NCBI GenBank assembly: GCA_017470525.1
Contig: JAFUYM010000023.1
Coordinates: 1 to 50,208 of the forward strand
Direction: 5' to 3'
DNA length: 50,208 nucleotides
Source: Bacteroidaceae bacterium
Lineage (GTDB): Bacteria; Bacteroidota; Bacteroidia; Bacteroidales; Bacteroidaceae
Part shown: positions 1 to 50,208 of the stretch, piece after piece
Position numbering within the stretch: the first letter of the stretch is position 1
Layout of the letters: the number at the start of each line of letters is the position of its first letter
Notes under the pieces: model-generated
Seen by the model: the letters and a program-made list of their open reading frames with translations, nothing else
What the model was told of the DNA's origin: nothing
The model's database searches: none
Translations under genes and position numbers: made by a program

Positions 1-87
1 ATATATTATATTTTATTATATATATTATATATACGCGGGGCGCACGGGGCAAAAATGATAAAATGATAAAATGATAAAATGATAAAT
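1..87. repeat. AT tract and 8-bp tandem repeat
   Basis: Positions 1-33 are almost pure alternating A/T. Positions 52-87 hold about 4.5 copies of the 8-bp unit AAAATGAT. No gene is supported in 1-318; the stretch 95-220 has no feature I can name. Confidence 0.7.
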
Positions 88-228
88 CCACGGGGTGAGG
101 ATGTCTGCCATGTCGGTTTTGCAATTGGCAAGTCCACTGGCTTGCGATGGTTCAATTCACAGGCTCTCGTCGCACATCGTTAGCCCGTCAATTCCAAGAT
201 AGTGAAAAAAGTTGGAAAATAATTGCTG

Positions 229-265
229 TTTTGTTTTCATAATTCAGAAAAAAGCACTAACTTTG
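229..265 (+). promoter_or_regulatory. Putative Bacteroidetes promoter
   Basis: A -7 box TAACTTTG lies at 258-265 and a TTTTG at 229-233 could serve as the -33 box. The gap of 24 bp is longer than the usual 19-21 bp. It would drive the truncated HU-like frame at 319. Confidence 0.45.
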
Positions 266-318
266 CAGCGATTCATAGAATAAACCACTTTGTTTAACCT
301 TAAATCTTTTCAAGAACT

Positions 319-456
319 ATGGGACAGATTCAGTATCGAAGAGTAGCGACGAGACTCGGCTTCAGGGAGAATAAGCCTGTGGTGTACAAGATTCGCCAGT
401 TGACCTATCCGCCCGTGAAGGAGAAGGACCTCGTGAAGTATGCAGCCAACGCGGCT
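319..456 (+). pseudogene. Truncated HU-like DNA-binding protein
   Basis: About 46 residues starting MGQIQYRRVATRLGF and running to KEKDLVKYAANAA resemble the N-terminus of the Bacteroidetes HU-like (HU/IHF-related) nucleoid-protein family, normally about 120-160 residues. After the AANAA segment the frame continues into a Phe-rich, unrelated stretch, then a large hairpin, then antisense guaA. The HU core and DNA-binding arm are therefore missing. A promoter-like element lies upstream, so the start may still be expressed. The family call rests on the N-terminal pattern alone. I read it as a remnant cut by rearrangement; a fast-evolving short protein is the alternative. Confidence 0.45.
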
Positions 457-496
457 GCCTTCTTTTCTTCATTTTTTCATTTTTTGTATGAAAAAC

Positions 497-568
497 CGCT
501 TCGCTTGAAGTTAGAGACGTATGTAATGCTGTTGGCAATCGGTATCGTCTTTAACTTCGAGCGAAGCG
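497..568 (-). terminator. Large hairpin downstream of guaA, probable terminator
   Basis: Arms at 497-519 and 546-568 are inverted complements over 23 bp with two mismatches, around a 26-nt loop. Read on the minus strand the hairpin follows the guaA stop by about 15 nt and is followed by GGTTTTT. It fits a Rho-independent terminator, but the long arms could also be a small mobile repeat. Confidence 0.6.
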
Positions 569-582
569 ATAACTCCCGAGAA

Positions 583-2190
583 CTACTCCCACTCTATTGT
601 TGCCGGTGGTTTGGAGGACAGGTCGTAGCAGACGCGGTTGATGCCACGGACGTTGCGGATGATTTGGTTGCTGACCTCAGCAAGAAACTCGTAGGGGAGT
701 TTTGCCCAGTCGGCTGTCATGGCATCGGAGGAGGTAACGGCACGGAGTGCAACAGGGTGTTCGTAGGTGCGCTCGTCGCCCATCACACCCACGCTCTTCA
801 CGTCGGAGAGGAGGATGGCACCTGCTTGCCAAATCTGGTCGTAGAGAGAGACTTCGATGGTACCATCCTGCATGTCGGCTGGCACACCGGCGGCGAGCAC
901 TTTGCGGGCTTCTTCGCCTGAGAGTTTCACCTTCCAGTTGCGCAAGCCACGGATGAAAATGTCGTCGGCATCTTGCAGCATACGCACCTTCTCGGGGGTG
1001 ATGTCGCCAAGGATGCGAACGGCGAGACCTGGACCAGGGAAGGGGTGGCGAGTGATGAGGTGTTCGGGCATCTGGAGTTGACGACCCACACGGCGCACTT
1101 CGTCCTTGAAGAGCCACTTGAGGGGTTCGCAGAGTTTCAAGCCCATCTTCTCGGGCAGACCGCCCACATTGTGGTGAGACTTGATGACCTTGCCTGTGAT
1201 GTTGAGCGACTCGATGCGGTCGGGATAAATCGTTCCTTGTGCCAACCACTTGGCTCCTTCGATTTTCTTCGCCTCGGCTTCAAACACGTCGATGAAGCCA
1301 GCACCGATAATCTTGCGTTTGCGTTCAGGTTCTGCCACTCCTGCCAGTTCGGTGTAGAACTTCTGAGAAGCATCGACACCCACCACGTTCAGACCGAGGC
1401 ACTCGTAATCGCGAAGCACATCGGTAAACTCGTTCTTGCGAAGGAGTCCGTTGTTGACGAAGATGCAGGTGAGGTTCTTTCCGATGGCGCGATGGAGCAA
1501 CACGGCTGCCACCGAAGAATCGACACCACCTGAGAGACCGAGAATCACTTTGTCGTCGCCTACCTGCTGACGCAGTTCTGCCACCGTCTGGTCAACGAAC
1601 GAAGCGGGCGACCAGTCTTGTTTGCCGCCGCAAATATCGACGACGAAATTCTTCAGCAACTGAGTGCCGTCGATGGAGTGGAACACTTCGGGATGGTACT
1701 GCACCCCCCAAATCTTCTCGTCGTTGGCTGCGTAGGCGGCGTACTTGACGGTGGCTGTGGAGGCGATGCAACGGAAGCCTTCGGGCAACTGGGTGATGGT
1801 GTCGCCATGCGACATCCACACTTGGCTGTTCGGGGCAAAATCCTTCAGAAGCGGGTTGCCTTCTTCCATGAACTCAAGGTTGGCACGTCCGTACTCACGG
1901 GTGCCTTCGGGCTCCACTTTGCCACCAAAGGTGTGTGCCATCAACTGCGCGCCGTAGCAGATGCCGAGGATGGGGTACTTGCCTCGAATCTGCGAGAAGT
2001 CAAGTTTGAAGGCGCGTTCCTCATAGACGCTGTAGGGCGAGCCCGACAGGATGACACCTATCACGTCGGGGTCATCCTGCGGAAACTTGTTGTAGGGCAT
2101 GATTTCGCAAAAGGTGTTCAACTCGCGCACACGGCGTCCGATGAGTTGGGTGGTTTGCGAACCAAAGTCCAAAATGATGATTTTCTGCAT
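583..2190 (-). CDS. guaA: GMP synthase (glutamine-hydrolysing)
   Basis: Converts XMP to GMP with glutamine and ATP, the last step of guanine nucleotide synthesis, in the cytosol. The 535-residue protein has an N-terminal class I glutamine amidotransferase domain with the nucleophile in GICYGAQ (C78) and the His/Glu pair in GVQYHPEVF (H166, E168). It is followed by an ATP-pyrophosphatase domain with SGGVDSS at 220-226 and the GMP synthase dimerisation domain ending in KPPATIEWE. Length and ends match full-length GuaA. The start gives the canonical [15 protein letters not shown] opening. It is transcribed alone: a -7-like box (TAAATTTG on the minus strand) lies at 2227-2234 and a hairpin terminator follows the stop. 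Nothing looks damaged. Confidence 0.97.
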
Positions 2191-2226
2191 ATATTATATA
2201 ATATGTGTAAGTGTCCTTAGAAAATG

Positions 2227-2234
2227 CAAATTTA
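2227..2234 (-). promoter_or_regulatory. -7 box upstream of guaA
   Basis: On the minus strand this reads TAAATTTG, matching the Bacteroidetes -7 consensus TAnnTTTG, about 37 bp before the guaA start. I do not see a convincing -33 TTTG at the expected distance. Confidence 0.4.
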
Positions 2235-2277
2235 CGTAAAAATCTTGATTTATAAGCCCGCCACCATAAAAAACATC

Positions 2278-2434
2278 AATTATCGGAACAAATTATCGTT
2301 AATTATTGGTCATTATCGTTTATCTTGCGCCGCAGCGCAAGAGCCACCAAAAACTTTTTTTTGCTCCTTCACCGTCAAGACGGCTTGGAAAAACGAAAAT
2401 TGCCGATAATTAACGATCATTTGTTCCGATAATT
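2278..2434. mobile_element. MITE-like inverted-repeat element
   Basis: Two 32-bp terminal arms (2278-2309 and 2403-2434) are inverted complements with two mismatches; each outer end reads AATTATCGGAACAAA. The 93-bp interior has a perfect hairpin CTTGCGC/GCGCAAG (2324-2341) and CCGTC/GACGG (2372-2383). No protein is encoded. Size and structure fit a miniature inverted-repeat transposable element. No clear target-site duplication was seen. It sits upstream of guaA and beyond the 3' end of the DUF4421 gene. Confidence 0.65.
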
Positions 2435-2496
2435 TTTTGTTTTATAGAGAAAAGGTACAAAAAATCTGACCACGGAATTTGCAACAAGAAAATTTG

Positions 2497-3498
2497 CTAC
2501 AATCGCATGCCCAGACAAAGCCGGGCGCGCCACTTGCTGTAGTTGATGTCCACAACGTCGTCGCCCAACAGTGAATTGGTCACCACTAATGTGCTGGCAA
2601 GGAAGTACTTCTTGTTGATGGTATAGACAATGGCTGCCCGCTCGGTGAGAATCAGGTCGGGAAACTTCGTGTCCATGTCTTGACGCACACCATCCACTTT
2701 GATGTTGTTGTAGTTGCCTATCACCAATGTAGGAAGTGCTGAAAAATGCAGAAGCCATCGCTTACCAGGCACCCAGTTGTAGCCATAGCCACCACCGATG
2801 CCAAAATGACCAATGTATATACGCATTGTAGACGCATAATCTGGAACTTTTTCAGTGGTTTTCAAACTGCCGCCCATATAAGAGAAGCCCACCAGCCAGG
2901 AACCAGCACTTCGCCGCTGGATGTAAGACTGAGTGAAAGCAGCCGGATAGGAGAAGCGTTTCCCGTTGAAAGCATAGTAGCCATTGATGTTCAACATTTT
3001 TAGCCCCATCATTCCTTTCTCTAAAAAGGAACTCTGTTCGCCTATTGATGTGGGACCCGAGAGCGTTTTCGAGTTCTGATACACCACATCTATTCCATAG
3101 CGATTGGCATAGGCATTGAGGTTAATCTCAAAATCCTTATTTTTGCCGCTGAGTTTACCAGGATTGAGTGCCAACCCTGCTGTGATGCCTCGATAGTTCA
3201 CACCGACACTCATCGTGGCTTTCATGTCTGTCTTCAAACGACCTCTCCAATACACACCATCGAGATGTCTATCTGCATGAAATCTCGACCCTGACACATT
3301 GTCACGCAATTTCAACAGCCATGTCTCTTGGGGGCGTTGAATGTAAGTTGTATCATACTTGCCGCTATAGTAACGGGCTGTGACAGCACTGTCAATCCGT
3401 TCCCTCATCATTTCCCTCTTCGTTTGGGCTATCATGGTGAGGGTGCTCATCACAAAGACAAAACATAACGAGGCTCTTATATTGAGATATTTTTTCAT
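2497..3498 (-). CDS. DUF4421 family exported protein
   Basis: 333 residues with an N-terminal signal peptide (about 1-24, ending TMIAQ) and alternating beta-rich segments ending in LCLGMRL, typical of a predicted outer-membrane beta-barrel. The body pattern (TWLLKLRDNVSG near the start, GLALNPGKLSGKNKDFEINLN, then a central IGHFGIGGGYGYNWVPG) matches what I know of DUF4421 proteins, a Bacteroidetes-only family without known function. Its start overlaps the stop of the upstream MurU-like gene by 4 bp (3495-3498), so the two are translationally coupled and it is the last gene of the minus-strand block. A role in the envelope is inferred only from the signal peptide and barrel pattern. Confidence 0.75.
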   Translation of the reverse strand: MKKYLNIRASLCFVFVMSTLTMIAQTKREMMRERIDSAVTARYYSGKYDTTYIQRPQETWLLKLRDNVSGSRFHADRHLDGVYWRGRLKTDMKATMSVGVNYRGITAGLALNPGKLSGKNKDFEINLNAYANRYGIDVVYQNSKTLSGPTSIGEQSSFLEKGMMGLKMLNINGYYAFNGKRFSYPAAFTQSYIQRRSAGSWLVGFSYMGGSLKTTEKVPDYASTMRIYIGHFGIGGGYGYNWVPGKRWLLHFSALPTLVIGNYNNIKVDGVRQDMDTKFPDLILTERAAIVYTINKKYFLASTLVVTNSLLGDDVVDINYSKWRARLCLGMRL

Positions 3499-4214
3499 AG
3501 ATTCAGAAACTCCTCTGCCTTGGCGATGGTGTCGAGTTTACCCACATCGAGCAGTTGAAGTCGCGGGTCGAAGTGGCAACGAATCTCGACTTTGTCGCAG
3601 ATGGAGAGGTAGAAGTCGATGATGGAGAACTTGCCCTGCCACGAATCCATGAGTGGAAGGAGGGAGGGATGGAAGACTTGGATGCCTGAGAAAGCCAGCC
3701 CACGCGCTGGGCGTTCCTTGATGTCGGGATAGGGCGACTTGAACTCTCCAGTGGCAATATTTGTCCAACCGACGAGGCGGTCGGTATCGTCGAAGAGGAG
3801 GTAGCGTTGGGTCTTGCGGTCGGAAACAAGGAGGGTTGTGGCGGTGGCGTTGTTGTAGAGAGAAAGGAGGTCGGCATTGCTGAGGATATCGACGTTGTGG
3901 ACGAGGATGGGCTGGTCGTCAGAGAAGAGCCGAGCCGCTTTCTTGAGTCCCCCACCCGTTTCGAGCAGCATGTCGATCTCATCGCTGAACTGGATGTTGA
4001 TGCCAAAGGAGTTGTTGGCACGGACGAAGTCGATGATTTGTTGGGCAAAGTGGTGGACGTTGATGACGATGTCGGTCACGCCGATGCCTTTCAGCCGCTC
4101 GATGAGAATCTGCACGAGTGGCTTACCACCTACAGGCACCATCGCTTTGGGCATGGTGTCGGTGAGGGGTTTGAGACGAGTGCCGAGTCCGGCGGCGAAA
4201 ATTAAAGCATTCAT
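3495..4214 (-). CDS. MurU-like sugar-1-phosphate nucleotidyltransferase
   Basis: 239 residues with the nucleotidyltransferase signature FAAGLGTRLKPLTDTMPKAM at the N-terminus, substrate motif LETGGGLKKA and metal-site region VHNVDIL. Overall spacing resembles MurU, which makes UDP-MurNAc from MurNAc-1-phosphate in the AmgK/MurU cell-wall recycling route, but related enzymes use other sugar phosphates, so the substrate is uncertain. It follows the AmgK-like kinase-RapZ fusion by 19 nt and overlaps the DUF4421 gene by 4 bp. Kinase followed by nucleotidyltransferase is the same order of chemistry as AmgK/MurU: phosphorylate the anomeric carbon, then transfer a nucleotide. Cytosolic. Confidence 0.8.
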   Translation of the reverse strand: MNALIFAAGLGTRLKPLTDTMPKAMVPVGGKPLVQILIERLKGIGVTDIVINVHHFAQQIIDFVRANNSFGINIQFSDEIDMLLETGGGLKKAARLFSDDQPILVHNVDILSNADLLSLYNNATATTLLVSDRKTQRYLLFDDTDRLVGWTNIATGEFKSPYPDIKERPARGLAFSGIQVFHPSLLPLMDSWQGKFSIIDFYLSICDKVEIRCHFDPRLQLLDVGKLDTIAKAEEFLNL

Positions 4215-4233
4215 TAAAATTCGTTTAATTCGT

Positions 4234-5838
4234 TCAATTCGTAGTCAAAGAATATTCGATGTTTTGTTCGCGATGACAGATGTGGACTTCCACACCAAAC
4301 TTCTGGTGGATATGTTCGGCAACATGTTGTGCTGAATAGACGGAGCGGTGGCGACCTCCTGTGCAGCCGAAGGAGATTTGGAGGTTGGTGAAGCCACGTT
4401 CGATGAAGCGAGCCACATGGAAATCGACAATTTTATAGACGCTGTCGAGGAAGGTGAGGATTTCGCCATCTGCTTCGAGAAAGTCGATGACGGGTTGGTC
4501 GAGTCCTGTGAGGGGTTTGTATTCGTCGTATCTGCCAGGATTGTGGGTGCTGCGACAATCAAACACGTAGCCTCCACCGTTACCGCTTTCGTCGGCAGGG
4601 ATTCCTTTCTTGAAGGAGAAGGAGAAAATGCGGACTACAAGAGAAGACCCCCTCTGTCCTTTGGACATCTCCCCCTCGAAATCACCCCCTGAGGGGAGAC
4701 CATTCGGCGTGTTAGCCGATAGAATGTAAGTTTTGTCGTTTTGGAGATAGGTGGCGACTTTGGCTTTCTTCTCTGCCTCAACTGCCCTACTCTTTTCGTC
4801 CTGTTCGTTTTGGGCGATGAGGGAGAGGCAGACTTCTTTCAGATAGGGGTATGCGTCACTGGTGCCCAAGGAAAGTTCTTGCTGCAAGTTGCGGATGGCA
4901 AGGGGGATGCTGTTGATAAAATACTCCTTCTTTTCCCACAAACCACGATAGCCATAGGCACCGAGCACTTGCAGAATGCGGAAGAGAACAAAAAGATGGA
5001 GTTTGGGCAGGAAATCCGCCTTTGACATCGGCTTGAAGGCTTGAAGGGCATCCAAATATCCATCAATCAGTTGGTTACGCAAGGCATCGGAGAACTTGGC
5101 AGAGGATTGCCACAGAAAAGAAGCCACATCGTAATAGATGGGACCTCTACGACCACCTTGAAAGTCGATGAAATAAGGTTCGCCGTCTTTCAACATCACG
5201 TTGCGTGACTGGAAATCGCGATAGAGGAAGGTGTTGTCGGTGTCGCTCAAAAGGTCATCAGCCAAGGCTTCAAAATCGTGCAGGAGTTTATATTCGTTGA
5301 ACTCCACCTCCTTGAGTTTCAAGAAGCAGTATTTGAAGTAGTTGAGGTCGAACATCACACTCGTTCTGTCCATCTCTGCCTGCGGATAGCAACAGGAGAA
5401 GGTTTCTGCCACCTTGGGGTACACAACCGGAAGGAACTGAAATTGAGGAAGGACACGAATGGCTTGGCGAATGGCATTGATTTCCTGCTTGCTATAGTTC
5501 CCGTTGTTTGTGCGTCCTTCACTGATGAAGGTGTACAAGGACACGTCGCCCAAGTCCTCCTGTAAATACACCATTTCATCTTCAGAAACAGCAAAGACTT
5601 CGGGAACAGGAAGATGGGCTTCCTTAAACACACGAGCCCACGTGACAAAGGCATGATTCTCTTCGCGATTGGTGCCTATCACAGCAATGAGGGTTGAGAG
5701 TTGAGGGTTGAGAGTTGGGTGTACTTGTCTCCCCTGAACACGGAAATACTGACGGTTGCTGCCTGCTGCCGACAAGGGCACAATGCTTTCTGGCTCATGC
5801 CCCGTCAAACGCTTATATAATGAATGTACCCTTTCCAT
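4234..5838 (-). CDS. AmgK-like phosphotransferase fused to RapZ C-terminal domain
   Basis: 534 residues. About 1-330 is an aminoglycoside-phosphotransferase-fold kinase resembling AmgK (anomeric MurNAc/GlcNAc kinase). Its catalytic loop reads LYRDFQSRNVM with D208 and N213, and IDFQGG carries metal-binding D225; the usual His before RD is Tyr here. After a charged linker, about 400-534 matches the C-terminal domain of RapZ: PADESGNGGGYVFDCRSTHNPG, KPLTGLDQPV, FGCTGGRHRSV. In E. coli this domain binds glucosamine-6-phosphate and regulatory RNA. Two short repeats lie inside the reading frame (5689-5716 and 4646-4700). The MurU-like gene follows directly. Inference: sugar salvage with an attached sugar-phosphate sensor. 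The fusion is seen; the sensing is not proven. Confidence 0.85.
   Translation of the reverse strand: MERVHSLYKRLTGHEPESIVPLSAAGSNRQYFRVQGRQVHPTLNPQLSTLIAVIGTNREENHAFVTWARVFKEAHLPVPEVFAVSEDEMVYLQEDLGDVSLYTFISEGRTNNGNYSKQEINAIRQAIRVLPQFQFLPVVYPKVAETFSCCYPQAEMDRTSVMFDLNYFKYCFLKLKEVEFNEYKLLHDFEALADDLLSDTDNTFLYRDFQSRNVMLKDGEPYFIDFQGGRRGPIYYDVASFLWQSSAKFSDALRNQLIDGYLDALQAFKPMSKADFLPKLHLFVLFRILQVLGAYGYRGLWEKKEYFINSIPLAIRNLQQELSLGTSDAYPYLKEVCLSLIAQNEQDEKSRAVEAEKKAKVATYLQNDKTYILSANTPNGLPSGGDFEGEMSKGQRGSSLVVRIFSFSFKKGIPADESGNGGGYVFDCRSTHNPGRYDEYKPLTGLDQPVIDFLEADGEILTFLDSVYKIVDFHVARFIERGFTNLQISFGCTGGRHRSVYSAQHVAEHIHQKFGVEVHICHREQNIEYSLTTN
4646..4700. repeat. Intragenic short repeat in the kinase-RapZ linker
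   Basis: The + strand holds CCCCCTCTGTCCTTTGGACA and continues as TCTCCCCCTCGAAATCACC then CCCTGAGGGG. This C/G-clustered string has the look of the short interspersed repeat common in Bacteroidetes genomes. It translates in frame on the minus strand as roughly NGLPSGGDFEGEMSKGQRGSS, in the linker between the two domains. Confidence 0.5.
5689..5716. repeat. 14-bp tandem repeat inside the kinase domain
   Basis: Two exact copies of GAGGGTTGAGAGTT. On the coding strand this gives the peptide TLNPQLSTL inside the N-terminal lobe of the kinase. The same kind of AACTCTCAACCCTCAACTC string is a frequent Bacteroidetes dispersed repeat. It keeps the frame open. Confidence 0.7.
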
Positions 5839-5888
5839 ATCTGCTATTTAGATGCTCAAAAACTGTCAACTCGCAATTGTCAACGCCC

Positions 5889-7100
5889 CTACTCCTTTCT
5901 TTTCCAAATGCTCATCACCTTGTTCTTCACAGCCACCACATTGAAGGCACTGACTACAACCAGCAAAACCAATCCAACAAGCAAGGCTGGAATGACGGAT
6001 GGGGCTTCATAGTCGGGGAAGAAACTCTCGAACAAACCAAGATAGACATTTCTGACTATCAGCAAAATCACCACAGCCAAAATCAACACCAAGACATTGA
6101 GTCCGATGGTCAAAGCCTGATAAGGGAACGACACTTTGGCTGGTGAATAACCAATCAGCAAGAGGTTTTCGAGTTTCGTGCTGTTCTTTTGCACCAACAA
6201 GAAAACGCTGAGCATCAGAATGTAGAAAGACAAAGCACTGATGACCAAGCCTATGACCATGACAATGCTCACAATGATGCGCAGGACATACGTGGTCTTT
6301 GAAGCATCGAGTTTGTCTTCATCCGTCTCGTAGTCGTGGTCCTGTAAGTAAGTCGTGATGTGTTCGTCGGTGGGGTTGTTCACCTCCAGAATCAAACGGG
6401 TCGGCTCCTTCACGGCATCAGTGCTGGCATATTGCCGATTCGCCCATTGCATGAAGGCTTCTGGCACCAAGATGGTGTTCAGACGAGAAGAGAAACCGAC
6501 GATTCGACCCGTGTAACTGTCACTATGCCCATTGCCAGCAATCTCGATGCCCAGTTTCATCGCACCCAAGATGCCTTCACTGAGTTTGGGCAGTCCCTTG
6601 CCTTGGGCATAGCCGAAATTATAAAGGTCGAGATAATTCTTCGGCAAGATAATAGGAATTTCATCATTCCCCTCCTGATAGTTCCACGCATCGCTTTGCA
6701 CATCGACAAACGCATCGGGCACACTCTCGAAAAACATCTCTGTGGAGAACTTCACAAAACCCTGCACATCGAATCTTGCCCGCACATTGAAAGAACTGGG
6801 GGTGAAGGCACCGATGCGCTCCACAAAATCTTCTTCCCCTAATTCCTCTACATCGCCTTTCGTAAACACATTGGTTTTGCCCGTCAATCCCGACAAGGCA
6901 CTAATTTTTTTGTTGACAATCAGGTAATCTGCCTTCATGAAACTGTCTTCCTTATCCAATGCCTGATAATCATTATAGAACTGCACTCCCAACAGAATGA
7001 TGACCACACCGACCAGGTTGGCGAAGAAGAATCCTACAAACTGCGGAATGCTGATGTGCTGACGTAAAAGTTTCCAAACTAATTTCATCTTCATCACCAT
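5889..7100 (-). CDS. FtsX/MacB-like ABC transporter permease
   Basis: 403 residues with the four-helix plan of FtsX-like permeases: one membrane segment at about 18-42 (IPQFVGFFFANLVGVVII), a large periplasmic region of some 220 residues, then three C-terminal segments (about 272-300, 325-350, 370-395). It starts one base after the stop of the ATP-binding gene, so the pair forms a transporter. Permeases of this class usually move lipids or lipoproteins or transmit force rather than import solutes. The preceding gene encodes a DUF4836 lipoprotein, so a role in envelope maintenance is plausible. The substrate is unknown. Downstream Met codons at 7094 and 7088 are alternative starts. Confidence 0.8.
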   Translation of the reverse strand: MVMKMKLVWKLLRQHISIPQFVGFFFANLVGVVIILLGVQFYNDYQALDKEDSFMKADYLIVNKKISALSGLTGKTNVFTKGDVEELGEEDFVERIGAFTPSSFNVRARFDVQGFVKFSTEMFFESVPDAFVDVQSDAWNYQEGNDEIPIILPKNYLDLYNFGYAQGKGLPKLSEGILGAMKLGIEIAGNGHSDSYTGRIVGFSSRLNTILVPEAFMQWANRQYASTDAVKEPTRLILEVNNPTDEHITTYLQDHDYETDEDKLDASKTTYVLRIIVSIVMVIGLVISALSFYILMLSVFLLVQKNSTKLENLLLIGYSPAKVSFPYQALTIGLNVLVLILAVVILLIVRNVYLGLFESFFPDYEAPSVIPALLVGLVLLVVVSAFNVVAVKNKVMSIWKRKE

Positions 7101-7745
7101 TTATAGGTTAAACACTCTTTCATACTTCAAGTCAATGTGCTTGCCAATGCTCGTAGCGATGATGCCCGCTCCCTGCTTCTTCGCCTCTTCCGTCATGATG
7201 CGACCCATGATTTCTGCATTGGCATCGTCGAGATGACTGATAGGTTCATCGACTAACAGAAAATCGAAAGGTTGGCAAAGGGCACGAATGAGTGCGACAC
7301 GCTGCTGCTGCCCGAAGGACATGCGTCCTAACTTAGCATCCAGTTTGTCGGTGATGCCCAACATGTCGAACCATTCAAGAATCTGCTTCTTCTTCTGAAA
7401 TCCAGTCAGTTTGTTCTTAATCTGCACATTCTCCAAAGCAGTCAGTTCAGGAAACATCCTCAGTTCTTGCCATAGCAAGGCAAAATGTTTCTTGCGGATG
7501 TCCGTCCACTGCTTTACGGTGTACCGACTAATGTCTTCCCCATCGAATAGAATCTGTCCCTGGTAGTCGTGACGATAACCATAAATGTAACTGCACAAGG
7601 ACGATTTTCCCGTACCCGAGTTGGCTTCCACCAAATAGAGTTTTCCCCGTTCCAGTTCCACCTTCTGCTTCCAGATGTCGCTCACGATGTCATCGCGATT
7701 GACAAACACATCAGGAAGTGTGTCAATTAGTTGTATCTTGTCCAT
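7101..7745 (-). CDS. ABC transporter ATP-binding protein
   Basis: 214 residues: Walker A ANSGTGKSS (41-49), Q-loop WQ (Q93), signature MSFGQQQR (142-148), Walker B DFLLVDEP with catalytic E167, D-loop SHLDD. The position of the switch His reads IIATSIGKH, with Ser at 199 instead of His; H203 follows four residues later. It energises the FtsX-like permease encoded immediately downstream. Its start overlaps the stop of the upstream lipoprotein gene by 1 bp, so all three are probably translated together. Confidence 0.88.
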   Translation of the reverse strand: MDKIQLIDTLPDVFVNRDDIVSDIWKQKVELERGKLYLVEANSGTGKSSLCSYIYGYRHDYQGQILFDGEDISRYTVKQWTDIRKKHFALLWQELRMFPELTALENVQIKNKLTGFQKKKQILEWFDMLGITDKLDAKLGRMSFGQQQRVALIRALCQPFDFLLVDEPISHLDDANAEIMGRIMTEEAKKQGAGIIATSIGKHIDLKYERVFNL

Positions 7746-9232
7746 TAAAACAATTGTTTCAAGAAGTTTTCATCTTCATTCTCCATCTCGACAGTCAGTT
7801 TCAACTGCTGGGCAGATGGCATCTTCAAAATGAGCGTCTTCATGGCACCAAGCCCATTGCTCAACCACGATTGTCCCTGTTTCTTTGCTGCCTTGTCCAA
7901 CTGGAGTTTAGTCATGTCAACATAAACAAAAACCTTGCTATCCGCAATGTCCCCTTCATAGCCCTTCAAGGCATGAGTTCTGGCAAAAGAAGGAGAGATT
8001 CGAGTGGTGAAATAGAGATTATTGTCTTCCACCCCCCATGCGATGGTGTGTCCTTCCGCATTCAGCACATACTGGTTTTTACCCACTTCCTGCATCGTCA
8101 TGCCATATTCCTTCATGTTCTGTTTCCAGTCGTCCACATCGACAAGGAAAGGTGTGTCTTTCACCTGTGCGTATGCATCGAAATCCGCCATGCCAGCCTC
8201 TGTATCTTGACCTACATTCCTGATTTCAATGGCTACATCGCCATCGATTTCCTTCAACATCCATTCGATGTCAATGCCTCTCTCCATCAAGAAAAGCAAT
8301 TCTTTCCATTTCGGGTATTTCTTGAGTTGTTCGAGCAGCCACTCCCCTTTTACGCATGTCCCCATCCAAAGAACCGCATCACCAGAAAGTTTATCAAGAT
8401 ACTCCCCTGCCATGCCAAAGAGATTCTTTTCCGCCTCGTCAAACACCAATGTCTGAGCCATTGGCGAACCTTTCAGTTGAGCGTTCAAGTCCATCTTGCC
8501 TGGACCAAACTGGAGGGTTGCCACCATATCAATATCACTCAATTTGACCGTCGTGGGCAGGAAAGGAGTCACCTCCTTTGAAAGCGCCTTGGGCAAAGCA
8601 GCCAATGTGGAATAGAGCACCACATCCTTATCGCTTTCACCTTCCAGTCGGTCGAAAGCATCCGTACTGACAAAACTATCATCCTCTGTCTGATTCATCA
8701 GTTGCTGAGCCATCTGTTCCAGACGCGAGGCTCTGCTTTCGCCCAACGATGCCAACAAGAGGAAGGTTTTGCCATCATAAGAATAAGAGATTTCGTCCAG
8801 CAACATGCCACACATCAGTTCGTGCTTTTCTACAGGCTTTGATGCCAACCGTTGCTTATGAAGCAGCATGAGGAAATCCTTGACGGCATCCTCATCAGCC
8901 ACCTTCAGTGTCAATCCTGCCTGCTCATTGCCCACCATGAAGAGATACACTGGCATGCTGAAATCAAAACCCATCGCCACCGGGTCGTCGATGTATGCCT
9001 TTGCCTGTTTCATGTCCTTGCCATTCACCACCAACGTAAGATATGCTTTCAGCAAATCTACCGCCTTCGAATTGGCAACATCACCCTTCTCCGCGATATT
9101 TCTAACATCGACCTTTGCCACAAGTGTCGCATTGGCTGGTATCACATTCTGATAGTCGGTCTTGCTGCAAGAACACAACGAAACGACCATCAAAACCACT
9201 AATAATCTGATTCCAAACTTTTTCATCATCAA
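7745..9232 (-). CDS. DUF4836 family lipoprotein
   Basis: 495 residues. The N-terminus MMMKKFGIRLLVVLMVVSL followed by CSC is a lipoprotein signal, so the mature protein is lipid-anchored. The remainder (VIPANATLVAKVDVRNIAEK, then repeated blocks on strand-rich scaffolds) matches the DUF4836 family of Bacteroidetes lipoproteins, whose function is unknown. It is 5 nt downstream of rsmE and overlaps the ABC ATPase gene by 1 bp. Inference: it may be the extracytoplasmic partner of the ABC transporter, though DUF4836 genes also occur without one. Confidence 0.7.
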   Translation of the reverse strand: MMMKKFGIRLLVVLMVVSLCSCSKTDYQNVIPANATLVAKVDVRNIAEKGDVANSKAVDLLKAYLTLVVNGKDMKQAKAYIDDPVAMGFDFSMPVYLFMVGNEQAGLTLKVADEDAVKDFLMLLHKQRLASKPVEKHELMCGMLLDEISYSYDGKTFLLLASLGESRASRLEQMAQQLMNQTEDDSFVSTDAFDRLEGESDKDVVLYSTLAALPKALSKEVTPFLPTTVKLSDIDMVATLQFGPGKMDLNAQLKGSPMAQTLVFDEAEKNLFGMAGEYLDKLSGDAVLWMGTCVKGEWLLEQLKKYPKWKELLFLMERGIDIEWMLKEIDGDVAIEIRNVGQDTEAGMADFDAYAQVKDTPFLVDVDDWKQNMKEYGMTMQEVGKNQYVLNAEGHTIAWGVEDNNLYFTTRISPSFARTHALKGYEGDIADSKVFVYVDMTKLQLDKAAKKQGQSWLSNGLGAMKTLILKMPSAQQLKLTVEMENEDENFLKQLF

Positions 9233-9237
9233 TGATA

Positions 9238-9963
9238 TTACTGATTCATTAAATTCATGATATGTACAGCCACCAATGCTGCCGTTTCTGTTCTCAATCG
9301 ACTCTTTCCCAACGTCACACTCTGAAAGCCCATCGCCTCAGCCTGCTTCACCTCGTCGATGGAGAAATCGCCTTCGGGACCCACCAACACAATCGCATCT
9401 TCCCCTCTTTTCAGCACATCCTTCAGTGGCTTCTTCTCGCCCAGCCCCTCTTCTTCGTAACAGTGGCAGATGAACTTCTGTGCTTTCACCTGCTCCACCT
9501 GCTTCATAAAAGTCTTGAAGTCTGTCATTTCGTTCAGTATTGGCTTCCATGCCTTACGGCTTTGCTTCATGGCTGACACAAGGATTTTATCCACCCGTTC
9601 GGTCTTAATGACCGTCCGTTCCGACCATCGGCAGTTCAGGAATGTCAGTTCGTCAAAGCCAATTTCTGTTGCCTTTTCAGCAAACCATTCGGTTCTATCC
9701 ATGTTCTTGGTCGGAGCCATTGCCAAATGTAAGTGAGGTGCCCATTGCCGTTCTTGCGGCAGCGTTTCTTCTATGCGATAGAGACAACGTTTCTTCGTGG
9801 CTTCCGTCACAACCGTCCGATAGAACGTGCCTTGCCCGTCCATCAGCATCATCTCATCGCCCATCTCCATGCGGAGCACACGAACCGCATGTTGAGCCTC
9901 CTCTTCGGGCAACTCATTCATGCTGTCAGCATTGGGCACATAGAAAAAACGGACTTCTTTCAT
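9238..9963 (-). CDS. rsmE: 16S rRNA (uracil-1498-N3)-methyltransferase
   Basis: Methylates U1498 of 16S rRNA using S-adenosylmethionine. The 241-residue protein has an N-terminal PUA-like part (FYVPNADSMNELPEEEAQHA) and a SPOUT C-terminal domain with LVGPEGDFSIDEV and LGKSRLRTETAALVAV forming the trefoil knot. Length and motifs are those of the family. It lies 27 nt after tsaD and 5 nt before the DUF4836 gene, within the long minus-strand block. Confidence 0.94.
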   Translation of the reverse strand: MKEVRFFYVPNADSMNELPEEEAQHAVRVLRMEMGDEMMLMDGQGTFYRTVVTEATKKRCLYRIEETLPQERQWAPHLHLAMAPTKNMDRTEWFAEKATEIGFDELTFLNCRWSERTVIKTERVDKILVSAMKQSRKAWKPILNEMTDFKTFMKQVEQVKAQKFICHCYEEEGLGEKKPLKDVLKRGEDAIVLVGPEGDFSIDEVKQAEAMGFQSVTLGKSRLRTETAALVAVHIMNLMNQ

Positions 9964-9990
9964 TCTTATTGTTTTTTACGTTTCGCACCT

Positions 9991-11007
9991 TTACATATTA
10001 CTATTTCTCGCATACGCAGGCAGGTCAATCGAGGCAAAGTCCTTGTCAAGGTATTTGAAATAGCCCGTGATGCCAATCATTGCCGCATTGTCGGTTGTGT
10101 AAGAGAACTTGGGGATGAAGATTTTCCAGTGATACCGTTTGGCGTGGTCGCGGAACGCATTGCGCAACCCGTTGTTGGCACTCACGCCACCAGCCACAGC
10201 CACCTGCTTAATGCCTGTATCCTTCACCGCCTTGCGCAGTTTCTTCATCAAAATGTCAACAATGGTCTTTTCCAACGAAGCCGCCAAGTCCTCCTTATGA
10301 TGCTCGATGAAGTCCGGGTCTTCTTTCAGCCAATCCCGCAAATGGTAAAGGAACGAAGTCTTCAAACCTGAAAAACTGTAATCGTAGCCCACAATGTCTG
10401 GCTTTGAAAACTCGAACGCTTCAGGGTTGCCTTGACGCGCTAACTTGTCGATGATAGGACCACCAGGATAGCCCAAGCCCATCACCTTTGAGCATTTGTC
10501 AATTGCCTCACCTGCCGCATCGTCGATGGTTTGACCGAGTATCTCCATGTCCTTATACGAGTTGACCTTCACAATCTGACTGTTGCCGCCACTGACGAGC
10601 AGACACAGGTAGGGAAATGTGGGTTGGTCGTGGTCATCTTCACTCTCACGGATGAAATGTGCCAGCACATGTCCTTGCAAGTGGTTCACATCAATCATTG
10701 GAATACCCAAACTTCTGGCAAAGCCTTTGGCAAAACTCACACCCACCAAGAGACTTCCCATCAGACCTGGTCCTCGCGTGAAAGCGACGGCATTAAGGTC
10801 TTCTTTCGTGATGCCAGCCCGTTTGATGGCAGCATCCACCACAGGCACAATGTTCTGCTGGTGTGCCCGTGACGCCAACTCAGGCACCACGCCGCCATAC
10901 TCTTCATGCACCGCTTGCGAAGCAGTCACGTTGCTCAACAGAATGCCATCTTTCAGCACAGCCGCACTCGTGTCGTCGCACGAACTTTCTATTGCAAGTA
11001 TATACAT
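9991..11007 (-). CDS. tsaD: tRNA N6-adenosine threonylcarbamoyltransferase
   Basis: Catalytic subunit of the t6A tRNA-modification complex (with TsaB and TsaE, not in this window). The 338-residue protein opens ILAIESSCDDTSAAVLKDG, has the metal-binding NHLQGHVLAH motif with the two His ligands, SGGNSQIV, and the C-terminal VAGGVSANNGLR nucleotide site and TDNAAMIG. All family hallmarks are present and the length is normal. It follows map by 22 nt and precedes rsmE, so it is probably expressed in the same operon. Confidence 0.96.
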   Translation of the reverse strand: MYILAIESSCDDTSAAVLKDGILLSNVTASQAVHEEYGGVVPELASRAHQQNIVPVVDAAIKRAGITKEDLNAVAFTRGPGLMGSLLVGVSFAKGFARSLGIPMIDVNHLQGHVLAHFIRESEDDHDQPTFPYLCLLVSGGNSQIVKVNSYKDMEILGQTIDDAAGEAIDKCSKVMGLGYPGGPIIDKLARQGNPEAFEFSKPDIVGYDYSFSGLKTSFLYHLRDWLKEDPDFIEHHKEDLAASLEKTIVDILMKKLRKAVKDTGIKQVAVAGGVSANNGLRNAFRDHAKRYHWKIFIPKFSYTTDNAAMIGITGYFKYLDKDFASIDLPAYARNSNM

Positions 11008-11029
11008 CTTTTTAGTTAGAAGTTAGGAG

Positions 11030-11893
11030 TTAATAAGTTAGGATTTCCAATCCTTCTTCCGTCATCAGGTAGGTGTGTTCCCATTGGGCAGAATCACTAT
11101 AATCGTCGGTCACAACCGTCCAATCATCTTCACTATCAACAAACACCTGCCAGCCACCAGCATTGATCATTGGTTCGATGGTAAACACCATGCCAGGCAC
11201 CAGCAGCATGCCCGTTCCCTTCTTGCCCCAGTGCTCCATGTCTGGGTCTTCGTGGAACTTGTTGCCCACACCATGCCCGCACAAGTCTCTCACCACCGTA
11301 TAGCCGTTCTTGTGCGCATGTTTAGTGACAGCAGCCGCCTGGTCGCCCACAAAAGTGAACGGTTTGCATGCCTCAGCACCAATCTCCATACACTCTTTCG
11401 CCACCTTCACCAACCGCTCACGCTCAGGCGTTGTCCGACCAATGATGAACATGCGGCTGGCATCAGCAAAATAGCCATCGAGAATGGTGGTGCAATCCAC
11501 ATTGATGATGTCACCCTCCTCCAGCACCTCTTCATCTGAGGGAATCCCATGACACACCACCTCATTGATGCTGGTGCAGCAACTTTTAGGAAATCCCTCA
11601 TAGTTGAGCGGAGCAGGAATTCCGCCATGCTGGGTAGTGAAGTCATAGACCAGTTGGTCAATCTCCAACGTAGTCATGCCTTCATGAATCTTTTCAGCCA
11701 CAAGGTCAAGCACCGCCGTATTGAGTATGCCCGCCTTACGGATGCCTTCAATTTGTTCAGGAGTCTTTATCAACTCGCGTGTGGGTACCAAATGACCCTT
11801 GTTCTGGAAGTACAGAATCCGCTTATCCAATTCGGTGAGCGGCTCCCCTTTTCTCACGCGCCAATTTCTCGGATTTTTCTTTAACAATCCCAT
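11030..11893 (-). CDS. map: Methionine aminopeptidase, type I
   Basis: Removes the N-terminal Met from new proteins. The 287 residues include a basic N-terminal extension of about 40 residues (MGLLKKNPRNWRVRKGEPL) before the pita-bread core starting at LIKTPEQIEGIRKAG. The five metal ligands are in place: Asp in INVDCT, Asp in FADASRM, His in GHGVG, Glu in FTIEPM, Glu in QWEHT. First gene of the minus-strand block reaching to 2497. The extension resembles that of a second MAP type found in many Bacteroidetes and is not a truncation artefact. Confidence 0.95.
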   Translation of the reverse strand: MGLLKKNPRNWRVRKGEPLTELDKRILYFQNKGHLVPTRELIKTPEQIEGIRKAGILNTAVLDLVAEKIHEGMTTLEIDQLVYDFTTQHGGIPAPLNYEGFPKSCCTSINEVVCHGIPSDEEVLEEGDIINVDCTTILDGYFADASRMFIIGRTTPERERLVKVAKECMEIGAEACKPFTFVGDQAAAVTKHAHKNGYTVVRDLCGHGVGNKFHEDPDMEHWGKKGTGMLLVPGMVFTIEPMINAGGWQVFVDSEDDWTVVTDDYSDSAQWEHTYLMTEEGLEILTY

Positions 11894-11943
11894 CTTATCT
11901 TTTCTTCAATCTTTTTTGCGCCACAAAGGTACGACTTTTCAAC

Positions 11944-12035
11944 GAAAAGTGAAGAGTGAGAAGTGAAAAATCCACCGAACTTGCCATTCGAATCGTCGGG
12001 AACTTAGATTTTTCACCTTTCCCTCTTCACTTTTC
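11944..12035. repeat. Dispersed inverted repeat, GTGAAAAATC family (copy 1)
   Basis: Arms at 11944-11972 and 12007-12035 are inverted complements over 29 bp with three mismatches; inner ends read GTGAAAAATC. The centre contains CCGAACTTGCC. The element resembles copy 4 at 42059-42148 in both arms and centre. It lies 12 bp upstream of the -7 box of the following lipoprotein gene. Confidence 0.7.
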
Positions 12036-12047
12036 ACTTTATTTCCT

Positions 12048-12055
12048 TACCTTTG
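12048..12055 (+). promoter_or_regulatory. -7 box of the DUF4738 lipoprotein gene
   Basis: TACCTTTG followed by C matches TAnnTTTG. It lies 29 bp before the start codon at 12085. The -33 region falls inside the right arm of the adjacent inverted repeat (CTTCACTTTTCAC). Gene 42198 has the same arrangement. Confidence 0.6.
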
Positions 12056-12084
12056 CATTCAGAAAAACTAAAACATTCATACCA

Positions 12085-12675
12085 ATGAAAACATTCACAA
12101 TGACAGTAGCCGCATTCCTCATAATGATGGTTACAGGCTGCAAGGAAGAGAAGCCGGCACCTCCTCCTGCTCGCGAAGTAGAGGTGACTGACCCTGCAAC
12201 AGGCATCATATCCCTGCGGAATTACTCCATCGACGACACCATCTACATCGACGGGAAACTTTACAACTACTCATGTACGTTTGAACCAGTAGAGTCCATG
12301 CCCGTGCTCATCAACCCGCAAGGTCTCGAATACCACGAGAGCCGTGTCAGCATTGACATCAAGCACGAAGGTTCCAACGTGTTCAGCAAGACTTTTTACA
12401 AGAAAGACTTTGCCGACAATGTGCCCTCCGACTTTCTGAAGACATCGACCGTCGTCGGTGTCAACTACAACTTCATTAAGCGCGAGGAAGACCGATCCGC
12501 TTTCTACTTCATCATCACAGTGGGCGACCCTGACGAGACCTCCGACAACATGGCATACCCTCTTGAACTCAAAGTTGCCACCAATGGCACCTATACCATC
12601 AGGAAAGCCGAGAACCTCGAAACCGAACCCCTCCACCCCGGGTTGAACATCGACCCAACTGAAGACGCGGTATAA
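12085..12675 (+). CDS. DUF4738-like lipoprotein
   Basis: 196 residues from the ATG at 12085, chosen because it starts the signal MKTFTMTVAAFLIMMVTGC, whose lipobox VTGC makes Cys19 the lipidated residue. An in-frame upstream extension to 11956 would run through the repeat and promoter. The mature part (SLRNYSIDDTIYIDGKLYNY, later FSKTFYKKDF, PLELKVATNGTYTI) resembles DUF4738, a Bacteroidetes family of unknown function. It stands alone between divergent map and a bidirectional terminator. Confidence 0.7.
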   Translation: MKTFTMTVAAFLIMMVTGCKEEKPAPPPAREVEVTDPATGIISLRNYSIDDTIYIDGKLYNYSCTFEPVESMPVLINPQGLEYHESRVSIDIKHEGSNVFSKTFYKKDFADNVPSDFLKTSTVVGVNYNFIKREEDRSAFYFIITVGDPDETSDNMAYPLELKVATNGTYTIRKAENLETEPLHPGLNIDPTEDAV

Positions 12676-12690
12676 AAAAAATCTAACATA

Positions 12691-12726
12691 AAAGCAAAAA
12701 GAGGCCATACAGCCTCTTTTTGCTTT
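12691..12726. terminator. Bidirectional Rho-independent terminator
   Basis: AAAGCAAAAAGAGGC (12691-12705), 6-nt loop, then the perfect complement GCCTCTTTTTGCTTT (12712-12726). A- and T-rich outer stems let it work in both directions, between the convergent genes ending at 12675 (+) and 12764 (-). Confidence 0.9.
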
Positions 12727-12763
12727 TATATGAATGAAATGAAGCCTCTACAGATAGAAAACA

Positions 12764-13834
12764 TTATTGCTTCAGCACCAGAGAGGTGATTCTCTGGGCT
12801 TGGTTCAACACTGCGGTGCCCGTGAAGTGCTTCACGTTGGTGGGCTTCGGTTCATCCTCCTGTTCTTCGGAAGTGCCAGCATCGGTGTCGAGTGCAGGGG
12901 TGTGTTGTCCACGTGCATAGGTTTCCTCTTCGAGGGTAAATTGGACGTTGTAAACACTGCGACCTGCCACATCCATCTTCGTGATGTTGGCATTCTTCAC
13001 CAAGAAGACAAGTTCCCTACCTGAAGAATGCATATTCTGCATATAGGCATAGATATCCTCCAATTCAGGATTTGCCTTGCCAATATAGGAATTGATTTCA
13101 GAGGCGAGAGTTGCCGAAATGGATGCCTGGTCGTTGTCTGCCAATGCATCGAAGTGATTACGAAGCGTTTCCATAATCCCACTCTTTTCTTCAACCGAGA
13201 GTTCCACATTATCTAATTCCGTCATCTGCTTGCGGGCATCGGCAAGGAACTTTCCCTGCGGGAACTGGCTGACATAGCGTTCAAGAGCCTCATGGGTGTT
13301 TTCTTCTAAGGCAGCGGCGTATGAGAGCGAATCCATCATCAGATTGGCTTGGCGAAGGTAGAAGCCATCGGGATGGATATCCAAGAAATGACGGACGGCT
13401 TCGAGCGACAGTGCACCTTCAGTGGCATTCCAGTCAGCATGCTCAATGGAATAGCGGTCATTGAGTTCCTTCAACTGAGAGAAGTGGAAAGCGTCGGAAT
13501 TGTAGGTGTCTAAATAATCGTTGAGGGCAATACTCATAGAATCCAACTGGTCATCGTTCTGATAACGCATGATGGTCTCGTAGGCAATGCGCTCGTCTTC
13601 GTTGGTGCCACCGCGAAAGAAGAGAAACCACAGAGCGGCTGCTGCCAGGGCTATAATGGCAAGCGTCACTACAGCAATTGTGCCTGCGGCGCGACCTGTG
13701 GCGGACTTTTTTGCTTGTTTGCCATCGGCGAAGAGTTGGCTTTTCGGGTGATTGAGGGGGCATCCACACTGTGGACAAGATGTGGCCATGTCACTTACCT
13801 CATGACCGCATTCTGGACATTTCATTAACGACAT
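12764..13834 (-). CDS. Zinc-ribbon membrane protein
   Basis: 356 residues. The N-terminus has a zinc ribbon of the zinc_ribbon_2 kind: Cys at 6, 9, 20 and 23 (KCPECGHEVSDMATSCPQCG). A basic linker leads to one membrane helix at about 48-71 (AGTIAVVTLAIIALAAAALW). The remaining 280 residues are outside, mostly helical with TPR-like spacing (YLDTYNSDAFHF, FLDIHPDGFYL, YVSQFPQGKFL), then a C-terminal strand-rich domain. Orientation is probably ribbon-in, repeats in the periplasm. The next gene downstream starts 14 nt before its start codon and encodes another small membrane protein. Function unknown. Confidence 0.75.
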   Translation of the reverse strand: MSLMKCPECGHEVSDMATSCPQCGCPLNHPKSQLFADGKQAKKSATGRAAGTIAVVTLAIIALAAAALWFLFFRGGTNEDERIAYETIMRYQNDDQLDSMSIALNDYLDTYNSDAFHFSQLKELNDRYSIEHADWNATEGALSLEAVRHFLDIHPDGFYLRQANLMMDSLSYAAALEENTHEALERYVSQFPQGKFLADARKQMTELDNVELSVEEKSGIMETLRNHFDALADNDQASISATLASEINSYIGKANPELEDIYAYMQNMHSSGRELVFLVKNANITKMDVAGRSVYNVQFTLEEETYARGQHTPALDTDAGTSEEQEDEPKPTNVKHFTGTAVLNQAQRITSLVLKQ

Positions 13835-13848
13835 ATTGATTGAATGTT

Positions 13849-14322
13849 TTATTTCGGTGTAATAGTGGAGTCGGCAGCGACTTCCATTTGTATGTTCTCA
13901 TCATTATTGAGCAATATCGAGTCTGTGACTGCTTGTTCAGATGATGCCGTGTCCTCCTGCAACGTATCTTCGGGAACTGGCACATAGATAGGCACTATCG
14001 GCTCTTCTTCTTCAATGACTGCATCCTGAATGGTGTCACCCGTCCCTTGAAAGGCATGCATCACGGGTCGTGCATTTTTGTCGAACAGCGCAATACCAAC
14101 GATGGCAACAACGGAAAGGAGCAGGAATAGAGTGGTTGCATGCTTAAGCACCTTGTCTTCCGACGGATAACGCCATGAGACATAAAAATAGGCGCATGAC
14201 AAGATGAGCCAGATGATGCCGACCCATGTGAATCCAAAGAGCAGGCACTTGAGAAGGATGCAGATGAAAACGCTGACCGCTACGACCAACCCGAGGTCGC
14301 TATAGGAATTTCTGCGTTGCAT
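13849..14322 (-). CDS. Small membrane protein with acidic tail
   Basis: 157 residues from the ATG at 14322 (MQRRNSYSDLGLVVAVSVF); an upstream in-frame Met at 14394 would place translation across a promoter-like box. Three hydrophobic segments (about 10-30, 33-50, 64-83) precede a Glu/Asp/Thr-rich tail with no predicted fold. I recognise no family. It is directly upstream of the zinc-ribbon gene and probably transcribed with it. A -7-like box (TAATTTTG on the minus strand) lies at 14361-14368. Confidence 0.65.
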   Translation of the reverse strand: MQRRNSYSDLGLVVAVSVFICILLKCLLFGFTWVGIIWLILSCAYFYVSWRYPSEDKVLKHATTLFLLLSVVAIVGIALFDKNARPVMHAFQGTGDTIQDAVIEEEEPIVPIYVPVPEDTLQEDTASSEQAVTDSILLNNDENIQMEVAADSTITPK

Positions 14323-14360
14323 TGAAGTGATAAATAAACCTTTTTTATTGATTTCTTTCG

Positions 14361-14368
14361 CAAAATTA
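14361..14368 (-). promoter_or_regulatory. -7 box for the membrane-protein/zinc-ribbon pair
   Basis: Minus strand reads TAATTTTG, matching TAnnTTTG, 38 bp before the start at 14322. No clear -33 box at the expected distance. Confidence 0.4.
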
Positions 14369-14412
14369 GAGATTATTGTCGGAATAACACTCATGTTGAA
14401 CGGAAAAATTGC

Positions 14413-14420
14413 TACCTTTG
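14413..14420 (+). promoter_or_regulatory. -7 box of the DUF3298 lipoprotein gene
   Basis: TACCTTTG, 23 bp before the start codon at 14444. It is divergent from the box at 14361-14368, so this 120-bp gap holds two back-to-back promoters. Confidence 0.5.
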
Positions 14421-14443
14421 TGCCCGAATTTGCAGAAACAACA

Positions 14444-15280
14444 ATGAAAAGACATATTTCACATTACATAAATCTGTTTTTAGGAGCACTTTTCTCTCTC
14501 TTCGCGGCTGGATGTAATTCGAGCCAGAAATGGAACGATGTAGAATTCTACAACGTGGAAAAAATGGAGCAACTGACTGAAAGCCCAACGGTGGGCGAAG
14601 AAGAGGAAGACGACACATGGGCTCCCCTACACGGCAAAGAAAATCGGGAAATGGACGTGAAGGTGGACATGCAGTTCATGAAATCAAGCAACGACCTGAA
14701 CGAAAAGGTCTGCCAACTGATGAACAGCCACCTGATTGAGATTTTGCTGAAACAATCCAGTGAACTGACCGTAGATGAAGCCGTCGCACAATATATAGAA
14801 GATGTGAAGAGTGAGTTTCATAGCGACGAGGTGGCAAACATCTATCATGAGTACCTGAAAGGGCGCGCAGAATATGGCAAGGAGAACGTGATTAACTATC
14901 GCCTGGAGGAAGATTCTTTCAGAGGGGGCGCACATCCTTGCACCATCACCACTATTTTGAGATTCAACACCATCACGGGTGACTTCATCTCGCTCGAGCA
15001 GGTCTTCCCCACCATCAATCAGCCTCAACTTCAAGAGATACTGCTTGCCAAACTGATGAAGGACAACGGCGTTCAATCTGTCGAAGGGTTGCACGAGAAA
15101 GGAATCCTCGAAATGACAGACATGTTTGTGAGCACCAACTTCGCGCTGCGCGAAGACAGCATCGAGTTTCACTACAATGAATACGATATCGCCCCCTACG
15201 CATACGGTGCCTTCACCATCTGCTTGAGTTACGAGGAGGTGAAAGACTTGCTGGGTGTCACGTGGGAAAAAAATCCGTAA
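14444..15280 (+). CDS. RsiV-like DUF3298 lipoprotein
   Basis: 278 residues from the ATG at 14444, which starts MKRHISHYINLFLGALFSL and a lipobox FAAGC. The C-terminal 150 residues match the DUF4163/DUF3298 pair known from the B. subtilis anti-sigma factor RsiV and many lipoproteins: GGAHPCTITTILRFNTITGD, then FALREDSIEFHYNEYDIAPY and GAFTICLSYEEVKDLL. The N-terminal part is acidic and unassigned. There is no cytoplasmic anti-sigma domain, so the RsiV link is fold-level only. It ends tail to tail with the Lrp gene. Confidence 0.75.
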   Translation: MKRHISHYINLFLGALFSLFAAGCNSSQKWNDVEFYNVEKMEQLTESPTVGEEEEDDTWAPLHGKENREMDVKVDMQFMKSSNDLNEKVCQLMNSHLIEILLKQSSELTVDEAVAQYIEDVKSEFHSDEVANIYHEYLKGRAEYGKENVINYRLEEDSFRGGAHPCTITTILRFNTITGDFISLEQVFPTINQPQLQEILLAKLMKDNGVQSVEGLHEKGILEMTDMFVSTNFALREDSIEFHYNEYDIAPYAYGAFTICLSYEEVKDLLGVTWEKNP

Positions 15281-15323
15281 AAACGGGGACACCAGCACAG
15301 GGAGCAGCCTTATCCGATGGAAT

Positions 15324-15809
15324 TCACAAAGGAAAGCCGTAGGAAAGTTTCAAGGTGTCCATCACAAAGCAAGAACTGACCTTCGAGATATAAGGGAAAC
15401 TGCCCAGTTTGTCGAGAATGAACTGCTGATATTTCTGCATGCTGCTCACACACACCTTCAGCAAATAGTCGCCATCGCCCGAAATGTTGTAGCACTCTGT
15501 CACCTCTTGCCATCCAGCCACTGTGTCGCGAAAATCGTTGGCAATTTGCTTGTTGATTTGCTTCATCGATACGCTACAAAAAACCATGAAGCCACGTTCC
15601 ATCTTGTTAGCATCAAGCACCGCAACATAGCCCTTGATATACCCCAACCGCTCCAAACGGCGTTGGCGTTCGTAAGTAGGCGTGACAGAAAGGTGAATCT
15701 TCTGTGCCAGTTCCTTGGTGGTCAACCGACTGTTCTCCTGCAAGAAGCGAAGGATTTGAAGGTCGGTTTCATCTAATTCATGAATGTAGGTTTGCATATT
15801 TTCTTTCAT
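15324..15809 (-). CDS. Lrp/AsnC family transcriptional regulator
   Basis: 161 residues: N-terminal winged helix (LDETDLQILRFLQENSRLTT, about 12-60) and a C-terminal RAM ligand-binding domain with the usual ISGDGDYLLKVCV core. Such proteins sense amino acids and control their metabolism or transport. It is the last gene of the block nitroreductase > DUF2520 > kdsC > maf > Lrp, 26 nt after maf. An alternative Met at residue 5 would also be acceptable. The ligand cannot be told from the sequence. Confidence 0.92.
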   Translation of the reverse strand: MKENMQTYIHELDETDLQILRFLQENSRLTTKELAQKIHLSVTPTYERQRRLERLGYIKGYVAVLDANKMERGFMVFCSVSMKQINKQIANDFRDTVAGWQEVTECYNISGDGDYLLKVCVSSMQKYQQFILDKLGSFPYISKVSSCFVMDTLKLSYGFPL

Positions 15810-15835
15810 TTCTATATCGTTTATTTCTTTCCGTC

Positions 15836-16441
15836 TTATTTCTTTATGTTCTTCAGTTCGGTGTATAGTCGCTGTATTGGCAAGCCCATCACATTGAAAT
15901 AGGAACCTTCAATGCGAGTGACAGCCACATAGCCAATCCACTCTTGAATGCCGTATGCACCAGCTTTGTCAAACGGTTTATAATTATCCACGTAATAGAC
16001 TATTTCTTCATCAGTTAAAGAAGCGAAAAACACATTAGATATGGAAGCAAATTGAGTGGTCTTCTGCTTCGTCACAATCGACACTCCCGTGATGACCTCA
16101 TGAGCATGACCCGAAAGTTCTCGGAGCATCTGAATCGCCTCTTCCCTACTCTTCGGTTTGCCCAACACTTGTCCATTGTCATAAACTATCGTATCGGCAG
16201 TGATGATGAGTTCGTCATCAGCCATTGTACGTTTGTAGGCTTCTGCCTTTTTGCCTGAGATGAAGATGGGAATTTCCTCACCCTTCAAAGTGTCGGGATA
16301 ACTCTCGTCAATATCTTGAAGAGTCCTGACCGTAAAGTCGATGCCAAGCCCGCCTAACAGTTCTTTACGACGAGGCGAATTACTGGCAAGAACGACCCGA
16401 AAGCCTTCTACCAACCGAAGGCTGTGCTGTTGTGCATCCAT
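15836..16441 (-). CDS. maf: Maf family nucleotide pyrophosphatase
   Basis: 201 residues with the Maf signature [14 protein letters not shown] near the N-terminus, the catalytic region [14 protein letters not shown] with its Asp, [12 protein letters not shown] and the C-terminal [20 protein letters not shown]. YhdE-type Maf enzymes hydrolyse dTTP and UTP and clean modified nucleotides from the pool. Its start overlaps the 3' end of kdsC by 34 bp; no later Met would keep the conserved ASNSPRR motif, so the overlap looks real. Confidence 0.92.
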
Positions 16442-16926
16442 AAGTCTTGTGCTTTGAGAATTTGTTCGAGAATATCACGTGCGCAACCCTGTCCCCCGTT
16501 CTTGTGGGAAATATAGGTACAAATAGATTTGATTTCTGGTGCAGCATCGGCAGGGCAACAAGGCAACCCACAGGTGGAAAGCACCTCGTAGTCGGGGATG
16601 TCATCGCCCACATAGGCAATCTCATAGTCCTTGAGGTCGTATTTTTCCTTCAACTCATTGTAGGTCACGATTTTGACTGCTGCACCAAGCACCACATCCT
16701 TGAGTCCTAAACCTTCATAGCGAATACGCACGGCTTCAGTTCTTCCGCCCGTGATGATAGCAAGAATAAGCCCACACTTCACGGCATGTTGCAGGGCATA
16801 ACCATCTTTGATGTTCACTGTTCGCATGGGGTCACCATTAGGGTGTTGGGGAATGGTTTCGCAAGAGAGCACACCATCCACATCGAAGAAGACGGCTTTG
16901 ATTTTCGTGAGATCGTAGTTTATCAT
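16408..16926 (-). CDS. kdsC: Kdo-8-phosphate phosphatase, KdsC-like HAD hydrolase
   Basis: 172 residues of the HAD-IIIA, cap-less KdsC type: nucleophile and acid/base in FFDVDGVLS (D15, D17), Thr in [10 protein letters not shown], Lys in LGAAVKIV, and metal-binding [10 protein letters not shown]. It would release Pi from Kdo-8-phosphate, the step after KdsA; kdsA and kdsD are found at 38-40 kb here. Gene order DUF2520-KdsC-Maf is a familiar Bacteroidetes arrangement. Related KdsC-like HADs can have other sugar-phosphate substrates, so the symbol is likely but not certain. Confidence 0.85.
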
Positions 16927-16971
16927 TGGGTGAGTATTATCAGCAAATTGGGGTAACTGGATTATCTGGGG

Positions 16972-17745
16972 TTATTGGGAAGTTTGAGAATCGTGGATGC
17001 TTTGGGAGAGAAGTTGGTATATCTTTTGCAAGTCGGGAGTATCGGCAAGAAGTTGGAGGTGCTTGTCGAGTACATTGGTATCCCAACGGACAGCGGGTCC
17101 CGTTTGAGCCTCATGAGGAGAGAGCACATGAAGTTTGTGGGCGGTCTCCTCGATGAGGGGAAGCATTACGCTGAAAGGAAGATTGCCGTGCTCTTTCAGC
17201 AGTTTGCTGCCCAAATCAAAACAATGGTTAGCAAAATTGCAGCAGAAGACTGCAGCAAGATGGAGGTAGCGGCGATTGTCACTATCCAATTCGTAAACCG
17301 TATCAGAAATGGTCAAAGCGAGCCTTCGCAGCAACTGAATATCAGTTTCGTTTGTCGCTTCAACAAAACAAGGAATCACACTGAAATCCACTTCCTTACT
17401 TTTAGAGAAAGTCTGCATCGGATAGAAGACTCCTCTTCGTCCGAATGGCAACACGTTCATCGGGATGCTGCCAGCCGTGTGAACGAACAATTGGCTTTCG
17501 CGACCTGCCAGCAATGAAGTCGCCAAAGTCTGCAAAGCGGAATCTTTCACCGCTATCACAAAAATATCCGCTTCTTTCGTCACTTCTGCCAAATGAGTGG
17601 TGTAAGGACATTTCAGCACCGTTGCTAAAGCATTGGCAGATGATTCTGTGCGGCTATACACTTGCACCAGTTCATGACCAGCGCGGTGAAGTGCTTTTCC
17701 CAAGTTGGTGGCAAGGTTGCCCGCCCCTATCAATACTACCTTCAT
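16972..17745 (-). CDS. DUF2520 / F420-type NAD(P)-binding oxidoreductase
   Basis: 257 residues from the ATG at 17745, chosen because it puts the Rossmann motif at the start (MKVVLIGAGNLATNLGKALH); an upstream Met at 17796 adds 17 unrelated residues. The fold is that of the NADP-oxidoreductase/ProC-like group with a DUF2520 C-terminal helical domain (FCCNFANHCFDLGSKLL, then SPHEAQTGPAVRWD). The substrate is unknown. It precedes kdsC by 45 nt and is likely co-transcribed with it. Confidence 0.85.
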   Translation of the reverse strand: MKVVLIGAGNLATNLGKALHRAGHELVQVYSRTESSANALATVLKCPYTTHLAEVTKEADIFVIAVKDSALQTLATSLLAGRESQLFVHTAGSIPMNVLPFGRRGVFYPMQTFSKSKEVDFSVIPCFVEATNETDIQLLRRLALTISDTVYELDSDNRRYLHLAAVFCCNFANHCFDLGSKLLKEHGNLPFSVMLPLIEETAHKLHVLSPHEAQTGPAVRWDTNVLDKHLQLLADTPDLQKIYQLLSQSIHDSQTSQ

Positions 17746-17808
17746 AATAATAACTTCTATTTTCAATTGGCTACATCGAACTGAAGGTTCCTTCAAATCT
17801 TCAATCCG

Positions 17809-18348
17809 TTACTCCTGTTCGGGGAAAGGTCCCACATGTACATTCTCCCATTTCAGTTTATCTTCGTCCTGCGGCTTGCGCTCAATGGCGGGATAGCCAA
17901 TGCCGATGACACATTCTGCGGTGAGATTCTCTGGATAGCGGAGCAAGAAACGAAGCACGTTGTCAGACGGTTCACCATTCTCCATGAAACGGTTACGCAC
18001 CTGGCACCAGCAGGAACCCAACCCAAGGTCGGCTGCCTGATACTGCATCGTGACGGCTGCAATAGAAGCATCCTCACACCAAGCATCGGTCACCTCACGG
18101 TCGCCCAACACGACAACCGCCACTTTGGCATCTGCAATGAACTGGCTGCCCATCGGACGGCAAAGAGATATTTTTTCCAACAAGTTCTTATCATCCACCA
18201 CCACAAAATGCCAGGCACGTGTACCCTTGCTGGTGGGAGCCATCAGTGCTGCTCGAAGAATTGCCTGCAAATCCTCTGCTTTGATTTCTTGTTCCGTAAA
18301 CTTGCGAACACTGCGGCGCTTCTGCACCAAATCCTTAAAATTTTCCAT
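17809..18348 (-). CDS. Nitroreductase family FMN protein
   Basis: 179 residues: the FMN phosphate-binding RRSVRKFTEQEI, APTSKGTRAWHFVVVDD, and ADLGLGSCWCQVRNRF near the flavin site, ending with VIGIGYPAIERKPQDEDK. Family members reduce nitro groups, quinones or other acceptors with NAD(P)H; the true substrate cannot be read. First gene of the minus-strand block ending with Lrp, 63 nt before the DUF2520 gene. Its 195-bp upstream gap is shared with divergent mltG. Confidence 0.9.
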   Translation of the reverse strand: MENFKDLVQKRRSVRKFTEQEIKAEDLQAILRAALMAPTSKGTRAWHFVVVDDKNLLEKISLCRPMGSQFIADAKVAVVVLGDREVTDAWCEDASIAAVTMQYQAADLGLGSCWCQVRNRFMENGEPSDNVLRFLLRYPENLTAECVIGIGYPAIERKPQDEDKLKWENVHVGPFPEQE

Positions 18349-18379
18349 CTTTTCAATAATTAAACGTGTTATTTTTCGT

Positions 18380-18439
18380 GTAAAGTTAGAAAACTTTTGC
18401 CATATAAGAAGAAACTTTACAAGATAATTCGTATCTTTG
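18380..18439. promoter_or_regulatory. Inverted repeat and promoter upstream of mltG
   Basis: GTAAAGTT (18380-18387) and its complement AACTTTAC (18413-18420) flank 25 bp. A -7 box TATCTTTG follows at 18432-18439, about 100 bp before the mltG start. The inverted repeat could be an operator for the divergent nitroreductase and mltG genes or an RNA hairpin; no binding protein can be named. Confidence 0.5.
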
Positions 18440-18542
18440 CCACAATATTTAATATTTAATAAGACTTTCTTTCGATGTTTTTACCGAGATTTGCCATTTA
18501 TGCAAACTTTTTCACCGTCGAAGTCTATCAAGAAAAGAAAAT

Positions 18543-19580
18543 ATGTCTAAGAAAACGATTATCACAGGAGCGGTCATACTGGCGGTCGTCAATCTGCTCA
18601 TTTTGGGCGGCTATGTTTATAAGAGCGGTTTCAAACTCGACGAACCTCGCTACATCTACATTGATGCCGACGACAACGTAGATTCGGTGGAGCAGAAAAT
18701 CACCCTCACTGCACCCCCGAAAATCACGGATGCGTTCTCCTTCTATGCCAAAGTGCTGAAATTAGAAAAGCATCTCCACACGGGGCGATACGAGGTCACT
18801 CCCTCTATGACTTTGCTACAACTAATACGCGACATCCGCAACCACAACGAGCAGCCCATCAATCTGGTCGTTCCATCCGTCAGGACAATGAACATGATGG
18901 CAGGAAAACTGGGGCGTCAACTCATGGTGGATTCTGCCCAAATTGCCCAATACCTCAACGACGAAGCGAATATCAAGTCATTAGGCTACACCCGCGAATC
19001 ACTGCCTGGTCTTTTCATTCCAAACACGTATGAAGTATATTGGGACACGAGCATCGAAAAACTCATGGAGCGTATGCTGAAAGAGAATAAGTCTTTCTGG
19101 AATGAGGAGCGGTTGGGCAAACTGAAAGAAGTGGGTGAATATGCCGGTGAAGAAATGACGAAAGAGAAGGTCATCACATTGGCAGCCATCGTGGATAGCG
19201 AAACTGCCAACAACAGTGAGAAACCTACGATTGCAGCCCTTTATATGAACCGCATGCGCAAGCCGATGGCGCTACAAAGTGACCCTACCGTCATCTATGC
19301 AGTGGGCGATTTTTCCATCCGCAGAGTGTTGCACGAACATCTGAAAGTGGAGTCACCCTACAACACCTACCGGAACCTCGGATTGCCACCAGGTCCTATC
19401 CGCGTGCCAAGCATTGCAGGGATTGATGCGGTGCTGAACCATGCCAAGAACGATTACATCTATATGTGTGCCAAAGAAGATTTTTCGGGCACTCACAACT
19501 TTGCCGTCAGTTACGGAGAACATCTTCGCAATGCGGCAAAATACACAAAGGCACTTAACGAGAGGGGCATACACCGATAA
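18543..19580 (+). CDS. mltG: Endolytic murein transglycosylase
   Basis: Cuts nascent peptidoglycan strands and sets their length. The 345-residue protein has one N-terminal membrane helix (ITGAVILAVVNLLILGGYVY) and a periplasmic YceG domain with LPGLFIPNTYEVYWDT, the catalytic region LAAIVDSETANNSEKP, LQSDPTVIYAVG and GLPPGPIRVPS near the C-terminus. The catalytic segment has Asp-Ser-Glu-Thr where enterobacterial MltG has Glu-Lys-Glu-Thr, so the second Glu is kept. It starts a plus-strand run; the GH43 gene begins 47 nt downstream. Confidence 0.95.
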   Translation: MSKKTIITGAVILAVVNLLILGGYVYKSGFKLDEPRYIYIDADDNVDSVEQKITLTAPPKITDAFSFYAKVLKLEKHLHTGRYEVTPSMTLLQLIRDIRNHNEQPINLVVPSVRTMNMMAGKLGRQLMVDSAQIAQYLNDEANIKSLGYTRESLPGLFIPNTYEVYWDTSIEKLMERMLKENKSFWNEERLGKLKEVGEYAGEEMTKEKVITLAAIVDSETANNSEKPTIAALYMNRMRKPMALQSDPTVIYAVGDFSIRRVLHEHLKVESPYNTYRNLGLPPGPIRVPSIAGIDAVLNHAKNDYIYMCAKEDFSGTHNFAVSYGEHLRNAAKYTKALNERGIHR

Positions 19581-19627
19581 GGCTGAAAAAAGAACATTTG
19601 TTTAGATTAGTTTATATAGAAAGATTT

Positions 19628-22495
19628 ATGAAAAAGTATGTTTTACCATTTTTGCTGATGGCATCGACCACACTGTCTGCCCAGCAGAGACCGAGAGAGT
19701 ACACACCGTCGCCAGTTGCTGGCACCGCATGGAATGAGCCAGGGAATGCGAACCCGTTCATCCCAGGCTACTTCGCCGACCCTACCATCCGTAAGTTTGG
19801 CGACACGTATTATCTGTATGCCACCACCGACGGAACGGGCAACGGCTATGGTCCCGCACAAGTGTGGGTAAGCAAGGATTTCGTGAACTGGAAGAACATC
19901 GTAATGAACTGGCCGACCACCGAGGTGGTGTGGGCACCCGATGTAGTACAACAGCCCAACGGCAAGTTCCGCTATTACTACTGCGAACCCTGCAACATCA
20001 ACATTGGCGAAAGCGACTCGCCCATCGGTCCTTGGCACAATATCCTTGGAAAGGAGGATGCCGTGATGGTGCCCGACAGATATGTGCACAACGTGATCAC
20101 CCTTGACCCTCAACTCTTTACTGACGATGACAAGAGCCAATATCTGTATTTTACCACTTGGGGCATCTACAATGGGTTTGGCTGTGGTGTAGCGAAACTC
20201 AAGGACGGTGATTTCGACCTGTCAGCCTTGAAGGAGAATGTGGCAAAAGATGCACGTAGATGGAACGAGAACCGCCCCTTCCCCATTGCTGCCGATGAGT
20301 TCTTCTCGGAGAAACGCCTCATTCCCAATACGGAACTGAAGGACATCTTCGAAGCACCATTTGTGTTCAAGAAGGACGGAATCTATTATTTCACTTATTC
20401 ATCAGGCAGTTGCCACACCGACACCTACCGTGTACAATATGCCACCTCCACAGTAGGACCAATGGGACCGTTCGAGTATAAAGGCGAGATTCTGACGACG
20501 AATGAGGACGAGACCGTTCACGGACCCGGACATCACTCCGTCATCGAAGTCGGCGGCAAGTACTACATTGTTTATCATCGCCACAACAACCCGAAATCTA
20601 TTCATGGCTTCAACCGTCAGGTGTGCATCGACGAACTGAAGTTCGATGCACAGGGAAACATCATCCCGATTGTGCCCACACACAATGCTCAGAACGTGAC
20701 CATTTTCAAAGGGGCATCGAAGTACAAGAACCTTGCCTATGGAGCCAAAGTCACCGCCTCTTCCTACTATGACGATTGGTTCAAGCCCGAGTATGCGGTG
20801 GATGACAACAATGCGACACTGTGGAAGGCTCGCAACACCAACTGGTCTCAAGGAGAAAGGAATGGCTCGAGTGGCGAATGGATTCAAATTAACCTCAACA
20901 AACCCATGAAATTCAACGAAATATGGATCCAATTTGAGTATGCCACCTTCTTCTATCAGTATAAGATAGAAACTTCGCTTGATGGACAGAATTGGACCAT
21001 GTACGCTGACCGTACGGACAACACCATGCAAGGCTCTCCTATGATTGACAAAAAAACGGTAAAGGCACAATATATCCGCATCACCATCACCGATACGCAG
21101 AAGAACGGACACATGCCAGCCATTTGGAACGTAAAAGTGTGGGCAAAAGCCCCAACCTTGCCCAATACCAACGTAGAAAGCAACGACGGCTATCCTGGGA
21201 TGCACAAGAAAGATGTCACCACCGAAGAACGTGCGACAAGTCCTTTTGCCCAAAGAGTTATCGACGCTGCTTACACAGCAAAAGGGAAAAACGAGCCTTT
21301 CGATGTGACAGAAGTTGCCACTGTCTATCCCTCAGAACCATGGAACCTCACTTTCCATGCCAACAAACCCATCCATGTGCGTATAAAAGACGGGAAATGG
21401 GCATTCTTCTTCAACGGTACACAGTCGCTGACCAGCCAAGAGCCACTTCCCAACCTTTACCGATACAACTCACCCTATACTATCGCTGCATGGACGCTCT
21501 CCACAAAAGTCGGCCCTATATCAACTTTAGTGTCTCTCAGTGGTTCCCATGCCGACTTGGCAACAACGGAATTGCGTCTGGGCACCGACCCCAACAATGG
21601 ACTCATCAACCACAACGGCTCGTTCGAAAGCAGCGGGGCACGGAAAGCCATTCAAGAGAGTGAGGGGAAATGGCATCACTGGTTAGTAACTTACGACGGG
21701 TGGATGGAAAAAGTTTATTTGGATGGCCAACTGCTTCAAGAGAAAAACAACTTCCTCATGATTCGTCCTGACGGACACATCACCATCGGTGCCGATGCAG
21801 CAGGTACAAACAACTTTATGGGATATATCAGTGATGTGGTTATTATGCCCATAGCCGTAAGAGAAGATGACATTCAAAAGATGTACAATCGTCTGAAAGA
21901 CCAACATTTGCCCTCCCTCGGCGACGACGACTTCGAGGAAATCGACCCCGACAGCAAGTTTGTCCTTTCGCCCGACATGAAGCCTGTCTTCGAGAAGAAG
22001 GAAACCTTCACGCTTTCCACAAAATCAGGCGACTTCAACAATGCACCATTGGAGAACGGCGGCGAGGTGTACAAGGATGTGACAGGCGACTTTGTGTTGA
22101 TGGCAACTGTGGCTGATATGGAGGGATGGAAGCAGCACAATGTGAAGGGTTACAATGAAGGTGGTATCCTAATTGCAGATGGCAACACGTACTATCAGTT
22201 GGGTGCATTCCCACTCTACAACTGCGGCAATATGCTCACGGTTTTGAGTGGCTACGGTCGTCCTCAGTACCCTAACTATAAGGGATATGATTTCGACCCC
22301 ATCATGCAGTTTGAACGTCGAGGCAACCAACTTTTTGCCCGCACCAGCAAGGACGGAAAGAATTGGAACAATATGCCGGGCTCACCAATTGAGATACAAA
22401 ACCCAACCTTGAAAGTAGGTGCTTACCAAACCACCTACAACGAAAACGCCTCGTGGGTGAAACTGAGCGACTACATCCTCTATCAGAAAAAATAA
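19628..22495 (+). CDS. Secreted multidomain GH43 glycosidase
   Basis: 955 residues from the ATG at 19628, which opens the signal MKKYVLPFLLMASTTLSAQQ. Residues about 40-350 form the GH43 five-blade propeller: base D51 in YFADPTIRKFG, pKa-modulating D160 in TLDPQLFTDD, acid E242 in DIFEAPFVF. About 365-515 is an F5/8 type C (CBM32-like) domain (NLAYGAKVTASSYYDDW). About 560-765 is a LamG/concanavalin-like domain. About 795-955 resembles DUF1349 (ADMEGWKQHNVKGYNEGGIL). GH43 enzymes act mostly as beta-xylosidases or alpha-L-arabinofuranosidases; the subfamily cannot be fixed by eye. The GH2 gene follows after 17 nt, so both act together outside the inner membrane. No SusC/SusD genes are near. 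Confidence 0.92.
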   Translation: MKKYVLPFLLMASTTLSAQQRPREYTPSPVAGTAWNEPGNANPFIPGYFADPTIRKFGDTYYLYATTDGTGNGYGPAQVWVSKDFVNWKNIVMNWPTTEVVWAPDVVQQPNGKFRYYYCEPCNINIGESDSPIGPWHNILGKEDAVMVPDRYVHNVITLDPQLFTDDDKSQYLYFTTWGIYNGFGCGVAKLKDGDFDLSALKENVAKDARRWNENRPFPIAADEFFSEKRLIPNTELKDIFEAPFVFKKDGIYYFTYSSGSCHTDTYRVQYATSTVGPMGPFEYKGEILTTNEDETVHGPGHHSVIEVGGKYYIVYHRHNNPKSIHGFNRQVCIDELKFDAQGNIIPIVPTHNAQNVTIFKGASKYKNLAYGAKVTASSYYDDWFKPEYAVDDNNATLWKARNTNWSQGERNGSSGEWIQINLNKPMKFNEIWIQFEYATFFYQYKIETSLDGQNWTMYADRTDNTMQGSPMIDKKTVKAQYIRITITDTQKNGHMPAIWNVKVWAKAPTLPNTNVESNDGYPGMHKKDVTTEERATSPFAQRVIDAAYTAKGKNEPFDVTEVATVYPSEPWNLTFHANKPIHVRIKDGKWAFFFNGTQSLTSQEPLPNLYRYNSPYTIAAWTLSTKVGPISTLVSLSGSHADLATTELRLGTDPNNGLINHNGSFESSGARKAIQESEGKWHHWLVTYDGWMEKVYLDGQLLQEKNNFLMIRPDGHITIGADAAGTNNFMGYISDVVIMPIAVREDDIQKMYNRLKDQHLPSLGDDDFEEIDPDSKFVLSPDMKPVFEKKETFTLSTKSGDFNNAPLENGGEVYKDVTGDFVLMATVADMEGWKQHNVKGYNEGGILIADGNTYYQLGAFPLYNCGNMLTVLSGYGRPQYPNYKGYDFDPIMQFERRGNQLFARTSKDGKNWNNMPGSPIEIQNPTLKVGAYQTTYNENASWVKLSDYILYQKK

Positions 22496-22512
22496 ACTAA
22501 CACATATTATAT

Positions 22513-25050
22513 ATGGCTATCAATCAAAATATCCTCAAAAGTTTGCTGTGCATCGGCATGATGACCGCAGCCATGAGCGCAGTGGCGCAACGCAAAGAAA
22601 CAATCCTCCGCGACGGTTGGAAATTCTCACGTGGAGAAGGACTTGACTCCATTGCCCCGTCACAGAAAGACTACAACGACAAGAAGTGGCAAACCGTGCA
22701 GGTGCCTCACGACTGGGCAATTGCAGGTCCTTTCGACAAGGAGATTGACAAACAAGTCGTTGCCATTGAGCAGAACGGCGAGAAGGAAGCAACCGAGAAG
22801 ACTGGACGCTCTGGTTCTCTTCCCTGGATTGGAGAAGGCTGGTATCGCACCACCTTCACGGTGGAAAAGGATTGCCACAACGCCTATCTGATTTTCGATG
22901 GAGCGATGGCTGAGCCTGTCGTGTATGTGAACGGGAAGAAGGCTGGCGAGTGGAAATATGGCTACAGTTCCTTCGATGTGGAAGTATCGGGCTACATCAA
23001 GAAAGACGGCAGCCCCAACACGCTCGCCGTTCATCTGAAGAACGTGGAGGAGAGCAGCCGCTGGTATCCTGGTGCGGGCATCTATCGCCCCGTCACGCTC
23101 GTCACCATGGGCAGCCACTACATCAAGCCCCAAGGAATCTCTATCGAAACAACCGAGTGTAACTGGTCTTCTGCAACCGTCAAAGTTACGGTGCATTGCG
23201 ATGGCAATTATTTTCGCAATGACAAGATTGTACGCATGTCGGTGGCTGGTCAGACCTTCGACTTTCCAATCGAACCTGTTGAACATGACGGTGGCATTGT
23301 CGGCAGAAAAATTGTCAAGATAGAAGACGTGAAAAGATGGTTCCCAGAAGAACCTAACCTCTACGACATCACGTTCAGCATCATCGACAACAACGGACAG
23401 GGCAAGGTGCTCGACTCAAAAACAGTCAAGTACGGTTTCCGCACCATCCAATATGGTTTTTTGGCATCTGGACTAGAACCCGTTTTCTGTATCAATTACA
23501 AGAAATATAAGTTCAAGGGAGTATGCCTCCACCACGACCTCGGCATGCTGGGTGCCGCTGTCAACAAGGCTGCGCTGGAGCGCCAACTTGTGCTGCTGAA
23601 GAGCATGGGCTGCAACGCCATCCGTACCTCACACAACATGCCTTCTCAGTGGCAAATGGACTTGTGTGACTCTCTTGGACTTATGGTTATGGCAGAATCA
23701 TTCGACATGTGGAAATACCCAAAATGCAAGAACGGTTATTCCCGATTCTATGACGAATGGTGGAAGAGTGACCTCATCAACTTGATACAAGCAAACAAAC
23801 TTCACCCCAGCATCGTGATGTGGTCGATTGGTAATGAAATTCCCGAACAAGGTTCTACAGACGGAACTCGCATGGCTCGCGCCATGCAGAACTTCATGCA
23901 CTACTGGGATCCCACCCGTCCTGTCACATCTGGAATGGACCGCATCGACAATGCCATCAGTTCTGGTTTCGCACATGTGCTCGATATTCCAGGTATCAAC
24001 TACCGCACACATAGATACCACGCTGCCTACGAGAAACTGCGTCAAGGATTCATACTCGGCAGCGAAACGGCTTCCACTGTTTCATCCCGTGGTGTCTATA
24101 AGTTCCCAGTTGAGCGTTTCGACGGAAAGGCTTACAGCGATGGGCAGTGTTCCAGTTACGATGTGGAGGCTTGTTGGTGGTCAAACATCCCCGAGGAGGA
24201 TTGGCTCTTGCAGGATGACCAACCTTGGGTGATTGGTGAGTTTGTGTGGACGGGCTTCGACTACCTTGGCGAACCCACTCCTTACGACGAGTATTGGCCC
24301 AGCCGCTCCTCTTACTTCGGCATCTTCGACCTCGCTGGTCTTCCCAAAGACCGCTATTACCTCTATCGCTCTCATTGGAACAAGGATGAGAAGACCATCC
24401 ATCTCTTGCCTCACTGGACTTGGCCAGGTCGAGAAGGCGAAGTGACTCCTGTATATTGCTACACCAACTATCCTACTGCCGAACTCTTTGTGAACGGCAA
24501 ATCGCAGGGCAAAATCAGCAAAAACACTGAAGTGAAGAAAGGCTCTGGAAAGGAAGGTAGAATTTCCGATGTCAACGACCCTGCCATTGACCGCTACCGT
24601 CTCCGCTGGAACAACGTGAAGTACGAGCCAGGTGAAATCAAGGTGGTTGTTTATGACGAGAACGGAAAGGAAGTCGGCACTGAAACCGTCAAGACCGCTG
24701 GTGCTCCTGCTTCCATCCAACTCACGGGTGACCTTGGTGCTGCTATCAAGAATCTCAAGGCTGACAGCGAAGACATGACCTTCATCACCGTCAACATCCT
24801 CGACAAGAACGGCAATTTCGTGCCCGATGCCGACAATCAAATCAATGTCAGCGTGACGGGAGCCGCCAACTTCAAGGGCATCTGCAACGGCGATGCCACC
24901 AGTGTAGAAGTCTTCACAAAGCCCACGATGAAAGCCTTCCACGGTCAACTTGTCATCGGCATCCAGAGCAACGGCAAGCAAGGCAACGCCATCGTCAAGG
25001 TGAGCGGCAAAGGCTTGAAACCAGCCACAGTCACCATCCAAGCAGAATAA
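22513..25050 (+). CDS. Secreted GH2 beta-galactosidase-type enzyme
   Basis: 845 residues with signal peptide MAINQNILKSLLCIGMM ending near VAQ. N-terminal sugar-binding jelly roll (FSRGEGLDSIAP, PYDWAI-like VPHDWAIAGPF), Ig-like domain, then the TIM barrel with acid/base E442 in MWSIGNEIPEQG and nucleophile E576 in PWVIGEFVWTGFDYLGEPTP. A DUF4982 domain (HLLPHWTWPGREGEVTPVYC) and a C-terminal Ig-like domain complete it. This architecture is common for Bacteroidetes beta-galactosidases. It is 17 nt after GH43, so a joint role on galactose- or arabinose-decorated plant polymers is likely. An array of 15-bp palindromes begins 27 bp after its stop. Confidence 0.94.
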   Translation: MAINQNILKSLLCIGMMTAAMSAVAQRKETILRDGWKFSRGEGLDSIAPSQKDYNDKKWQTVQVPHDWAIAGPFDKEIDKQVVAIEQNGEKEATEKTGRSGSLPWIGEGWYRTTFTVEKDCHNAYLIFDGAMAEPVVYVNGKKAGEWKYGYSSFDVEVSGYIKKDGSPNTLAVHLKNVEESSRWYPGAGIYRPVTLVTMGSHYIKPQGISIETTECNWSSATVKVTVHCDGNYFRNDKIVRMSVAGQTFDFPIEPVEHDGGIVGRKIVKIEDVKRWFPEEPNLYDITFSIIDNNGQGKVLDSKTVKYGFRTIQYGFLASGLEPVFCINYKKYKFKGVCLHHDLGMLGAAVNKAALERQLVLLKSMGCNAIRTSHNMPSQWQMDLCDSLGLMVMAESFDMWKYPKCKNGYSRFYDEWWKSDLINLIQANKLHPSIVMWSIGNEIPEQGSTDGTRMARAMQNFMHYWDPTRPVTSGMDRIDNAISSGFAHVLDIPGINYRTHRYHAAYEKLRQGFILGSETASTVSSRGVYKFPVERFDGKAYSDGQCSSYDVEACWWSNIPEEDWLLQDDQPWVIGEFVWTGFDYLGEPTPYDEYWPSRSSYFGIFDLAGLPKDRYYLYRSHWNKDEKTIHLLPHWTWPGREGEVTPVYCYTNYPTAELFVNGKSQGKISKNTEVKKGSGKEGRISDVNDPAIDRYRLRWNNVKYEPGEIKVVVYDENGKEVGTETVKTAGAPASIQLTGDLGAAIKNLKADSEDMTFITVNILDKNGNFVPDADNQINVSVTGAANFKGICNGDATSVEVFTKPTMKAFHGQLVIGIQSNGKQGNAIVKVSGKGLKPATVTIQAE

Positions 25051-25077
25051 TCCGACCTTTTTTGCATCTCCTACGCC

Positions 25078-25138
25078 GTACCCCTCGGGTACGATGCAGT
25101 GTACCCCTCGGGTACGGCATGGTGTACCCGAGGGGTAC
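25078..25138. repeat. Palindrome array A (23-bp period)
   Basis: Three 15-bp units: GTACCCCTCGGGTAC (25078-25092 and 25101-25115) and the flipped GTACCCGAGGGGTAC (25124-25138). The spacers are 8 bp each (GATGCAGT, GGCATGGT). Each unit is a palindrome except for its central 3 bp. Units 2 and 3 form a perfect 15-bp stem with an 8-nt loop. It lies between GH2 and nadE, both on the plus strand. Confidence 0.9.
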
Positions 25139-25186
25139 GGTTCAGAGGAGAGGACTATATACATCAACCATCAAGAATAAAGGAAC

Positions 25187-27154
25187 ATGAATTACGGTTT
25201 TGTAAAAGTCGCATCAGCCATTCCCTCTCTGAAGGTGGCAGATTGCTCCTACAACATACAGCAAATCGAAAGCCTGATTGTTCAGGCAGAAGGCAAAGGA
25301 GTGGAAATTATCTGTTTCCCAGAACTCTGCATCAGCGGCTACACTTGCCAAGACCTTTTCGGTCAACAACTATTGCTCGAAAAGTGTGAAGAAAGCCTTT
25401 TCAAACTGCTTGACTTCACCCGCTCGTTGCAAATCATCTCCATCGTCGGCATGCCAATTATGGTAGGTTCTATGCTGATGAACTGTGCCGTAGTGGTGCA
25501 AGGAGGCAAGATTCTGGGCGTAGTTCCCAAAACCTATCTGCCCAACTATAAAGAGTTTTACGAGAAGCGTTGGTTTGCTCCAGCAACAGCCATCAACGAA
25601 ACACAAGTTCACCTCTGTGCCCAAACAGTCACGTTCGGTCGCAACTTGCTCTTCCACACACAGAAGACTTGCTTCGGCATTGAAATCTGCGAAGACCTGT
25701 GGGCACCTGTTCCTCCCAGCAGCGAACTGGCGATGAAAGGGGCTGAAATCATCTTCAACCTGAGTGCCACCAACGAACTCATCAGCAAGCACCAGTATCT
25801 TCTTACCCTCATCAGCCAACAAAGTGCGCGTTGCATTGCGGGTTATGTCTATAGTTCTTGCGGTTTCGGCGAATCCACCCAAGACCTCGTGTTTGCAGGC
25901 AATGCACTCATCTACGAAAACGGTTCGCTCATTGCCCAAAGCAAACGCTTCTGCCTCGAAGAGCAGATGGTCATTTCTGAAATCGACACCGAACGCCTGC
26001 TCACTGAACGTCGCCACAACACCACGTTCGGCGACAACACCCGTCTGATTGACAGTAACGACCGAGTGGATATCCAGTGCCAGACAGTGAATCCTGTCTA
26101 TAACTTTGAACTCACGCGATGGATAAATCCCCACCCCTTCGTGCCACGTGGCAACGCACTGACCGAACGCTGTGAGGAAATCTTTGCCATCCAGACAGAA
26201 GCGCTTGCCAAACGCATTGTCCACACCAATGCCCGTAGCATCGTGGTGGGCATCAGCGGAGGTCTCGACTCCACACTCGCTCTCCTCGTATGTGTGAAAG
26301 CAATGGATATGCTTCAACGTCCACGCAAGGAAGTGATTGGCATCACAATGCCTGGTTTCGGAACGACTGACCGCACCTACAACAATGCCATGAGCCTGAT
26401 GAAGTCGCTCGACATCACCATCAAGGAAATCAGCATCAAGGAGTCTTGCATCCGCCACTTTTTAGACATCAACCACGACATCAACGTGCACGATATTACC
26501 TACGAAAACGCACAGGCACGTGAGCGCACCCAAGTCCTCATGGATGTGGCAAACCAGTGCAATGGGTTCGTGGTGGGAACTGGTGACCTCTCTGAATTGG
26601 CACTCGGATGGTGTACCTACAATGCCGACCACATGTCCAACTACGGAGTGAACGGTTCCATCCCTAAGACCCTCGTCAAGTACCTTGTCAAATGGGTTGC
26701 CATGACGAGTGTGGATGAGCAATCTAAAGAGACCCTCCTTGACATCATCGAGACTCCGATTTCCCCCGAACTCATCCCAGCCGACGAAAACGGAGAAATC
26801 AAGCAGAAGACTGAAGACCTTGTAGGTCCCTACGAACTCCACGACTTCTTCCTCTACAACTTCCTCCGCCTCGGTTTCCGTCCTGCCAAGATTCTCTATC
26901 TGGCAGAACAAGCCTTCATCAAGCAGACCTATCCAGAGGCACCCGAAGACGGCATGCCCGTCGGCACCTACGACGAGGAGACCATCCAAAAATGGCTCAA
27001 GACCTTCTGCCGCCGCTTCTTCACCCAGCAGTTCAAACGCAGTTGTCTGCCCGATGGTCCGAAAGTCGGCTCCGTCAGTCTCTCGCCCCGTGGTGATTGG
27101 CGCATGCCGAGCGATGCCAGCAGTGCCGACTGGCTGGCGGACTTGGAAGGCTAA
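25187..27154 (+). CDS. nadE: Glutamine-dependent NAD+ synthetase
   Basis: 655 residues. The N-terminal nitrilase-type glutaminase has the catalytic triad E46 (CFPELCISGYT), K115 (VPKTYLPNY) and C168 (FGIEICEDLW). The C-terminal synthetase has SGGLDST at 358-364 and VGTGDLSELALGW. It makes NAD+ from deamido-NAD+, ATP and glutamine in the cytosol. Full length for the two-domain enzyme. No promoter of the usual type was seen in the 136-bp gap upstream, which is filled by palindrome array A; it may be read through from GH2 or from a promoter of another type. Confidence 0.96.
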   Translation: MNYGFVKVASAIPSLKVADCSYNIQQIESLIVQAEGKGVEIICFPELCISGYTCQDLFGQQLLLEKCEESLFKLLDFTRSLQIISIVGMPIMVGSMLMNCAVVVQGGKILGVVPKTYLPNYKEFYEKRWFAPATAINETQVHLCAQTVTFGRNLLFHTQKTCFGIEICEDLWAPVPPSSELAMKGAEIIFNLSATNELISKHQYLLTLISQQSARCIAGYVYSSCGFGESTQDLVFAGNALIYENGSLIAQSKRFCLEEQMVISEIDTERLLTERRHNTTFGDNTRLIDSNDRVDIQCQTVNPVYNFELTRWINPHPFVPRGNALTERCEEIFAIQTEALAKRIVHTNARSIVVGISGGLDSTLALLVCVKAMDMLQRPRKEVIGITMPGFGTTDRTYNNAMSLMKSLDITIKEISIKESCIRHFLDINHDINVHDITYENAQARERTQVLMDVANQCNGFVVGTGDLSELALGWCTYNADHMSNYGVNGSIPKTLVKYLVKWVAMTSVDEQSKETLLDIIETPISPELIPADENGEIKQKTEDLVGPYELHDFFLYNFLRLGFRPAKILYLAEQAFIKQTYPEAPEDGMPVGTYDEETIQKWLKTFCRRFFTQQFKRSCLPDGPKVGSVSLSPRGDWRMPSDASSADWLADLEG

Positions 27155-27222
27155 GTCCCTTGTAAACTTTGCTGCAACAGTGTCGCGGCACACACAACAA
27201 CTCTTTAACCCCAACACCTCTT

Positions 27223-28920
27223 ATGCCAACAGTTGACGATAAAAAAGTGATATTCTCGATGGTCGGAGTGAGCAAGACCATCCAGCAGAATCAGAAGCAA
27301 GTGCTCAAGAACATCTACCTTTCCTTCTTCTATGGAGCCAAAATTGGCATCATCGGCTTGAACGGTGCAGGTAAATCGACCTTGATGAAGATTATTGCGG
27401 GCATCGACCAGCAATACCAAGGACAAGTCGTGTGGAGTCCTGGCTACACCGTCGGCTACCTGCCGCAGGAGCCACAGTTGAACGAGGAAAAGACCGTGAA
27501 GGAAAACGTGATGGAGGGTGTGCAACATGTCTATGATGCTCTTGCCGAATATGACAAAATCAATGCGGACTTCGGTTTACCCGAAGTCTATGAAGACCCC
27601 GACAAGATGGAGAAACTCATGGCTCGCCAAGCCGAACTGCAAGACATCATCGATGCCACCGACGCTTGGAACATGGATTCCAAACTCGAACGCGCCATGG
27701 ATGCCCTTCGCTGCCCCCCAGACGACTGGAACGTGAAGACCCTCTCGGGTGGCGAACGCCGCCGTGTTGCCCTCTGTCGTCTCCTGCTCCAAAAGCCTGA
27801 CGTGCTCCTGCTCGACGAGCCGACCAACCACCTCGATGCCGAGAGTATCGACTGGCTTGAGCAGCACCTACAGCAGTATGAAGGCACAGTCATTGCCGTC
27901 ACCCACGACCGCTACTTCCTCGACGATGTCAGCGAATGGATTCTCGAACTCGACCGTGGCGAAGGCATTCCATGGAAGGGCAACTACTCCTCATGGCTGG
28001 AGCAGAAGAGCAAACGCATGGAGCAGGAGGAGAAGACTGCTTCCAAGCGTCGCAAGACCCTCGAACGCGAGTTGGAATGGGTACGCATGGCACCGAAAGC
28101 CCGTCAAGCCAAGGGAAAGGCTCGTCTGAACTCCTATGACAAGATGCTGAACGAGGAACAGAAGCAGAAGGAAGAGAAACTGGAAATCTTCATTCCCAAC
28201 GGCCCACGTCTGGGCAACAAAGTCATTGAGGCTCAGCATGTGGCGAAGTCTTTCGGCGAAAAAGTACTCTATACCGACCTTAACTTCAACCTGCCGCCCA
28301 ACGGCATCGTGGGGGTCATTGGCCCTAATGGTGTGGGCAAAACCACGCTCTTCCGTCTCATCATGGGTCTCGACACGGCTGATGCCGGCTCGTTTGAAGT
28401 GGGCGAAACGGTGAAACTTGCCTACGTGGACCAGCAGCACAAGGACATCGACCCGGACAAGACGGTCTATCAGGCGGTGAGCGGCGGCAACGAGACAATC
28501 CGCATGGGAGGCCGGGATGTGAACGTGAGGGCCTACCTGAGCAAGTTCAACTTCAGTGGTGCCGACCAAGAGAAGAAGTGCGGTGTGCTCTCTGGCGGCG
28601 AAAGAAACCGTCTGCAACTGGCTCTCGCCCTGAAGCAGGAGGGTAATGTGCTGTTGCTCGACGAGCCGACCAACGACATCGACGTGAACACGCTCCGTGC
28701 CTTGGAGGAGGGTCTTGAGGCTTTTGCCGGCTGTGCCGTCGTCATCAGCCACGACCGCTGGTTCCTCGACCGCATCTGCACCCACATCCTCGCCTTCGAG
28801 GGCAACGGCGAGGTGTTCTACTTCGAGGGTTCTTACACCGACTACGAGGCCAACAAGGCCAAACGTCTGGGACTGGAGGAACCCAAGCGCATCCGCTACA
28901 GAAAGTTGATGGACGAATAG
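27223..28920 (+). CDS. ettA: Energy-dependent translational throttle protein EttA (ABC-F)
   Basis: 565 residues from the ATG at 27223 (MPTVDDKKVIFSMVGVSKT); an upstream Met at 27169 adds an unrelated stretch. Two fused ABC domains without membrane segments: Walker A GLNGAGKST and GPNGVGKTT, signatures LSGGERRR and LSGGERNR, Walker B LLLDEPTNHLD and LLLDEPTNDID. Between them is the charged P-site tRNA interaction linker (SKRRKTLERELEWVRMAPKA). EttA binds the ribosome E site and gates the first elongation step by ATP/ADP level. It follows nadE by 68 nt. All motifs are intact. Confidence 0.94.
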   Translation: MPTVDDKKVIFSMVGVSKTIQQNQKQVLKNIYLSFFYGAKIGIIGLNGAGKSTLMKIIAGIDQQYQGQVVWSPGYTVGYLPQEPQLNEEKTVKENVMEGVQHVYDALAEYDKINADFGLPEVYEDPDKMEKLMARQAELQDIIDATDAWNMDSKLERAMDALRCPPDDWNVKTLSGGERRRVALCRLLLQKPDVLLLDEPTNHLDAESIDWLEQHLQQYEGTVIAVTHDRYFLDDVSEWILELDRGEGIPWKGNYSSWLEQKSKRMEQEEKTASKRRKTLERELEWVRMAPKARQAKGKARLNSYDKMLNEEQKQKEEKLEIFIPNGPRLGNKVIEAQHVAKSFGEKVLYTDLNFNLPPNGIVGVIGPNGVGKTTLFRLIMGLDTADAGSFEVGETVKLAYVDQQHKDIDPDKTVYQAVSGGNETIRMGGRDVNVRAYLSKFNFSGADQEKKCGVLSGGERNRLQLALALKQEGNVLLLDEPTNDIDVNTLRALEEGLEAFAGCAVVISHDRWFLDRICTHILAFEGNGEVFYFEGSYTDYEANKAKRLGLEEPKRIRYRKLMDE

Positions 28921-28930
28921 GAAGAATTAG

Positions 28931-29102
28931 GAATTGAAAAGTGAAAAATCTTAAAAAAGGAGTGAAAGGAGTGAAAAGGAGTGATGAGAAGTGAAAGCCG
29001 ACACTCTGACATCAGCATAACATTCGGCTCTCACTCCTTCTCACGTCTCATCACTCCTTTCACTCCCAATACATAGATTTTTCACTTCCCTATTCTCAAT
29101 TC
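28931..29102. repeat. Long imperfect inverted repeat, GTGAAAAATC family (copy 2)
   Basis: Two arms of about 70-80 bp (28931-29001 and 29024-29102) carry AGTGAAAAATCT, several GGAGTGA units and AGCCGA at the inner ends, around a 22-bp loop. It fills the gap between two convergent genes (28920 + and 29116 -). The right arm is closely similar to 38996-39067. Confidence 0.7.
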
Positions 29103-29115
29103 ATATTTTCACACA

Positions 29116-31101
29116 TTATTTTACATATACCTTCTCCACCACATTACCCTTATGGATGATATTCAGGCCTTTTTGTAAAGTATTAACACGTTTACCATCA
29201 GGAGTGAATATTTGGAGTGAAACTGCAGGAACACTGACCAGTCCATTGATAGCCGTATTATCCTCTTCCAATAAGACTTTACGGCCAAAACTTTTCCAAG
29301 GCTCTATAGCCTTATATGCTTCGAAAGATACGGCAGGCACATGAAGTGTCACGTTTTCTAAATCCACATCGAAAAAAACATCATCTCCTGTCTCAGGCAC
29401 ACTCTCAGCACAACAATATACATCAGTCAAAGAAGAGCAATAAAAAGCATAAGTACCAATAGATTTTATGCTCTCGGGAATAGTCACTGTAGTTAAGCCA
29501 CATCCCCAAAAAGCACTAGATCCTATGGATGTCACACTGCTCGGTATATTGATTGAGGTTAAGTCATAACAATAGACAAAAGCACCATTACCTATAGATG
29601 TGACACTATTAGGTATAGAAGAAAATTCCCATCCCTCAACCAGTGTATTGCTTGCGGTTTCAATAATGGCATTGCAGTTCTCACGCGAATCATAAATAGG
29701 ATTGCCACTTTCTACTTGAACGGAGGTCAAATTCTGACAACCTCCGAAAGCACCCTCGCCAATTGACGTAACACTCTCAGGAATGATTACAGAAGTCAAG
29801 CCCGTGCCAGAAAAAGCATATGCACCTATAGACGTAACACTCTTAGGAATAGTTACAGAAGTCAGGCTTGTGCCATCAAAAGCCGTCCACTGGATAGATG
29901 TGACACCTTCAGGAATAGTCACAGAAGTAACCTCCCCACAACCACTAAAAGCAGCAGAACCGATAATGGTAACAGCATACTTGTGTCCCTTATATTCTAC
30001 AGATTCTGGAATGACAATATTACCAGTATATTCATTTTTACCATGCGTCACTTCTGCTGTATGGGTTTCCTCATCAAAAATATAATAGATACCATTGATG
30101 CAGTTATCTTCCTCAATAACAGGCTCGTCCGATTTTGGCTCTATGGTAAGTACACCTTTCACAAACGACAACTCATAGTTCTGAGCCTCAGCACCATCCA
30201 CTATTATATCATACGTGCCTGGAACACTCTCCGATGTGGCGGCACAAGTAAATACAGGTTGCTTTGTCAACACACTTTCTGTCTCACCATTCTTGAAGCC
30301 AATATATGAGGCTGCAAAAACAGGTAAATTCTCCCCCTGTTTGATGGTGTAGTTTTGAGCCTTCACAGTAAGGGGAGCCTTTGTGATTGTCAGCGTACCA
30401 TCCACATAAGTGGCTAACATATTAGTAACAGTTCCAGTTGTGATTGTGATGGGGTAAGTACCCACGGCCGAGGTCTTCGTGGCTATAGTGGTCAAAGTCG
30501 GCGTTCCATCCAGTTCTGCACCTTTTACCTCATAAGTTAGAGCAGGCACATTATCGCCATACACCATCGTCTTGTTTTCCGCTTTCACGGTGACAGACTG
30601 TCCGACACTTTTCACAGTGACACCAAAGGAAAACTCCGCATACGTCGGGCCTGTCGCATCAGTTTTCGACAAACTCACATTACGGAAATATCCTGTCTTC
30701 ATTCCCGAAGAAATATTCTCAGCAGCCTTCAGTGTCACACTCAATATATCTCCACTATTGCCTGTAAGAGGATTCTTTGCTGTACTGTAGAGCATGCACA
30801 CATAATGTCCATCCCTATAGGAAAAACCTACCGTATGTTTTCTTGTACACCTGCTACCCATATCCACCAAAAACTCTTCATCATCATCTTGTACAACACT
30901 AATACCATCCGGCAAATAAAAGTCAAATTGAAGGTCCCGATATTCAGCATTAGGATTATCAAGCAGAATATCCACGGTCTTTGTTTCACCTGGCATTATT
31001 TCAAAATCCGCAATATAGATTTTGTCTTGTCCATAAATGTTGCCCACAAACACGAGCAACATTGGAATGATCATTAAAACGTTCTTGTTCATAATCTTCA
31101 T
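29116..31101 (-). CDS. Secreted protein: cohesin-like region, MBG domains, BspA leucine-rich repeats
   Basis: 661 residues if started at 31101 (MKIMNKNVLMIIPMLLVFVG, a signal peptide); Met at 31092 is equally good. Residues about 25-160 form a strand-rich region with cohesin-like pattern (ILLDNPNAEYRDLQFDFYLP, YRDGHYVCMLYSTAKNPLTG). About 165-325 are two MBG domains (KAENKTMVYGDNVPALTYEV). About 370-590 are BspA-type LRR_5 repeats (SVTSIGAYAFSGTGLTSV). The tail QIFTPDGKRVNTLQKGLNII resembles a Por secretion C-terminal signal. It begins only 7 nt after the stop of the 2075-residue dockerin protein and is surely co-transcribed with it. Likely surface or secreted. The cohesin label is by pattern only. 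Confidence 0.8.
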   Translation of the reverse strand: MKIMNKNVLMIIPMLLVFVGNIYGQDKIYIADFEIMPGETKTVDILLDNPNAEYRDLQFDFYLPDGISVVQDDDEEFLVDMGSRCTRKHTVGFSYRDGHYVCMLYSTAKNPLTGNSGDILSVTLKAAENISSGMKTGYFRNVSLSKTDATGPTYAEFSFGVTVKSVGQSVTVKAENKTMVYGDNVPALTYEVKGAELDGTPTLTTIATKTSAVGTYPITITTGTVTNMLATYVDGTLTITKAPLTVKAQNYTIKQGENLPVFAASYIGFKNGETESVLTKQPVFTCAATSESVPGTYDIIVDGAEAQNYELSFVKGVLTIEPKSDEPVIEEDNCINGIYYIFDEETHTAEVTHGKNEYTGNIVIPESVEYKGHKYAVTIIGSAAFSGCGEVTSVTIPEGVTSIQWTAFDGTSLTSVTIPKSVTSIGAYAFSGTGLTSVIIPESVTSIGEGAFGGCQNLTSVQVESGNPIYDSRENCNAIIETASNTLVEGWEFSSIPNSVTSIGNGAFVYCYDLTSINIPSSVTSIGSSAFWGCGLTTVTIPESIKSIGTYAFYCSSLTDVYCCAESVPETGDDVFFDVDLENVTLHVPAVSFEAYKAIEPWKSFGRKVLLEEDNTAINGLVSVPAVSLQIFTPDGKRVNTLQKGLNIIHKGNVVEKVYVK

Positions 31102-31108
31102 TTTTGAG

Positions 31109-34100
31109 TTATTGTATAATAAATTTCTTTCCATTGCTGATATAGACCCCCTTAGGAAGTTTCTCCATATCAGTACCCATATACTGACCTGACAAATTAT
31201 AGATGTTATCAAAATTCGTTTTCTGAGTAATGGTATCTATCCTTGTAGCCTCATTAGCGATGACCATGTCGATGCAACGTCCATCAGTCGTTACAAACAC
31301 TGCATTTTCGACGCTTGCACCACGAGCCCGTTTCAGACTTATCAATACATTTTCTTTGGGGTCAAAACTAGCGTTTTGCATAGAGTATGCCACCACACGG
31401 TAATGATTTTTTTCGATTTGACGACAGGACAGCACATGTTTTGGGGCACTGTTTAGAACCACGTCCTCCACAGTCTCACCTTCATGCACCATCACATCAA
31501 ACTGCATGGCGACATAACGGGAAGCATCTTCCACCACCAACAACAAATCCGGACCGACCGCCAATGGCTGCATTGTACCGTTCTCTCCATCCTCTACCAA
31601 GCCCCGTATTTGCGCTCCAGCATTGACTCCCAAGATGATGTTCACCATCTTTGTCACATCAAACACATTTACAATACCATCGCCATTCACATCGGCTGCA
31701 TCTTCATTGAAATTGCTGTCTCCACCACCCAATATGTAGTTCACGGTTGTGGTCACGTCAAACACATTCACCGCGCCATCATCGTTGGCATCGCCTGAAA
31801 TAAAGGAAGCAGCAACATCTACTTCTATTAATTCTTTTATATTAGAACCATCAATTGTACTCGCTTCCACCTTTACGATACCCCCTCCTCTATTTGCTTT
31901 CAAACAGAGTACACCATACGCATCAATTGTAGCAAGTGATTCTCCATCTGTGATGCACCATGCCACATCTGTAAAAAAGGCAGAGAAAGGAAAGACTATT
32001 GCTTGCAGATGAATTTGCTTCTGGTCCTTGTTAAGCACGGCCTCACCCTCCATACACTGAATCTGTAATGATTCTGCCATAACAATCTCACAAGCCTCGT
32101 CACTACAGAGCGTATTGGAAAGAGTGATTTCAGTCATTGAATCAGTCTGCTTCGTTGCAGCCTTGGTAACAAAAGGAGAATGGTGATTTGCGAACGTGTA
32201 CTGTAAAGCATAAAACGCTGTTCCATCACTACCACTTTTTACCAGATAATTCTTTCTGTCACCTGGCAGTGTTGCAATAGGAGTGAGATTTTCCGCAGAT
32301 GTACCCATTAAGATTGTATAGTTCTCTACATCAGCACCTTCGTATGGTGTCCAATGCAAATTGAGATTATTATCATTAGTGTAGTTCGCCATCAATAATA
32401 CAGTACGGTGTGTATCACTTGGCAAACTTTCTATATCTCCATCCCGTGCTATGTAAGTCATACGATAACTGTAACTTTGTACACCCGACCTACTGCCTTC
32501 ATCTGTGTATTCTCCCAAATTAAGAGGCATCTCGGCAATCATCTCATAAGAACCTAAAAGGTTTGTTTCACGGTAAATACGCACGGCTTTCACCAATGAT
32601 TCATCTACTCCACTCGTATCCCATATCAGTTTGTTTTTACCATGATTATCGCTAACGGAAATAATGGTAGGCCGTAGTTCAACAGTTGTCACATTCTGTA
32701 CATTGTTCACACTTCCAAATAATTTGTCCTTATACACTACAGATATGTGATAAGTGCCTGCTGCAATAGGCATACAAATATTAGCGACAGAGTCGCCTTG
32801 CATGGTTATCGCTACCTGCTTATCAGCCTCTAATTTTACTTTGTCCGATGCTGTACGGAACACCTCTGGAAGTTTGATGGAAACGTTTGCACCAGCCATC
32901 ACTTTTTGAGGCATCGGAAGGTTTAAATCTGGCATGTCATGAATCAAAATCTGCTGTTGGGATGTAAGTGTACCCACTTTGGCCGTTACGATTTTTGTGC
33001 CAGGGGTATTCCATGTCAACATACCATCCTTTATTACCGCACCATCAGATGCAGTGATGATAGGAGTCTCGCCATTGATATTATTCAATTTATAGGTTGT
33101 AGGTATGCTTACACCACTTATTTCTGGCATCGAAACCAGATTCTTCTCCACAACCGAGAACTCCACCTTCTGTGAGAAAGGTGAATGCATCATCCATGCA
33201 TCTACTGCTTGCACACAAAATTCATAGGTTTTACCTACTTCAAAACATCCCAAAGGTATCGGGTAGCGTGTAGCATGGCGTAAATGGTGAATTCCGTAAT
33301 CCATCACCTTTGCTTCGTCCCTCGTTGCATTCATTGGTGAGATAACATAGGCTCCATCGCCTTCCCTTCCCTTTTCTTTTACACTCAGATTATAAAGCAA
33401 TTGCGCTGCTGGTGTTTCCGCATCTGTGGCAGCATCCCAATTCACAATGATTTCTTTGTCCGTTTGCGAAACCGTCACATTTGATGGAATTGTAGGGGGA
33501 GTGTTTGTCTTATGAGAGACAATAGAATAGACTTTTGAATTTGATAACAATTCAGGGAAATTATCATTGTCAACATCTTGTAATCGACTTGGCCAAAATT
33601 TTACGTCAGCAATGATTGGAACATATTTTTCTCCTTGACTTATAAAAATGGTATCTGTTTCATATTGATTAGTTATGTTGAGCCTGTAATAATCCATCTT
33701 TCCATCATTGTTCAAATCGAATCTTAGAGGAATACCCGGCAAGGTCATTGTTTTCTCATAAGGATGGTCCGCTGAAGCCAGATACGCAACTATGTCACCA
33801 ACTATTTCATCCGTATAGACATATACGCCTGTAGACATTCTATGATTATAACAATTAACAATATCATCTGCCCCATCACCATTTACATCACAAAAGAAGA
33901 ACTCATTAGTCCAAAAATTATGCCCCCCCGATTTATTATCCTGTGAAGTAGTTTTAAGATCCTTTTTCACTAAATCGAAGTTACCATCACCAACATTACG
34001 ATAAACACTACTACGTAAACCAACCAAAACAATATCCATTAAACCATCTTGGTCATAATCTGTAAATACCATTCTAGAATCTGATTCAATTTTTTCATAC

Positions 34101-37100
34101 ATCCCATTTCCACGGTTCAAGAAAAGATCCCTATATGTACAAATATCAACTAAACCATCATTATTAATGTCTATTGCCGATTTAATACGATAATCATTAT
34201 CGGTTCCCAGTTTGTGTCCTTCTGTATCCATCAGTTCTTCATTGTCTACTTCAAAATTAAGGTTGCCTTTATTAAGTAACCAATTATAATAGACATCATT
34301 TATCGTGGCACCTTTTATATCTGGATAACCATTCCTTGTTTTGTCTGCGAAGACCCCACCACACGATAAATCACTATTGAATAATGTAGGGATGGATACA
34401 TATTCTTTTCCTGTCCATGTTTTTATATTGCCATCAAGATATTCAGACACTCCATCAGCATCAAGATCTGCATAGTTCTGGGCATCCACATAATAATCCC
34501 TCATTTCCTTTACCTTAAAGGGCTGTATCACGATCTGTTTATGAATGATGTTACCGTTTACAGTATGCATGCTGATAGTTTTTGTACCCATACTACTAAA
34601 AGATATCTGAGCCTTACCATTTCCTGTACTTACCACTGTTCCATCTGGTGATGCAGAAAAGGTAACATCAGTATCCGAGAGTGAAGTGACAACAATGACA
34701 TCAGAGGTGAAAAAGTCTTTTTTGTAGCCAATCTTTTCATATTCGTACCTATTGTCATCCTCTGTTTTTTTCTTGCTGATAATAAAATCTGCCAAAGGAT
34801 TGGCATGGTTCACCATGGTGCAGTCGCTCCAATCCCCTCTCTTTCCATAAGAATCTTTGGCACGGACTGACACATGGTAAGTTCCTGCAGGAAGTTGTCC
34901 CATATTGATGATGCACCAATTGGATTTACCCACTTCATGCAGTGCCACATCGCTCACTGCGGAATTTGTTCCGATGCGAACTTCGTAGGTGAGGTCGCAA
35001 CGGCTATTTTCGCTATCTGTTGTAAATTCCCAATTAATACGCAACTGGCCTGTTAACTTATCTAAAAAACAGGAAGGTGCATTTACCTTCGATGGTGCAG
35101 TGTTGGCAGATTTTGCCATAGATGCAAGACATGCACCTGCTTGATACAGTTTGGATGGAATGTCTAATCTCCCATCACCATCATAATCTCTAAAGGCCGC
35201 TCCTTCCCTGGAACCAAGATAGAGTTGTTCCCCATTCACAAGGCAAGGCTCTTCTCTGACATTGAAATCATCGTCCCAACTGATATAGGCCAGTTGATTT
35301 GCTCCTGCAACAAACGGAATGACAGGTACACCTGTATTCAACAGATCGCACGGTTGTAAGAAATCATAATATCCTTGAACAGGTAACACGCGCTCGTATT
35401 TCTCAAAAGTAGCATTTCCTTGATTTTTGAAGAAGACTATAAAACTCATGTTTTTAGTGGGAGCCAATGCCATAATGTCAGGCATGTTGTCTCCATCAAG
35501 ATCCTGACAATACATGGCTGTAATGTTACCATTGTCCAAAAGTTTTATCTCTTGATAGGTTCCATCACTTTGGGCGATGTTCACAAATATCTGATGCTTT
35601 GATTTGTTGAAGATGGCAAAATCTTGTAATCCATCATTATTGAAATCCACAGGACTAACTAAACCGCTAAAAACGGTGGGGTAATAACTCCCATCACTCA
35701 TTGAGAACATCGAAAACCCTTTTTCAGGATCCAACATATCAAGAAAGCCATCATTATTGAAATCAACAAATTGGATGTCTTTACTGGCCATAGATATATT
35801 CGAAGTCGCCAGACTTGTACTAGTGCTTCCTACAAACATTCCATAAGCAAATGAGGCATTTGATGGTACACTTTGCCGTTGAGTAAACGATGATTTATCG
35901 GAAGCGGAATAGGGAGATTCAGACAGGATAACAGGAGTACAGATGAAATCTCCTGATTTTTGTTGCAAAAAGGCTATCGGAGTAAAAGTTGTCGTATAGC
36001 CTTGTGCATCTTGACCAGACAAAAAGCCTACAATGTCTTTTCTTCCATCATGGTTGATGTCCATTGCAAAGACATTATACAAGGCATGACCATCTGCACT
36101 ACTTCCTTCAGTAAAATTATCTAAGAATGTATAACCATCACCTTTACTGAGAGCCAGAATCCTATATTGCAGAAGAAGGTCGGGAATTTCATCATTATTA
36201 AGATCTTCTACTAACAGAATTTTTTCTTCTTTTAAAGCATGATTAGACGTGTTTGGAATTTCCTTTATTACTACACCATCTTTGTCATTCCAACACCAAT
36301 TGCTCGATACCGTACTCTGACTTAAATATTCAAGTTTACCATCTCCATTGCAGTCATAAAGAACTTTTCTCTCATAAATAGCAGGAGAACTTTTTGACAC
36401 ATCTGTAATAGCACTAATGTGCTGTTTACTATACTTCTCAAAGGCTTTTCTCAGATTCTGATAGGCTTTTTGTATTTCGTCATCGGTCGATGCTGCATTA
36501 ATGAGTTTGGCAACATCAATAGCAGATTGTAGTTCATCTATATCCGTATTTAACTTAACGTCGCTTTTCAGTGCTTCAGCATCAGCAATAATGCGATTGA
36601 GTTCTTCCGACACTATTTCAAAGTTCACATTTCCAATGCGGTAAAGTCGGAAATTATCCACGGCAATCCAGTTGCCAGACGCATTCTTTGCCACGAATCC
36701 TATCTCCACCTCACCTGCAATACTAATAAATGTTAATGAATAATCATTAGGTGTATAAACTGTCTCTTTTTCATCGCCCGCAAAAATATAAGCCCCTGTA
36801 TTCTTCTTGTCCGTGTCACTCTGCGTGTAGTTCATCGCCCCTACAATCAATTTGTAGATACCATTCGGCAGGTTGGAGATGGTTTGGCTTACAGAAGCAC
36901 TACCTACACCGCCAGAACCCGTCCATTTTTCCACGTAATACCCCCCACTCTTTTTCGGAAACTGCGAATTTTTCTGAGTTTGCAAATTCGTCTGTACCCA
37001 GTTTGTGAAACCATCCTCGAAACTTGGATTCTTGATGTATGCAGTACAGTCCTCAGAATTCTCAATACCCAGTTCAGAATAGTCCAAGATGTCTTCTGTG

Positions 37101-37336
37101 CGGTCGGTGCTAGACACAATGATAGCACCATCATTGGTTACTGCATTGAAAGCATAGCAAAGGCTGTTTTTTAAACCTGCTTTTTGTACTTTACATCGGC
37201 TGTCCTCTTGCTGTTTGAGTTCTTTGCCATGCATATATTGCCGTGCTTTCTCCAAGGTCTCTTGTCTTGTTACATCGTCAGCCCACATCATGACACTTGC
37301 CATAAGACAGACAAATAGCAATAGATACTTTTTCAT
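31109..37336 (-). CDS. Giant secreted FG-GAP/fibronectin/dockerin protein
   Basis: 2075 residues with signal MKKYLLLFVCLMASVMMWA. About 20-95 resembles the propeptide/inhibitor domain of C10 (streptopain) peptidases (SLCYAFNAVTNDGAIIVSST), but no Cys/His peptidase follows. About 100-235 is a carbohydrate-binding-like domain (NPSFEDGFTNWVQ), and about 240-305 is FIVAR-like. At least twelve calcium-type motifs follow in two blocks (DLNNDEIPDLL, DINHDGRKDIV, DYDGDGRLDI, DVNGDGADDIV, DLNNDGKMDYY), as in FG-GAP/VCBS propellers, with fibronectin III-like segments. About 1847-1900 is a type I dockerin pair (GDANDDGAVNVFD, DVNGDGIVNVFD), then a cohesin-like segment and a Por-type tail (IYNLSGQYMGT). 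Function unknown; adhesion or glycan binding is inferred. Confidence 0.85.
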   Translation of the reverse strand: MKKYLLLFVCLMASVMMWADDVTRQETLEKARQYMHGKELKQQEDSRCKVQKAGLKNSLCYAFNAVTNDGAIIVSSTDRTEDILDYSELGIENSEDCTAYIKNPSFEDGFTNWVQTNLQTQKNSQFPKKSGGYYVEKWTGSGGVGSASVSQTISNLPNGIYKLIVGAMNYTQSDTDKKNTGAYIFAGDEKETVYTPNDYSLTFISIAGEVEIGFVAKNASGNWIAVDNFRLYRIGNVNFEIVSEELNRIIADAEALKSDVKLNTDIDELQSAIDVAKLINAASTDDEIQKAYQNLRKAFEKYSKQHISAITDVSKSSPAIYERKVLYDCNGDGKLEYLSQSTVSSNWCWNDKDGVVIKEIPNTSNHALKEEKILLVEDLNNDEIPDLLLQYRILALSKGDGYTFLDNFTEGSSADGHALYNVFAMDINHDGRKDIVGFLSGQDAQGYTTTFTPIAFLQQKSGDFICTPVILSESPYSASDKSSFTQRQSVPSNASFAYGMFVGSTSTSLATSNISMASKDIQFVDFNNDGFLDMLDPEKGFSMFSMSDGSYYPTVFSGLVSPVDFNNDGLQDFAIFNKSKHQIFVNIAQSDGTYQEIKLLDNGNITAMYCQDLDGDNMPDIMALAPTKNMSFIVFFKNQGNATFEKYERVLPVQGYYDFLQPCDLLNTGVPVIPFVAGANQLAYISWDDDFNVREEPCLVNGEQLYLGSREGAAFRDYDGDGRLDIPSKLYQAGACLASMAKSANTAPSKVNAPSCFLDKLTGQLRINWEFTTDSENSRCDLTYEVRIGTNSAVSDVALHEVGKSNWCIINMGQLPAGTYHVSVRAKDSYGKRGDWSDCTMVNHANPLADFIISKKKTEDDNRYEYEKIGYKKDFFTSDVIVVTSLSDTDVTFSASPDGTVVSTGNGKAQISFSSMGTKTISMHTVNGNIIHKQIVIQPFKVKEMRDYYVDAQNYADLDADGVSEYLDGNIKTWTGKEYVSIPTLFNSDLSCGGVFADKTRNGYPDIKGATINDVYYNWLLNKGNLNFEVDNEELMDTEGHKLGTDNDYRIKSAIDINNDGLVDICTYRDLFLNRGNGMYEKIESDSRMVFTDYDQDGLMDIVLVGLRSSVYRNVGDGNFDLVKKDLKTTSQDNKSGGHNFWTNEFFFCDVNGDGADDIVNCYNHRMSTGVYVYTDEIVGDIVAYLASADHPYEKTMTLPGIPLRFDLNNDGKMDYYRLNITNQYETDTIFISQGEKYVPIIADVKFWPSRLQDVDNDNFPELLSNSKVYSIVSHKTNTPPTIPSNVTVSQTDKEIIVNWDAATDAETPAAQLLYNLSVKEKGREGDGAYVISPMNATRDEAKVMDYGIHHLRHATRYPIPLGCFEVGKTYEFCVQAVDAWMMHSPFSQKVEFSVVEKNLVSMPEISGVSIPTTYKLNNINGETPIITASDGAVIKDGMLTWNTPGTKIVTAKVGTLTSQQQILIHDMPDLNLPMPQKVMAGANVSIKLPEVFRTASDKVKLEADKQVAITMQGDSVANICMPIAAGTYHISVVYKDKLFGSVNNVQNVTTVELRPTIISVSDNHGKNKLIWDTSGVDESLVKAVRIYRETNLLGSYEMIAEMPLNLGEYTDEGSRSGVQSYSYRMTYIARDGDIESLPSDTHRTVLLMANYTNDNNLNLHWTPYEGADVENYTILMGTSAENLTPIATLPGDRKNYLVKSGSDGTAFYALQYTFANHHSPFVTKAATKQTDSMTEITLSNTLCSDEACEIVMAESLQIQCMEGEAVLNKDQKQIHLQAIVFPFSAFFTDVAWCITDGESLATIDAYGVLCLKANRGGGIVKVEASTIDGSNIKELIEVDVAASFISGDANDDGAVNVFDVTTTVNYILGGGDSNFNEDAADVNGDGIVNVFDVTKMVNIILGVNAGAQIRGLVEDGENGTMQPLAVGPDLLLVVEDASRYVAMQFDVMVHEGETVEDVVLNSAPKHVLSCRQIEKNHYRVVAYSMQNASFDPKENVLISLKRARGASVENAVFVTTDGRCIDMVIANEATRIDTITQKTNFDNIYNLSGQYMGTDMEKLPKGVYISNGKKFIIQ

Positions 37337-37499
37337 TGTTTTTAGTTTTTTAGATTGTTAATAAATAGCATATTGAGTCACTAAAATAAAATCCTTTGGC
37401 TCAAAAAGGAAAGAAGAATAGTTGACGGTTCAGAGATAGGCATAAAAGAAAGGTGTGAGCCTTTGCCTGATTCTCTGATGGTGGGTATTGGACTGACCC

Positions 37500-37616
37500 G
37501 TGCGAAAAGAATTGGTCGAATATACTGCTCACACCCCGATGTATGTGCAAGCAGTACGAAACCACCCACAACATACAATCGAAGGGGAGCGTGTTACATC
37601 CTTATTCGTTTCGCAC
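37500..37616 (-). promoter_or_regulatory. Structured 5' leader of the giant-protein gene
   Basis: Within the predicted 430-nt leader, GTGCGAAAAGAAT (37500-37512) and ATTCGTTTCGCAC (37604-37616) pair with one mismatch. Inside, 37534-37546 can pair with 37571-37587. A competing 11-bp hairpin (37523-37533 with 37544-37556) overlaps it. Another perfect hairpin TGCAACC/GGTTGCA lies at 37707-37722. The region 37337-37500 shows nothing else I can name. Confidence 0.5.
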
Positions 37617-37772
37617 GAGGTGTCTCATGCCTCATCTTTCCTAATTGATAGAAGTGTCCAATTTCACCATCAGGAAATAAAGCGTACGCGCTTCCTAAAT
37701 ATGTCTTGCAACCAAGGTTGCATCTCGCCTTCTGCAAACTTTCTGAAGCCGCATCAAGCAAGTTCTTGGAGG

Positions 37773-37804
37773 CAAAGTAAGCAAATAAATGAGAAAGCAC
37801 CAAA
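37773..37804 (-). promoter_or_regulatory. Promoter of the giant secreted-protein operon
   Basis: On the minus strand a TTTG (37801-37804) is followed after 20 bp by TTACTTTG (37773-37780), one base from the TAnnTTTG consensus. Transcription would start near 37767, leaving a leader of about 430 nt before the start at 37336. Confidence 0.55.
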
Positions 37805-37906
37805 ATTTTCCGCATTTATTTTCATTTATCGTATGATTATATACAAATGTTTGTCGTATTTTTTCTATCATGCACACTTTTTTGCATCATCCTTCACAAG
37901 AAAGGC

Positions 37907-38014
37907 GTACCCCTCGGCTACAATTGAGCGTACCCCTCGACTACGATTGATTGTACCCCTCGACTACGATATACAAAAACCCCTCGGCTGCGAATGGACG
38001 TAGCCGAGGGGATA
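37907..38014. repeat. Palindrome array B (five units)
   Basis: Units at 37907, 37930, 37953, 37977 and 38000, each 15 bp: GTACCCCTCGGCTAC, GTACCCCTCGACTAC twice, AAACCCCTCGGCTGC, and the flipped GTAGCCGAGGGGATA. Spacers are 8, 8, 9 and 8 bp. The last two units form a hairpin with CCCCTCGGCT paired to AGCCGAGGGG. It lies 26 bp beyond the kdsD stop. Confidence 0.88.
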
Positions 38015-38039
38015 TTATACAAAAACTTGTAAGAGGGAA

Positions 38040-38984
38040 TCAATTCATGATGGCGAAGTAATCGACGATGCCGACCAGTTTGCCGTGGTCGGTGACGAGG
38101 AGGGCGTGAATCTTGTGGTTGCGGAACATCTGCTGGATGGTGGTCAGTTTGGTTTCGGGCGAGATGGTCTTGGGGGTGCGGGTCATGGCTTCGCTGACGG
38201 GCAGGTTGATGAAGTTTTCTCGCGCACCTTCCACAGCACGGCGGATGTCGCCGTCGGTGATGATGCCAAGGATGCTGTCGCCTTCCATCACCACGCCCAG
38301 ACCGAGTTTGCCGCCACTGATAATCATGAGGGCATCGGAGAGGCGCATGGTGGGTGGCACGATGGGGAAGTTGTCGGTGTACATCACGTCTTTCACGCGC
38401 ACCAGCAGTTTGCGTCCGAGCGAGCCGCCGGGATGGAACAGGGCGAAGTCTCTTGCCTTGAACTTGCGCACCTCCATGAGGGCACAGGCCAGTGCGTCGC
38501 CCATGGCCATGGCGGCTGTGGTGCTGGAGGTGGGGGCCAGGTTGAGCGGGCAGGCTTCTCGCTCCACGCGACACAGGATGTGGTAGTCGGAGTGCTGTGC
38601 CAGCAGGGATTTGGCATCGCCCGTGATGGAGACGATGGGGATGTGGCGGTCTTCGAGCGAGGCGATGATGCGCAGCAGTTCGTCGGTGTTGCCCGAATTG
38701 CTAATCATGAGCAGCACGTCATCATTCATAATCATGCCGAGGTCGCCATGCAGAGCATCGAGGGCATTGAGATAGATGGATGGGGTGCCTGTCGAAGCGA
38801 GTGTGGCGGCGATTTTGGCTCCCACATGTCCCGACTTGCCCACACCCGTCACCACGACATGCCCTGTGCAGCGATGGATGAGGTCCACCACTTGCTCGAA
38901 GTTGTTGTCCAACTGAGGAACGAGGTCGAGCAGGGCTTGGGCTTCGTCGCGCAGACAACGTTCTGCATATATCTTTGAATTCAT
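38040..38984 (-). CDS. kdsD: Arabinose-5-phosphate isomerase (SIS + two CBS)
   Basis: Interconverts ribulose 5-phosphate and arabinose 5-phosphate, the first step of Kdo synthesis. 314 residues from the ATG at 38984 (MNSKIYAERCLRDEAQALLD); upstream in-frame sequence is Arg/His-rich antisense-type noise. The SIS domain has TGVGKSGHVGAKIAATLAST, ALHGDLGMI and ISNSGNTDELL; then HPGGSLGRKLL and two CBS domains (YTDNFPIVPPTMRLSDALMI, EAMTRTPKTISPE). All expected motifs are present. It lies about 100 nt after kdsA, with a dispersed repeat in between, and is followed by palindrome array B. Confidence 0.95.
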   Translation of the reverse strand: MNSKIYAERCLRDEAQALLDLVPQLDNNFEQVVDLIHRCTGHVVVTGVGKSGHVGAKIAATLASTGTPSIYLNALDALHGDLGMIMNDDVLLMISNSGNTDELLRIIASLEDRHIPIVSITGDAKSLLAQHSDYHILCRVEREACPLNLAPTSSTTAAMAMGDALACALMEVRKFKARDFALFHPGGSLGRKLLVRVKDVMYTDNFPIVPPTMRLSDALMIISGGKLGLGVVMEGDSILGIITDGDIRRAVEGARENFINLPVSEAMTRTPKTISPETKLTTIQQMFRNHKIHALLVTDHGKLVGIVDYFAIMN

Positions 38985-38995
38985 AGGAAATTGTC

Positions 38996-39067
38996 TGTGA
39001 AAAGTGAAAAATCTATTGTTTTGGGAGTGAAAAGAGTGATGAGAAGTGAGAAGGAGTGAGAGCCGAA
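38996..39067. repeat. Dispersed repeat, GTGAAAAATC family (copy 3, single arm)
   Basis: About 70 bp, starting GTGAAAAGTGAAAAATCTAT and ending GAGTGAGAGCCGAATG. It is nearly the reverse complement of the right arm at 29024-29090. It has no partner arm here and fills the kdsA-kdsD gap. Confidence 0.75.
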
Positions 39068-39085
39068 TGTTTTCATTCTTAATTT

Positions 39086-39844
39086 TTAGTTTTCTATCAG
39101 GCTGGCAATGACTCTGTCGAGGTCGCTCAGATAGAGCATGTTGGGGCCATCGGAGAGAGCGTTGTCGGGGTCGGGATGCACTTCGAAGAAGAAGCCGTTG
39201 GCTCCGAACGCTTTGGCTGCCAGTGCCATGGCTGGCACAAACTCGCGGTTGCCTCCAGTCTTGCCGCCTGCTGCACCCGGACGCTGCACGGAGTGGGTGC
39301 AGTCCATGATGACGGTATCGGTGAAGCGGTGCATGTCGGCGATGTTGCGGAAATCGACGGCAAGGTTGTTGTAGCCATAGATGTTGCCGCGCTCGGTCAG
39401 CCACACGTTGTCATTGCCGCTCTCACGCACTTTCTGCACCGGGAACTCCATGTCCAAGCCCGAAAGGAACTGTGCCTTCTTGATGTTGACGGTGCGGCCT
39501 GTTCGGGCAGCGGCCACCAACAAGTCGGTCTGTCGGCAGAGGAACGCTGGAATCTGCAGCACATCGGCCACTTCGCCGACGGGTTGTGCTTGATAACTCT
39601 CGTGGATGTCGGTGAGGATGCGGAGTCCGTACTTCTCCTTGATGTTGGAGAGCATCAGCATTCCTTTTTCCAGACCTGGGCCACGGTAGGAGTGGATGGA
39701 GGTGCGGTTCGCCTTGTCGAAAGAAGACTTGAAAATAATGTCAAGGTCGTATTTTTCATTGAGCCGCACTAACTCCTGAGCCACCTCTTCAAGGCACTCC
39801 ATCGACTCAATCACACAAGGACCTGCAATAATGGTTGGTTTCAT
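39086..39844 (-). CDS. kdsA: Kdo-8-phosphate synthase
   Basis: Condenses arabinose 5-phosphate with phosphoenolpyruvate. 252 residues from the ATG at 39844 (MKPTIIAGPCVIES); Met at 39856 is an alternative, and a Met at 39892 would overlap ssb. Motifs: IAGPCVIES, FDKANRTSIHSYRGPG, MDCTHSVQRPGAAGGKTGGN and FFEVHPDPDNALSDG. The Cys in GPC places it in the metal-dependent class, with His, Glu and Asp ligands in the later motifs. Between ssb and kdsD on the same strand, so supply (kdsD) and condensation (kdsA) are neighbours, while kdsC lies at 16 kb. Confidence 0.95.
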   Translation of the reverse strand: MKPTIIAGPCVIESMECLEEVAQELVRLNEKYDLDIIFKSSFDKANRTSIHSYRGPGLEKGMLMLSNIKEKYGLRILTDIHESYQAQPVGEVADVLQIPAFLCRQTDLLVAAARTGRTVNIKKAQFLSGLDMEFPVQKVRESGNDNVWLTERGNIYGYNNLAVDFRNIADMHRFTDTVIMDCTHSVQRPGAAGGKTGGNREFVPAMALAAKAFGANGFFFEVHPDPDNALSDGPNMLYLSDLDRVIASLIEN

Positions 39845-39857
39845 GTCTGTCAACATT

Positions 39858-39887
39858 TTAGAAAGGATAGTCTTAGAAAGGATAGTC
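39858..39887. repeat. 15-bp tandem duplication at the ssb stop
   Basis: On the minus strand GACTATCCTTTCTAA occurs twice in a row. The first copy encodes the ssb C-terminal residues DYPF and stop; the second lies just after it, before the kdsA start. Confidence 0.9.
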
Positions 39888-40295
39888 ACCATTGTTTTCT
39901 GAAGGAGTCACCGCCGCAGGAGAAGAAGGTTGGGCTGATTGCTGTTCACCACCTACAGAAGTGGAGGGCTTTGGAGAAAGCAGTTCCATATTATCCACCA
40001 TGATTTCGAAGGTCTTTCGGGTGATGCCTGAACGGTCTGTCCAATCGCGGCTCTGTATCTTTCCTTCCACATAAAGTTTGTCGCCTTTATGCACATATCT
40101 TTCAACGGTTTCGCCTAATTTACGCCAAAAGATGCAAGTGTGCCACTCGGTGCGGTCTGGCACCTGTGTACCATTCTGAAGTGTATAACCACGCTCGGTA
40201 GTAGCAAGACGCACTTGTGCCACACAAACACCTTGGTCGAGATATTTCACCTGTGGGTCTTGCCCCACATTGCCTATCAGCATTACTTTATTCAT
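39873..40295 (-). CDS. ssb: Single-stranded DNA-binding protein
   Basis: 140 residues: OB-fold opening NKVMLIGNVGQDPQVKYLDQ, TEWHTCIFWRKLGETVERYV, KGDKLYVEGKIQSRDWTD, a Ser/Pro-rich flexible tail and the acidic-aromatic end NNGDYPF, which serves as the partner-binding tip (usually DDIPF). Binds ssDNA as a tetramer in replication and repair. Its last codons are part of a 15-bp tandem duplication. It lies 51 nt after aroC and just before kdsA. Confidence 0.95.
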   Translation of the reverse strand: MNKVMLIGNVGQDPQVKYLDQGVCVAQVRLATTERGYTLQNGTQVPDRTEWHTCIFWRKLGETVERYVHKGDKLYVEGKIQSRDWTDRSGITRKTFEIMVDNMELLSPKPSTSVGGEQQSAQPSSPAAVTPSENNGDYPF

Positions 40296-40346
40296 AATTT
40301 GAGTTTTTATAACGTGATGACGAGATAACGTGATAAAGAAATGAGG

Positions 40347-41423
40347 TCAAAGTTTGACGGTTTGATTGAGCAGATAATGATCGAGAATCGTCATGGCTGC
40401 CATCGCTTCCACAACAGGAACGGCACGAGGCAGCACACAAGGGTCATGGCGACCTTTCACTTCAAGCATGGTTTCCTCCCCCTCCTTCGTCACCGTCGGC
40501 TGTGGGCGCAACTGGGTCGCAACAGGTTTGAAAAGGACACGGAAATAGATGTCCTGTCCGTTGGAAATACCCCCCTGAATGCCTCCCGAATGGTTGGTGC
40601 GGGTGCTGATTGTTCCTTCATCATTGAAGAAGATGTCATTCTGCTCAGAGCCTCTCTGCCCCACTCCTTCAAAACCTTCACCATACTCAAAACCCTTCAC
40701 GGCATTGATGCTCAACATGGCGGCTCCGAGGTCGGCATGAAGTTTAGAGAAAGCAGGTTCGCCCAATCCTACAGGACACCCTTTCACCACACAGGAAATG
40801 ATACCACCGATAGTGTCACCATCCGCCTTCACATCCAAAATCAGTTGCTCCATTTTTTTCGCAGTCTCTATATCGGGACAACGCACGGGATTGCTCTCGA
40901 TGAGCGTGAAATCATACTTGCGGTAATCTCTGTCAATAGCAATATCACCCACCTGCGAGGTGTAAGCAGTAACGTCAATGCCCAACTGCTTCAACACCAA
41001 CTTTGCCAATGCTCCTCCCACACAACGGGAAATGGTTTCACGTGCAGAAGAGCGTCCACCTCCACGATGATCACGCAAACCATATTTCTGCGTGTAAGTG
41101 TAGTCAGCGTGAGAAGGGCGATACACATTGCGCACATTCTCATAGTCATTGGAATGTTGGTTGGTGTTTCTGACCAGAAAACCGATAGGGCATCCTGTGC
41201 TTTTGCCTTCAAACACACCCGAAAGCAACTCCACCACATCACCCTCCTGTCTGCCAGTGGTGATACGGCTCTGTCCTGGTTTCCGACGATTCAGTTCCGA
41301 CTGAATAAAATCCATATCAATGGCAATGCCTGCCGGCATGCCATCCACCACACCACCGATGGCTGCACCATGACTCTCACCAAAAGTGGTCAGCGTGAAT
41401 ATATGTCCGAATGTATTTCTCAT
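40347..41423 (-). CDS. aroC: Chorismate synthase
   Basis: Makes chorismate from 5-enolpyruvylshikimate-3-phosphate, with reduced FMN. 358 residues from the ATG at 41423 ([19 protein letters not shown]), the universal start of the family; upstream frame is antisense to slyD. Further motifs: [42 protein letters not shown] and the late [16 protein letters not shown]. Full length and intact. Begins 1 nt after the slyD stop, so the two are translationally linked. Confidence 0.97.
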
Positions 41424-41424
41424 A

Positions 41425-42000
41425 TCAGTGGCATCCTCCACAGCCGCCTCCAGCGCAACCACCACAACTACCGCTGTTGCAATCTCCACCGCAACCAGCA
41501 CATTCACTTGTGATGTTGAGCATGGCAGCAATTTCCTCGTTGGCGGCAGGACGGGCATCAATGATGTGCCCCACAAAGTGCAAGTCCTGTCCTGCACGTG
41601 GATGATTCAAGTCTATCGTTATCTTGTCAGGCTTGATTTCAATGATGGTGGCATTGAAACGCCCACCTTCCTCATTCATCATCGGCACAACGGCACCTTC
41701 ATGGATATAGTTGAAATCCAATTTCCCATCAACCATGAACACCGACTGGTCAACATCGAACATCAACTCTTCGACGAACTCTCCGTAGGCATCCTTACAT
41801 GGAATTATAAAGTCGAACTCGTCGCCACGTTCAAGATGCGCAATGTTCGACTCAAAAAGCGGAAGCACCAGATTAAGTCCACTGATGAACTCGAAAGGAT
41901 GCCGTCTGTTTGCCACTTCGACGGGTTCCTCATCCTCTTCACCATCTTCTATCGTGTAAAGTCTGTATGCCACTGTAATGTATCTGTTGTCAACTGCCAT
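41425..42000 (-). CDS. slyD: SlyD-type FKBP peptidyl-prolyl isomerase
   Basis: 191 residues. N-terminal FKBP domain interrupted by the insert-in-flap chaperone domain, as in SlyD ([20 protein letters not shown], then the flap [23 protein letters not shown]-like [16 protein letters not shown]). The C-terminal tail is Cys/Gly/His-rich ([20 protein letters not shown] and on to a final His), a metal-binding tail known from SlyD where it carries nickel for hydrogenase or urease. It lies 1 nt before aroC. Cytosolic. Confidence 0.92.
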
Positions 42001-42058
42001 ACTGAAAAAATTTAGTGATTAAGCATTTCTGTTGCAAAGATAGCGAAAAATGTAATAA

Positions 42059-42148
42059 GTGAAAAGTGAAAAGTGAAAAAACTCCGTTGCCGACCTTCCG
42101 AAAGGCAAGTTCGGGCGATTTTTCACGTTCCGCTTCCCACTTTTCAAC
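42059..42148. repeat. Dispersed inverted repeat, GTGAAAAATC family (copy 4)
   Basis: Left arm GTGAAAAGTGAAAAGTGAAA (from 42059) and right arm from 42117 (GATTTTTCACGTTCCGC and on to CACTTTTCAAC) are imperfect inverted complements. The centre has GGCAAGTTCGG, the complement of the CCGAACTTGCC of copy 1. It directly precedes the -7 box at 42158. Confidence 0.65.
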
Positions 42149-42157
42149 AAAAATCTC

Positions 42158-42165
42158 TACCTTTG
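42158..42165 (+). promoter_or_regulatory. -7 box of the GIN-domain lipoprotein gene
   Basis: TACCTTTG followed by C, 33 bp before the start at 42198. As at 12048, it follows CACTTTTCA by 11 bp, so the -33 region is inside a GTGAAAAATC-family repeat. Confidence 0.6.
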
Positions 42166-42197
42166 CGAAAAAGAATCAAATTACACACCTAAAAATC

Positions 42198-42938
42198 ATG
42201 AAATACGGATATATCATTACAATTTCAGCCATACTGCTATTAGGGTCGTGCGACAACATCCCCAAGCAGGTGGAAAACATGGTTTCTGAACATAAGAAGG
42301 AAAATGCAGAGAAGAAGGAGCCAACCGAAAGGAAAAGGAACATCATCAAACAACACATCAACATTCCCCGCGATTTCAGTTACATCACCAATCTGGGAAG
42401 CATTGACATCATTTATACACAAGGGAATTTCAGCGTCGAGGTGGAAGGAGACAGTGCCACCCTCAATTTCCTGAAAACTGATTTTGACAGCAATTTGCTG
42501 ACCGTCAGCATCCAAAACGATGGCAACAAAGATTACAATTTCTATGGCAATACAAGCAACGTGAAAATGTATGTGTCCTGCCCCGACCTGAAATGTGTAA
42601 GCGTTTGTGGAAACGGCAGTTTCAAGAGTCAAGCCACATGGCGGACAGAAGACCTCCAGTTGGGTGTTTTAGGAAGTGGCTCCATGAACATCGAGAAGGT
42701 GGAATGCACCACGTTCAGCCTTCAGTCGTCCGACATTGGCAACATCAGCATTGCCGACCTTCATGCCGAAGATGCCACCATCTACTCACGCAGTTCTGCC
42801 CATATCGACCTGAATGTCGATGTCAACAACCTCATGGTTCTCAACGATGGCACCCAAACACTTACACTCTCAGGAAAAGCCAAAAACACCATCATCAAGA
42901 ATCCAAGAGACAAGAACTTAATCAACAATCTGCAATGA
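42198..42938 (+). CDS. GIN-domain (DUF2807) lipoprotein
   Basis: 246 residues from the ATG at 42198 (MKYGYIITISAILLLGSC, lipobox LGSC). A charged spacer (Lys/Glu-rich, about 30-60) leads to a right-handed beta-helix of the putative auto-transporter adhesin head (GIN, DUF2807) type: YITNLGSIDIIYTQGNFSVE, SCPDLKCVSVCGNGSFKS, LGVLGSGSMNIEKVECTTFS. Function unknown; anchored to a membrane by lipid. Ends 10 bp before palindrome array C. Confidence 0.82.
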   Translation: MKYGYIITISAILLLGSCDNIPKQVENMVSEHKKENAEKKEPTERKRNIIKQHINIPRDFSYITNLGSIDIIYTQGNFSVEVEGDSATLNFLKTDFDSNLLTVSIQNDGNKDYNFYGNTSNVKMYVSCPDLKCVSVCGNGSFKSQATWRTEDLQLGVLGSGSMNIEKVECTTFSLQSSDIGNISIADLHAEDATIYSRSSAHIDLNVDVNNLMVLNDGTQTLTLSGKAKNTIIKNPRDKNLINNLQ

Positions 42939-42947
42939 CAAATAAAC

Positions 42948-43008
42948 ATACCCGAGGGGTACGCCGCATCGTACCCCTCGGGTATCATATGGCGTACCCC
43001 TCGGGTAC
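42948..43008. repeat. Palindrome array C, with terminator
   Basis: Units ATACCCGAGGGGTAC (42948-42962), GTACCCCTCGGGTAT (42971-42985) and GTACCCCTCGGGTAC (42994-43008), separated by 8-bp spacers GCCGCATC and CATATGGC. Units 1 and 2 are exact inverted complements including the A/T end bases. The last unit is followed by GCTTTTTTG, so it can end transcription of the plus-strand gene; the array lies between convergent genes. Confidence 0.9.
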
Positions 43009-43033
43009 GCTTTTTTGTTTTTTCAGAATTACC

Positions 43034-44512
43034 TTAGAATCGGAATCCGAAGGTCGCCATCAACTGTGAACGGTTGTTGTCAATCGTTGTCGGCTTCAAG
43101 TCAACATCGTCAAAAGCATAGAAGTCGCCCTTCTGTGCCTGATACTGATAAGTAAGGTCCACATAGCCACTCTTGTAACGATAGCCAAGACCTACCGTGA
43201 AACGATTGATGGCTTTCCAGTTGGTATAATCGGTCTCCGTATAGATGCCGTCATATCCAATGGTGCGGTACGCATCGCTCTTGAAAGGCGATGACACATA
43301 ATTATAACCTACACGCAGAGAAAGTTCCTCAATAGGCTTAAACTCAGCACCCACTTTCAGCGTATGCTGCCCACGAAGCACATTTTTCGTGATTTCATTC
43401 GTGTTACGGAAATAGTTGGAATTAAATCCATCAATCTCGCTGTAATGGGCAGAACCGAAATCCTGAAACTCATACTCTGCACCAATCGCAAAATTCTGTC
43501 CTACAGTATGTCCGAGGCTCACCCCAAACTTCCAAGGAGTACGGAACTTATAATCATATTCAGCATTATAACTATCAGAAACAAACTCATCATTCAGGAA
43601 TAGTGAAGCACCATTCGCATCAGTCATACGATACCATGTCGGCGTATGTACAAAAGCACCAAAACGGAAAGGACTATCCTCAATAGGACGGCAAATAAAG
43701 CCCAACTTCACATCAAAACCATCACCAGTTGTCTTATACCAGTTCGTGAAGTCATACACCGAATTGTCCACACCCAGTTCCTGATAGAAAGACTCGCGGT
43801 CATAATCAATGTCATAGACACCAACCGATGCACCCACGAAGAACTGATCGCTCACATTGAACGACAGGTTGAGGTCTGCCTGAATATTCGAACCATAGGT
43901 GGAACGTTCATAGTACGCACTTTGGGCAGCAATGCCAGCATAGCCATAATCACCCGATTCGTCCAAAATACCATCATGCACCCCTTGCTTCGAAGCGCTC
44001 ATATCAGCCAAAGTGCCCCAATAGTCATTTGCATACGCATAGTTGCAAAGGTCGGCAATTTGGAAAGTCTGGCTAAACGTATTGTTCAGATTCCGCACAT
44101 CCTTCATCTGATTGGAAAGGAAATTCCGCTTCTTCTGGTAGTTCACACCAAAATTAACGAACTGAAGCCCTTTGCTCGAAGGATTGTCCATGTCGAAAGC
44201 AATCAGTACACCACCTTGGTCCAACGACAAGCGCGAGCCATCATGCCCCATCGCCCCGTCGCCAGTGAACACACCACTTAAACTGATGGCTGCATCACTC
44301 TTACGATACATACCCGTACCAGCAGGGTTGGTGCTCATCACACTGATATCGCCACCTAAAGCACCAAGTGCTCCACCCATCGCCACAAAACGAGCCGTTC
44401 CATTCAGGTCGCTATTGGTCATTGTCTGAGCATCATAACTGTCCTGTGCGTATGCCATTCCCGATGCACCCATGAGTACACCTAACAGAATATATTTCTC
44501 AAATGATTTCAT
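43034..44512 (-). CDS. FadL/OmpP1-like outer-membrane porin
   Basis: 492 residues with signal MKSFEKYILLGVLMGASGMA. The N-terminal plug region has GTARFVAMGGALGALGGDIS and MSTNPAGTGMYRKSD, hallmarks of the FadL/OmpP1 transporter family, then beta strands alternate to the C-terminal aromatic end LMATFGFRF. Bacteroidetes members are often called hemin receptor without proof. Substrate likely hydrophobic; not defined. It is convergent with the GIN lipoprotein gene, separated by array C. Nothing is damaged. Confidence 0.85.
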   Translation of the reverse strand: MKSFEKYILLGVLMGASGMAYAQDSYDAQTMTNSDLNGTARFVAMGGALGALGGDISVMSTNPAGTGMYRKSDAAISLSGVFTGDGAMGHDGSRLSLDQGGVLIAFDMDNPSSKGLQFVNFGVNYQKKRNFLSNQMKDVRNLNNTFSQTFQIADLCNYAYANDYWGTLADMSASKQGVHDGILDESGDYGYAGIAAQSAYYERSTYGSNIQADLNLSFNVSDQFFVGASVGVYDIDYDRESFYQELGVDNSVYDFTNWYKTTGDGFDVKLGFICRPIEDSPFRFGAFVHTPTWYRMTDANGASLFLNDEFVSDSYNAEYDYKFRTPWKFGVSLGHTVGQNFAIGAEYEFQDFGSAHYSEIDGFNSNYFRNTNEITKNVLRGQHTLKVGAEFKPIEELSLRVGYNYVSSPFKSDAYRTIGYDGIYTETDYTNWKAINRFTVGLGYRYKSGYVDLTYQYQAQKGDFYAFDDVDLKPTTIDNNRSQLMATFGFRF

Positions 44513-44608
44513 TGTCTATAATATTAATAATGTGTAAAGTTATTCTATTTTATCTCACTTAACAACAGATTGGGCTTCTTCGATGGAAACTCCGAATGCA
44601 TCCAGCCA

Positions 44609-45862
44609 TCAACGACGGCCACCGCCTCCGCCGCCTCCACCACGGCTGACACCGCCACCACCTCCAATGCTGCCACCTCCACGGCTGCCGCCCATGCTGC
44701 CACTGCTCATAGACGAAGTTGAAGAACTGCGGGTTGGTGCGCTGTAAGTTTGAGTTTGAGTGCGCGTAGTCGTTGTCTGTGTATTATTATATGTACGCGT
44801 TGTAGCATTGGTGTTCGTGTTTGTATTTGTGCGGCTGCTGCTGTTCTGGTTGCTGTAAGAGCGCGTTCCCTGATTCACATTACCACGAGTGATGGTGCTG
44901 CGTTGGTTGGCGCCTTCACGTGTACGGTTATACACCTGTGTGCGTGTACCCTCACCTGTAGCCGATGAACGACCCGTTCTGGCATTGGTGTAATCCGTGT
45001 AAGAAGTGCCACGAGTACCCCGAGTGGCACCACTGCGAACATCCTGTGCGCTCGCACGTGTTCCGATAGCACTGGTACGTCCATTCGTGACCGCATTTCT
45101 TCCGTTCAATGCACTAGTGCGTGAACTCAAATCCCTTCCGCCCAAAGCATTCGTGCGGATGCGGTTTCCTGCTGCCATGTGCCCGCGTGAAGAATTGAAC
45201 TCACGGGGAGTCACATTGCGATAATATCCCACATTGTGGACAGGGTGACTCCATCCAGGTCCCCATCCCCAATAACTCCAAGCATACGGATGATACCAAC
45301 CCCAGATGCCGCCATACCAGCAGTCCCAAGGTCCCCAAGTCCAACCATATCCCCAACCATAGTGCCAGTACCAAGGGTCGTAGGGGTCATACAGGTAATC
45401 CCATGCGCCATAACCATAGTAAAGGTCCCAATAATAGGGGCTTGCCAAGGCGTAGAGACGAGGATTGTGGAAACGGACAATGCGGCGAGAGAAACGATAA
45501 TCCAGTTCTGGGTCATCCATGTCATATCGCGAATCAGCATAGTAGCCATCCACCGAATCAATCCGTGCAGCCAGCGAATCATCCATAGATGCACCACCAG
45601 CGTTCTGATAGTCGCCGCCATACACATAACGGCGATTGTATTCATCCTCGCTGCGCGTGTTGCTCTGGTAGTCCACTGTTGTAGGAGACACAACCGTTTC
45701 AGTCCTCGCTTTCATCGCAGCCTCCTTCCATTTCTCCTGTTTTTCCTGATTGCGCTTCAATGCCTCCTCCTTCGCCTTCTTCGAAGAAGTGAAATAGAGG
45801 TCATCCTGTGCCATTCCAAGCAGCGGAACAATCACTAAAGCCAAAGTTAGTAATCTTTTCAT
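44609..45862 (-). CDS. Secreted low-complexity aromatic/Arg/Gly-rich protein
   Basis: 417 residues with signal MKRLLTLALVIVPLLGMAQD. Four zones: charged helical (25-60, Lys/Glu); Tyr/Asp-rich (about 65-140); an extreme Trp/Tyr/Gly zone of about 70 residues (YDPWYWHYGWGYGWTWGPW); then an Arg/Thr/Ser/Asn repeat zone (RTNTNTNTNATTRTYNNTQT) and a Gly-rich end with GGGGGVSRGGGGGGGGRR. No domain is recognised. Signal peptide and an own promoter (45908-45937) argue for a real gene. Exported; perhaps a surface or matrix protein. Similar low-complexity proteins occur in Bacteroidetes without known function. Confidence 0.7.
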   Translation of the reverse strand: MKRLLTLALVIVPLLGMAQDDLYFTSSKKAKEEALKRNQEKQEKWKEAAMKARTETVVSPTTVDYQSNTRSEDEYNRRYVYGGDYQNAGGASMDDSLAARIDSVDGYYADSRYDMDDPELDYRFSRRIVRFHNPRLYALASPYYWDLYYGYGAWDYLYDPYDPWYWHYGWGYGWTWGPWDCWYGGIWGWYHPYAWSYWGWGPGWSHPVHNVGYYRNVTPREFNSSRGHMAAGNRIRTNALGGRDLSSRTSALNGRNAVTNGRTSAIGTRASAQDVRSGATRGTRGTSYTDYTNARTGRSSATGEGTRTQVYNRTREGANQRSTITRGNVNQGTRSYSNQNSSSRTNTNTNTNATTRTYNNTQTTTTRTQTQTYSAPTRSSSTSSMSSGSMGGSRGGGSIGGGGGVSRGGGGGGGGRR

Positions 45863-45907
45863 ATCCGTGTAATTTGTGCTAATGAGTAACTATAGTTTTT
45901 TACATTG

Positions 45908-45937
45908 CAAATGTAAGAACAATCTTTTTCACTGCAA
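45908..45937 (-). promoter_or_regulatory. Promoter of the aromatic-rich protein gene
   Basis: On the minus strand TTG (45935-45937), 19 bp, then TACATTTG (45908-45915), a full match to TAnnTTTG; the start codon is about 45 bp on. A second -7-like box (TAACTTTG) lies at 45993-46000. Confidence 0.65.
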
Positions 45938-46126
45938 TTATATAAATCCCTACTTTGAAGGGGAAATTCCCTAAACCCAAAGTCTTCAAGTGCAAAGTTA
46001 GACAAAATAATCCAAAAAAATGAGACAAAAATACTAAAATCGTGCTTTTTCGTTCACACGTAGGTGATATGTCAACAGAAATCACTAATTTTACCAAAAA
46101 TTTTTAATGTTAGATTCACTACTATT

Positions 46127-49114
46127 ATGACGAAAAACCTAAAATTCATCTTCTGCGGAATCCTTGGCACATGTCTCGCCATGCCCGCACCTGTTGCAGC
46201 AACCCCTGTCAACAACGCACCCCTCACAGCGTCGAAAGCCAAGCAACGCACCATCGTGAAAGTGGATGCCATCCATGTGGAAACTCCAGTCGGCACAGCA
46301 CCCCGTCTGCCCTGGCAGGTATGGGTCACCTACAGCGACGGCACCCATGAGTGGCGACAAACCAAATGGTCAAACTCGCTCCTCTCCACCGAACAGCAGG
46401 AGGCAAACCCAGAACTCTACCCAGCAGGCAAGACCTACACCGTCAATGGCTTCATCATTGGCGACAACACCACCGACAACGGTTTCCCCATCACAGCCAA
46501 TGTCACGGTGACCGACAAGCAGTGGTCAGTTCCCTCCCAGAAGCCCATTGCACAACCCCTTCCTTTGGGAGATGTCTACATTGAGGAGGGCAACCGCTTA
46601 CGCCACAACCAGGAGCATGACATCAAGACACTTCTGGAACTGGACATCACTCAGCAACTCTACAACTACCGCGACACATACGGATTGCCCACCGAGGGTT
46701 ACACGAGGTCTGATGGCTGGGACTCCCCCACCACCAAACTGAAGGGACACGGCTCCGGTCACTACATGAGTGCCCTCGCTTTTGCCTTCGCATCCTGCTC
46801 CGAGCGTGGCAGCAACCGCGACAAGGAAAAGAACGAACTGCGCAACCGCATTCGCCGCATGGTTGATGAACTGCGTGAGTGTCAGGAACGCACTTTCGTG
46901 TGGGACAGCACCCTCAACCGCTATTGGGAAGCCCGCGACTATGCCCCCGAAGAGGAACTGAAACAGATGAGAGGCAACTGGGCAGCCTTCAACGAATACA
47001 AGAAAGACTACCGCCACTACGGCTATGGCTACCTCAATGCCATCCCTGCAGCCCACCCAGCCCTCATCGAGTGCTATCGCGCGTACAATAACGAAGAATG
47101 GGTGTGGGCACCCTACTACACCATCCACAAGCAATTGGCAGGTCTCATCGACATAGCCAACAACATTGACGACAAGCAGATAGCCGCCAAAGCACTCCTC
47201 ATAGCCAAAGACATGGGCTTGTGGGTGTGGAACCGCATGCACTACCGCACCTACGTGAAAGCAGACGGCAGCAAGGCAGAACGTCAAGCCAAGCCCGGCA
47301 ACCGCTACGAAATGTGGAACATGTACATCGCCGGCGAAGTGGGTGGCATGGCAGAATCGCTGGCACGGCTTGCCGAGATGGTCAGCGACCCTACCGAGAA
47401 GGCACACCTCATCGAGGCAGCCAACTGCTTCGACTCCCCAGCCTTCTTCGACCCTGTTGCCAAGAATGTAGATGACATCCGCACCCGTCATGCCAACCAA
47501 CACATCCCCATGATTGTCGGTGCTCTACGCTCCTACATCACCAACGGCAATCCATACTACTACAACCTTGCCTACAACTTCTGGAACCTCGTGCAAGGAC
47601 GCTATGCCTACGCCATGGGCGGTGTGGGCAACGGAGAGATGTTCCGTCAGCCCTATTCACAGATTCTCTCCATGAACACCAGCGTGATGAGCGACCATCA
47701 GCGCAACATGTACCCCAACCCCGACATCAACGAGACCTGCTGCGCTTACAACCTTGCCAAACTGACCAAGGACCTCAACTGCTTCGACCCCGACAATGCC
47801 GCCTATATGGACTACTACGAGCGTCTTCTCTACAACCAGATTGTCGGCTCCGTTCACCCCGACTATTGGGGAGTCACCTACCAGTATGCAGTGGGCATGA
47901 ACGCCCGCAAACCCTACGGCAACGAGACCCCACAGGCAACCTGCTGCGGTGGCACAGGTGTGGAGAACCACGTGAAATATCAGGAGGCTGCTTACTTTGT
48001 CAACGACAACACCATGTGGGTGGCACTCTATCTCCCAACTCTTGCATGGTGGGAAGACAAGGGAGTCATGATTGAACAGATGTGCAAGTGGCCAGCCGAA
48101 CGCACCACCTTGGTTGTGACCAGAACGAACGAATCAAAAGATGCCACCTTTGCACTGAAACTGCGTGTACCCTATTGGGCAACAGAAGGTTTCGACGTGA
48201 AACTCAACGGCAAGTCCATCGCCAAAAACTACCAGCCATGCTCCTACGTGGAAATACCAAGCCGCGAGTGGAATCAGGGTGACAAAATCGAAGTCATCAT
48301 GCCATTCACGAAGCACATCAACTGGGGACCCGACAAGATGGACCTTGCCGCCACAGGCAAGAACGAGACACGCACCCCGTTCAATCCCGAATGGGTCGGC
48401 GCACTGATGTACGGTCCGCTCGTCATGGCAACTCCCGATGTGAAAGAATGGAAAGATGCCGACTTCACCCTCCAGTCAAACCTGAGCGACATCCAACTCA
48501 ACGGCGCAACCCTCGACAGCAAGTACAACGACAACCTCTTCACCCTCACACTGAACGGCAAGCAGTTCCAACCCGACTACTACCAGACCGACCACTCCAC
48601 CCACTACCTCCGTCTGCATGTGGCATCCGACAGCAAGCAGAAGGCAAAGAAAGGCATCGACAAAACCAACCTCGAGCAGGTGCTGCAAGTGGCAAAAGAA
48701 CGTGTAGATGCTCAGAACGCATGGAACGCCCTCGCCGTCAAAGTGCCAGCCTTCTCACCTTGGGCACCTAACGGCTATGCCCGTCTGCTCGCCCAGATGG
48801 AAGCCGCTGAAAAGGTGCAGGCAAAAGCCAACAAGGAACTCACCCAGGAAGATGTCAATGCAGCCACTTCCGCCCTCAACGTCGCCATCAACACGATGCG
48901 TCCGGGCAACCTTGCCGAACCTGAAGACCTGAGCGAACTCCTTCCTCTCCTCACCGAGACGAAGAACATCCGCAACAAGACCACCGAACTGCGCGAAGCC
49001 ATCGACTATGCCGACATGGTGGTGCAGTATGTGAACGACGGTTCCGGCACTCACGACCTCATCGACAAGGCACTCAAACGCCTGAACGAGGCTCGCAAGA
49101 CCGTAAAGCAATAA
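46127..49114 (+). CDS. Secreted GH127 beta-L-arabinofuranosidase-type enzyme
   Basis: 995 residues from the ATG at 46127 (MTKNLKFIFCGILGTCLAMP, signal peptide). About 45-145 is a Big_4-type Ig domain (LPWQVWVTYSDGTHEWRQTK). About 150-780 is the DUF1680/GH127 (alpha/alpha)6 barrel plus jelly roll. The zinc site typical of HypBA1 is intact: E536 and C538 in INETCCAYN, C606-C607 in QATCCGGTGVENH. The C-terminal 150 residues are FIVAR-like helices (ANKELTQEDVNAATSALNVA). It would release L-arabinose from arabinofuranosyl chains, fitting the GH43/GH2 genes at 20-25 kb. It stands alone, with a strong terminator after it and no recognised promoter. Confidence 0.93.
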   Translation: MTKNLKFIFCGILGTCLAMPAPVAATPVNNAPLTASKAKQRTIVKVDAIHVETPVGTAPRLPWQVWVTYSDGTHEWRQTKWSNSLLSTEQQEANPELYPAGKTYTVNGFIIGDNTTDNGFPITANVTVTDKQWSVPSQKPIAQPLPLGDVYIEEGNRLRHNQEHDIKTLLELDITQQLYNYRDTYGLPTEGYTRSDGWDSPTTKLKGHGSGHYMSALAFAFASCSERGSNRDKEKNELRNRIRRMVDELRECQERTFVWDSTLNRYWEARDYAPEEELKQMRGNWAAFNEYKKDYRHYGYGYLNAIPAAHPALIECYRAYNNEEWVWAPYYTIHKQLAGLIDIANNIDDKQIAAKALLIAKDMGLWVWNRMHYRTYVKADGSKAERQAKPGNRYEMWNMYIAGEVGGMAESLARLAEMVSDPTEKAHLIEAANCFDSPAFFDPVAKNVDDIRTRHANQHIPMIVGALRSYITNGNPYYYNLAYNFWNLVQGRYAYAMGGVGNGEMFRQPYSQILSMNTSVMSDHQRNMYPNPDINETCCAYNLAKLTKDLNCFDPDNAAYMDYYERLLYNQIVGSVHPDYWGVTYQYAVGMNARKPYGNETPQATCCGGTGVENHVKYQEAAYFVNDNTMWVALYLPTLAWWEDKGVMIEQMCKWPAERTTLVVTRTNESKDATFALKLRVPYWATEGFDVKLNGKSIAKNYQPCSYVEIPSREWNQGDKIEVIMPFTKHINWGPDKMDLAATGKNETRTPFNPEWVGALMYGPLVMATPDVKEWKDADFTLQSNLSDIQLNGATLDSKYNDNLFTLTLNGKQFQPDYYQTDHSTHYLRLHVASDSKQKAKKGIDKTNLEQVLQVAKERVDAQNAWNALAVKVPAFSPWAPNGYARLLAQMEAAEKVQAKANKELTQEDVNAATSALNVAINTMRPGNLAEPEDLSELLPLLTETKNIRNKTTELREAIDYADMVVQYVNDGSGTHDLIDKALKRLNEARKTVKQ

Positions 49115-49134
49115 CGTAAAACTCAATAAAAAAG

Positions 49135-49165
49135 AGGCAAGGACACCCAAATCCTTGCCTTTTTT
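49135..49165 (+). terminator. Rho-independent terminator after GH127
   Basis: AGGCAAGGA (49135-49143) pairs with TCCTTGCCT (49152-49160) across an 8-nt loop, followed by TTTTTG. Confidence 0.9.
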
Positions 49166-49207
49166 GTTATCCTCAAAAACCATCTTGAAAACTTTTTCCT
49201 TTTTTCT

Positions 49208-49238
49208 TTTGTTTCTTCTGAAATAAGTTGTACATTTG
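49208..49238 (+). promoter_or_regulatory. Strong Bacteroidetes promoter
   Basis: TTTG (49208-49211), exactly 19 bp, then TACATTTG (49231-49238) followed by C. Transcription should start near 49245, about 365 nt before the next start codon. Confidence 0.75.
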
Positions 49239-49316
49239 CAACTGTAATAATCAACATAAGTGTTTAACCTCTAAAAACATTTGAATACGAAACAGACAGT
49301 GAAATAACTTTTTTAT

Positions 49317-49600
49317 CAGAAACGCAACATGGGATGTGGTGTCGGCTCAGCCTCACCTCCCCCGACGAGAAACAAAAAACTTTTTATTAACTCGGCGTTT
49401 CTGCTCATAACATAATAACTTGGACTTTTAGTCCTTGTTCTTGCTTTGCAAATACCGCCAATTTTTGTATCAAAGAACAAGTGATGAGAGTTCACGTCTT
49501 TGGGGCGTGGATTGTTCATACTTTTCTTGATACAAGGTCACTTGGCGGTAACCTGCAAAGCGGAAAAGCAATAACGAGCAGTTCCGCCTTTTCTTTTTAT
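49317..49600 (+). ncRNA. Structured leader or small RNA with terminator
   Basis: CAGAAACGC (49317-49325) pairs with GCGTTTCTG (49395-49403). GGAC/GTCC closes a small loop at 49422-49434. A rod of four stacked stems follows: 49443-49450/49554-49561, 49453-49461/49542-49550, 49465-49473/49527-49535, 49475-49480/49512-49517, 32 bp in all. Then GCGGAA (49560-49565) and TTCCGC (49582-49587) form a hairpin before CTTTTCTTTTT, a terminator. The rod and the terminator share bases 49560-49561. No known RNA family is recognised with certainty. Confidence 0.6.
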
Positions 49601-49610
49601 CTTAATCTTA

Positions 49611-49967
49611 ATGAAACACAAATTATTACTCATACTATTGGCTACTATTTTGTCAACAGCCACATTTGCCAAAGATGGTGACACTTTTACGGCAAAGACC
49701 ATAGAAGGCATTGAAATGACCTTCCAAATTATCAGTGAAAGTGAAAAAACTTGTAGAGTTTATGGTTATTATTATTCTTTTTACAATCATTCCCCATCAA
49801 TACCACGGTCAACAACAGGAGAAATCACCATTCCCAATGCTCCTAATGGATACAGCGTCACAGAAATTGGCGAGTATGCTTTCTATGACTGCAGCGGCTT
49901 GACCTCAGTGACCATCCCCAACAGCGTCACATCCATTGGTGATCATGCTTTCGCAGACTGTATTTAG
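49611..49967 (+). pseudogene. Truncated BspA-like leucine-rich protein
   Basis: 118 residues: signal MKHKLLLILLATILSTATFA, a short N-terminal domain, then two LRR_5 units (TEIGEYAFYDCSGLTSVTIP, SVTSIGDHAFADC) and a sudden stop. Full BspA proteins continue with many more repeats and a C-terminal sorting tail, so it is broken after the second repeat. The downstream sequence is unlike BspA. Confidence 0.75.
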
Positions 49968-50039
49968 AGACCTCTAAACTACCATGAATAACGAAAACTA
50001 ATCAGACTTAAATCATTGTATTACAATCACTTTTAGATT

Positions 50040-50207
50040 TTAACACTTCGGAAGCTGTTTTTGGTTGCTTCGGTAATTCCCTATAAATTTGCAACGTATT
50101 TCTACCGCAGGGAATTTACGAGGCTTTATTTTTGCCACATCGTGGAGAGAGTTGACAAGTGTTGCTGACAGGTTACAACAATTGACAGAGTCCTGAACTC
50201 TTTTTGA
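50040..50207 (-). CDS. Partial reading frame at the window edge
   Basis: On the minus strand 55 codons stay open from the window edge to a stop at 50040, translating as VQDSVNCCNLSATLVNSLHD and later FIGNYRSNQKQLPKC. No start codon lies inside, so it would be the 3' end of a gene beyond the window. Together with the break of the BspA gene it may be a transposase end, but I cannot name a family. The rest of 49968-50039 shows no feature. Confidence 0.3.
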   Translation of the reverse strand, partial: SKRVQDSVNCCNLSATLVNSLHDVAKIKPRKFPAVEIRCKFIGNYRSNQKQLPKC

Positions 50208-50208
50208 G

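Follow-up and report, generated by a model that had tools for sequence, protein, structure and literature searches.

The usual account of REP-like repeats invokes a dedicated RAYT together with a GTAG foot. In REPINs, an inverted pair of REPs folds into a longer hairpin, consisting of the two REPs with a longer loop. The BOX elements of Streptococcus pneumoniae are modular intergenic repeats with three distinct module types, of which the middle one varies in number. According to the available parts of two studies, REP/BIME elements and GTAG- or CGTC-tagged palindromes form species-specific, regularly spaced clusters of mixed orientation downstream of genes (PMC3733652, PMC2817692). The same extracts give REP dimer spacers as mostly 20 to 100 bp, with a few of 1-2 bp (PMC3733652), and place the rayt gene between two copies of the repeat in inverted orientation (PMC2817692). 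The BrickBuilt MITE of Porphyromonas gingivalis is intergenic and carries 23-nt repeats in variable number, with 19 in one genome; its elements span 84-991 nt and have a leader and tail of up to ~300 nt and IS5-type 12-bp terminal repeats (PMC4596501, available part).

We analyzed a stretch of 50,208 nt from a Bacteroidaceae bacterium (hereafter the window) together with related genomes, in which 15-bp palindromes recur in short, regularly stepped arrays. Like BOX elements, these arrays are modular intergenic repeats that vary in number, but BOX elements have three module types, and both sequence and host are unrelated; with REPINs they share an inverted pair of palindromes, but they have three units, and their inner spacers are unpaired. 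Their spacers are 8 bp, as opposed to ~30 bp in CRISPR arrays. In so far as the available parts of the sources describe them, REP/BIME elements are similar in being abundant, short extragenic palindromes, clustered in mixed orientation between tandem or convergent ORFs, and differ from the 15-bp units and the fixed 21/23-bp step found here. RAYT-linked REPs, within the same limits, differ further: here GTAC lies within the stem with no unpaired GTAG (CGTC) foot, and the arrays do not flank RAYT genes. The arrays share with BrickBuilt a Bacteroidales host, a 23-nt period, a variable repeat number and an intergenic location, but consist of spaced palindromes rather than spacer-less direct repeats and have no BrickBuilt ends (PMC4596501, available part). 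A search of the open-access literature found, among the papers listed, no description of this array geometry, and the available parts of two surveys with REP content (PMC12306157, PMC8040213) contain nothing of this geometry.

Arrays in the window and across the genus

The initial annotation had reported three arrays of near-palindromic units in the window. The units, coordinates and 8-bp spacers of the first and third arrays were correct on re-reading, and the observation of palindrome arrays is confirmed. The features are as follows:

25078..25138, array 1: three units, ++-, with 8-bp spacers GATGCAGT and GGCATGGT
25078..25092, plus strand: array 1 unit GTACCCCTCGGGTAC
25101..25115, plus strand: array 1 unit GTACCCCTCGGGTAC
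25124..25138, minus strand: array 1 unit, inverted
37907..38014, array 2: five units, ++++-, with steps of 23, 23, 24 and 23 bp
42948..43008, array 3: three units, -++
42948..42962, minus strand: array 3 unit ATACCCGAGGGGTAC, inverted, one change
42971..42985, plus strand: array 3 unit GTACCCCTCGGGTAT, one change
42994..43008, plus strand: array 3 unit GTACCCCTCGGGTAC

Array 2 had been described as having the same design; its five units and 23-bp steps bear this out in part, but one 24-bp step corresponds to a 9-bp spacer and units 4 and 5 are degenerate. Inversion of one terminal unit, proposed as a rule, applies to all three window arrays but is only a tendency elsewhere: the outer two units are oppositely oriented in 87 of 118 three-unit arrays (27 of 35 in the source genome and 60 of 83 in others). 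All three arrays lie within ~30 bp of a stop codon, as first noted. Array 1 occupies a tandem junction, the stop of a GH2 glycosidase gene lying 27 bp before it and the start of a NAD synthase gene 48 bp after it. A minus-strand SIS/CBS-domain gene has its stop 25 bp from array 2. Array 3 sits between convergent genes whose stops are 9 and 25 bp away; its flanks are A-rich and T-rich, and it is terminator-like on both strands. Allowing two mismatches to the unit, the window yielded 14 matches, 11 of them array units, with 3.55 expected. At the gathering score, Rfam gave no match in the window, and a plasmid search with array 1 and its flanks returned none.

The source genome (G000; 3.24 Mb in 83 contigs, 83% complete) contains 102 exact units of the consensus GTACCCCTCG(RS)TAC, and the reversed pattern none. 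With at most one mismatch there are 127 units, as compared with two for a control. Array structure was read at 40 loci of this genome, namely the window and 39 stretches, among the matches listed (100 of the 127). These loci hold 42 arrays or single units: 36 with three units, three with four, one with five and two single units. The step is 23 bp in 83 of 85 cases. Thus the proposed search of the full genome and its relatives for units with 8-bp gaps found many further places, with the spacing kept.

The GTAC unit, GTACCCCTCG-RS-TAC, is 15 bp long. Its first ten bases are 94-100% conserved among 127 units, and positions 11-12 are GG, AC or GC. The arms are unequal, GTACCCC being strict (94-100%) and the other arm lax at two positions. 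As a hairpin, the unit has six pairs and a 3-base CTC loop; AC or GC at positions 11-12 disrupts pairing and is uncompensated. Folding of 20 sampled arrays per family gave mean z values of -6.8 to -8.2. Spacers are diverse (68 distinct among 83) and follow the pattern R-V-Y-R-Y-R-B-Y, with CA/TG at positions 3-4 in 152 of 264 and at positions 5-6 in 168 of 264.

A long RNA hairpin in which the first unit would pair with the third and the first spacer with the second was rejected as a maintained structure, as spacer pairing is below expectation (0.419 vs 0.456 across 118 arrays). Base-pair covariation was detected neither between nor within spacers, and pairing within spacers is depleted (z -4.2 and -3.6; with G-U, -5.0 and -5.4). 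The depleted self-complementarity and the lack of covariation together indicate that selection does not act to maintain a long conserved RNA hairpin. Pairing between the first and third units slightly exceeds that of shuffles (0.854 vs 0.834, z 2.4), and there is weak covariation in the outer 5 bp (0.544 vs 0.497, matched by 6 of 5,000 shuffles). A hairpin extending past the 15-mer was likewise rejected: pairing at flank positions -1/+1 and -2/+2 is below expectation.

Of the 45 genomes of the genus, 16 carry exact GTAC units, at 1 to 127 each. A stricter pattern, comprising a unit and the start of the next, was found in nine of 301 genomes of the family, all among the 21 of the source genus; the 280 genomes of other genera had none. 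Among the matches listed (80 of at least 100 loci), the carriers are MAGs under the names Prevotellaceae, Bacteroidaceae or Bacteroidales, and the titles of several point to ruminants. One contig titled Treponema (L106) starts with a GTAC array, has flanks homologous to a G008 locus and is perhaps mis-binned.

In a NadE tree covering 30 of the 45 genomes, the carriers included form part of one 25-row clade. Sisters in this tree differ abruptly in exact units (102 in G000 vs eight in G006; 127 in G007 vs 36 in G043). Three carriers of GTAC or TTC units outside the tree (G004, G016 and G028) have NadE only 72-76% identical to that of the source genome and so probably fall outside the clade, which would make the distribution patchier than the tree shows. 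The GTAC carriers G016 and G028 are unusually distant from the source genome, at 85% and 84% in TrpB and 76% and 72% in NadE, respectively; exchange of the TrpB and NadE genes, or of the arrays, is possible.

Gene ends and further array families

Gene context was assigned with a home-made, simple codon-model gene caller. The 134 distinct arrays comprise 41 in convergent, 67 in tandem and seven in divergent junctions, 17 at contig edges and two inside a predicted gene. They lie a median of 25.5 bp from the nearest stop. Baseline junctions of at least 100 bp at the same loci (n = 340) divide into 220 tandem, 71 divergent and 49 convergent. Divergent junctions are therefore avoided (7/115 arrays vs 71/340) and convergent junctions enriched (41/115 vs 49/340).

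One array site lies between genes that we take to be trpB and trpE, from recognition and from their Pfam domains (PALP; anthranilate synthase component I and the chorismate-binding domain). Eleven of 30 genomes have an array here. GTAC arrays are present in four (G000, G007, G041 and G043). G011 alone has a ACCGACGT-N5-ACGTCGGT array, and the remaining six have TTCATAASTTATGAA arrays (G008, G012, G031, G034, G044 and, reduced to a single unit, G010). TTC units were found in eight of the 45 genomes and a wider ACC pattern in 15, the source genome included. Among the matches listed, the ACC loops vary with the species: GCCCC in G011, CGGGG in G007 and G012, and mostly CGWCG in G010. At 67 ACC and TTC loci, of which L363 gave no array, the step is 23 bp in 51 of 51 ACC cases and 21 bp in 128 of 132 TTC cases (122 of 125 with locus L342 counted once). 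Spacers across the families are 8, 6 or 2 bp long. The arrays share no flank signal beyond ~6-8 bp; where a MITE would have terminal repeats, they show only short outer signatures, which read outward are RNTTT in the GTAC family, together with CRACTT (TTC) and a TTTGRGG-like sequence (ACC).

A de novo scan for periodic palindromes (periods 16-60) covered 1.80 Mb of fetched, partly overlapping loci. It returned 61 arrays with at least three matching units, all with a period of 21 or 23 bp, and none in a locally shuffled control. The arrays comprise 40 GTAC, nine ACC, nine TTC and three others; the three main families dominate because the loci were chosen for them, and one of the three arrays outside (L186) resembles TTC. 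Two-unit matches outside the three families have many periods, from 17 to 60.

Several further repeats were noted. At L236:3526 and L087:6210, 23-bp arrays have GTGGTCTGAGTCAGACCAC-like units between AAAAGTGGT and ACCACTTTT ends. At L186:3091 and L176:30, 21-bp arrays of TTCATCGACGATGAA-like units have TTC-like spacers and flank and another centre, as if centres had been exchanged. Intergenic-looking pairs of CCCTCCCCC..GGGGGAGGG-like palindromes lie 40-54 bp apart at L225:3843, L239:13750, L241:1156, L124:256 and L166:739.

GTAC arrays and ACC or TTC arrays coincide at 13 of 16 junctions, compared with six of 21 other 3' junctions (Fisher p 0.0025), in numbers that are small and pairs not all independent. 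With a control gap of at least 40 bp, the control is five of 12 and p is 0.05. The test required the near surroundings of the GTAC array to map into an ACC or TTC locus. It omitted 25 of the 42 homologous pairs, in which the GTAC array is >500 bp from any aligned segment, as well as the trpB-trpE pairs, where the effect was first seen, and L349-L101, which are from the same genome. One junction holds all three families (GTAC in L071, ACC in L361 and TTC in L373). At a G012 TTC site, L385 (G010:C11, ~45.9-46.4 kb) has GGAATTGATCAATTC-like palindromes ~21 bp apart, judged by eye, and other repeats. In G030, an array lies 3' of nadE, and tandem CTAGGATTTCTAGG repeats were seen upstream of nadE in G017 (L313:3526).

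Changes within arrays inherited in place

Sixty-two pairs of arrays have at least 250 bp of alignable surroundings, and 46 of these are comparable three-unit pairs below 98% identity, several sharing a locus and thus not independent. In these 46 pairs, ungapped identity is 93.9% in unit arms, 94.2% in centres and 73.8% in spacers, then falls to 66.7%, 51.3% and 45.0% at 1-5, 6-15 and 16-25 bp into the flanks; decayed arrays are under-sampled in this comparison because loci were found by the intact-unit pattern. The alignments show arrays inherited in place, with units far better conserved than flanks.

Differences within the units take a particular form. Eight of 138 orthologous centres differ, and the 24 mismatches are eight complete CTC/GAG swaps. 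Similarly, TTC copies of G012 show no non-central difference at 74 and flips of 0, 1 or 4 of four centres. Arrays also differ in unit number by exact periods. Three alignable TTC pairs have whole-period differences of 63, 42 and 21 bp: four units in G012 as compared with one in G010, four as compared with two between the same genomes at a second site, and four units in G034 as compared with three in G031. GTAC arrays differ by 23 bp, as in L112 and L229. One array, in the same place in five contigs (L229:868, L227:2191, L112, L123 and L156), has three or four units, and all five contigs share the spacer GATGTGCC, which reads GGCACATC on the opposite strand in L112.

Near-identical 78-bp TTC arrays are dispersed in G012, with flank identity mostly 0.2-0.6; L334, L336 and L337 have flanks alike up to 0.95 and may be assembly repeats. 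The sole identical pair of GTAC arrays in the source genome (L056/L069) also shares its flanks, at 100% over 1,461 bp, which leaves TTC as the one family with demonstrated recent dispersal. The search for a precise empty site was negative: the junctions upstream of nadE and between trpB and trpE, in 30 of 45 genomes each, gave no placeable boundary, the flanks of empty junctions being too diverged. For arrays 2 and 3, 14 stretches of relatives, their positions guessed by synteny, were without homology.

Overall, these data add to the initial observation further palindrome-array families in the genus with 21- and 23-bp periods, exact-period changes in unit number, complete centre inversions and shared junctions.

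Interpretation of the arrays

We favour, at a probability of roughly 0.55, the reading that these are dispersed, non-coding, BIME/REP-like arrays, able to form hairpins of a 6-bp stem and 3-base loop and held at gene 3' ends. The units would extrude as hairpins in single-stranded DNA, which would lead to inversion of the centres, and to gain or loss of whole periods by slippage or recombination. A putative hairpin-acting enzyme may seed new copies. At a transcript 3' end, the hairpins would end or protect the RNA, a use that would keep arrays at convergent and tandem gene ends. A role of the arrays as terminators or at mRNA ends would be in keeping with their location, the T-tails at convergent ends and the scoring of array 3 as a two-way terminator, but less so with arrays 1 and 2, which did not score, with the lack of a directional T-tail at tandem ends, or with the arrays inside the presumed trp operon.

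The main rival, which we regard as doubtful, is that the arrays are binding sites for a sequence-specific nucleoid or chromosome-organizing protein, with a dimer on each palindrome, about two helical turns apart, and each family having its own protein. A DNA-binding protein would explain the spacer pattern better: RVYRYRBY spacers that are constrained without base-pair covariation would fit recognition at the DNA level. Binding on one DNA face, as suggested in the initial annotation, may apply, although a 23-bp step is a non-integer number of helical turns. The strictness of one unit arm with the other lax at two positions, the exact period and the retention of arrays while flanks diverge also argue for a protein. 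The copy number, more than 100 in one genome and 0-8 exact units in relatives, is harder to reconcile with this model, as is the clustering at gene ends. Moreover, the centre inversions suggest hairpin extrusion, and no candidate protein was found.

Simple bidirectional intrinsic terminators, alike through shared ancestry, are an unlikely explanation. They would account for arrays placed after stops, for the folding z values and for T-tails (at least five of six), which follow 26 of 82 convergent ends as compared with 12 of 67 and 10 of 67 tandem ends. At tandem junctions, however, the downstream T-tail is no stronger than the upstream one. A terminator scan ranked array 3 as the first three of 26 terminator-like matches but gave no such match for arrays 1 and 2, so only one of the three window arrays is terminator-like. 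The lax-arm mismatches (GACTAC) are uncompensated, and a strong terminator between trpB and trpE would cut a presumed operon. Finally, terminators need neither an exact period nor near-identical units genome-wide.

Mobility driven by a RAYT (Y1) transposase, as in classical REP/BIME elements, is improbable; the initial annotation had drawn this link from the GTAC or GTAG base of the unit. Each of the 16 carriers of exact GTAC units has RAYT-like matches, but such matches occur in 37 of the 45 genomes, often as several genes, so the co-occurrence says little. The unit itself does not support the link: its GTAC is base-paired within the stem, an unpaired GTAG foot is absent and the base adjoining the 15-mer is constrained only to R or Y. 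Nor were RAYT genes flanked by GTAC arrays, a pattern that the initial annotation had proposed to look for: none of 41 RAYT-like loci had a GTAC array in flanks of ~2 kb (less at contig ends), and where larger stretches were taken the nearest was 3,084 bp away. G008 and G044 carry 16 and 21 TTC units, respectively, and have no RAYT match (G008 is 80% complete). In favour of such a link, a TTC array lies ~340 bp upstream of a RAYT-like ORF (L258:3269, G012:C32) and an ACC unit, at a contig edge, ~180 bp upstream of another (L254:3-23, G011:C36). A divergent, long RAYT-like family (~326-444 aa; L040:1027-2007 and relatives) was also seen, its 326-aa copy in the source genome falling below the NCBIfam cut-off.

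A mini-CRISPR or attC-like cassette array, suggested by palindromic repeats with variable spacers of equal length, is implausible: the spacers measure 8, 6 or 2 bp and follow a constrained pattern, the short arrays number in the tens, and the viral contigs searched had no match to the arrays.

The 21/23-bp ruler common to unlike sequences suggests a single process of the host, guided by geometry more than by sequence. We tentatively extend this to a class of arrays in which shared host machinery may recognize hairpin geometry and periodicity rather than sequence, and several palindrome families succeed one another at the same 3' ends; as part of this proposal, the machinery would build, flip, trim and re-seed arrays at gene 3' ends. 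What these genomes contain is a multi-family system of Prevotella-like bacteria that lacks RAYT and GTAG-foot signatures, keeps its exact spacing through sequence turnover and revisits the same gene ends. The common ruler and the turnover at the same sites are its surprising part. The arrays constitute a natural record of palindrome-centre inversion and offer a case for testing whether a protein, hairpin-driven DNA copying or a use at transcript ends sets the array geometry.
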